NCBI GenBank assembly: GCA_011390885.1
Contig: JAABRO010000028.1
Coordinates: 1-36,546 of the forward strand
Reading direction: 5' to 3'
DNA length: 36,546 bases
DNA from: Gemmatimonas sp.
GTDB lineage: Bacteria; Gemmatimonadota; Gemmatimonadetes; Gemmatimonadales; Gemmatimonadaceae
This document shows, one piece after another, positions 1 to 36,546 of the stretch. A program made the position numbers and the translations under genes. Each line of letters begins with the position of its first letter. Positions within the stretch are counted from its first letter, which is position 1. The notes under the pieces are model-generated. The model did not search any database, was not told the DNA's origin, and was given only the letters and a program-made list of their open reading frames with translations.

Positions 1-552
1 CCTGGCACCACGCGCAGCGAGCGGCGCACCGTGTCGGGGATCTCGAAAGGCAACATCATCGAACTCACGGTCGAGCGCCTCGACGCCGAGCCGGGGCTCG
101 GCCCCGACTTCGGCTGGCAGCGCGTTGCGAACGCGACCATCACCGAGGGGATCCCGGACGAGCCGGAGCGGCGACCACCTGCCGGGAGAATTCCGCGCCC
201 GAGCGGGCCGCGCCGTGGCCCGCAGACGCCCATTCTCACGGAAGCGCAGCGTGTGGCCCGGGCGACGTCGCTGCTCGCGGCGGCCGACCATGCAACACTC
301 CTGAAGGAGGCGCTGCTCGACGCGGTGGTGTCCTTCGCGTCGTTGTGGGAAGGCACGGTGCTGCTCCCCGAGGCGCCGAGCGCCACGCGTCGCTACCGGC
401 TGGTGATCGCCGAGTACGAGGAGTATCTGGTGGACGATGTATCGCGCGCCGGCAGCGGACCCCCGGAAGGCGACTTCCCGGAGCCGTACGCGAGACCGCC
501 GGTGGCGAAGAACCGCCGCCTCGTGTTCGTGGAGCACGTGGAGCTGACCTGA
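1..552 (+). CDS. C-terminal part of an unknown protein (5' end outside window)
   Basis: The frame is open from base 1 and ends at TGA 550-552, so the gene very probably begins upstream; the GTG at 31 is only the first possible start inside the window. About 183 residues are visible. They begin with a charged stretch, pass through a Pro/Arg-rich linker (near 145-225 of the DNA), and end in a compact region with an Ala-rich helix followed by alternating hydrophobic and charged residues (RYRLVIAEYEEYLVDD, then LVFVEHVEL). No catalytic motif, membrane segment or signal is visible. I do not recognise the family. Codon use matches the neighbours, so it is likely a real gene. It lies 124 bases upstream of the SQR start on the same strand, with no sign of a functional link. 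Confidence 0.6.
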   Translation, partial: PGTTRSERRTVSGISKGNIIELTVERLDAEPGLGPDFGWQRVANATITEGIPDEPERRPPAGRIPRPSGPRRGPQTPILTEAQRVARATSLLAAADHATLLKEALLDAVVSFASLWEGTVLLPEAPSATRRYRLVIAEYEEYLVDDVSRAGSGPPEGDFPEPYARPPVAKNRRLVFVEHVELT

Positions 553-676
553 GGACGGGCGCCCGTCGCTCGTCCGGCAATCCCTGACCGGTACTCTCGG
601 CATTCCCCGGCTGCAGGCAGCGGTGCGCGGGGCGAGCGTTCGGGAAACCGTCCTCGTCCCCCGCAGCCCTCCCGCC

Positions 677-1939
<1,263 letters not shown>

Positions 1940-1983
1940 CCGGCACGATCGCCGATGACAGCTGACCTCAACCACTGAAACTG

Positions 1984-2298
1984 ATGACCACCAGCACCAT
2001 CGCCGGCATCGAACTCGAGGTGGACGCCGAGGGCTTCCTGCAGAAGCCGGAGCAGTGGACCGACGCGGTCGGCGAGGCCATCGCCGCCGAGCTCGGCATC
2101 GAGATGACCGATCGGCACTGGCAGGTGGCGCGCTTCATGCGCCAGCGCTTCCTCGACAACGGCACCGCGCCCACGATCCGCACCCTCGGCAAGGAGTCGG
2201 GCGTGGATGTGAAGGAGCTGTACAAGCTGTTTCCCAAGGGACCGGCCAAGCTGGCCGCGAAGATCGGCGGCATTCCGAAGCCGCGCGGCTGCATCTGA
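1984..2298 (+). CDS. tusE: TusE/DsrC-family sulfur carrier protein
   Basis: This 104-aa protein has the full DsrC/TusE pattern: a family start (IAGIELEVDAEGFL), a central helix-turn region (HWQVARFMRQRFLDNG, TAPTIRTLGKESG) and the flexible C-terminal arm ending PKPRGCI. The penultimate Cys103 is the invariant persulfide-carrying cysteine (CysA). The second arm cysteine of true DsrC, eleven residues earlier, is replaced by Ala92, so this is a TusE- or RspA-like sulfur carrier rather than the DsrC partner of dissimilatory sulfite reductase. No tusBCD or dsrAB genes are nearby. It lies 44 bases after sqr and 40 bases before the DsrE2-like gene on the same strand. The likely role is relaying sulfane sulfur from SQR-derived persulfide to cytoplasmic acceptors. 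That role is inferred from context. Confidence 0.85.
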   Translation: MTTSTIAGIELEVDAEGFLQKPEQWTDAVGEAIAAELGIEMTDRHWQVARFMRQRFLDNGTAPTIRTLGKESGVDVKELYKLFPKGPAKLAAKIGGIPKPRGCI

Positions 2299-2338
2299 CC
2301 GAGCGCACCGTCACCCGTCACCGCACACGGAGCCGAGC

Positions 2339-2806
2339 ATGGCCGACGCCATCGAGAAGGTCTCGATCATCATCTCCAAGGGGTCGTTCGAGGGCGCCTA
2401 CCCGGGGCTCATCATGGCCAACGGCGCGCGCATGGAAGGGATCGAGGTGAACGTGTTCTTCACGTTCTTCGGCCTCGACGTGATCAATCCGGCGCGCAAT
2501 GCGCACCTGCAGGTGGCCACGGTGGGCAATCCCGGGCTGCACATCCCCACGGTCGTGGGCGCGCTGCCCGGCGTGAGTTCGCTGGTCACGCACCAGATGG
2601 AAAAGAAGATGGAGGAGCTCGACATGCCGCCGATCCCCGAGTTCGTGCAGCTGCTCGCGGATTCGGGCGCGCAGCTGTATGCGTGCAAGGCGTCGGTCGA
2701 GATGTTCGACCTCACCCGCGAGGATTTCGTCGAGGATCTCGCGGGCATTGCGACCGTGGGCGAGTTCTACGCGATGGCCGCCGGCGGGCAGATCATCTTC
2801 ACCTGA
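2339..2806 (+). CDS. DsrE2-like (DsrE/F/H superfamily) sulfurtransferase-type protein
   Basis: This 155-aa protein matches DsrE2-type members of the DsrE/DsrF/DsrH superfamily. It has an opening strand with SIIISKGSFEGAYPGLIMANGA, a strongly conserved hydrophobic VNVFFTFFGLDV stretch (38-48), and one cysteine, Cys116, in LYACKASVEMF, the position that carries persulfide in this family. It ends in a Gly-rich hydrophobic segment, AAGGQIIFT. No clear transmembrane helix is seen, so it is probably cytoplasmic. As the third gene after sqr and tusE, it likely works with TusE in moving sulfane sulfur; the partner assignment is inference. The start ATG 2339 is the first in frame after the tusE stop. 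Its last 8 bases overlap the convergent amidase gene. Confidence 0.8.
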   Translation: MADAIEKVSIIISKGSFEGAYPGLIMANGARMEGIEVNVFFTFFGLDVINPARNAHLQVATVGNPGLHIPTVVGALPGVSSLVTHQMEKKMEELDMPPIPEFVQLLADSGAQLYACKASVEMFDLTREDFVEDLAGIATVGEFYAMAAGGQIIFT

Positions 2807-4442
2807 GGGCGGGCGCGGTCGGCGGCGGACGGCGATGTCGCGTGGCCTGCTCGTACGCGTGGCCGATGCCGAGCAGCCGGGCTTCGCTGAACGGTCGTCC
2901 GAGCAGTTCGAGGCCGATCGGCAGTGCGTCGCTCGTGAAGCCGGCGGGAACCGTGAGCGCCGGAAATCCGAGCGTTGGGCTGAGCCCGCGATTGTCGCCG
3001 AGCCCGTACTCATCGTCGGGACGCGGGTTGGTGAGCACGTCGTCCGCGATGCGCGTGGGTGCCGCGTCGTACGTGGCGTACACGAGGGCGTCGAGCTGGT
3101 GGTCGGCCATGAGCGCGAGCACGGCGGTGCGCTGGGCCTCCCGATTCTGCAGCACGGTGAGGTAGTCGGGGTCATGTGTGGTCTTGCCCACGTACTGGAT
3201 CATCGATCGGGCGCGCCACGGATTCACCACGCCGGCGAGCATGATCTCCTTGAACGTGCGCACGGGGGCATTCGGGTGCTGCGCGAGGTATGCATCGGTC
3301 GCTTCCTCGGTCTCGAAGTCGTTGCCGACGCGACGTCCGGGCACCGGCGGCACGACCAGCGAGTCCACGACCTCGGCACCGAGCGCGCGCAGCTCGCCGA
3401 GGGCGCGCTCGAACACGGCGAGCCCCTTCGCGAACTCCACATGGCGCGCACGCACGCGCGCCTCGAGACGCGCGACCGAATCGGCTGACAGCGTCGAATC
3501 GCGCCGTGCCGCGCGAAGGTCCGCGACGCTGTCACGCCGAGTGCGCAGCACACCCACACGCACCCCACGGAGTGCGTTCGTGCGCTGTGCACTCGCTGGC
3601 AGCGCGTCGCGGTAGCTCGCCGGACGCTGGCCGACCGATCGCGCGGTGATCGGGTCGCGCGGGTCGTAGCCCGCGATCACGTCGAGCACGCGCGCCGCGT
3701 CCTCGACGGTGCGCGTCATGGGGCCGAGCACGTCCTGGGTGGGATTGGCCGGCATCATGCCGAAGACGCTCACGAGGCCGAGCGTGGGACGCAGTCCGAC
3801 GAGGGCGTTCACGGCCGCGGGGCCGCGGATGGATCCGCCGGTGTCCTCGCCGATGCCCACGAGGCCGAGGTTCGCGGCCACAGCCGTGCCGGTGCCGGCT
3901 GACGAACCGCTCGGGTTGCGCGTCGGATCGTACGCGTTGCGCACGATGCCCGCGGCGGAGCCGACGTAGCGTCCCGCGAACTCGCCCATGGTGGTCTTGG
4001 CGAGGATGATGGCGCCTGCCGCCTCGAGCCGCTCCACGATGGTCGCGTCACGAAGCGGGACGAAGTCGCGGAACAGCGCGGAGCCATACGTGGTGGGCAT
4101 GTCGCGCGTCTCGACCTGATCCTTCAGCAGCACCGGCACGCAGTGCAGCGGTCCGCGCGCCTGCGTGCGCGGCAGCGCGTCGAGCGAATCGGCTTCCAGG
4201 AGCACGCGCGCGTTGCGGTGCTGGATGCTGTTGAACGTCGGCCCCTGTGCGTCGAACGCATCGATGCGATCGAGGTACTGCTGCACGAGTGCGCGACAGC
4301 TGAGGCGCCCCGACGCGAGTGCCCGCTGCACATCCGTGATCGTGGCCTCCATCACGTCGACTGGCTGGGCGGAAAGCGTGCCGGCGCCGACCCAGGTCAT
4401 GAGGAGTGCGGTGAGCACGGGAAAGGCGAAGCGCGCGCGCAT
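2799..4442 (-). CDS. Exported amidase (amidase signature family)
   Basis: The 547-aa protein starts with a Sec signal peptide (hydrophobic 8-20, ending TLSAQ near 26), so it acts outside the cytoplasm. It has the amidase-signature Ser-Ser-Lys triad: Lys107 in PVLLKDQVET, the Gly/Ser-rich NPSGSSAGTG around 176-185 with the cis-Ser, and nucleophile Ser204 in EDTGGSIRGPA. It would hydrolyse an amide bond, but the substrate is unknown; family members include GatA-like proteins and peptide or aryl amidases. A charged helical insertion lies between about 290 and 360. The open frame extends far upstream of ATG 4442, but that part lacks any family similarity and overlaps the divergent gene at 4626, so the signal-peptide ATG is preferred. 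It faces the sulfur cluster convergently and overlaps it by 8 bases. Confidence 0.88.
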   Translation of the reverse strand: MRARFAFPVLTALLMTWVGAGTLSAQPVDVMEATITDVQRALASGRLSCRALVQQYLDRIDAFDAQGPTFNSIQHRNARVLLEADSLDALPRTQARGPLHCVPVLLKDQVETRDMPTTYGSALFRDFVPLRDATIVERLEAAGAIILAKTTMGEFAGRYVGSAAGIVRNAYDPTRNPSGSSAGTGTAVAANLGLVGIGEDTGGSIRGPAAVNALVGLRPTLGLVSVFGMMPANPTQDVLGPMTRTVEDAARVLDVIAGYDPRDPITARSVGQRPASYRDALPASAQRTNALRGVRVGVLRTRRDSVADLRAARRDSTLSADSVARLEARVRARHVEFAKGLAVFERALGELRALGAEVVDSLVVPPVPGRRVGNDFETEEATDAYLAQHPNAPVRTFKEIMLAGVVNPWRARSMIQYVGKTTHDPDYLTVLQNREAQRTAVLALMADHQLDALVYATYDAAPTRIADDVLTNPRPDDEYGLGDNRGLSPTLGFPALTVPAGFTSDALPIGLELLGRPFSEARLLGIGHAYEQATRHRRPPPTAPALR

Positions 4443-4561
4443 GAGGCTCTCGCGATGCAGATGGTGGCGGGCGACGCGGCGGCGGAGACCGCTGCCGGCG
4501 TGGGCGGATGCAGTGCACGCGAACTTAACGTCCCGTGCCTGCCGCCGTCCTCCCGAGCGAA

Positions 4562-4579
4562 TGGCCGCGTGTGCGGCCA
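4562..4579. promoter_or_regulatory. Perfect 7-bp inverted repeat in a divergent promoter region
   Basis: TGGCCGC, a 4-base spacer and GCGGCCA form a perfect dyad in the 183-base gap between the divergent amidase gene (start 4442) and the Arg/Asp-rich protein gene (start 4626). It lies 46 bases upstream of the latter's start. It could be an operator or a hairpin in the leader. GC-rich dyads of this length arise by chance fairly often in such DNA. Confidence 0.3.
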
Positions 4580-4614
4580 CGGAGGCCCACCATCGCGAGG
4601 CGTGACGACACGCC

Positions 4615-4620
4615 AGGAGG
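4615..4620 (+). promoter_or_regulatory. Strong Shine-Dalgarno AGGAGG for the gene at 4626
   Basis: A consensus AGGAGG lies five bases before ATG 4626. It settles the start of the Arg/Asp-rich protein within a frame that is open much further upstream (from 4143) and supports real translation of this low-complexity product. Confidence 0.75.
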
Positions 4621-4625
4621 AACGC

Positions 4626-4958
4626 ATGCGCATTCCACTCATGCAGTCGGCCACTTCGCGCCGTACGCTGCTCGGCGCCGCCTTCACCGCGGTCGCACTC
4701 TTCGGGGCCAGCGCGCTGCCGCTCGAGGCGCAGACCGGACCGCGACGTGATCGCATCGAGGATGTCCGCGATCGCCGGGAAGATCGGCGCGATCGTCGCG
4801 AGGATGTGCGCGACCGTCGTGAGGACCGCCGCGACGCGCTGCGGGACGGTGGTCGCCGCGACCGCGTGGAGGATCGGCGGGATCGCCACGAGGATCGGCG
4901 CGACCGACGCGAGGATGTGCGCGACCGTCGCGAAGATCGCCGCGATCGTCGACCCTGA
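4626..4958 (+). CDS. Exported Arg/Asp/Glu repeat protein of unknown function
   Basis: This 110-aa protein starts with a plausible export signal: a twin arginine in SRRTLLGA (11-18), a hydrophobic core to about 30, and a cleavage-like site at LEAQ (33-36). The rest, about 74 residues, is almost only Arg, Asp and Glu with a few Val, Ile and His. It is arranged as repeating units such as DRREDRRD and DRREDVRD with a period near seven residues, interrupted once by ALRDGG. The DNA is correspondingly repetitive (4741-4955). There is no Cys, no aromatic residue and no catalytic motif. Alternating opposite charges would allow either a salt-bridged single helix or a disordered polyampholyte in the periplasm. 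The start is supported by AGGAGG five bases upstream. I know no assigned function. Confidence 0.7.
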   Translation: MRIPLMQSATSRRTLLGAAFTAVALFGASALPLEAQTGPRRDRIEDVRDRREDRRDRREDVRDRREDRRDALRDGGRRDRVEDRRDRHEDRRDRREDVRDRREDRRDRRP

Positions 4959-5100
4959 CCGCGCGGGCGGGCGACGTGACCCGGGTGGGATCGTCGTCCG
5001 CCGTGCCGGCGGGTGCAGCCATCGGCGGTGCCGGGACTCGACGGCGGGGCGGTTCGCGTGACATTCTGCGGATCGTCCCGCTTCCTTCGCCTCCCGATTC

Positions 5101-5529
5101 ATGCGCGTGCACCGGCACACCCTCACGCTCGCCACCGGCCAGCCCATCGAGATCCTCGACCTCACCGAGCGCGTGCGCGTCTGGGTGCGCGAATGCGGCG
5201 TGCGCGACGGGCTGCTCACGGTCACGTCGCCGCACACCACGGCGCGCATCACGGTGAACGAACGCGAGGCACGGTTGCAGGAGGACATGGTGCGCTTCCT
5301 GGAGCGCCTCGCGCCGCGCGACGAGCCGTACGGACACAACGCCGATCCCGTGGACGATCGCCTCAACGCGCACGCGCACCTGCTCGGGCTGTTCATGAAC
5401 GCGACGGAGTCGATCCCCGTGGCCGACGGCGACCTCGTGCTCGGGCAGTGGCAGTCGCTCTTCTTCGTGGAGCTCGACGGGCCGCGTGCGCACCGCGAGG
5501 TGCTGCTGCAGCTCCTCGGCGCCGAGTGA
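5101..5529 (+). CDS. yjbQ: YjbQ-family protein (UPF0047; secondary thiamine-phosphate synthase-like)
   Basis: The 142-aa protein is a full-length YjbQ/UPF0047 member. It has the conserved [13 protein letters not shown] block (His45 region), the acidic [13 protein letters not shown]-like helix, the conserved [20 protein letters not shown] core and the [15 protein letters not shown] signature near the C-terminus. Family members form small beta-barrel trimers, and some show weak thiamine-phosphate synthase activity; the physiological role is not settled. It is followed after four bases by the RuBisCO-like gene, so the two are almost certainly co-transcribed and may be translationally coupled. 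ATG 5101 is the first start giving the family N-terminus. Confidence 0.88.
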
Positions 5530-5533
5530 CCGC

Positions 5534-6832
5534 ATGACGTCCGACGACATCGCGGGATTCTTCGCACGCCGAGCGGAGCTCGACCTCGACGCGTACCTCG
5601 AACTCGACTTCACCTTCGAGTGCGCGGGTGATCCGCGCTCGGCCGCCGCGCACCTGTGCAGCGAGCAGTCCACGGCCCAGTGGAAGCGTGTGGATGTGGC
5701 CGAGGACTACCGGCCCCGCTTCGGCGCGAAGGTGCTGGAGCTCGAGGCCACGCCGTTGCCGCACGGCTTCTCGTATCCGGTGGCGAACGCACCCACGGGG
5801 GGCGTACACCGCTGCCGCGCCGTGATCGCGCACCCGCACGGCAACTTCGGCGCGCGGCTCCCCAACCTGATGTCGGCCGTGATGGGCGAGGGCGTGTTCT
5901 TCGCGCCGGGCATTCCGCTCGTGCGCCTCGAGGACATCCGCTTCCCCGCCTCGTACCTCGCGTCGTTCGACGGGCCGCAGTTCGGCGTGACTGGTGTGCG
6001 CCGACTGCTGCAGGCGTTCGACCGACCGATCTTCTTCGGCGTGATCAAGCCCAACATCGGGCTGCCGCCGGCGCCGTTCGCCGAGCTTGGTCACGAGGGG
6101 TGGCTGGGCGGGCTCGACGTGGCGAAGGACGACGAGATGCTCGCCGACGCACCGTGGTCGCCACTGGCCGAGCGCTCCGCGCTGCTCGGCGACGCGCGCC
6201 GCCGCGCCGAACAGGCCACCGGCGTGCCCAAGGGCTACCTCGCCAACATCACCGACGAGGTGGACCGGCTCGTCGCGCTGCACGACGTGGCGGTGGCGAA
6301 CGGCGCGAATCTCGTCATGCTGAACGCGCTGCCCGTGGGACTGAGCGGCGCGCGCATGCTGCGCCGCCACGCGCGCGTGCCGCTGGTGGCGCACTTCCCC
6401 TTCATCGCGGCGTTCAGCCGGCTCGGCGCGTACGGCGTGCACTCGCGCGTGTTCACGCGGCTGCAGCGGCTGGCGGGCTTCGACGTGATCATCATGCCGG
6501 GCTTCGGGTCGCGCATGATGACGCCCGAGCACGAGGTGCTCGAGAACGTGCGCGCGTGTCTCGAGCCCATGGGCGACATCCGGCCGAGCCTGCCGGTGCC
6601 GGGCGGGAGCGACTGGGCGGGCACGCTGGAGACGGTCTACCGGACGCTCGGCACGACGGACTTCGGCTTCGTGCCGGGGCGTGGCGTGTTCGGGCATCCC
6701 ATGGGCCCCGCTGCCGGCGCCGCGAGCATCCGACAGGCCTGGGACGCGATCCGCGATGGGGTGCCGCTCACCGAACGCGCCGCGACGCAGACGGAGCTGC
6801 GCGCGGCGCTGGCGCACTTCAGGGCTCCTTGA
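5534..6832 (+). CDS. Form IV RuBisCO-like protein
   Basis: This 432-aa protein has the RuBisCO large-subunit fold: an N-terminal alpha/beta domain, then a TIM barrel. Seen directly: GVIKPNIGL (Lys172 equals the catalytic Lys175 of plant enzyme), [11 protein letters not shown] (Lys198, Asp200 and Glu201 keep the carbamate and Mg site), and His287 in AHFPF, near the expected His294. The second Lys of the IKPK motif is Asn174, the His327 region reads DVIIMPG without His, and loop 6 lacks its usual GK (GFGSRMM). The phosphate-site GG recurs as PGGSD and [12 protein letters not shown]2 fixation is therefore unlikely, but an enolase- or decarboxylase-type reaction remains possible. Known form IV proteins act in methionine salvage or sugar-acid catabolism, or affect sulfur oxidation. 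It sits four bases after yjbQ. The exact clade is not resolvable by eye. Confidence 0.87.
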
Positions 6833-6844
6833 AGCCGCTGCGGT

Positions 6845-6874
6845 CGTCGGCGACCGGAGCCCCGATCGCCGACG
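6845..6874. terminator. GC-rich hairpin between convergent genes
   Basis: A perfect 9-bp stem (CGTCGGCGA / TCGCCGACG) with a 12-base loop lies between the RuBisCO-like stop (6832) and the stop of the convergent epimerase-like gene (6884). There is no T-run. Its position suits a bidirectional, U-less terminator or a transcript-end stabiliser. Confidence 0.45.
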
Positions 6875-6883
6875 CCGTGTGAG

Positions 6884-8032
6884 TTACGGTCGCCGCGCCT
6901 TCCACTTCGCGAGCAGCTCACGCTCGCGCTCGGGCGTGAAGCCGGTCTTGATGCCGGCCTGCCGCTCCGCCGGCAGCGTGCGGAACCACTCGAGCGTGTC
7001 GCGCGCGCTGTCTTCGGTGGACGTGAACGTGAGCCCGGCCGCGATCTCGGGGGTGAGGTCGAAGCGCGCGAACCCCGCCGTGCGTCCCTGCATGACCTGG
7101 AAGACCGGCAGCTCGCGGCCGTACGGATTCGCCCCGTTCTCGCGCAGGAAGTCGGCGTTCACCCACGTGTACGACACGTTCGTTGCGCCGACGCCCTGCT
7201 GGATGCGCTGCACGAACTGCGAGAACGGCTGCCCCAGCTGCGGGCCGACGGCGTTGAACACGCCGAACGTGCGGTTCTCCACCAGCGTGATGCAGAAGTT
7301 CACGAGGTCGCGCACGTCGATGATCTGCACGTGGTCGGTGCCGTCGCCCGGCACGAGCACCTCGCCGCCGCGCGCGATGCGCACCGGCCAGTAGGTGAAG
7401 CGATCGGTGTCGTCGCCGGGGCCGATGATGAGTCCGGGCCGCACCACCGTGACACGCCCCGGCATGATGGCGTGCGCCTCCTTTTCGGCGTACGCCTTGG
7501 CGTGGCCGTAGGGCAGCGGGCGCCCCTCTTGAACCGGCGAGTTCTCGAGGGTGAGCACCGGCGCATCCTTGCTCATCGGCACGCGGCTCAGGTCGGCGTA
7601 CACGGAGCGCGTGGAGATGAACAGGTACTGATCGGTCGAGTCCTTGAGCAGCGTGGCCGACTTATTCACCCATTCCGGCGCGCTGCTGAGCGATGCGGAC
7701 TCGTCGATCACCGCGTCCCAGCGGCGCCCCTCGAGGGCGCTGAGGTCGCTCGCGCGATCGCCCGCGAGCTCCTCGACGTCCTTGCCGAACATGCCGGGCG
7801 CGCTGCGCCCGCGATTGAAGATCGTGACCTGGTGTCCGCGCTCGACGGCGCGCCGCACCTGGTGCGGCCCCACGAACCCGGTGCCGCCGAGAATGAGGAT
7901 CTTCTTCGGGGCGGGGGCCACGGGCAGCCCGCCCGCGAACAGCGCGCGCGGGTCGATGATGGCACCGGTGCCGAGCGACGCGGCACCGACGGTGGCAAGG
8001 CTGCCGACGAGGAAGTTGCGCCGAGTGACCAT
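6884..8032 (-). CDS. Tat-exported NAD-dependent epimerase/dehydratase-like protein
   Basis: The 382-aa protein starts with a clear Tat signal (TRRNFLVGS at 3-11, hydrophobic core to about 25). It then has an extended-SDR Rossmann domain with GGTGFVG (49-55), Ser in FISTRSVY (about 138-145) and the YxxxK pair Tyr175/Lys179 in YGHAK. A conserved GPGDDTDRFTYWPVRI segment and a C-terminal substrate lobe follow. The fold suggests an NAD(P)-dependent reaction on a sugar nucleotide or related substrate. Tat export fits a cofactor loaded before secretion, as in other exported Gfo/SDR-type oxidoreductases. The substrate is unknown. The gene is monocistronic: it is convergent with the RuBisCO-like gene and divergent from the M28 peptidase at 8241. 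Confidence 0.83.
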   Translation of the reverse strand: MVTRRNFLVGSLATVGAASLGTGAIIDPRALFAGGLPVAPAPKKILILGGTGFVGPHQVRRAVERGHQVTIFNRGRSAPGMFGKDVEELAGDRASDLSALEGRRWDAVIDESASLSSAPEWVNKSATLLKDSTDQYLFISTRSVYADLSRVPMSKDAPVLTLENSPVQEGRPLPYGHAKAYAEKEAHAIMPGRVTVVRPGLIIGPGDDTDRFTYWPVRIARGGEVLVPGDGTDHVQIIDVRDLVNFCITLVENRTFGVFNAVGPQLGQPFSQFVQRIQQGVGATNVSYTWVNADFLRENGANPYGRELPVFQVMQGRTAGFARFDLTPEIAAGLTFTSTEDSARDTLEWFRTLPAERQAGIKTGFTPERERELLAKWKARRP

Positions 8033-8240
8033 GGCTGCGGAGGATGCGAGAAGCGGGAGAGGCCGTCGTCCGCCCGCGGCGCGGGCCGATGCGTCGAAGT
8101 ATCAGGGCGCGCGCCCGCGTGCGCCAGCCGACAGCGACCACGGTCCGTCGCCACGCGCTCTGGTACGGCAGGACGGGGTGGGGCATCTTGGAGGGATTCG
8201 TGGGTCCGTTCGTCCGTTCCTCCCGCCCGCCGGAGTGCCG

Positions 8241-9809
8241 ATGCGTCCTGTCGTCCTGCTCACCGCCCTGACGGCCGTCGTCATGGCGCGTCCCGTGCAC
8301 GCCCAGCCGAACGCCGAGGCCTGGTGGCGGCACGTGCAGGTGCTCGCGCACGACTCGCTCAAGGGACGCGACGCGGGCTCGGCCGGCCACGAGAGCGCCG
8401 TGCGCTACGTCGCCGAGCAGTTTCGCGCGATCGGCCTGCAGCCCGGCGGCACGGACGGCTGGGTGCAGCGTGTCGGGTTCGTGGAAATGGCGCTCGATCC
8501 GGCGCGCGTGAGCATCGGGCTGCTCGACGAAGACACGTTCACCGGGCTGACGCCCGGACGCGACCTGCGCCTGAACGCACAGATGGCCACCGGTGATGTG
8601 GAGGCACCCCTCGTGTTCGCCGGTTATGGCCTCGCCTTTCCGGAAGCCGGGGTGAACGAACTGGCCGGCCTCGACGTGCGTGGGAAGATCGTCGTGTACG
8701 TGAACGGCGTGCCCTCCGGGTTGTCCGGGCCGTTGCAGGCGCACGCCTCACGCGCGCGCTGGAGTGCGCTGCAGCGGGCCGGTGCGGTGGGCATGCTCGC
8801 CATCGGGGCCGGGAGCGGCTGGAGCGAGACGGCGACGGGCGCGGCCGGCGCGACGGTGTCGCTGGCCGACACGTCGCTCGACGATGCGCGCGGACAGCGC
8901 ATTCGCGGCCAGCTCAACCCGGCGCTCATGCCGCGGCTGCTCGCGGGCAGTGGTCTCGACTGGGCCGACCTCCAGCAGCGCGCCGCGCGCGGCGAGCGCC
9001 TGCCCACGGCGGCGCTGCGCGGCCGGCTCCGGGCGATGCTCCCCACCGTGCGGCGCGAGTTCACGTCGCCGAACGTGGTGGGCGTGCTCCCCGGCACCGA
9101 TCCGGCGCTGCGGCACGAAGTGGTCGTGCTCACGGCGCACACCGATCACGTGGGCACCTTCAAGGGGCCGGTGCTCACCGGTGACAGCATCTTCAACGGC
9201 GCGATGGACAACGCGTCGGGCACGGCGACGCTGATCGAGACGGCACGCGCCGTGGTGGCGCGTGGCGGCAACCGGCGCACGATTGCCTTCGTGGGTGTGA
9301 CCGCCGAGGAGAAGGGGCTGCTGGGGTCGCGCTACTTCGCGGCGCATCCGTCGCTGCCGAGTGGCGCGACGATCGTGGCCAACCTCAACACCGACATGTT
9401 CCTGCCGCTCAACCCGCTGCGCGGCCTGTTTTCGTACGGCTACGACGAGTCGGACCTCGCCGAAGACCTCGATGCCGTCGTGGCACAGCACGGCCTCGTC
9501 GTGTTCCCCGATCCGGAGCCGGAGCAGAACCGGTTCGTGCGCAGCGACCAGTACAGCTTCATCCGGCAGGGCATTCCCGCACTCGCGTTCAAGGTGGGGT
9601 ACGCCAAGGGCACGCCGGAGGAGGCGCGCTACCAGGCGTGGAACCGCGATCACTACCACAAGCTCAGCGATGATGTCACGCAGCCGGTGAATCTCGAAAC
9701 GGCGGCGGGCTTCAACGCCATGTACACCGACCTGGCGCTGCGCGTGGCCAACCGCGCCACGCGACCGGCGTGGCGCGCCAACAGCTTCTTCCGGCCGACC
9801 GCTCCGTAA
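8241..9809 (+). CDS. Exported M28-family metallopeptidase with PA-like insert
   Basis: The 522-aa protein has a short signal peptide (to about AQ at 22). Next is an N-terminal helix region (HDSLKGRDAGSAGHE), a PA-type domain around 120-270, and the M28 catalytic domain. Zinc ligands are visible: His300 and Asp302 (AHTDHVG), Asp323 (GAMDNASG), catalytic Glu356/Glu357 (TAEEKGLLGS), Asp385 (NLNTDMF) and His473 (DHYHKLSDD). The family removes N-terminal amino acids from peptides, or acts as a glutaminyl cyclase or carboxypeptidase; aminopeptidase activity in the periplasm is the best guess. Length fits PA-containing M28 proteins. The M20-type hydrolase follows after 16 bases, so co-transcription is likely. 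Confidence 0.88.
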   Translation: MRPVVLLTALTAVVMARPVHAQPNAEAWWRHVQVLAHDSLKGRDAGSAGHESAVRYVAEQFRAIGLQPGGTDGWVQRVGFVEMALDPARVSIGLLDEDTFTGLTPGRDLRLNAQMATGDVEAPLVFAGYGLAFPEAGVNELAGLDVRGKIVVYVNGVPSGLSGPLQAHASRARWSALQRAGAVGMLAIGAGSGWSETATGAAGATVSLADTSLDDARGQRIRGQLNPALMPRLLAGSGLDWADLQQRAARGERLPTAALRGRLRAMLPTVRREFTSPNVVGVLPGTDPALRHEVVVLTAHTDHVGTFKGPVLTGDSIFNGAMDNASGTATLIETARAVVARGGNRRTIAFVGVTAEEKGLLGSRYFAAHPSLPSGATIVANLNTDMFLPLNPLRGLFSYGYDESDLAEDLDAVVAQHGLVVFPDPEPEQNRFVRSDQYSFIRQGIPALAFKVGYAKGTPEEARYQAWNRDHYHKLSDDVTQPVNLETAAGFNAMYTDLALRVANRATRPAWRANSFFRPTAP

Positions 9810-9825
9810 CGACTCGAGGCACCGC

Positions 9826-11202
9826 ATGGACCGTCGCCAGTTCGCCGCCACGCTCGCCAGCGCCACGGCCGGCCTCGCGCTCGCGCGCCCGCTCGCCGCG
9901 CAGGCGAGCATGCCGTCGTTCGCTGCCATGCCGCGCACCTCGCCACTGCTTGCGCTGCGGCGCGCGCTCGCGCCCACGATCGACGCGGGCCGGCTCAACG
10001 CGCGCCTCGCCGAACTCGCCACCTTCGGCGCGCGCACCGATGGCGGCGTGGATCGTGTCGCCTATTCGCCGGCCGACCTGGCGGCGCGCGCGTGGATCGA
10101 GCCGCTGCTGCGCGACGCGGGGCTCACGGTGCGACGCGATGTGGCCGGCAACCTGATCGCGCGGCGCGAGGGAAGCGATCCGACGCGGCGCCCGATCGTG
10201 ATCGGGTCGCACATCGACACCGTGCCCGCAGGTGGGCGATACGACGGCACCGTGGGCGTGCTCGCCGCCATCGAGGTGGCCGACGCGCTGCGCGCCTCGC
10301 GCACGGCGCTGCGCCATCCGCTCGAGGTGGCGATCTGGATGAACGAGGAAGGCGGGCTCGTCGGCAGCCGCATCGTGGCCGGCGAACTGCAGGATGGGGA
10401 CCTCGATGCCGTGGCCGTGGCCGGTGTGACGCATCGCGAGGGGATCACGCGCATCGGCGGCGATCCCTCGCGCATTCACGAGGCGCGCTGGGAGCCTGGA
10501 CGCATCGCGGCCTAAGTGGAGCTGCACATCGAACAGGGCGGTTCGCTCGACCGGGACGGCCTCGAGATCGGCGTCGTGGAAGGGATCGTGGGGATCTACG
10601 CCTGGGACGTCACCATCACGGGGCAGCAGAACCATTCCGGCGCCACGGCCATGGTCGACCGCAAGGACGCGCTGCTGGCCGCCTCGCGCTACGTCGCGGC
10701 CGTGGACCGCATCGTGCGCGCCGAAGGGCAGGCGGTCGGCACGGTGGGCCGGCTCGCCGTCACGCCGGGCGCGCGCAACGTGATCCCGGGGCGTGTCGAT
10801 GCCTCGCTCGAACTGCGCTCGCTCGACGAGTCGCGCATCCAGCGGCTCTACGAGACGATTCGCCGCGAAACCGCGCAGATTGCCGCGGCGAACGGCACCG
10901 CCTTCGAGTTCAGGCTGGCACAGTCGCGCGGACCGTCCATGTGCGTGCCGGCGATTCGCGACGTCGTGCGCACGCAGGCGCGTGCGCTCGGTCGGAGCAC
11001 GAACGACGTGCCCAGCGGCGCGGGACACGATGCGCAGAGCATGGCCCACCTCGGGCCGATGGGCATGATCTTCGTGCCGAGCGTTGGGGGCATCAGCCAC
11101 TCGCCGTGGGAGCTCACGCACCCGCACCAGGTGGCGCACGGCGCGGAGGTGCTGCTGCAGGCCGTGCTGGCGCTCGACGCGAATCCGCCGGCCGGCGCGT
11201 GA
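9826..11202 (+). pseudogene. Exported M20-family N-carbamoyl-amino-acid/allantoate-type hydrolase, split by an in-frame TAA
   Basis: The frame encodes a complete Zn-dependent M20 hydrolase of the N-carbamoyl-L-amino-acid/allantoate amidohydrolase group. It starts with a Tat-like signal (DRRQFAATLASA). Metal and catalytic residues are present: His129 and Asp131 (GSHIDTVPAGG), Asp140 (RYDGTVG), Glu174/175 (NEEGG), then His234 in VELHIEQGG, and GAGHDAQSMAH with GGISHSPWE near the end. A TAA at 10513-10515 interrupts the frame directly before VELHIEQG, where relatives commonly have Tyr or another residue, so one base change from TAC or TAT would create it. Everything downstream is intact and in frame, without other stops or frameshifts. 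The next codon, GTG 10516, could start a separate 228-aa half. Possible explanations are a recent nonsense mutation, a sequencing error, stop readthrough or a split protein. Confidence 0.85.
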
Positions 11203-11266
11203 GACACGCACCCGCCACGACGCGCACGAGACGACGCGCCATGCGCGGCATCACACGGAGCGACGC

Positions 11267-11845
11267 ATGAGCAGCTATCTCACGGAGTTCACCCGGCGTG
11301 TGCTGCGCCGCGGCCTGGAAGCGCTGCCCGCGAGCGAGCGCGCCGTGGTGGAGCGGTTCATCGAGCGCGAACACGTGAGCCGCGACACCACCCGTCAGTT
11401 CGAGGACGACCGAACGCTTGGCCAGCGCGTGGCGGATCGGGTGGCGCGCTTCGGCGGCAGCTGGACGTTCATCGCGCTGTTCGCGGGTGTGCTGGTGGCG
11501 TGGGTGGTGCTCAACTCCGTGGTGCTGGCGCGGCGCGAGGCGGCGTTCGATCCGTATCCGTACATCCTGCTCAACCTGTTTCTGTCGATGATCGCCGCGA
11601 TTCAGGCGCCGATCATCATGATGTCGCAGAACCGGCAGGCGGCGCGAGATCGGCTCGAGGCGGCCCACGATTACGAGGTGAACCTCAAGGCCGAGCTCGA
11701 GATCCTGAGCCTGCACGAAAAACTCGACCAGCTGCGAGATGCGCAGTGGCGCGAGCTCGTGGCCATGCAGCAGGAGCAGATCCGCCTGCTCACGCAGCTG
11801 CTCGAGGCGCGTGACCTTCCCCGAGACCGTCCTGTGCATGAATGA
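11267..11845 (+). CDS. DUF1003 membrane protein
   Basis: The 192-aa protein is a typical DUF1003 member. An N-terminal charged helix region (ending near TLGQRVADRVARFGGSW) is followed by two transmembrane helices at about 64-86 and 96-119. The near-invariant family block is present: FDPYPYILLNLFLSM, IQAPIIMMSQNRQ, then the charged DYEVNLKAELEILSLHEKLDQL. The C-terminal coiled region lies in the cytoplasm by the positive-inside pattern. The function of the family is unknown. ATG 11267 gives the usual length. The last 8 bases overlap the next gene, which in turn overlaps the amine oxidase gene by four bases, making a tight three-gene operon. Confidence 0.87.
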   Translation: MSSYLTEFTRRVLRRGLEALPASERAVVERFIEREHVSRDTTRQFEDDRTLGQRVADRVARFGGSWTFIALFAGVLVAWVVLNSVVLARREAAFDPYPYILLNLFLSMIAAIQAPIIMMSQNRQAARDRLEAAHDYEVNLKAELEILSLHEKLDQLRDAQWRELVAMQQEQIRLLTQLLEARDLPRDRPVHE

Positions 11846-12683
11846 ACCGCCGACGTCACGCGCCACGCGTCCTGGACCGATTGCGCTGCAGCGCGCCCGC
11901 AACGCGCGGCTGCTCGCGCAGGCGGAGCAGCTGGCCGCGCGCGATGCAGAGCGCCGTGCCGCGCGTGACACCACGTTCGAGGCTGCGCCGCCCGACGTGC
12001 CTTCGCGCGATGCGCCTCCGCATTCCTCGTCGTCGCGGATCGTCGCCGTGCTGCCCGCGAACACACGGAACACCACCCCGCTCCCCGAGGAGGCGCAGGA
12101 GGCGTTCCTCGAGCGGCTCCGTGGCGTGATCGCCGGTGTGTTCACCGACCCGGTGCGCGACAACACGGCGCCGATGAGCGAGGCCGACATGGCGGCGCGA
12201 CAGGATGCGCGCGATGGGTCCGACGCCGAGCAGGCTGGGGTGTGGCCGGACTACGGCCCGGAGCTCGCCGTGATCCAGGGGGCGAGCTGCGGCACCTGCC
12301 AGGGCGAGTGCTGCACGGCCGGCGGCACGCACGCCTTCCTGCGCGAGGACAGCATCACGCGCGTGCGCGCGCAGCTCGCCGACGAGGGCGTGATGGCGTC
12401 GGCGGACTCGCTGCTCTCGCTCTACCGCGACCACCTGCCGGCGCGGCACTACCGTGGCTCGTGCGTCTACCACACGACGTCGGGGTGCGCACTGCCGCGC
12501 GGGCTGCGGTCCAATCTCTGCAACCGCTATGTGTGCGGGTCGCTCACGCAGCTCACGCGCACCCTGGCGGCGAGCGGTGAGCGCGAGGCGTACGTGGCGG
12601 CGGCCGATTCGGTGCATCTGCGCCGCATGGCGCTCGTCTCGGTCGATGGCGCGCGCACGATATCGCTGCGCAGCGCGTCATGA
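11838..12683 (+). CDS. YkgJ-like Cys-cluster protein (putative Zn/Fe chelating)
   Basis: The 281-aa protein has a charged, Ala/Arg-rich N-terminal half without clear fold (1-140), then a cysteine cluster: Cys151, 154, 158 and 159 (CGTCQGECC), Cys209 (GSCVYH), Cys217, Cys228 and Cys233 (SNLCNRYVCG). Spacing of CxxCxxxCC followed by a second Cys group about 50-80 residues later resembles the YkgJ-type zinc/iron-chelating domain, but the second part (LPRGLRSNLCNRYVC) departs from the usual RPxxCRxyP. A metal or Fe-S site is therefore probable, and the function is unknown. ATG 11838 overlaps DUF1003 by 8 bases, and the stop overlaps the start of the flavin oxidase (ATGA). The N-terminal extension is longer than in typical family members. 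Confidence 0.7.
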   Translation: MNEPPTSRATRPGPIALQRARNARLLAQAEQLAARDAERRAARDTTFEAAPPDVPSRDAPPHSSSSRIVAVLPANTRNTTPLPEEAQEAFLERLRGVIAGVFTDPVRDNTAPMSEADMAARQDARDGSDAEQAGVWPDYGPELAVIQGASCGTCQGECCTAGGTHAFLREDSITRVRAQLADEGVMASADSLLSLYRDHLPARHYRGSCVYHTTSGCALPRGLRSNLCNRYVCGSLTQLTRTLAASGEREAYVAAADSVHLRRMALVSVDGARTISLRSAS

Positions 12684-13810
12684 CCGACGCTCGCCAGCGG
12701 ATGGACGCGAGGGCGGTCGCCGCGGCATCGTCGGACACGCTCGCCGCCACCAATGCCGGCATCACGATCGTGGGCGCCGGCCTGGCGGGACTCACCTCCG
12801 CCTGGCTGCTGCGGGAGCAGGGCATTGCAGCCACCGTGCTCGAGGCGCGAGATCGTGTGGGGGGGCGCACCCGCTCGCTTGCCCTCGGCGACGTCACGGG
12901 TGATCTCGGTGCCGCGTGGATCTGGCCGCATCAGCGCGGGATCGCAGCGCTCGCCGAGGCGCTCGGTGTGCCGACCGTCGCGCAGTACGACCGCGGCGAC
13001 GCGCTCTTCGAGACGGCGCGTGAGGTGAGTCGCTTTCCGTCACCCGATGCGGGTGGTGCGCGGCGCTTCGTGGGCGGCGCGCAGGCGCTGTGCGAGCGGC
13101 TCGCGCAGGAGCTCGCGCCGCAGGTCCGATGCGATGCGCGCGTTGCACGCGTCCGGCAACGCGACGAGGCGATCGAGCTCACGCTCGTGAGCGGCGAACG
13201 ACTCGAGACGCGGCGGCTCGTGCTGGCGCTGCCGCCGCGGGTGATCGCACATACCATCGCGTTCGATCCGGTGCTGCCCGACGACGTGCGGCGCGCGCTG
13301 CAGCGCACTCCCACCTGGATGGGTGGATCGGCGAAGGCCGTGATCACGTACGCTGCACCCTTCTGGCGCGCGCACGGACTCTCCGGCTTCGCGGTGAGCC
13401 AGCGTGGCCCGCTCGGTGAGTTGCATGATCACACCCCCGCCGATGGCCGCACCGGTGCGATCATGGGGTTCTTCGCCGGCGTGCAGGCGTACGCCGGCAC
13501 GGCGACAGAACGGCGCGAACGCGTGCTCGCCCAGCTCGTGCGATTGTACGGCCCCGACGCGGCCACCTGTGAGGCCTACGAGGAGCAGGCCTGGTGGCTC
13601 GAGGAGACGAGCAGCGCACCCGATGACCTCGTGCCGTTGCGCGAGCATCCGGCGTACGGCGAGGCGGCGCTCGCGCGCGGCTGGTGGCGCGACGCGCTCT
13701 GGTTCGCGGCCTCGGAGACCGCAGCCGTGCAGGGCGGCTACCTCGACGGAGCGGTGGAGGCGGCGGTGCGGGTGGCGCGGCAGCTCATGGCCGGCACCCG
13801 CGCCGGTTGA
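12680..13810 (+). CDS. Flavin-containing amine oxidase family protein
   Basis: The 376-aa protein shows the FAD-binding Rossmann motif IVGAGLAGLTSAWLL (30-44), the acidic end of strand two (LEARDRVGGRTRS, 54-66) and a C-terminal FAD-contact region (ASETAAVQGGYLDGAVEAA). These match the monoamine oxidase/phytoene desaturase-like group, though it is shorter than eukaryotic MAOs (about 500 aa). It probably oxidises a C-N or C-H bond with O2 or another acceptor; the substrate is unknown. A 25-residue polar N-terminal extension precedes the fold; a start at Met8 is also possible. The gene is translationally coupled to the Cys-cluster protein through ATGA at 12680-12683, so a shared function is plausible. 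A hairpin covers its end. Confidence 0.82.
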   Translation: MTDARQRMDARAVAAASSDTLAATNAGITIVGAGLAGLTSAWLLREQGIAATVLEARDRVGGRTRSLALGDVTGDLGAAWIWPHQRGIAALAEALGVPTVAQYDRGDALFETAREVSRFPSPDAGGARRFVGGAQALCERLAQELAPQVRCDARVARVRQRDEAIELTLVSGERLETRRLVLALPPRVIAHTIAFDPVLPDDVRRALQRTPTWMGGSAKAVITYAAPFWRAHGLSGFAVSQRGPLGELHDHTPADGRTGAIMGFFAGVQAYAGTATERRERVLAQLVRLYGPDAATCEAYEEQAWWLEETSSAPDDLVPLREHPAYGEAALARGWWRDALWFAASETAAVQGGYLDGAVEAAVRVARQLMAGTRAG

Positions 13811-13829
13811 TGGTACGCGCGGGTGCCGG
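13791..13829. terminator. GC-rich hairpin at the amine oxidase / M28 convergent junction
   Basis: Arms at 13791-13803 and 13817-13829 form a perfect 13-bp stem (core CCGGCACCCGCG / CGCGGGTGCCGG) around a 13-base loop. The amine oxidase stop codon (13808-13810) lies in the loop, and the M28 gene ends at 13850 on the other strand. No T-run follows. It is likely a bidirectional terminator or mRNA 3' stabiliser. Confidence 0.5.
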
Positions 13830-13849
13830 GGACGTTCAGCGGCCCGGGC

Positions 13850-15133
13850 TCACTTCTTCACCGTGGCCCCCGCGAGCTTGCCTACGGCGCCCAGCGTGGT
13901 CTGCGCGGCGTTGAGGCCGAGCCGGAAGTCGTCGTCGCTGTAGGTGCTGTACAGGTCGGTGGGCTGGTGCCAGTGCGGGCTCCAGCCGCTCCCCACCTGC
14001 GTGCCGCGCTCGTTCTCGCGCAGGCTGATCGACGCGATGATGTCCTGGAACGGGCCGCTGTCGGTGTTGGTCATGTGCGGACCCACCTGCGCCGGATAGT
14101 TGGTCGCGTAGCGCGCGTTGGCGGCGTGGAACGTCCACGCGAGGTCCTGCGACGCGCGTGCCTGCTTCGAGTTCATCTGGAACTCGATGTTCACGTCGGC
14201 CTCCGGGCGCTGCACGGGGCTGATCGTGCCGTCGGGACGCGGCATGCCGTGGTCGAAGAGCATCATGTCGTGCTGGATCATGCCCAGCCACTTCGGCTCG
14301 GGGTAGCGACCGGAGCCCGCCGGCGACTCGATCCCCTGCAGCGCCTCGCGCTGCTGCACGTAGGCGCGCGCGCCGTTGAGTCCCGTCTCCTCGTTGTTGA
14401 AGAGGATGAAGCGGATCGAACGCTCCGTCTGCACGTCGGGGCTCGAGAAGATGCGCGCAAGTTCCATCACGATCGCCGTGCCGGAGCCGTCGTCGTTGGC
14501 GGCCTCGCCCCAGCCGATGCCGTCCATGTGCCCGCCCACGATGTACATCTCGTCGGGACGCGTGGTGCCCACCTTCGTGCAGTACACCTGTTCACGCATG
14601 CCCGGCTCGGCGGGCTGCGCATTGAGCGCGCGAAGGCGCGCGTCGGGCTGCGCCAGCGAATCGTTGTTCACGCCCGTGCGCGTGCGCACGCCGCGCGCGC
14701 GTCCGCCACCGGCGGCGACGGGCGGGCCGGGTCGACGCGCGGCGGCGGCGCTGCCCGCCACGGCAGGGTTGGGTCGGTTCTCGGCGCCCGCCGCAGGGGC
14801 GGCCGGTGGCCGCGCGAACTGCAGGTGTTCGTAGGTGATGCGCTCGGTGTTGGTGCAGCCGTAGCTCTTCAGCTGCGCCTCGATCCAGTCGATGGCCGCG
14901 CGGTTGCGGTCGGTGCCGGCGCGCCGGTCGCCGAACTGCGTGAGCCCCTTGATGGTGGCCTTGTAGCGCTCGAGGTCGAGGCGCGCGACCATCAGGGCGA
15001 CGGGATCGGTGCTGTCGATGGCGACGGGCTGGTTGGGCAGCACCGGCCGCTGCGCGGCGGCACGGGAAGAGATCGCGGGCAGCGCGGTGGCGAGCAGGGC
15101 GCTCGTGAGCAGGACACGGCGGGGGATTTGCAC
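13850..15133 (-). CDS. Exported M28-family metallopeptidase with Ala/Pro-rich insert
   Basis: The 427-aa protein has a signal peptide (RRVLLTSALLATALPAI, cleavage near AAAQ 25-28) and an M28 domain. Metal and catalytic residues are visible: His202 and Asp204 (GGHMDGIGWGE), Asp214 (AANDDGSG), Glu248/249 (NNEETG), Asp289 (IQHDMM) and His389 (HWHQPTD). A low-complexity Ala/Pro/Gly/Arg segment of about 45 residues (108-152) separates the N-terminal cap from the catalytic core and looks disordered. It differs clearly from the M28 protein at 8241 and has no PA domain, so it is not a recent duplicate. It is likely a periplasmic aminopeptidase. It is divergent from the DUF2809 gene across a perfect dyad at 15171-15193. 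Confidence 0.87.
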   Translation of the reverse strand: MQIPRRVLLTSALLATALPAISSRAAAQRPVLPNQPVAIDSTDPVALMVARLDLERYKATIKGLTQFGDRRAGTDRNRAAIDWIEAQLKSYGCTNTERITYEHLQFARPPAAPAAGAENRPNPAVAGSAAAARRPGPPVAAGGGRARGVRTRTGVNNDSLAQPDARLRALNAQPAEPGMREQVYCTKVGTTRPDEMYIVGGHMDGIGWGEAANDDGSGTAIVMELARIFSSPDVQTERSIRFILFNNEETGLNGARAYVQQREALQGIESPAGSGRYPEPKWLGMIQHDMMLFDHGMPRPDGTISPVQRPEADVNIEFQMNSKQARASQDLAWTFHAANARYATNYPAQVGPHMTNTDSGPFQDIIASISLRENERGTQVGSGWSPHWHQPTDLYSTYSDDDFRLGLNAAQTTLGAVGKLAGATVKK

Positions 15134-15170
15134 AGAATGCTCCGGCGGGGGACGGGTTCGGCTGTTCAGC

Positions 15171-15193
15171 CCACGTTACGTGCGGTAACGTGG
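15171..15193. promoter_or_regulatory. Perfect 9-bp dyad between divergent genes (candidate operator)
   Basis: CCACGTTAC, spacer GTGCG, GTAACGTGG form a perfect inverted repeat between the M28 gene (start 15133, minus) and the DUF2809 gene (start 15210, plus). Unlike the GC-only hairpins elsewhere in the window, it has mixed composition (GTTAC/GTAAC cores) and stands in a divergent promoter region only 76 bases long. It is a good candidate for a dimeric transcription factor site controlling one or both genes. The regulator is unknown. Confidence 0.55.
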
Positions 15194-15209
15194 CACCGCT
15201 GCGTGCCTC

Positions 15210-15653
15210 GTGCACGAATCCGCCCATCCTGACCGGTCTCCACCTCTGCGAACGCCCCTGGTGCCTCGCTCGCGGCCGCTCACGCTCCTGCTGCTCCTCG
15301 TCACGATCGCTCTCGGGCTCGCCTCGCGGCGCTTCCCCGCGTGGCAGCCGGCGTTCGTGGCGACGTACGCCGGCGATGCGCTCTGGGCGGCGATGATGTT
15401 CTGGCTGCTTGCCCTCGCGCGTCCGCGCGCAGCGACGTGGCCGCTCGGCCTGATGGCGCTCGGTATCGCCTTCGCCGTGGAAATGAGTCAGCTCTACCGC
15501 GCGCCGTGGCTCGATGCGATCCGGGGCACGCGTCTTGGCGCGCTCGCGCTCGGACAGGGATTCCTCTGGAGCGACCTGGTCTGCTACGCCGCTGGCGTCG
15601 CGGCGGCCGTGGTCCTCGATCGCGTCGTCTCGCGCGCGCGCACGGCGCGCTAA
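15210..15653 (+). CDS. DUF2809 small integral membrane protein
   Basis: This protein of up to 147 aa has four predicted membrane helices (roughly 24-38, 48-68, 75-90 and 120-138). It has the DUF2809 signature: LASRRFP after helix one, YAGDALWAAMMFWLL, AFAVEMSQLYRAPWLDAIRGTRLGALALGQGFLWSDLVCYAAG. The function is unknown. GTG 15210 opens the frame, but a GTG at 15261, directly before RSRPLTLLLLL, would give a start nearer the first helix and leave the dyad further upstream. Its stop overlaps the end of the convergent VOC gene by 4 bases. Confidence 0.82.
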   Translation: MHESAHPDRSPPLRTPLVPRSRPLTLLLLLVTIALGLASRRFPAWQPAFVATYAGDALWAAMMFWLLALARPRAATWPLGLMALGIAFAVEMSQLYRAPWLDAIRGTRLGALALGQGFLWSDLVCYAAGVAAAVVLDRVVSRARTAR

Positions 15654-16279
15654 CGCAACGTCACGCGTCCGTTCGGCCCCTCGAGCGTCGCGACGAGCGC
15701 CGGTGTCTCGGCCGCACGCACCGGGATGTCGAGCCCGAGCGCGGCGTACATGGCGCGGAGCGAATTTGGTGCGTGATGCTCCGCCTCGAACCCGACGAGC
15801 GACACGCCCCCCGCTGCGGAACCGGCCGGGTGCGGCGAATCGAGCCAGTCGATGAAGAACGGCACGAGCCCGTGCTCGAGCACGGTGAACGGACTCGTCA
15901 CCTGCCACGAGAGCACGACGCCATCGGGGCGCACGCGCCCGCCGTCGCGCACCGCACCGAGCGCCATTCCCGCCGCCGCCGCGCGCGCGTGCAGCGACGG
16001 CAGGTCGCTGGCCGAGGCGCACCACGTCACGAGGTGCGGCGCCCTGAGCGCATCGATGCCGAACCAGCGCGGTGTGTCGGGTGCTGGCTGGTCCGGATCG
16101 GGGCCCACGATTTCGAGGTACACCCGCGGTCCGAGCGCCAGGAGCGCGTTGCGCGTACCCAGCCCCGGGTGCTGCCCGCCGACCGACGGGCGCACGCCGA
16201 GCATACGCTCGAGTTCGTGCACGGTGGCGTCGAGGTCGGGGGTGGCGTAGACGAGATGGTCGAGCGTGGGACGGGTCAT
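15650..16279 (-). CDS. VOC-superfamily (glyoxalase-like) protein
   Basis: The 209-aa protein opens with LDHLVYATPDLDATVHELERMLGVRPSVGGQHPGLGTRNALLALG, the pattern of glyoxalase-like-domain proteins of the vicinal oxygen chelate fold. It continues with RVYLEIVGPDP, where His and Glu would contact a metal. A second half (from about 115) repeats the fold weakly and contains FIDWLDSPHPAG. Members include dioxygenases, isomerases and uncharacterised proteins; the substrate cannot be deduced. The ATG at 16279 is preferred over one 33 bases upstream because the domain begins there. There is no signal peptide, so it is cytoplasmic. It is convergent with DUF2809 (4-base overlap). Confidence 0.8.
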   Translation of the reverse strand: MTRPTLDHLVYATPDLDATVHELERMLGVRPSVGGQHPGLGTRNALLALGPRVYLEIVGPDPDQPAPDTPRWFGIDALRAPHLVTWCASASDLPSLHARAAAAGMALGAVRDGGRVRPDGVVLSWQVTSPFTVLEHGLVPFFIDWLDSPHPAGSAAGGVSLVGFEAEHHAPNSLRAMYAALGLDIPVRAAETPALVATLEGPNGRVTLR

Positions 16280-16397
16280 GCGACGAGTGTACGACGAGGG
16301 ATGGCGAGGCACCAGCGTGACGCCATCGCTCCGGCCGGATGCGCGCCGAGGCGAACCGTGTCACGTTTGCGGGGTTCCACGCGGTCTCACCCCTGAC

Positions 16398-16967
16398 ATG
16401 AGTGACATGGCCCTGCCGACCGATCCGGAGATTCGCGCGGCTCTCCTGCACGGCGTGCCCGTGCACGTGGTGAACACCCGCCCCGACATCGCCACCGACG
16501 ACGTGCTCGCCCGCCTCGACGAAGCGCTCGCGCTCATCGCCACGCACCAGCCGTGGCGGCTGCGCCACCTGCAGCGCGACGTGCGCGCCATCCGCGTGGA
16601 GCGCTTCCCGTGCCGCGGCGCCTACGACCCGGCGGCGCGCGAAGTCATCACCGAGCTCACCTTCCTCGCGCGGCGCGACATCACCGCCGCGCCCGTCGCG
16701 TCCTCGATCGTGCACGAAGGGGTGCATGCGCGCGTGGAAGCGTTCGGCGTGCGTCGAGCGGGGCGCGACGCGGCGCGCGAGGAGCGGCTGTGCCGGCGCG
16801 CCGAGCTGGCGTTCGGCGAGTCGCTTCCGTCGGCGCTCGGCGCCCCGGTGATCGAGCGGGCGCGACAGAGCCTTGGGCTTGCCGACGCCGAGGTCGCGCC
16901 GGCCATCGACTGGCAGCTTGCGCGCGCCCGTCAGGATGCCGTGGATCGCTCGACGCTCGGCGAGTGA
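16398..16967 (+). CDS. Unknown protein with an HExxH metalloprotease-like motif
   Basis: The 189-aa protein lacks a signal peptide and membrane helix. Its centre holds SSIVHEGVHARVEAFG (103-117), in which HEGVH (106-110) fits the HExxH zinc-protease motif in a helix. Glu-rich AREERLCRRAE (126-136) follows about 20 residues later and could supply the third ligand. Upstream is a strand pattern (RAIRVERFPCRGAYDPAAREVITELTFL) like the beta-sheet before the active helix in small metallopeptidases. I do not recognise a named family. If functional it would be a cytoplasmic peptidase or a degenerate relative. It lies 4 bases upstream of the DUF1810 gene, so the two are probably co-transcribed. An alternative start, Met4 (ATG 16407), is close. 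Confidence 0.65.
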   Translation: MSDMALPTDPEIRAALLHGVPVHVVNTRPDIATDDVLARLDEALALIATHQPWRLRHLQRDVRAIRVERFPCRGAYDPAAREVITELTFLARRDITAAPVASSIVHEGVHARVEAFGVRRAGRDAAREERLCRRAELAFGESLPSALGAPVIERARQSLGLADAEVAPAIDWQLARARQDAVDRSTLGE

Positions 16968-16971
16968 GCCC

Positions 16972-17424
16972 ATGGCGCACGCCGATCCGCACGACCTGCA
17001 GCGCTTCGTCGACGCCCAGGCACCCGTGTTCGACACTGCGCTCGCCGAGCTGCGCGCGGGGCGCAAGCGCACGCACTGGATGTGGTTCGTCTTCCCGCAG
17101 CTGACGGGACTGGGCACCAGCGCCATGGCACGGCGCTACGCCATCGGATCGCTCGAGGAGGCCGCCGCGTATCTCGCCCACCCGCTGCTCGGCCCGCGCC
17201 TCGTGGCATGCGCCGAGGCGCTGCTCGCGGTCACCGGGCGCTCGGCCCATGACATCATGGGCACGCCGGACGACCGCAAGCTGCACTCGAGCGCCACGCT
17301 CTTCTCGCTCGTGGCGCCGGAGGCGCCCGTGTTCGATCGCCTGCTCGACCGCTACTTCGGTGGGGCGCCGGATCCGGCCACGCTGCAGCGGCTCGGACTC
17401 GGCCCCGGCATCACCACGGATTGA
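16972..17424 (+). CDS. DUF1810 family protein
   Basis: The 150-aa protein covers a whole DUF1810 domain: DLQRFVDAQAPVFDTALAELRAGRKRTHWMWFVFPQ, then GLGTSAMARRYAI, the EAAAYLAHPLLGPRL helix, the DIMGTPDDRKLHSSATLF block and a final YFGGAPDPATLQRLG. The fold is all-alpha and cytoplasmic, and the function is unknown. ATG 16972 lies 4 bases after the preceding stop. The last 14 bases overlap the convergent DsrE-like gene. Confidence 0.88.
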   Translation: MAHADPHDLQRFVDAQAPVFDTALAELRAGRKRTHWMWFVFPQLTGLGTSAMARRYAIGSLEEAAAYLAHPLLGPRLVACAEALLAVTGRSAHDIMGTPDDRKLHSSATLFSLVAPEAPVFDRLLDRYFGGAPDPATLQRLGLGPGITTD

Positions 17425-17986
17425 ACTGGAAGCCCTGCGTCTGGAAGACGTTGAGCGCCGTCATCGCCGAGATGGCGATCTGCACGCCTGGCAGCAGCTC
17501 CTCCTGCTTGATGCCGCGTGCGCCCGCCGTCTGGCCGCAGAGCACGAGCTGGGTGCCGCTCGCCAGCAGCTCCTGCACCAGCGCCTTGCTGGGGTTGGTC
17601 TTGCCGCCGTAGCGCGCGGCGTACGCGGAGTCGTTCATCAGCGCGATCCAGCCGCCACCATGCACCACGGCGGCGGTCTGCACGCGTGATGCGGGGATGT
17701 CGTGGCGCGCGTGCACATTGAGGAAGCGCGCGATGGTCGTGAGCTGCTGATTGACCGACGCGGTGTCGCCCTGGTTGATCTCCCACACGGCCTTGAACAC
17801 GTGGCCCGCGGGGATCGCGAAGGTCGGGTTCTCGACCTTGATGGAGAAGCCGGTGCTGTTGATCACCGGACCCGACGGCTGCATGCCCGGCACGTTCGGA
17901 GCGCGTTGCGCGGATGCGGCGACGGGGAGGAGCAGGGCGCTCGCGGTGAGCAGGGCACCGAGGGGGCGCGGAAACGCGACGGTCAT
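17411..17986 (-). CDS. Exported DsrE-family protein
   Basis: The 191-aa protein has a signal peptide (ALLTASALLLPVAASAQ, cleavage after about 27) and a DsrE/DsrF-like domain. The domain contains HVFKAVWEINQGD, TTIARFLNVHARHDIPASRVQTAAVVHGGG and a single domain cysteine, Cys150, in LVLCGQTAGARGI. This is the standard pattern of exported DsrE-like proteins often annotated as intracellular sulfur oxidation proteins. The Cys is the likely persulfide site, but here the protein is predicted to be periplasmic. The substrate and partner are unknown. It is divergent from the SBP56-like lipoprotein gene (130-base gap), a context that suggests a shared role in reduced or organic sulfur. The start at 17986 gives the signal peptide; the frame upstream of it lacks similarity. 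Confidence 0.85.
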   Translation of the reverse strand: MTVAFPRPLGALLTASALLLPVAASAQRAPNVPGMQPSGPVINSTGFSIKVENPTFAIPAGHVFKAVWEINQGDTASVNQQLTTIARFLNVHARHDIPASRVQTAAVVHGGGWIALMNDSAYAARYGGKTNPSKALVQELLASGTQLVLCGQTAGARGIKQEELLPGVQIAISAMTALNVFQTQGFQFNPW

Positions 17987-18116
17987 GGCTCGAGGGGCGA
18001 AGCGTGTGCGGGAAGCCGGCGTGCTGGCGCACGCGGGGCGTTCAGGCGAAGCTATGCCGTTCGTGCCGGCTGGACCAGCGGCGCGAGCCCCTCCCACCGA
18101 GATCAGCCTGCCTTCC

Positions 18117-19346
18117 ATGCGCCTCGTCCCGTTCCTCCTCGTTGGACTCGTCGGCTGCGCCGCCGCCGACACCGACCGATCCGCCGCGGCGCCGGCCGGC
18201 GAATACCTGTACCTGTGGACGGCCTCCACCGACTCCACGACGCCCGATTTCCTGGCCGTGCTCGACGTCACCGAGGACTCGGCGCGCTACGGCCGGCTCG
18301 TCACCACGACGCCGGTGCCGGGGCTGGCCAACGGCCCGCACCATACCGAGCACGAGATGCCGGCGGACGGGCGCCTCTTCGCCAACGGCTTCGCCAGCGG
18401 ACAGAGCTTCATCTTCGATCTCACCGACCCGGCGCAGCCGCGCGTGGACGGGCAGTTCGGTGATGTGGACGGTTACGCGCATCCGCACTCCTTCCTGCGA
18501 CTGCCCAACGGCAACGTGCTCGGCACCTTCCAGATGCGGCACGACGCGGACGGCATGACACCCGGCGGGCTCGTGGAGCTCACGCCGCGCGGCGAACGGG
18601 TGCGCAGCGCCTCGGCGGACGCGCCGGGCCTCGACCCGGCCACGCGCGTGTACAGCGCGGGTGTGGTGCCGGCGCTCGACCGGATCGTGACCACCACCAC
18701 GGACATGGACGCCGACGCCGACTACGAAGCTTCGCGGCAGTTGCAGCTGTGGCGGCTGTCGGACCTGTCGTTGCGGCACACCTTCGCGCTTCCGGATGGC
18801 CCGGCCGGTGGCGAGGGGCTGAACACGGCGGAGCCGCGCGTGCTGCGTGACGGACGCACCGTGCTGGTGTCCACCTTCAACTGCGGGCTGTACCTGCTCG
18901 AGGGGCTCGAGGGCGACGCGCCATCGGGGCGCCTGGTCGCGTCGTTTCCGCGCAAGGATGGTGTGTACTGCGCCATCCCGGTGATCGCGGGCGACTACTA
19001 CCTCGTGACGGTGCCAGCGTGGAACGCCGTGGTGAGCCTCGACATCAGCGATCCGTCGGAGCCGCGCGAAGTGGGGCGGGCCACGCTCGACTCCGCCGAC
19101 ATCCCGCACTGGATCGCGCTCTCCCCCGACCAGCGTCGCGTGGTGGTCACCGGCTACCAGGGCATGAAGCACCGCGTCGTCCTGCTGCGTTTCGATCCGG
19201 CGACGGGCGCCCTTTCGATCGACGAACGGTTTCGCGAGGACGGCGCGAGCACGCCCGGGTTCCGGTTCGACGACAAGGCGTGGCCGCACGGCGGCAGCGC
19301 GAAGGGCGTTCCGCACGGCGCGGTGTTCAGCCGTTCCGGGTCGTAG
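18117..19346 (+). CDS. SBP56/methanethiol-oxidase-like beta-propeller lipoprotein
   Basis: The 409-aa protein begins with a lipoprotein signal (LVPFLLVGLVGC, lipidated Cys14). The mature part is built of repeated beta-propeller strands (FLAVLDV, GQSFIFDLTDPAQPRVDGQF, AVVSLDISDPSEPREVGRATL). His-containing stretches HHTEHEMPADGRLFANG, YAHPHSFLRLPNGN, IPHWIALSPD and VPHGAVF match in style the metal-binding His of selenium-binding protein 56/methanethiol oxidase relatives, and CAIP and FNCGLYLLEGL supply cysteines. Methanethiol oxidases yield formaldehyde, sulfide and peroxide; whether this protein does so is uncertain, and a general LVIVD-type propeller is the alternative. It is attached to a membrane facing the periplasm. 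It is divergent from the exported DsrE-like gene. Confidence 0.65.
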   Translation: MRLVPFLLVGLVGCAAADTDRSAAAPAGEYLYLWTASTDSTTPDFLAVLDVTEDSARYGRLVTTTPVPGLANGPHHTEHEMPADGRLFANGFASGQSFIFDLTDPAQPRVDGQFGDVDGYAHPHSFLRLPNGNVLGTFQMRHDADGMTPGGLVELTPRGERVRSASADAPGLDPATRVYSAGVVPALDRIVTTTTDMDADADYEASRQLQLWRLSDLSLRHTFALPDGPAGGEGLNTAEPRVLRDGRTVLVSTFNCGLYLLEGLEGDAPSGRLVASFPRKDGVYCAIPVIAGDYYLVTVPAWNAVVSLDISDPSEPREVGRATLDSADIPHWIALSPDQRRVVVTGYQGMKHRVVLLRFDPATGALSIDERFREDGASTPGFRFDDKAWPHGGSAKGVPHGAVFSRSGS

Positions 19347-19364
19347 CTGGCGGGCGCCACGAAA

Positions 19365-19386
19365 TCCCCGACGCGCGCGCCGGGGA
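19365..19386. terminator. Small GC-rich hairpin after the SBP56-like gene
   Basis: TCCCCG (19365-19370) and CGGGGA (19381-19386) enclose a GC-only 10-base loop 18 bases after the stop at 19346. A second small stem (19390-19404, CCCGA/TCGGG) follows. There is no T-run. These are possible terminators before the SDR gene. Confidence 0.3.
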
Positions 19387-19493
19387 ACGCCCGACGCGAT
19401 CGGGTGTCATTCGCCGCATGATGCACGGCAGGGGCGCCGACGCGCACGACGCGGCGAGTCGTGCGCGGTGCATTGCGCGCCGTGCTGCGGATC

Positions 19494-19499
19494 AGGAGG
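19494..19499 (+). promoter_or_regulatory. Shine-Dalgarno AGGAGG for the SDR gene
   Basis: AGGAGG lies six bases before ATG 19506. It decides this start over the in-frame ATG 19461, which would add residues before the Rossmann strand. Confidence 0.75.
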
Positions 19500-19505
19500 C
19501 GAATC

Positions 19506-20270
19506 ATGCGGCTCGACGGCAAGGTGGTGGTGATCACCGGGGCGGGCTCCGGCACGGGGCGCGCCATGGCGACGCTCTTCGCGGCGGAGGGGGCGAGGAT
19601 CGTGGCTGCGGAATGGCACGCCGATTCGCTCGCCGGTGTGGTCGAGGAGGTCACGCGCGCCGGCGGTGCGATCACCGGCGTGCACGGGGACGTCTCGGTT
19701 GAAGCCGACTGCGCGACCATCATCGATCGGGCCGTGCAGGTGTACGGCCGTCTCGACGTGCTGGTGAACAACGCCGGCGTGATGGACAACGATCACGGCG
19801 TGGGCGAGTTGTCGAACGCGATGTGGGAGCGCGTGCTCGGCATCAACCTCAACGGTCCCATGTATCTCTCGCGCCTGGCGGTGCCGATCATGGTGGCGCA
19901 GGGCGGTGGTTCGGTCGTGAACGTCGCCTCGGTGGCCGGCGTGGGTGGTGGGGCGGCGGGCGCGGCCTACACGGCGTCCAAGCACGCGCTGATCGGACTC
20001 ACGAAGAACACCGCGTTCCGCTACGCGCTCGACAAGGTGCGCTGCAACGCCATCATCGCCGGCGCGATCAACACCAACATCATGCAGAGCGTGGACGCGA
20101 CGAAGATGGACGCCCAGGCCATGGCCCGGTACCAGACGTGGTACGGGGCCATTCCCGCCACGCTCGAGCCGGTCGACATCGCCGAGCTGGCGCTGTACCT
20201 GTCGAGCGATGCGTCGCGGCTGATCAATGGCGCGCTCATCGCCGCCGACGGCGGGTGGACGGCGGCGTAG
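19506..20270 (+). CDS. Short-chain dehydrogenase/reductase (classical SDR)
   Basis: The 254-aa protein is a classical SDR. The cofactor motif is TGAGSGTG (residues 11-18), NNAG is near 87-90, catalytic Ser lies in VNVASVAG, and Tyr and Lys lie in YTASK. The C-terminus has the usual LSSDASRLINGALIAADGGWTAA. The residue after the second beta strand (AEWHADSL) does not settle NAD versus NADP. It would oxidise or reduce a hydroxyl/keto group; the substrate is unknown. It is monocistronic with its own strong ribosome binding site. A 177-base gap with a tandem repeat separates it from the CxxCH protein. Confidence 0.9.
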   Translation: MRLDGKVVVITGAGSGTGRAMATLFAAEGARIVAAEWHADSLAGVVEEVTRAGGAITGVHGDVSVEADCATIIDRAVQVYGRLDVLVNNAGVMDNDHGVGELSNAMWERVLGINLNGPMYLSRLAVPIMVAQGGGSVVNVASVAGVGGGAAGAAYTASKHALIGLTKNTAFRYALDKVRCNAIIAGAINTNIMQSVDATKMDAQAMARYQTWYGAIPATLEPVDIAELALYLSSDASRLINGALIAADGGWTAA

Positions 20271-20346
20271 CATCGGGGGAGCGGTGGCGATCGTCGCGGG
20301 GCGCTGCTGCGGCCAGAGCCGGCCGTTCAACGCTTCGCAAATCGGA

Positions 20347-20364
20347 CCAGTATATCCAGTATAT
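20347..20364. repeat. Tandem 9-base repeat in an AT-rich island
   Basis: CCAGTATAT occurs twice head to tail (20347-20355 and 20356-20364). The surroundings are otherwise GC-rich, and it lies 84 bases upstream of the CxxCH gene at 20448. TATAT-type elements are expected in a promoter -10 region, and the exact doubling may be an activator or repressor site. Confidence 0.5.
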
Positions 20365-20447
20365 GGCGTACCGGTTCGTGCGCGTGCTCGATCCGATCAG
20401 CCTCCCGGCCCCCGTCCTGGCCGACTCCCCGACACCATTCCGGCCCC

Positions 20448-21776
20448 ATGCGCCCCCGCCTCCTGCTCGGCTCCCTCGGACTCGCCGCCGCCGTCGTCGT
20501 GCATGACGTGTCGCGGCGCGCGCCGGTGCCCGAGCCCGTGCCGCACGCTGACGGGCGTGACACCACGCAGGCCGACCCGGTGGCGCGCCTCCAGGCCCGG
20601 CTCGATGCCGGCGTCGCCTCGCTTCCCCACGACTCCGCCTTCGGCTACCTGCCGGCGCTGCTGCGCACGCTCGGCATTCCGCTCTCGTCGCAGGGACTCG
20701 TCTTCTCGCGCACCAGCCTGCAGACGGACAAGATCACGCCCTGGTCGCCGCGCGCGCTGTACTACAACGACGACGTGTACATCGGGTACGTGCAGGAGAG
20801 TCACTTCCTCGAGATCGCCGCGATGCATCCCACGAAGGGGGCGGTGTTCTACACGCTCACGCAGGACGCCACCGAGAAGCCGGTGTTCGAACGGGAGACG
20901 CGCACCTGCCTCATGTGCCACCAGTCGCGCGCCACCACGGGCGGTGTGCCGGGGCTCATGGTGCTCTCGTCCATCACCGACAAGTACGGCTATCCCATCA
21001 CCGGGGTGCATGACGGCGGCATGACTGACGCCACGCCGATCCGGCAGCGCTGGGGCGGATGGTACGTGACCGGCACGCACGGCACCGGCACCACAGGCGC
21101 CGCCGGCCACAGCGGCAACGTGTACTCGCCGCTCTTCCGCCACGAGATCCCGGACAAGCAGCGCTACCGCACCGAACTCGACCTCACCGTCGAAAGCGAT
21201 CGTACGCAGCTCGAGGGCAAGTTCGACCCATCACCCTACCCGAGCGCGCACAGTGACATCGTGGCGCTCATGGTGCTCGTGCACCAGACCACCGTGCACA
21301 ACCTGCTCGCCGGCCTGCACGAGATCGCCGAGGTCACGCCGCCGTCGGTGGCAGACGCGGCGGCCGGCGAATCGGCGGAGGCCACGCGCCTCAACGGCGC
21401 CGTGGAGCGACTGCTGCGCGCGATGCTGTTCGTGCAGGAAGCGCCGCTGGCCGGCCCCATGCGCGGCACCACATCGTTCGCGAAGGACTTCGCCTCGCTT
21501 GGACCGCGCGATGCGCGTGGCCGCTCGCTGCGCGACTTCGACCTCGAGACGCGGCTGTTCCGCCATCCGCTCAGCTTCCTGATCTACTCCGAGAGCTTCG
21601 ACGCGCTGCCGGAGGTGGCCACCCGCGCCTTCTACCAGCGCCTCGACGCCATCCTGCGCGGCGACGAACAGGACGCCGCCTACGCGCACCTCACCGCCGC
21701 CGACCGCAAGGCCGTGCGTGAGATCCTCGAGGCTACCAAGCCGGCGTTCGTGCGGGCGCGGCAGACGTCTGGCTGA
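20448..21776 (+). CDS. Exported protein with a single heme c motif (CxxCH)
   Basis: The 442-aa protein has an N-terminal hydrophobic segment ([14 protein letters not shown], 5-18) acting as a signal anchor or signal peptide. A conserved block follows: [45 protein letters not shown], then CLMCH (Cys154, Cys157, His158), a covalent heme c site, then [29 protein letters not shown] and HSGNVYSPL. The latter half is helical and His-rich. It resembles a conserved uncharacterised family in which one CxxCH lies within an otherwise unnamed domain. It is probably a periplasmic electron-transfer or heme enzyme. The function is unknown. A possible promoter repeat lies upstream. Confidence 0.75.
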
Positions 21777-21827
21777 GCACGAGCGTCGACTCAAGCTGCC
21801 AGGCGGGGCGGCCGACACTCCGGGGTG

Positions 21828-21850
21828 GCAGGGCAGTGATCGCGCCCTGC
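21828..21850. terminator. Hairpin between the CxxCH and chemoreceptor genes
   Basis: GCAGGGC and GCCCTGC form a perfect 7-bp stem with a 9-base loop, 52 bases after the CxxCH stop and 21 bases before the chemoreceptor ATG at 21872. It could end the upstream transcript or influence initiation of the next gene. No T-run. Confidence 0.3.
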
Positions 21851-21871
21851 TCCACGATCGACGCCCTCCGC

Positions 21872-23470
21872 ATGAGCCGCTCCCTGCCCAGCCTCGCCCG
21901 ACGTACCACCCGTCAGATCACGATCGGAGCGATTCCTGCCGTTGGCCTGGCGGCCGGAGCGGTCGCCGTGGCGCTGCGCCTCGATGCCTCCTCGCGTGCC
22001 GAGATGCTGCGCACGGTCCTGCCGCCCGATCAGGCGGCGGCCATGGCGGAGCAGCTGATGGCAGCCGCCGATCGCCTCACGCTGGTGATCGCGATCGCCT
22101 GCCTGGCGTGTGTCGGCATGCTCGCGGTCGTGATCCAGCTGCTCCTCGGCCGAGCCATGCGGCCGCTCGCCCACCTCGCCGATGTCGCGGACGCGGTGTC
22201 GAGTGGAGACCTCACGATCGCGATCGAGATTCCCACGACGGAGGATGAAGTACGTCGGCTTGCCCTGGCGATGCAGGCCGTCGTGACGGCCGAGCAGCGT
22301 CTCGAGGCGGCCGCCGGCGCGCTCGCCGAGGGGCGTGTGGACGTGTCGGTGCCGGCGCGTGGTGAGTCGGACGCGCTGGCCAAGGCGATGGAACACCTTC
22401 GCCTGACGATCGCCGCGCTGGTGGCCGATGCCACCGGGATGGCTCGAGCGGCGGCCCGCGGCGATCTGGGGCATCGCAGCGCCGCCCCACAGCATCGCGG
22501 CGTCTTCGCCGACCTGCTGCACGCGCTCGACGACACGGCAACGGCCGTCGCGCGTCCGTTGCGCGCGGCAGGCAGCACGCTCGAGCGGATGGCCGCGGGC
22601 GACCTCGGCGCGCGCATGGCCGGCGTCCATGCGGGGGAGTACGGCCGGTTGCGCGACGCCGTCGATTCCAGCGTGGCCACTCTGCAGGAGACGCTGGCGG
22701 AGGTCGCGACCGCCTCCCGCGACGTACGCGCGGCGGGCCGACAGCTCGACGGAGCCGCCACGACGCTTGCGGCCTCGGCAAATCGGCAGGCGGAGGCGGT
22801 GCATCAGGTGTCGAGCGAACTCGGAGCCGTCGAGTCCGCATCGATGGTGTCAGTTGCGGCCGCGTCCGCTGCGCAGGCGAGCGGTGACGCCCTGCGCAGC
22901 CGCGGTGCCAGCGGAGAGCGCCTCATGGCCGTCGTGGCCGAGTCCACCACGCACGCACAGACGTCGGTGCGGGAGGCGGCGCGCATCGTGCGAACGATCG
23001 ACGAGATCGCGTTCCAGACGCGCCTGCTCGCCCTCAACGCCGCGGTCGAGGCGGCGAGGGCAGGCGATGCCGGACAGGGGTTTTCCGTGGTGGCTGCCGA
23101 GGTCGGGGCGCTGGCGCGGCGCTCGTCGGAGGCCGCAGGGCAGACGGCCGCCCTGATCGCGGCGGTGCTCGAGAGCACGGACGAGAATGCGACGCGTGTG
23201 GGCGAGGCGATCGATGCCTTCACCGCCGTCGCGTCGGGACTCACCGGCGTGCAGGCGAGCATCGCCACGATGTCCCGGCAGGTGCACGAGCAGCGTGACG
23301 GCCTGCAACGGATCACGCAGGCGATGTCGCACATCGCGTCCACCACGCAGGAGGTATCGTCCACCGCGGAGGAGAGCGCCGCGGCGGCGTCGGAGCTTGC
23401 GCGGCATGCCCGCGGCCTCGACGACCTCGCCTCCCGGTTCCATTACGAGCAGCTGGTTCGCGCCGCCTGA
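21872..23470 (+). CDS. Methyl-accepting chemotaxis protein with repeated HAMP-like modules
   Basis: The 532-aa protein has two membrane helices (about 17-36 and 69-93) with only about 32 residues between them, so there is no periplasmic ligand domain. Several HAMP-like units follow: [19 protein letters not shown] (97-115), [35 protein letters not shown]...[10 protein letters not shown] and [28 protein letters not shown]. The signalling hairpin tip is well conserved ([47 protein letters not shown]), so it should bind CheA/CheW. It may sense through the membrane or an intracellular signal. No che genes are in the window. GTG 21836 is an alternative start 36 bases upstream; ATG 21872 gives the better N-terminus. 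Confidence 0.88.
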
Positions 23471-23483
23471 GGCGCCGCGCCGA

Positions 23484-23506
23484 GGCACGGCGGGCTACCG
23501 CGTGCC
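23484..23506. terminator. Bulged GC-rich hairpin at the chemoreceptor / malQ convergent junction
   Basis: GGCAC-G-GCGG (23484-23493) pairs with CCGC-GTGCC (23498-23506), nine pairs with one bulged G, between the chemoreceptor stop (23470) and the end of malQ (23495, whose stop codon is in the loop). It is likely bidirectional and has no T-run. Confidence 0.4.
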
Positions 23507-24988
23507 GTCCCGTTCGTAGGTGGTCACCAGCGCGCGCACGCGCTCCACGATGTCGTGCGTGAGCTGGTCCCACGTGAAGCGGAAGGTCCAGTTGCCGTCC
23601 ACGCGCCCCGGCAGGTTCATGCGTGCCTCGCTGCCGAGGCCGAGCAGGTCCTGCAGCGGCACGATCGCTGTGTCGCACGCCGACGCCATCGCGGCGCGGA
23701 TCATGGCCCAGTGCAGCGCGCGCCCGTCGGCATCGAGATAACGCGTCGCGTAGTCACGCTCGGCCGTCGCATCCGCCACCGAGCGTGTGGAGTCGCCCGC
23801 GTCGGCTGGTTGCCACCACCCCATGATCGTGTCGTTGTCGTGCGTGCCGGTGTACACCACGGCGTGCTTCGGGAACGCGTGCGGCCGCATGATGCGCGCG
23901 TCCGGATCGACACCGAACGAGAACTGCAGCACGCACATGCCGGGGTACTGCCAGCGTTCGCGCAGCGCTTCCACCTCGGGCGTGATGATGCCGAGGTTCT
24001 CGGCCACGATCGGCAGCGGACCGAGGGCGTCGTGGATGGCCCGAAACAGCGCGTCCCCCGGACCGGGTTGCCAGCGTCCGTGCTCGGCGGTGGTCGCGTG
24101 GCCGGGCACCTCCCAGTACGACTCGAAGCCGCGGAAGTGGTCGATGCGCACGACGTCGAACTGCGTGAACGCCGCGCGCACGCGCCGGATCCACCAGCGG
24201 TAGCCGTCGGCGTGCATGGCGTCCCAATCGTACAACGGATTGCCCCACAGCTGCCCGGTCGCACTGAAGTAGTCGGGCGGCACGCCGGCCTGCACCTGCA
24301 GCGACCCGTCGACGTGCAGTCGGAACTGGTCCGGGTCGGTCCACACGTCGGCGCTGTCGTGCGCCACGTAGATCGGCAGGTCGCCCATGATGCGGATGCC
24401 ACGCTCCGCGGCCGCGCGACGCAGCGCGCGCCACTGACCGTCGAAGAGGAACTGCTCCACCTGGCGGGCCTCGATGCCGCCGGCCAGACGCCTGCGCGCC
24501 GCGGCGAGCGCGGAGGGTTCGCGCATGGCGAGCTCACGCGGCCACGCGGTCCACGCCGCGCCACCATGCGCATCCTTGAGCGCCATGAAGAGCGCGTAGT
24601 CCGGCAGCCAGTCGGCGTGTGCCGCCACGAACGCTCGATACGCGTCGTCGCGCGGCGTGGCCGCGATCGCGCGCTGCAGCAGGCGCCGCTTGTGCGCATG
24701 CACACGCCCGTACTCCACGCGATGCGCGTCGAATGGCGCGCCGTCGGCGTGCGGCTCGGGCGGCAGCGCAATGAGCAGCGGATTGCCGGCGAAGGCGGAA
24801 AACACCTGGTACGGCGAGTCGCCGTAGCCGGTGGGGCCGAGCGGGAGCACCTGCCAGAGGCGCACGCCGGCGGCCGCGAGCACGTCGAGCCAGCGCAGCG
24901 CGTCCTCGCCCAGCTCGCCGATGCCGTTGGGGCCGGGGAGCGACGTGGGGTGCAGCAGCACGCCGGCAACGCGGGGGAAGGTCACCAT
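23495..24988 (-). CDS. malQ: 4-alpha-glucanotransferase (amylomaltase, GH77)
   Basis: The 497-aa protein is a full-length GH77 enzyme. It has the N-terminal VAGVLLHPTSLPGPNGIGELG, LWQVLPLGPTGYGDSPYQVFSAFAGNP, GDLPIYVAHDSADVWTDPDQF, the VRIDHFRGF nucleophile region (Asp283), the acid/base Glu330 in IVAENLG, and GTHDNDT with the third carboxylate near 384. It transfers alpha-1,4-glucan segments between chains in the cytoplasm, serving maltodextrin or glycogen use. The start at 24988 gives the usual amylomaltase N-terminus; the frame is open upstream but not conserved there. The Nudix gene lies 22 bases upstream on the same strand, so the two may share a transcript. Confidence 0.93.
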   Translation of the reverse strand: MVTFPRVAGVLLHPTSLPGPNGIGELGEDALRWLDVLAAAGVRLWQVLPLGPTGYGDSPYQVFSAFAGNPLLIALPPEPHADGAPFDAHRVEYGRVHAHKRRLLQRAIAATPRDDAYRAFVAAHADWLPDYALFMALKDAHGGAAWTAWPRELAMREPSALAAARRRLAGGIEARQVEQFLFDGQWRALRRAAAERGIRIMGDLPIYVAHDSADVWTDPDQFRLHVDGSLQVQAGVPPDYFSATGQLWGNPLYDWDAMHADGYRWWIRRVRAAFTQFDVVRIDHFRGFESYWEVPGHATTAEHGRWQPGPGDALFRAIHDALGPLPIVAENLGIITPEVEALRERWQYPGMCVLQFSFGVDPDARIMRPHAFPKHAVVYTGTHDNDTIMGWWQPADAGDSTRSVADATAERDYATRYLDADGRALHWAMIRAAMASACDTAIVPLQDLLGLGSEARMNLPGRVDGNWTFRFTWDQLTHDIVERVRALVTTYERDGTR

Positions 24989-25010
24989 GCGGCAGACCCG
25001 TTCGATGCGG

Positions 25011-25499
25011 TCATGGTGTGACCGGCGCGAGTGGTGCCGGCCGGTAGCCCAGCGCGCGCAGGTGCACGATCGGCAGGAAGAGCGGCGTGGGCATGGCATC
25101 CCAGTCGCACCAGCGCCATTCGGCGCACTTGTCGGGCTCGTGCACCACGGGCTCCGAGGTCACCGCGTCGGGCGCGAGTTCGGCCACCACGAACAGCGTC
25201 ACGTAGTGGCGTGCCGGGTCGAACACGTCGTTGGTGTAGGGACCACGCGCGACCACGTGCACGTCGAGTCCGGTCTCCTCACGCACCTCACGCTCGGCGC
25301 AGGCTTCCACGGCCTCGAACGCCTCGAGGTGTCCACCGGGAAACTGCCAGTGGTCGGCGCCGTGCGTGTTGCCGATGCGACGGCCGAGCAGCACGCGCCC
25401 TTCGTGGCACACGATCGCCGCCACGCCCACGCGCGGCCACGTCGCCGTCGCGCGCGACGCGGTCGTGCCGTCGTGGCCCGCTGCCGTACCGGGTGCCAT
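25011..25499 (-). CDS. Nudix hydrolase
   Basis: The 162-aa protein carries a complete Nudix box, GGHLEAFEAVEACAEREVREETGLDV (55-80, fitting GX5EX7REUXEEXGU). It is preceded by VGVAAIVCHEGRVLLGRR and WQFPGGH and followed by DVFDPARHYVTLFVVAEL. It would hydrolyse a nucleoside diphosphate derivative in a Mg-dependent way, possibly an 8-oxo-dGTP- or dihydroneopterin-type substrate. The C-terminal FLPIVHLRALGY is usual for MutT-like members of this length. Two starts are possible, 25499 or 25511; the latter would overlap the divergent aminotransferase start. It lies upstream of malQ in the same direction. Confidence 0.88.
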   Translation of the reverse strand: MAPGTAAGHDGTTASRATATWPRVGVAAIVCHEGRVLLGRRIGNTHGADHWQFPGGHLEAFEAVEACAEREVREETGLDVHVVARGPYTNDVFDPARHYVTLFVVAELAPDAVTSEPVVHEPDKCAEWRWCDWDAMPTPLFLPIVHLRALGYRPAPLAPVTP

Positions 25500-25509
25500 A
25501 TTCGCGTGC

Positions 25510-26670
25510 ATGCCCACCACCTCCCGTCGTCTCGAGTCGATCTCCGAATCCGTCATTCGCGGCACCACGCGCACCGCGACCCAGTACGGGGCCATCAACC
25601 TCGCGCAGGGCTTTCCGGATTTCCCGCCACCGCCCGCCCTGCTCGACGCCCTCGCGGTGGCCGCGCACGGACCGGCCCACCAGTACGCCGTGACCTGGGG
25701 CGCGCCCCGCTTCCGCGAGGCGCTCGCCCGCAAGATCACCCGCGACGCCGGCCGGCCCATCGACCCCGACCAGCACCTCGTGGTCACCTGCGGCAGCACC
25801 GAGGCGATGATGGTGGCCATGATGACGGCGTGCAATCCGGGCGACAAGGTCATCATCTTCTCGCCGTACTACGAGAACTACTACGCCGACACGATTCTCG
25901 CGGGCGCCGAGGCGATCTGGGTGTCGCTGCACCCGCCCACGTTCAGCTTCGACCCCGACGAACTCGAGCGCGCCTTCGCACAGGGCGCCAAGGCGATCAT
26001 CCTCTGCAATCCGGGCAACCCGACCGGCAAGGTGTTCACGCGCGAGGAGCTCACCACGATCGTCGCGCTGGCCGAGAAGTACGACGCGTACATCATCACG
26101 GACGAGCCGTACGAGCACATGGTGTACGCGCCCGCCGAGCATGTGTACACGCACGCGCTGCCGGGTGCGTTCGAGCGCACCATCGTGTGCAACTCGCTGA
26201 GCAAGACCTACTCGATCACCGGTTGGCGCATCGGGTACGTGCTGGGGCCGCCCGACGTGATCCGCGCCGCGCGCAAGGTGCACGACTTCCTCACCATCGG
26301 TGCCGCCGCGCCGCTGCAGGAGGCGGCCGTGACCGCGCTCGAGTTCCCGCCCAGCTACTACGACGAGCTGCGCGCCTTCTACACGCGCCAGCGCGACCTC
26401 TTCCTGGGGTACCTGCGCCAGACGGGGCTGCCGTTTCCGGAGCCGCAGGGCGCGTACTACGTGATGGTGGACATCTCCTCGCTGGGCTTCGCGACCGACG
26501 GCGAGGCCAGCGACTGGTTCATCAAGGAGATCGGGGTGGCGGGTGTGGCCGGCTCGAGCTTCTTCCGCGAGCCGATCCACGACTACATCCGGTTCCACTT
26601 CGCCAAGAGCGACGCCGTGCTGCACGCCGCCGGCGAGCGGCTGCTCCGCCTCAAGGACGGCCGCCGATAG
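25510..26670 (+). CDS. Class I/II pyridoxal-phosphate aminotransferase
   Basis: The 386-aa fold-type I aminotransferase has [13 protein letters not shown] near the N-terminus, [13 protein letters not shown], the [19 protein letters not shown] active-site strand, [15 protein letters not shown], Asp198 and Tyr201 in ITDEPYEHM, the Schiff-base Lys232 in [15 protein letters not shown] and substrate-carboxylate Arg residues (Arg240; and RFHF near the end). It resembles the kynurenine/methionine aminotransferase branch, so aromatic or sulfur amino acids are possible donors; aspartate is also possible. ATG 25510 overlaps the alternative start of the divergent Nudix gene, so the promoters must lie inside each other's coding regions. 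Confidence 0.9.
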
Positions 26671-26737
26671 GGCGCCGACGCTGGACGGGGGGCGGGCAAT
26701 CACCGATCTTTGCAGCATCCCTCCTCCCGGCCCGCCC

Positions 26738-27226
26738 ATGAACATCACGCTGAAGGTCAACGGGCAGTCCCGCACGGTCGACGTACCGGCGGACATGCCT
26801 CTCCTCTGGGTCCTGCGCGACGAGCTCGACCTCAAGGGCACCAAGTTCGGTTGCGGCTCGCAGCAGTGCGGCGCGTGCACCGTGCACGTGAACGGCTCGC
26901 CTGTGCGCTCGTGCCAGCGCCGCGTCTCCGCGGTGCAGAACGCCGAGATCACCACCATCGAGGGGCTCGCCCCCGATGGCACCCACGCGCTGCAGCGCGC
27001 CTGGGACGAGCTCGATGTGCCGCAGTGCGGCTACTGCCAGGCCGGCCAGCTCATGCGCGCGGCCGCGCTCCTCGAGCGCACGCCGAAGCCCACGGACGCC
27101 GACATCGACACGGCCATGAGCGGCAACCTCTGCCGCTGCGCCACGTACCCGCGCATCCGGCAGGGCATTCACCGCGCCGCCGAGCTGCTGGCCTCGCCCA
27201 CGCCCGAGGGAGGGAACCGCGAATGA
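26738..27226 (+). CDS. Two-[2Fe-2S] small subunit of a molybdenum hydroxylase (IorA-like)
   Basis: The 162-aa protein has the plant-ferredoxin cluster Cys39, Cys44, Cys47 and Cys59 ([12 protein letters not shown], then RSC) and the second cluster Cys97, Cys100, Cys132 and Cys134 ([26 protein letters not shown]). These are the two [2Fe-2S] sites that pass electrons from molybdopterin. It is the small subunit of an isoquinoline-1-oxidoreductase/nicotinate-dehydrogenase-like complex and has no signal peptide; it would be co-exported with the large subunit. It overlaps the large-subunit gene by ATGA at 27223-27226. No FAD or cytochrome c subunit gene is adjacent, so the electron acceptor is encoded elsewhere. 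Confidence 0.92.
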
Positions 27227-29463
27227 CGCCGTTTTCCCTTCCCGTGTCGCGGCGCGCCTTCCTGCGCGTCTCCGCCCTCGCCGGCGGCGGCCTGCTCGTG
27301 GCCGGCCTCTTCGACTCCGATGACGCGTCCGCCGCGCTCACCACCGAGCGCCCGGACGGTGCCACCCCCGCTGCTGACGATCCGCGGCTCGGCGCCTACG
27401 TGAGCATCACCCCCGACGGCGTGGTCACCATCGTCGCCAAGAACCCGGAGATCGGGCAGGGGGTGAAGACCATGCTCCCCATGCTGATCGCCGAGGAACT
27501 CGACGTGGCGTGGTCGCAGGTGCGCGTGGAGCAGGCGAAGCTCGATCCCGACAAGTACCCCCGCCAGACCGCCGGCGGCAGCACCGCCACGCCCACCAAC
27601 TGGCTGCCCATGCGCCAAGTCGGCGCCGCGGCGCGCGCCATGCTCGTGGGCGCTGCCGCGCAGCGCTGGAATGTGCCGGCCGCCGAGTGCACCACGGAGG
27701 AGGGCGTCGTGCGCCACCGCGCGAGCAACCGCTCCGCCAGCTACGGTGAACTGGCCACGGCCGCGGCGTCGATCACGCCTCCGGAGCTCGCGTCCGTCCC
27801 GCTCAAGGATCCGAAGTCGTTCCGCATCATCGGCAAGTGGACGCGCGGCGTCGACAACCGCGCCATCGTGACCGGCAAGCCGCTCTTCGGCATCGACGTC
27901 ACGCGCCCCAACCTGCACTACGCCACGTTCGTGAAGTCCCCGGTCTTCGGGGGCACCGTCGCGAGCGCCAATCTCGACGCGATCAAGGCGCTGCCCGGTG
28001 TCACGCACGCCTTCGTGGTGGAGGGCGGCACGAACCTCGCCGGCCTGCTCGGTGGCGTCGCCATCGTGGGCACCAACTGGTGGCTGCTGCAGGAGGCGAA
28101 GAAGAAGCTCGCGGTGACGTGGAAGGAAGGCGCCACCGCGTCGCAGTCGAGCGCCGGCTTCGCCTCGCAGGCCGCGGAGCGGTTCAAGGGCACCCCGGAG
28201 CGCACGCTGCGTGCCGACGGCCATGTGGCCGAGGCGCTCGCCTCGGCGAGCGTCACGGTGGAGGCCGAGTACTTCTATCCGTTCATCGCGCACGCGTCGC
28301 TCGAGCCGCAGAACTGCACGGCCGAGTACGCCAACGGCAAGCTGGAGATCTGGGCGCCCACGCAGAATCCGCAGTCGGGACGCGGGCTCGTGGCCAGCAC
28401 GCTCGGCCTCAAGGCCGAGGACATCACCGTGCACATCACGCGCTCCGGTGGCGGTTTCGGGCGCCGCCTCAACAACGACTACATGGTCGAAGCGGCGTGG
28501 ATCGCGAAGGAAGCGGGCGTGCCGGTCAAGCTGCTCTGGACGCGCGAGGAGGACTTCCAGCACGACTTCTACCGACCGGGCGGCTTCCACAAGCTGCGCG
28601 GCGCGATCGACGCCAACGGACGCATCACGGCCTGGGACAACCACTTCGTGAGCTTCGGCACCGGCGGCAACTTTGCGCAGGCGGCGAATATCGGCGCTGG
28701 TGAGTTCCCCGCGTCCTACGTGCCCAACTTCGCGCTCGGCGTCTCCCTGCTGCCGCTCGGCGTGCCCACCGGCTTCCTGCGCGCGCCAGGCAGCAACGGC
28801 CTGGCGTACGTGATGCAGTCGTTCATCGACGAACTGGCGCACGCCGCCAAGGCGGACCCGGTCGAGGTGCGGCGGCAGCTGCTGGCGCAGTACCAGGCGC
28901 CGGCGTCCACGCCAGGCCAGCAGGCTCCCGCGTCGCCCGACGCCGCGCGCCTGCGTGCCGTGGTCGACCTCGTGGCCGAGAAGTCGGGGTGGGCCAACCG
29001 TGGTTCGCTGCCGAAGGGCACGGGCATGGGCGTGGCCTTCCACTTCAGCCATCGCGGCTACTTCGCCGAGGTGGCGCAGGTGACCGTGAGCCGGACCGGC
29101 GAGGTCACGGTCGACAAGGTGTGGGTGGCCGGCGACGTGGGCAGCCAGATCATCAATCCGAGCGGGGCCGAGCAGCAGGTGGTGGGCTCGGTACTCGACG
29201 GCATCGCACAGGTGCTCGCGCAGGAAATCACGATCGAGGGCGGTCGCGCCGTGCAGGATGAGTTCCGGCAGTTCCCGCTGCTGCGCATGCGTCAGGCGCC
29301 ACCGGTGGAGGTGCACTGGCACCTGAGCGAGCATGCGCCCACCGGCATCGGCGAGCCGGCGCTTCCGCCCGTCGTGCCGGCGGTGACCAATGCGATCTTC
29401 GCGGCCACGGGCAAGCGCGTACGCTCGCTGCCGCTCTCCAAGCACGATCTCAGTTGGAGCTGA
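27223..29463 (+). CDS. Tat-exported molybdopterin-binding large subunit (IorB/xanthine dehydrogenase family)
   Basis: The 746-aa protein starts with a Tat signal ([22 protein letters not shown]). It then has the xanthine-dehydrogenase Moco domains: [98 protein letters not shown] and [23 protein letters not shown]. The C-terminal [19 protein letters not shown] includes the catalytic Glu711. The domain order is that of IorB/nicotinate dehydrogenase-type enzymes, which hydroxylate N-heterocycles or oxidise aldehydes in the periplasm; the substrate is unknown. It is coupled to the 2Fe-2S subunit by a 4-base overlap. Confidence 0.92.
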
Positions 29464-30320
29464 GCCGGCGCAGCCCCGTGCGCGCCGTGGTTGCGGCGCT
29501 CGCGCTCGCGCTCCTTTGTGCGAGCGCGAATGCGGGCGCGCAGTCGGCACAGGGCACCCACATCGACGGTTTCGGAGTGCGCTACGACGCGCCCGCCGGC
29601 TGGACGCTGTCCGGTCGTGACGGCCGCATCCAGGCGTGGACCGACGCCGCGCAGCGCAGTGCGCTCGTGGTGTACGCCGGCCACTTCGCGCCGCTCGAGC
29701 TCGCGCTCGGCGACGCGCAGCGTGTGCTCGGCGTGCCGCGCGACGAGGACACGCAGATCATCACGCCCCTCGCGCCCACGCAGTTCGGCGGTCGCGCGGG
29801 CATGGCCGGTTCGTTGCGCGTGACCGGAGACCGCAAGGTCGTGGCGCACGTCGCGGTGGTGCAGCTCGACGACTCCACCGCACTCGGTGCCGTGGCCGTG
29901 CTGGAGGGCGGCGCCAGCACGGCGTCGCTCGACAGCGCGGTCGCGCGCGTGGCCACGCTGCTCGGTGGCGCGTCCGCCGGTGCGTCGGTCGCGGACGTCA
30001 TGCTGCGCACGCGCCTCACGGCCACCTGGGAAGTGCAGACGGCGTACGCGTCGAGTCCCACGGGTGGCGGCTACACGAACGACGAGTCGTGGAGCTTCGC
30101 GATCGACCGCACCTACACGTACCGCAAGCGCTTTTCGGTGAGCGTGCCCGGCGCGAACGTGACGCCGGAAGAACGGGACGAAAGCGGCCGCTGGTACACC
30201 GTGGGCAACGCGCTCGTGCTCATCAACGACGAAGGGCGGCTCACGGTGGACGTGCAGTTCGACGGCGAGCGGCTGGTGTTGGACGGAACGCGGTTCAATC
30301 GGCGGGGGTCGGGGCGCTGA
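29454..30320 (+). CDS. Exported protein of unknown function
   Basis: This protein of up to 288 aa has a signal peptide (VRAVVAALALALLCASANAGAQ). The mature part starts with a strand-rich domain (IDGFGVRYDAPAGWTLSGRDGRIQAWTD) like lipocalin or PsbP-type folds seen in secreted proteins of unknown role. The C-terminal 90 residues (ATWEVQTAYASSPTGGGYTNDESWSFAIDRTYTYRKRFSVSV, RWYTVGNALVLINDEG) form a beta-meander. There are no catalytic residues. TTG 29454 overlaps the Moco-subunit stop by 10 bases; GTG 29478 is an equally good start, just at the hydrophobic core. It may be transcribed with the hydroxylase genes. Confidence 0.7.
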   Translation: MELSRRSPVRAVVAALALALLCASANAGAQSAQGTHIDGFGVRYDAPAGWTLSGRDGRIQAWTDAAQRSALVVYAGHFAPLELALGDAQRVLGVPRDEDTQIITPLAPTQFGGRAGMAGSLRVTGDRKVVAHVAVVQLDDSTALGAVAVLEGGASTASLDSAVARVATLLGGASAGASVADVMLRTRLTATWEVQTAYASSPTGGGYTNDESWSFAIDRTYTYRKRFSVSVPGANVTPEERDESGRWYTVGNALVLINDEGRLTVDVQFDGERLVLDGTRFNRRGSGR

Positions 30321-30578
30321 ACGCGCGGGCACTTCGCGACGCACTCGTGGTAGGTACGCTGACCGTGTACCGCTCACCGGGTACCGTTGCCGATGTACTG
30401 CGCCGTGATGGCGTGCGGGGTTGGCCGCGGCTCCGTCTTCCGGTTACCGACGACTGTTCACTGCTGCTGACGCACCGGGCCGCGTTCGTGTAAGGGGTCG
30501 GCAGCGGTGCACGGTCCACGGTGATCGGCCTGGCCTTGTGCGAGATCCGTCGTCGCCGCGGAGCCCCGGCACCCCCCC
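30321..30578. other. Intergenic region between convergent genes
   Basis: This 258-base gap lies between the exported unknown protein (stop 30320) and the TauE/SafE gene (stop 30579 on the minus strand). It holds an open stretch ending at TAA 30491-30493 (possible GTG start 30348, about 48 residues), without a ribosome binding site or recognisable product. GTAAGGGG (30490-30497) and CCCCTTAC (30575-30582) form a widely spaced 8-bp inverted repeat that includes the end of the TauE gene. Nothing else is clear. Confidence 0.4.
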
Positions 30579-31385
30579 TTACTCTCCTCGCGCGATCTTC
30601 ACGAACAGCCACACGCTCGACGCGAACCCGATGGCCGCGACGAGTCCGCGAATCACCGCCTGCGGCGCGCGGCGCGCGATGCCGGCGGTGGCATAGCCGC
30701 CCACGGTGCTGCCTGCGGCCATGGCGAGCGCGATCGGCCAGTTCACCAGCCCGGACACCACGAACAGCAGCGCCGCCACGCCGTTGAACACCACGCCGCC
30801 CCAGTTCTTGAGGCCGTTCATCTGGTGGATGTTCGTGAGCCCCATGAAGCCGAGCGCGGCCAGCATCACGATGCCGGCGCCGGCGCCGAAGTAGCCGCCG
30901 TAGATGGCCACGAAGAACTGCGCCACGAGCAGCCCGGCGGTCGGGGGCATGAGCGAGCCGTCGGCCGCCTGACGTTCCACCGGCGCCGATCGCGCCCGTG
31001 ACACCAGCCACCGCACCACCGGCTTCTGCACCGCGAACAGCAGCGTGGCGCCCAGCACCAGCCACGGCACCAGTGCCGCGAACCGCTGCTCGCTGGTGAC
31101 CGTGAGCAGGATCGCGCCCACGATGCCCCCCAGCAGGCTCGGAATCGCGAAGCGCACCGCCCAGGACCGCGCCCCGGACAGCTCCCGGCGATACCCCAGC
31201 ATGCTGCTCAGCGAGCCGGGCCAGAGCGCCACGGTGCTGGTGGCGTTGGCCGAGATCGGCGGCACCCCAAGCGCGACCAGCGCGGGGAAAGTGAGCAGCG
31301 TGCCGCCGCCGGCCACCGAGTTGGCGGCTGCTCCGACCGCCGAGACGGCGGCGATGGTGACGAGCGAGGCGACGGACAGCGACAT
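30579..31385 (-). CDS. TauE/SafE-family sulfite/organosulfonate exporter
   Basis: The 268-aa integral membrane protein has about eight hydrophobic helices in two related halves. The hallmark TauE/SafE repeat starts are present: AAANSVAGGGTLLTFPALVALGVPPISANATSTVALWPGSL in the first half and FVAIYGGYFGAGAGIVMLAALGFMGLTNIHQMNGLKN in the second. The family exports sulfite, sulfoacetate or other small anions, and some members act on unrelated ions. In this window a sulfur substrate is plausible given SQR, DsrE and SBP56-like genes, but it is not adjacent to them. The start at 31385 is divergent from the symporter gene at 31541. Confidence 0.88.
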   Translation of the reverse strand: MSLSVASLVTIAAVSAVGAAANSVAGGGTLLTFPALVALGVPPISANATSTVALWPGSLSSMLGYRRELSGARSWAVRFAIPSLLGGIVGAILLTVTSEQRFAALVPWLVLGATLLFAVQKPVVRWLVSRARSAPVERQAADGSLMPPTAGLLVAQFFVAIYGGYFGAGAGIVMLAALGFMGLTNIHQMNGLKNWGGVVFNGVAALLFVVSGLVNWPIALAMAAGSTVGGYATAGIARRAPQAVIRGLVAAIGFASSVWLFVKIARGE

Positions 31386-31540
31386 CGGGGTGCGGAACGG
31401 GACGGACGACGGGAAGCTGGCGCGCGAAATCTACTTGGGGAGGGAATGCGCCCCGCTGATGCATCGCGGGCGCGCCGCCCCTGTCCTCTCGCGCGTCCGC
31501 GCGTTACCGTGCCGCGACCCCGTCCCCCGTTCCCGACCGC

Positions 31541-32785
31541 ATGCGATCCCTCGCTCGCAACCTCACCTTCCAGGTCCTCGTGGCCGTGGCCATCGGCATC
31601 GCGCTCGGCATCATGCAGCCCGAGTTCGCGAAGTCGCTCAAGCCGCTCGGCGACACGTTCATCAACCTGGTGAAGATGGTCGTCGCGCCGATCGTGTTCC
31701 TCACGATCGTGACCGGCATCGCGTCCACGCACGACCTCAAGCGGCTCGGCCGCGTGGGGGCCAAGGCGTTCGTGTACTTCACGGCCACCACGATCATGGC
31801 GCTGATCATCGGCATGATCGCGGTGAACACCCTGAAGCCGGGGGCGGGCTTCATCCGCCCCGACGACCTCGCCGCCGCCGGCGCCCCCGTGGCCGCGCCC
31901 GCGCCAACCGGGGTGCTCGACTTTCTCACGGCGATCGTGCCTCCGAGCGTGGTGGGCGCGTTCGCGAACGGCGAGCTGCTGCAGATCGTGTTCTTCGCGA
32001 TCCTCTTCGGCACGGCCATGTCCATGATCGGCGAGCGCGGGCAGATCGTGTACGACGTGCTCGAGCGGCTCACGGAAGTGTTCTTCCAGCTCGTCAGCAT
32101 CATCATGAAGGTCGCGCCCATCGGCGCGCTCGGGGCCATGGCGTACACGGTGGGCACGTTCGGGCTGCGCACGCTCCTGCCGCTCGGCAAGCTCATGCTC
32201 GCCGTGTACCTCACCATGGCCGTGTTCATCTTCGTGGTGCTCAACCTCATCATGCGGCGCTACGGCTTCTCGCTCTGGCGCTACCTGGTGCACATCCGGC
32301 AGGAGCTGCTGCTGGTGCTGGGCACGTCGAGCTCGGAGTCGGCCTTCCCGCGCCTGCTCGAGAAGCTCGAGCGCTACGGGGCGCAGCGCTCCATCGTGGG
32401 CCTGGTGGTGCCGGCCGGCTACTCGTTCAACCTGGACGGCACCAGCATCTACATGGTGATGGCGGCCATCTTCCTGGCGCAGGTGTACAACGTGGACATG
32501 ACCATTGCCGAGCAGCTGGTGCTGCTGGGCATTTTGATGATCACCTCCAAGGGTGCAGCCGGCGTGACCGGCTCCGGGTTCGTGGTGCTGGCCGGCACGC
32601 TGGCCGCCACGAAGACGGTGCCGCTCGAGGGGCTTGCGATCCTGCTCGGCGTGGACCGGTTCATGAGTGAAGCGCGCGCGATCACCAACTTCATCGGCAA
32701 CGGCGTGGCCACGCTGGTGGTGGCGCGCAGCGAAGGGCAGTTCGACGATGCGATGATGCAGGCGGTCGAGGAGGGGCGCGGCTGA
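31541..32785 (+). CDS. Dicarboxylate/amino acid:cation symporter (DAACS family)
   Basis: The 414-aa integral membrane protein has the family's helices and re-entrant loops. Conserved stretches include FINLVKMVVAPIVFLTIVTGIAS, the Ser-rich GTSSSESAFPRLLEKLERYG hairpin 1, VPAGYSFNLDGTSIYM in TM7, GILMITSKGAAGVTGSGFVVLAGTL hairpin 2 and RFMSEARAITNFIGNGVATLVVARSEGQFD at the C-terminus. It takes up C4-dicarboxylates or acidic amino acids with Na+ or H+; the DctA-like C-terminus favours succinate/fumarate/malate, but this is not certain. The stop overlaps an ATG of a mini reading frame (TGATG at 32783-32787) that leads to the ArsC/Spx-like gene. Confidence 0.92.
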   Translation: MRSLARNLTFQVLVAVAIGIALGIMQPEFAKSLKPLGDTFINLVKMVVAPIVFLTIVTGIASTHDLKRLGRVGAKAFVYFTATTIMALIIGMIAVNTLKPGAGFIRPDDLAAAGAPVAAPAPTGVLDFLTAIVPPSVVGAFANGELLQIVFFAILFGTAMSMIGERGQIVYDVLERLTEVFFQLVSIIMKVAPIGALGAMAYTVGTFGLRTLLPLGKLMLAVYLTMAVFIFVVLNLIMRRYGFSLWRYLVHIRQELLLVLGTSSSESAFPRLLEKLERYGAQRSIVGLVVPAGYSFNLDGTSIYMVMAAIFLAQVYNVDMTIAEQLVLLGILMITSKGAAGVTGSGFVVLAGTLAATKTVPLEGLAILLGVDRFMSEARAITNFIGNGVATLVVARSEGQFDDAMMQAVEEGRG

Positions 32786-32830
32786 TGTCCACCGTCCAAG
32801 CATTCGCGGAGGGCGAGCGCTGATGTCCAC
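32781..32830 (+). repeat. Duplicated TGATGTCCAC start region and 12-codon mini frame
   Basis: GCTGATGTCCAC occurs at 32781-32792 and again at 32819-32830. Each copy carries TGATG, so the symporter stop overlaps ATG 32785. That ATG opens a 12-codon frame (MSTVQAFAEGER) ending in TGA at 32821-32823, which overlaps the ATG of the ArsC-like gene. This looks like a short duplication of a coupled start. It may allow chained termination and reinitiation, or be a remnant. Confidence 0.6.
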
Positions 32831-33191
32831 GCTGCCAGGGCAGCTCGAGGTGCAGATCCTGGGCACCAAGAAGCACAGCGACACGCGCAAGGCCGAGCGC
32901 TTCTTCAAGGAGCGGCGCGTGAAGGTGCACTTCATGGACTTCGCCGTGCGCGCGCCGAGCGTGGGCGAGCTCAAGCGCTTCGCGCAGCAGTTCGGCATCG
33001 AGGCGCTCATCGACCGCGAGGGGAAGCGCTTCGCCGAGCTCGGGCTCGGTCCGTCGCGCTATGGCGAGGAGAAGTGGCTCACGCTGCTGAGCGAGGAGCC
33101 GGAGCTGCTCGTGCAGCCACTCGTGCGATGCAAGCAGCGGCTCACCGTGGGGCTGGCCGAGGCGAAGTGGAAGGAGTGGGTCGGGAAGTGA
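32823..33191 (+). CDS. ArsC/Spx-fold protein lacking the catalytic cysteine
   Basis: The 122-aa protein keeps the ArsC/Spx thioredoxin-like layout: VQILGTKKHSDTRKAERFFKERRVKVHFMDF at the N-terminus, PSVGELKRFAQQFG, and the closing LVRCKQRLTVGLAEAKWKEWV. The catalytic Cys of arsenate reductases or the CxxC of Spx should stand in the loop now read as TKKHSDTRKA, but this position is His18. The only cysteine is Cys103. Arsenate reduction by the usual mechanism is therefore unlikely, so it may be a regulatory or structural member. Family identity is good, function unknown. It is coupled to the symporter through the duplicated TGATG and overlaps the next gene by 4 bases. Confidence 0.78.
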   Translation: MSTLPGQLEVQILGTKKHSDTRKAERFFKERRVKVHFMDFAVRAPSVGELKRFAQQFGIEALIDREGKRFAELGLGPSRYGEEKWLTLLSEEPELLVQPLVRCKQRLTVGLAEAKWKEWVGK

Positions 33192-33514
33192 GCGGAACGG
33201 CGGCGCACGAGCAGGCGCGTGGCGAGGAGTCGCGTGGCGAGCAGGCCCGACACGAAGCGCGCCGGCTGGAGCTCGAGGAGGAGCTCCGCTGGATGCGCGC
33301 CATGCGTCGCCGTGACAACCTGAAGATGCTCGCCGGCATCGTCACGTCGCTGGTCGTCGCGATCCCGATGATGGCCATGTCCGCGCACGTCACGAGCGTG
33401 GAGGAAGGCAAGGTGTGGCTCTACGCCGGGCTGGTGCTGGGTGACGCCGGCGTGCTCGCGAGCGTGGGCTGGGGACTCTGGCGCAGCGTGGAGCGCGGGG
33501 AGACGCAGTGGTGA
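33188..33514 (+). CDS. Small membrane protein of unknown function
   Basis: The 108-aa protein has a charged N-terminal helix rich in Glu and Arg (about 1-42, ARGEESRGEQARHEARRLELEEELRWMRAMRRRD), then two membrane helices at about 46-65 and 77-98, and a short tail. No motif is recognised. The start is a GTG (33188-33190) within GTGA overlapping the stop of the ArsC-like gene, a coupled arrangement. The frame is open further upstream inside that gene, but an upstream start would overlap it without a helpful site. It ends next to the large inverted repeat. Confidence 0.7.
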   Translation: MSGTAAHEQARGEESRGEQARHEARRLELEEELRWMRAMRRRDNLKMLAGIVTSLVVAIPMMAMSAHVTSVEEGKVWLYAGLVLGDAGVLASVGWGLWRSVERGETQW

Positions 33515-33540
33515 TGGGGGGACGTCACTCGGGCAGGCAG

Positions 33541-33694
33541 TCGAACCCACGCGACTCGCAGCTCGCGGCTTCCCGCTCGGGTCCGTGCTACGGGATGGCC
33601 GCGGAGAGAAAGGGCACCCGCTGGTGCTCGTCGCACGCGCCGCGCAGCACGGACCCGAGCGGGAAGCGGCGAGCTGCGAGTCCCGGGGGTTCAA
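33541..33694. repeat. Large imperfect inverted repeat (49-base arms)
   Basis: The arms at 33541-33589 and 33646-33694 are inverse complements at 45 of 49 positions, with a 56-base loop. They lie in the 191-base gap between the convergent small membrane protein gene (stop 33514) and the SRPBCC gene (stop 33706). The stem shares the core ACTCGCAGCTCG and CTTCCCGCTCGGGTCCGTGC. Such a long hairpin may act as a bidirectional transcript end, or it may be a dispersed palindromic element. No transposase, target duplication or tRNA is present in it. All short frames across it are artefacts of the repeat. Confidence 0.85.
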
Positions 33695-33705
33695 CCGCGT
33701 AATCG

Positions 33706-34290
33706 TCAGCGAGGCACCGTATCCGGCACCAGCGGATACTCCACCCCCATGATCGGCTCCGGCAGCGGCTGCGTGGCGGCATACTGGCCCAGCCGCTCGA
33801 GCCCGTCCTCGAAGTCCTTCCCCAGCCACCGCGGCATCATCAGCCCGATCCAGCGGCCGATCGGACTGTTCCCCATGTCCACGGTCATGCTCCACTTCAC
33901 CACCGAGCCCTCGGCGTTCGGGGCGATCAGGAAGTCGCCGCTCGACGGCGGCCCCATGCCGGCGATCGTGAGTTCGTAGGCCACCTTCACCGACGGGATC
34001 GACTGCGTGAACGTCATGGACCCGTCGCCCTCCTTCTTGCTCGTCCACGACCACGTGGCGCCCACGCCGGTGGGTGGGCCGGAGAAGGTGATCTCCATCT
34101 CCGGGTCGCGTGCGTTCCAGGGCGACCACTTCGGCCACTCGGCGGGCGTGGCCAGGATCGGGAACACCACCTCGGGCGGCGCAGGGAGCTGGGCCGTGCG
34201 CTCCACCGTGTGCGTACGGGGCAGCAGGTAGGCGACGCCGGCCAGCACGAGCACGAGCGCGACCACGCCGAGCAGCAGTTTCTTGAGCAT
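33706..34290 (-). CDS. Membrane-anchored SRPBCC-family protein
   Basis: The 194-aa protein has one N-terminal membrane anchor (LLLGVVALVLVLAGVAYLL, 5-23) followed by a START/SRPBCC-type helix-grip domain. The domain opens with THTVERTAQLPAPPEVVFPILATPAEWPKWSPWNARDPEMEITFSGP and includes GVGATWSWTSKKEGDGSMTF. A conserved Trp (WPKWSPW) is typical of polyketide-cyclase-like SRPBCC proteins. The function is ligand binding or unknown. The domain would face the periplasm or be tethered at the membrane. ATG 34290 is divergent from the acyltransferase at 34374, with only 83 bases between them. Confidence 0.85.
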   Translation of the reverse strand: MLKKLLLGVVALVLVLAGVAYLLPRTHTVERTAQLPAPPEVVFPILATPAEWPKWSPWNARDPEMEITFSGPPTGVGATWSWTSKKEGDGSMTFTQSIPSVKVAYELTIAGMGPPSSGDFLIAPNAEGSVVKWSMTVDMGNSPIGRWIGLMMPRWLGKDFEDGLERLGQYAATQPLPEPIMGVEYPLVPDTVPR

Positions 34291-34373
34291 GCGAGTGGGG
34301 ACTGGGGGGACGGATAAGCTGGTGCGGATGCGCAGCCCTCGCCAGTTGCCCGTCGGCGTCGCTTTCTTACGGC

Positions 34374-35693
34374 ATGGTTTACGAAGTGCTCACCTGGTGC
34401 GCGCGCCGCGCCCTTCGCTGGTGCTACGCGGACGTCACCGTGGTGGGCCGGGTGCCGGCGCACGGACCGCTGCTGCTCGCCGTGAACCACCCCAACGACC
34501 TCGTGGACATCTGCGTGGTGCTGGCGCACGTGCCGCGCCGCGTGGTGTTCGTGGCGAACGTGACGGCCGCCGAGCATCCGCTGGTGCGGCTCGCGTACGA
34601 ACGCATGGGGGTGATTCCCGTGCATCGCGTGCGCGATGCGCGCAAGGCGAAGGCGCGCGGCGAGGACAGCGCCGCGGCGAACGCGGCCGCGATGGATCGC
34701 GTGACGGAGGCGCTGCGCGCCGGCGCGTGCGTGGTGGTGTTTCCCGAGGGGGGCGTGCACCGCGGGCCGCACCTGGGCGCGCTGCGCACGGGACTGGCGC
34801 GCATGGCGCTGGCCGCGCGCGACGCCGGCGTGCGTGGCGTGCAGCTCGTGCCGATGGGGCTCACGTACGAGGCGCCGAACGCGCTGGGCACGCGTGTGCT
34901 CGCGCACGTGGGCGAGGCGATCGACGTGGATGCGTGGACGCCGCACGCCGATCGTCCCGCGGCGCCGCAGCTCACGGCCGAAGTCGCGGCCGGGCTGCGC
35001 GCCGTGACCCGCAATGCCCCCGACGAGCGCGCGCACGAGGCGTTGAGTGCGGTTGCCGATGTGATTGCGGCCACGGCGCCGGAGAGTGTGCCACCGCTGC
35101 TTGCGGCGAACGAGGTGTGGCGGACGTTGGCGGCGGAGATCTACGGGCCAGGCGTGCAGGCGGAGGCGCCGGATGATCCACGGTTCGCGCCCGCGATGGC
35201 GCTGCGTTCCGAGTTGACGATGCGTGGCGCCGTGTCGCCAGCGCGGGCGCTCGCCGCGTGGGCGCGCGGGGGACGGGGCTCGAGGCGAGTACTCGATGCC
35301 ATGCTCGGCCCCATCGGGTGGGTCCTGCACGCACCCGCGTGGTGGCTGCTGAATCGGCTCGCGGCGAAGGCGCCGAACCCGGCCGACCGCATGGCGCGGC
35401 GCATCGTGCCGGGGTTGTACGTGATGTGGGCGTGGTACGCCGTGCTCGCGGCCGTGCTGGCGCTGCTCGGCCAGCTGCTGCCAAGCCCGTGGCCGCTGCA
35501 GGTGATGGTGCTGCTCGTGCTGCTGCCACGGCTCGGCGATGCGGCGGCGCGGTGGCGGGCGCGCGGAAGAGACGAGGCGTTGCGGAAGAAGTTCGACGTT
35601 GGGTTTCCGGACTTCGCGCAGTTCGTGGGGGCGGCGCGTGCGGCGCTGCCCGAGCCGGCCGCTGCCGCACTTGCTGCGAGAGCGCGGGACTGA
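34374..35693 (+). CDS. PlsC-type acyltransferase with C-terminal membrane region
   Basis: The 439-aa protein carries glycerolipid acyltransferase motifs. NHPNDLVD (His39, Asp45; an HX5D variant, as in relatives reading NHPNSLID) replaces the standard HX4D. VFPEGGVH (Glu125, Gly126) is motif III, and LVPMGLTY is motif IV. It may use acyl-CoA or acyl-ACP to acylate a glycerol phosphate or other lipid. After a linker (180-320) there are hydrophobic stretches at about 330-340 and 360-400, so the C-terminus is anchored in the membrane, longer than minimal PlsC (about 240 aa). ATG 34374 was chosen because LTWCARRALRWCY precedes the motif as usual. The gene is monocistronic. Confidence 0.85.
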   Translation: MVYEVLTWCARRALRWCYADVTVVGRVPAHGPLLLAVNHPNDLVDICVVLAHVPRRVVFVANVTAAEHPLVRLAYERMGVIPVHRVRDARKAKARGEDSAAANAAAMDRVTEALRAGACVVVFPEGGVHRGPHLGALRTGLARMALAARDAGVRGVQLVPMGLTYEAPNALGTRVLAHVGEAIDVDAWTPHADRPAAPQLTAEVAAGLRAVTRNAPDERAHEALSAVADVIAATAPESVPPLLAANEVWRTLAAEIYGPGVQAEAPDDPRFAPAMALRSELTMRGAVSPARALAAWARGGRGSRRVLDAMLGPIGWVLHAPAWWLLNRLAAKAPNPADRMARRIVPGLYVMWAWYAVLAAVLALLGQLLPSPWPLQVMVLLVLLPRLGDAAARWRARGRDEALRKKFDVGFPDFAQFVGAARAALPEPAAAALAARARD

Positions 35694-35921
35694 GCTGTCC
35701 GCGACATCAGGAGCGTACCGCATTCTCCGCAGCGTAACGGGCGGCTACAGTCGAGTTCGCTTGCGATGCAAGCGGAGGCGGGTAGGATAGTCACGAGGAC
35801 GGAAGTATCCGTCGCTCGTCGGAGTCATGCCGCGAAGAGCCGCTGCACGACACCGCCCACGTGGTGATTCCCTGCAGTTCAACTCACGTCAGGCTGCGCA
35901 CGAACTGATCCCGGAGGAGAG
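35694..35921. other. Lower-GC intergenic region with hairpins
   Basis: This 228-base region lies between the acyltransferase stop and the small gene at 35922. The base composition is visibly less GC-rich from about here to the end. Two hairpins stand out. One, 35758-35774, is CGCTTGC / GCAAGCG with a 3-base loop. The other, 35793-35819, is an 11-bp stem ACGAG-GACGGA / TCCGTC-G-CTCGT with one bulged G and loop AGTA. Either could be a terminator for the acyltransferase gene; neither has a T-run. No convincing gene or attachment site is seen. Confidence 0.5.
35793..35819. terminator. Bulged hairpin after the acyltransferase gene
   Basis: GACGGA (35798-35803) pairs with TCCGTC (35808-35813) around AGTA, and ACGAG (35793-35797) pairs with CTCGT (35815-35819) after one unpaired G. 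This makes 11 pairs. It lies 100 bases after the acyltransferase stop and 103 bases before the next start. Confidence 0.4.
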
Positions 35922-36119
35922 ATGGCGGTTCCTCAACAGAAGTGGATTGCCGGATGGCCCGTAGGGAGTTGGTTCGGCTTCTTCGGCGCGCTCTGTGCGG
36001 TCATCGTGGCGATCTGGTTGTGGCACTCGTCCAGCCGAGTCGACTGGGTGTCACTGGGAGTCGCTGCAGTGTGCGTCACGCTCGCATTTGCGAATCTGCG
36101 AATCGCCGAGCGCGTGTAG
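35922..36119 (+). CDS. Small membrane protein of unknown function
   Basis: The 65-aa protein has two membrane helices (about 17-34, GFFGALCAVIVAIWLW, and 42-58, VSLGVAAVCVTLAFAN) and a short polar hairpin between them with SSSRVDW. No motif or family is recognised. The ribosome binding site GGAGGAG is at 35913-35919, two bases before ATG. Codon use is less GC-biased than in the rest of the window, which suggests a foreign or accessory origin. It lies upstream of another exported small gene. Confidence 0.7.
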   Translation: MAVPQQKWIAGWPVGSWFGFFGALCAVIVAIWLWHSSSRVDWVSLGVAAVCVTLAFANLRIAERV

Positions 36120-36138
36120 GTGGAGCCCCAGCCTGACG

Positions 36139-36161
36139 ACGCGCTGCTGCTGACAGCGCGT
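36139..36161. other. Hairpin after the small membrane protein gene
   Basis: ACGCGCTG and CAGCGCGT form a perfect 8-bp stem with loop CTGCTGA, 19 bases after the stop at 36119. It sits in the 126-base gap before the last gene. It could be a terminator, or part of an integron-type recombination site; I could not find the complementary second half needed for the latter. Confidence 0.35.
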
Positions 36162-36245
36162 TCGGTGCGCCGCTGGCGGGCGCCTTTCATTCGATGCGCT
36201 GAAGCAGAACTCGACCGGAGAAGGCTCTTCAAGCGATGGTTTCAG

Positions 36246-36546
36246 TTGAAACGCGCGGCGGTCGTAGTTCTCCTGCTTTTCGTTGCTGCTTCGTCGGTGC
36301 TCGGCCAGTCGACGGCAGACACGATCCGATCCCTCCGGGATCAGTCCAACGCGGCGATCGCCCGTCATGATGTCGACGGCGTTCTGTCACTCCTGGATGT
36401 CGAATACCAAATCACAACCGGAAGCGGCGCGCTCGCCCAGGGACGGGCGGGAGAACGTGACGCGTGGACCGCAGAGTTCGCTCGCGCATCGGATCTGGTG
36501 TACGTCCGTACGCCGGATTCAATCGAGGTGAGTGCTTCCGGCGGTC
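36246..36546 (+). CDS. Partial gene: exported protein, probably SnoaL/NTF2-like (3' end outside window)
   Basis: A frame runs to the window edge without a stop. From TTG 36246 it encodes a signal peptide (KRAAVVVLLLFVAASSVLGQS) followed by STADTIRSLRDQSNAAIARHDVDGVLSLLDVEYQITTGSG, then RDAWTAEFARASDLVYVRTPDSIEV. The order of a helix with Asn/Ala/Ile and AxxxHDVDGVLSLLD, followed by a strand with a Tyr, resembles DUF4440/SnoaL-like (NTF2-fold) proteins, many of which are exported. The rest of the domain lies beyond the window. The frame is also open upstream to a GTG at 36120 just after the previous stop, so a longer protein is possible. The signal peptide favours the TTG. The start codon remains unsure. 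Confidence 0.6.
   Translation, partial: MKRAAVVVLLLFVAASSVLGQSTADTIRSLRDQSNAAIARHDVDGVLSLLDVEYQITTGSGALAQGRAGERDAWTAEFARASDLVYVRTPDSIEVSASGG

Follow-up and report, generated by a model that had tools for sequence, protein, structure and literature searches.

A conserved gene pair of YjbQ and a form IV-Photo RuBisCO-like protein, with a possible role at the DXP/isoprenoid node of bacteriochlorophyll-making bacteria

The RuBisCO-like protein (RLP) of form IV-Photo and one subfamily of the orphan protein YjbQ are encoded by neighbouring genes, in an adjacency that is far beyond chance. We read the two as a co-inherited two-protein metabolic module at the 1-deoxyxylulose-5-phosphate (DXP)/isoprenoid node, found mainly in bacteriochlorophyll makers, and give this reading a probability of roughly 45%. 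The pair was studied from a stretch of 36,546 nucleotides of Gemmatimonas sp. (contig JAABRO010000028.1 of assembly GCA_011390885.1), hereafter the window. Taken alone, the window RLP is one more member of a known clade; earlier work reported a Photo RLP in Gemmatimonas phototrophica (PMC7844134) and found phototrophic Gemmatimonadota of fresh water to carry type IV genes (PMC8547001). The new part, so far as the searched open-access literature shows, is the conserved pairing with YjbQ and its dxs, idi and puf context; no earlier description of the pairing or of the dxs/idi links was found in that literature, and an earlier mention is possible.

In the window, the RLP gene starts four bases after yjbQ on the same strand, as the earlier note on this DNA had stated. 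The features of the locus are the following:

5101–5529, + strand: yjbQ (UPF0047), 142 aa, above the cut-offs of PF01894 and TIGR00149; Photo-RLP-associated YjbQ clade
5530–5533, + strand: intergenic gap of four bases (ccgc), the junction reading TGA-ccgc-ATG
5534–6832, + strand: form IV-Photo RLP, 432 aa, with ATG at 5534 and a stop codon ending at 6832
6047–6049, + strand: RLP Lys172, equivalent to Rubisco K175 in the family alignment; kept in all Photo RLPs
6053–6055, + strand: RLP Asn174, replacing Rubisco K177 in the family alignment; invariant in the Photo clade
6125–6136, + strand: RLP Lys198-Asp199-Asp200-Glu201, equivalent to the Rubisco K201 carbamate and the D203 and E204 metal ligands; K, D and E invariant in 43/43 Photo RLPs
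6392–6397, + strand: RLP His287-Phe288, with Rubisco H294 kept and R295 lost in the family alignment (one phosphate-site residue gone)

The window YjbQ matches PF01894 with 124 bits (E 4e-36; cut-off 27) and TIGR00149 with 106.9 bits (cut-off 67.75), while the RLP matches PF00016 with an E-value of 7e-49. An RLP start at GTG 5486, taken from the list of open reading frames, was dropped for the ATG at 5534, as the alignments with 2QYG and 1YKW begin at Met1. A promoter/terminator scan of the locus gave no match. Elsewhere in the window, positions 677–2803 (+ strand) hold a mini-cluster of a type III sulfide:quinone reductase (SQR), a DsrC/TusE protein and a DsrE2-like protein, the SQR scoring 590 bits against NF049943 (cut-off 525), a model labelled as a selenoprotein subtype. 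At 9826–11199, the frame of an M20 peptidase is split into two open reading frames by a single in-frame stop (10513–10515), which is either a pseudogene or an assembly error.

The window RLP aligns over nearly its full length with the solved structures 2QYG (E 1.8e-224) and 1YKW (E 1e-182; 1TEL and 1YKW are both of the C. tepidum RLP). In a maximum-likelihood tree that set 43 Photo sequences beside true RuBisCOs and further RLPs (of Rhodopseudomonas, Rhodopila and Gemmatimonadota), the 43 Photo RLPs, window protein included, form one clade (support 99/99); the form IV assignment made earlier thus holds, and the protein can be placed by its sequence in the IV-Photo clade. It shares this clade, the active-site changes and a phototrophic host with the RLPs of C. 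tepidum (1YKW/1TEL), R. palustris (RLP2; 2QYG, RPA0262), A. vinosum (Alvin_2545) and G. phototrophica (WP_026848175), and itself shows no difference from them. The possibility that the protein would fall in a known clade with a known substrate applies in its first half, as IV-Photo has structures and mutants, yet its substrate is unassigned (PMC5893883). Among NCBIfam models, the best score is that of OiaX, an RLP acting as 3-oxo-isoapionate-4-phosphate decarboxylase (NF042437), which at 226 bits is far under its cut-off of 700; the MtnW/YkrW enolase models TIGR03332 and NF007095 give 136 and 169 bits (cut-offs 513.6 and 409), and the type III RuBisCO model also scores far under its cut-off. 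DeepYkr proteins (RLP1; 3QFW-like, L185) form a separate branch (100/100). They keep K201 and D203, but DeepYkr-like RLPs have His at E204 and Pro at R295, where Photo RLPs have Glu and Phe. In Gemmatimonadota of another family (f2; L101–L112), we observed RLPs of a different clade, near R. palustris RLP1 (3QFW), with KDDH replacing KDDE.

The family alignment shows that the earlier note had read the active site correctly: K172, N174 (where the second Lys of IKPK is lost), K198, D200 and E201 correspond to Rubisco K175, K177, K201, D203 and E204. In 43/43 Photo RLPs, K175, K201, D203, E204 and H294 are kept, the carbamate/Mg residues among them, and K177 is replaced by Asn; R295F, S379G, G381S and G403R are equally invariant. 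With K177, R295, S379, G381 and G403 replaced, the complete RuBP site of true RuBisCO (forms I–III) is missing, a loss that supports the non-carboxylating activity suggested for the protein. The segments matching the Rubisco His327 and loop-6 Lys regions bear no resemblance to them when the sequence is read by eye. In Rubisco, R295 and S379 hold one phosphate of RuBP. A site in which K201/D203/E204, K175 and H294 are kept, R295 and S379 are lost and G403 is Arg would suit the enolisation of a ketose monophosphate.

Pairing was examined in the best 80 of 186 Photo-RLP loci among about 85,000 species genomes, a sample that favours closer relatives. Among these best 80, YjbQ lies directly upstream on the same strand in 63/63 loci outside Chlorobiaceae, which rules out local coincidence, and in 0/17 Chlorobiaceae loci, where the pair is split. 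The gap, stop codon included, is at most 12 nt in 48 of the 62 loci measured. Among purple bacteria, both alpha- and gammaproteobacterial, the paired loci come from Rhodopseudomonas, Rhodoblastus, Rhodopila, Rhodoplanes, Blastochloris, Rhodomicrobium, Chromatiaceae and Ectothiorhodospira; the others belong to Gemmatimonadota and, in one case, to the Chloroherpetonaceae. Within 249 Gemmatimonadota genomes, 12 carry a Photo RLP and the same 12 a Photo YjbQ, neither gene occurring alone (Fisher 1e-20, without phylogenetic correction); searched with the window YjbQ, exactly 12 of these genomes have a match of at least 55% identity, the next match being at 47%. No Photo YjbQ without an RLP was seen in 385 Alphaproteobacteria genomes, a result of little weight with the query genome as the sole positive. 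The pair is not confined to the window genome, and linking both orphans to one pathway, as the earlier note had ventured, is justified because the pairing is real and widely conserved; it constitutes a strong genomic link. In L121 (G150), from a distant Gemmatimonadota family, the pair groups with Ectothiorhodospira in both the YjbQ and the RLP trees, which suggests that the whole pair was transferred.

A tree of 102 YjbQ sequences, including other paralogues of the same genomes and E. coli YjbQ, unites all paired YjbQs in one clade (98/96), together with single unlinked copies from five Chlorobiaceae genomes, to the exclusion of every other paralogue sampled; two rows labelled solo in this tree belong to the pair, L013 being adjacent to its RLP and L161 having a gene inserted. 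In this latter locus (2236–4188), from a single Gemmatimonadota genome (G129), the gene lying between the Photo yjbQ and the RLP is on the same strand. In a sixth Chlorobiaceae genome (G279), a YjbQ match is absent altogether. The window YjbQ shares its fold, and family models above cut-off, with E. coli YjbQ and T. maritima TM0723 (YjbQ/UPF0047), but is only 26% identical to the former and falls in the distinct subclade tied to Photo RLPs. Its AlphaFold model (pLDDT 96) has 1VPH as best fold match (Z 22), and the fold search returned just YjbQ structures, followed by unrelated rows under Z 6. Photo YjbQs have invariant His, Asp, Glu and Arg residues, such as are expected of an enzyme.

The window genome (G000; 95% complete) has pufL, pufM and bchL, so that its host is, by gene content, a predicted anoxygenic phototroph; the RLP loci closest to that of the window, among the best 80 of 186, are from Gemmatimonadota. 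Reaction-centre genes occur in 9 of the 12 pair-bearing Gemmatimonadota against 25/249 overall (Fisher 4e-8, not phylogeny-corrected), and G123 has bchL, with pufLM not found. However, the module is not strictly photosynthetic: bchL and pufLM are missing from three pair-bearing genomes, namely G057 (100% complete), G073 and G258, the last a gammaproteobacterium. An absolute photosynthetic role is thereby ruled out. A phototrophy link of this non-strict kind is more in keeping with a role in isoprenoid precursors than with one in the reaction centre. Separately, four Gemmatimonadota genomes (G182, G150, G191 and G100; L084–L087) combine type 2 reaction-centre genes with a true form I RuBisCO, making them candidate photoautotrophs; G182 and G150 additionally carry the yjbQ–RLP pair.

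Gene neighbourhoods offer a further clue to the pathway. In Chromatiaceae, idi follows the RLP in 18 loci and the order pufL-pufM-pufC-yjbQ-RLP-idi is found in 17, often with lipA next; this idi encodes a type 1 isopentenyl-diphosphate isomerase (TIGR02150, 137 bits, cut-off 106). A. vinosum has Alvin_2545 as its RLP and Alvin_2547–2555 as its puf genes (PMC3368242), which would leave Alvin_2546 for YjbQ. In Chlorobiaceae, dxs (TIGR00204, DXP synthase) lies about 85–97 nt downstream of the unlinked Photo YjbQ on the same strand in 5/5 genomes, while the RLP stands in the order bchF, aldolase/SDR (PRK08324), LsrF (PRK08227; 510 bits, cut-off 297, an LsrF-type thiolase), RLP, SDR. This split arrangement is probably derived, because Chloroherpetonaceae, sister in the RLP tree, keep the pair. 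Alphaproteobacteria and Gemmatimonadota loci, the window included, have no isoprenoid neighbour, and their representatives showed no third conserved gene beside the pair; in several Gemmatimonas relatives (L010, L047 and L092), the RLP has a ThiF/MoeB-rhodanese gene downstream, oriented on the opposite strand. The dxs, idi/puf and bchF/LsrF neighbourhoods each go back, probably, to one ancestral event, hence they amount to two or three independent isoprenoid or pigment links only. Altogether, the links with phototrophy, dxs, idi and puf, which the earlier note missed, point to a DXP/isoprenoid role over sugar-acid catabolism.

Of the parts of this reading, the assignment of the module to DXP or isoprenoid precursors as pathway node is the one that we hold to be reasonably probable. 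The RLP would most likely be an isomerase that depends on a carbamate and Mg2+ and enolises a C5 deoxypentulose monophosphate. Its model is the DeepYkr RLP of R. rubrum and R. palustris, which converts 5-methylthioribulose-1-phosphate into 1-methylthioxylulose-5-phosphate en route to DXP (PMC4958253, PMC5893883), and so likewise delivers a C5 ketose phosphate towards DXP, as proposed here for the Photo RLP. Swapping the methylthio group for hydrogen would give 5-deoxyribulose-1-phosphate, whose 1,3-isomer is DXP, so that the proposed chemistry would be the R. rubrum RLP reaction minus the methylthio group: 5'-deoxyadenosine would yield 5-deoxyribulose-1-phosphate through a phosphorylase and MtnA, and the RLP would turn it into DXP by 1,3-ketose isomerisation. 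That 5-deoxyribulose-1-phosphate is the exact substrate is a tentative choice on our part. Unlike the DeepYkr methylthioadenosine (MTA)-isoprenoid shunt, the Photo RLP is dispensable for MTA use, and the rlp2 deletion of R. palustris lacks a strong phenotype (PMC5893883). RLP2 slowly forms 1-methylthioxylulose-5-phosphate in vitro but not in vivo (PMC5893883), a side activity to be expected if the real substrate were a close analogue.

As for YjbQ, its substrate would be the metabolite on which the RLP acts, or else an epimeric or side product. One guess is an epimerase, given that the products of the DeepYkr RLP include the xylulose as well as the ribulose epimer (PMC5893883). Overexpressed YjbQ rescues thiamin-phosphate synthase and pdxB mutants (PMC11551756, PMC7954711), both of them affected in DXP-derived vitamin pathways, and the secondary thiamin-phosphate synthase activity of the family is likewise known by overexpression, from work cited in the former paper. 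The Chlorobiaceae neighbours may fit one class of C5 substrates, since by chemical reasoning the LsrF substrate, 3-hydroxy-5-phosphonooxypentane-2,4-dione, would be 4-dehydro-DXP and also oxidised 5-deoxyribulose-1-phosphate, and a RhaD-type aldolase could cut the same skeleton. An MtnA-family gene occurs in 28/28 genomes checked, and equally in genomes without the pair, so that it is uninformative and was dropped as a discriminating partner. The C. tepidum RLP mutant is reportedly reduced in photopigment too, which would favour the isoprenoid reading.

At face value, tight gene spacing and strict co-inheritance might also reflect a complex of the two proteins or mutual regulation between them, with YjbQ as small accessory subunit or chaperone of the RLP and a substrate unrelated to DXP. 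Chlorobiaceae, however, split the genes and put YjbQ with dxs, and the invariant residues of Photo YjbQ look like those of an enzyme, so that we regard this explanation as improbable. To the same low degree we credit a role of the pair in sulfur oxidation or oxidative-stress defence, a proposal that goes back to the C. tepidum RLP mutant, whose phenotype PMC5893883 and PMC3368242 cite. The SQR, DsrC/TusE and DsrE2-like genes of the window, 2.3–4.4 kb upstream of the pair, and an SQR-like flavoprotein upstream of it in Ectothiorhodospira (L035) would agree with such a role, but a sulfur gene beside the pair is not recurrent in other loci, and deleting rlp2 in R. palustris brings out none of the sulfur phenotypes (PMC5893883).

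A slightly fainter prospect is that the substrate is a phosphorylated dicarbonyl (P-DPD/P-HPD type), which the RLP, assisted by YjbQ, would isomerise in the manner of LsrG so that an LsrF-type thiolase gives acetyl-CoA and DHAP, the isoprenoid neighbours being coincidental. In Chlorobiaceae, LsrF (PRK08227, 510 bits), a class II aldolase/SDR and an SDR do flank the RLP, but LsrF was seen beside the pair in no other lineage and the dxs, idi and puf neighbours are left unexplained. Least likely of all, because of the R. palustris deletion work, and in our view very improbable, is methionine salvage with the RLP as 5-methylthioribulose-1-phosphate isomerase or DK-MTP-1-P enolase: weak in vitro isomerase activity reported for RLP2 (PMC5893883) and the presence of the MtnA family speak for it, but for R. 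palustris a part in MTA metabolism has been excluded by tests in vivo and by kinetics, which largely refutes this explanation there (PMC5893883); the MtnW models, with cut-offs of 514 and 409, give 136 and 169 bits; and the Photo clade is separate from RLP1.

To return to the DXP/isoprenoid reading, its boldest form, which we consider rather doubtful, is that the pair provides a second RuBisCO-superfamily route, which would lead from 5'-deoxyadenosine through 5-deoxyribulose-1-phosphate to DXP and so bypass or supplement DXP synthase for the isoprenoids of bacteriochlorophyll and carotenoids, with YjbQ as partner enzyme in that step. Strict co-inheritance and the dxs, idi, puf and bchF neighbours narrow YjbQ and the IV-Photo RLP to one node and a short list of substrates, which opens the functions of both orphan families to direct test. 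The widespread orphan YjbQ is known through side activities only, and the path from 5'-deoxyadenosine to DXP, if true, would be its first physiological role. It would also be a second RLP-based link from by-products of SAM to isoprenoid supply, and would bear on how the RuBisCO superfamily and anoxygenic photosynthesis evolved.
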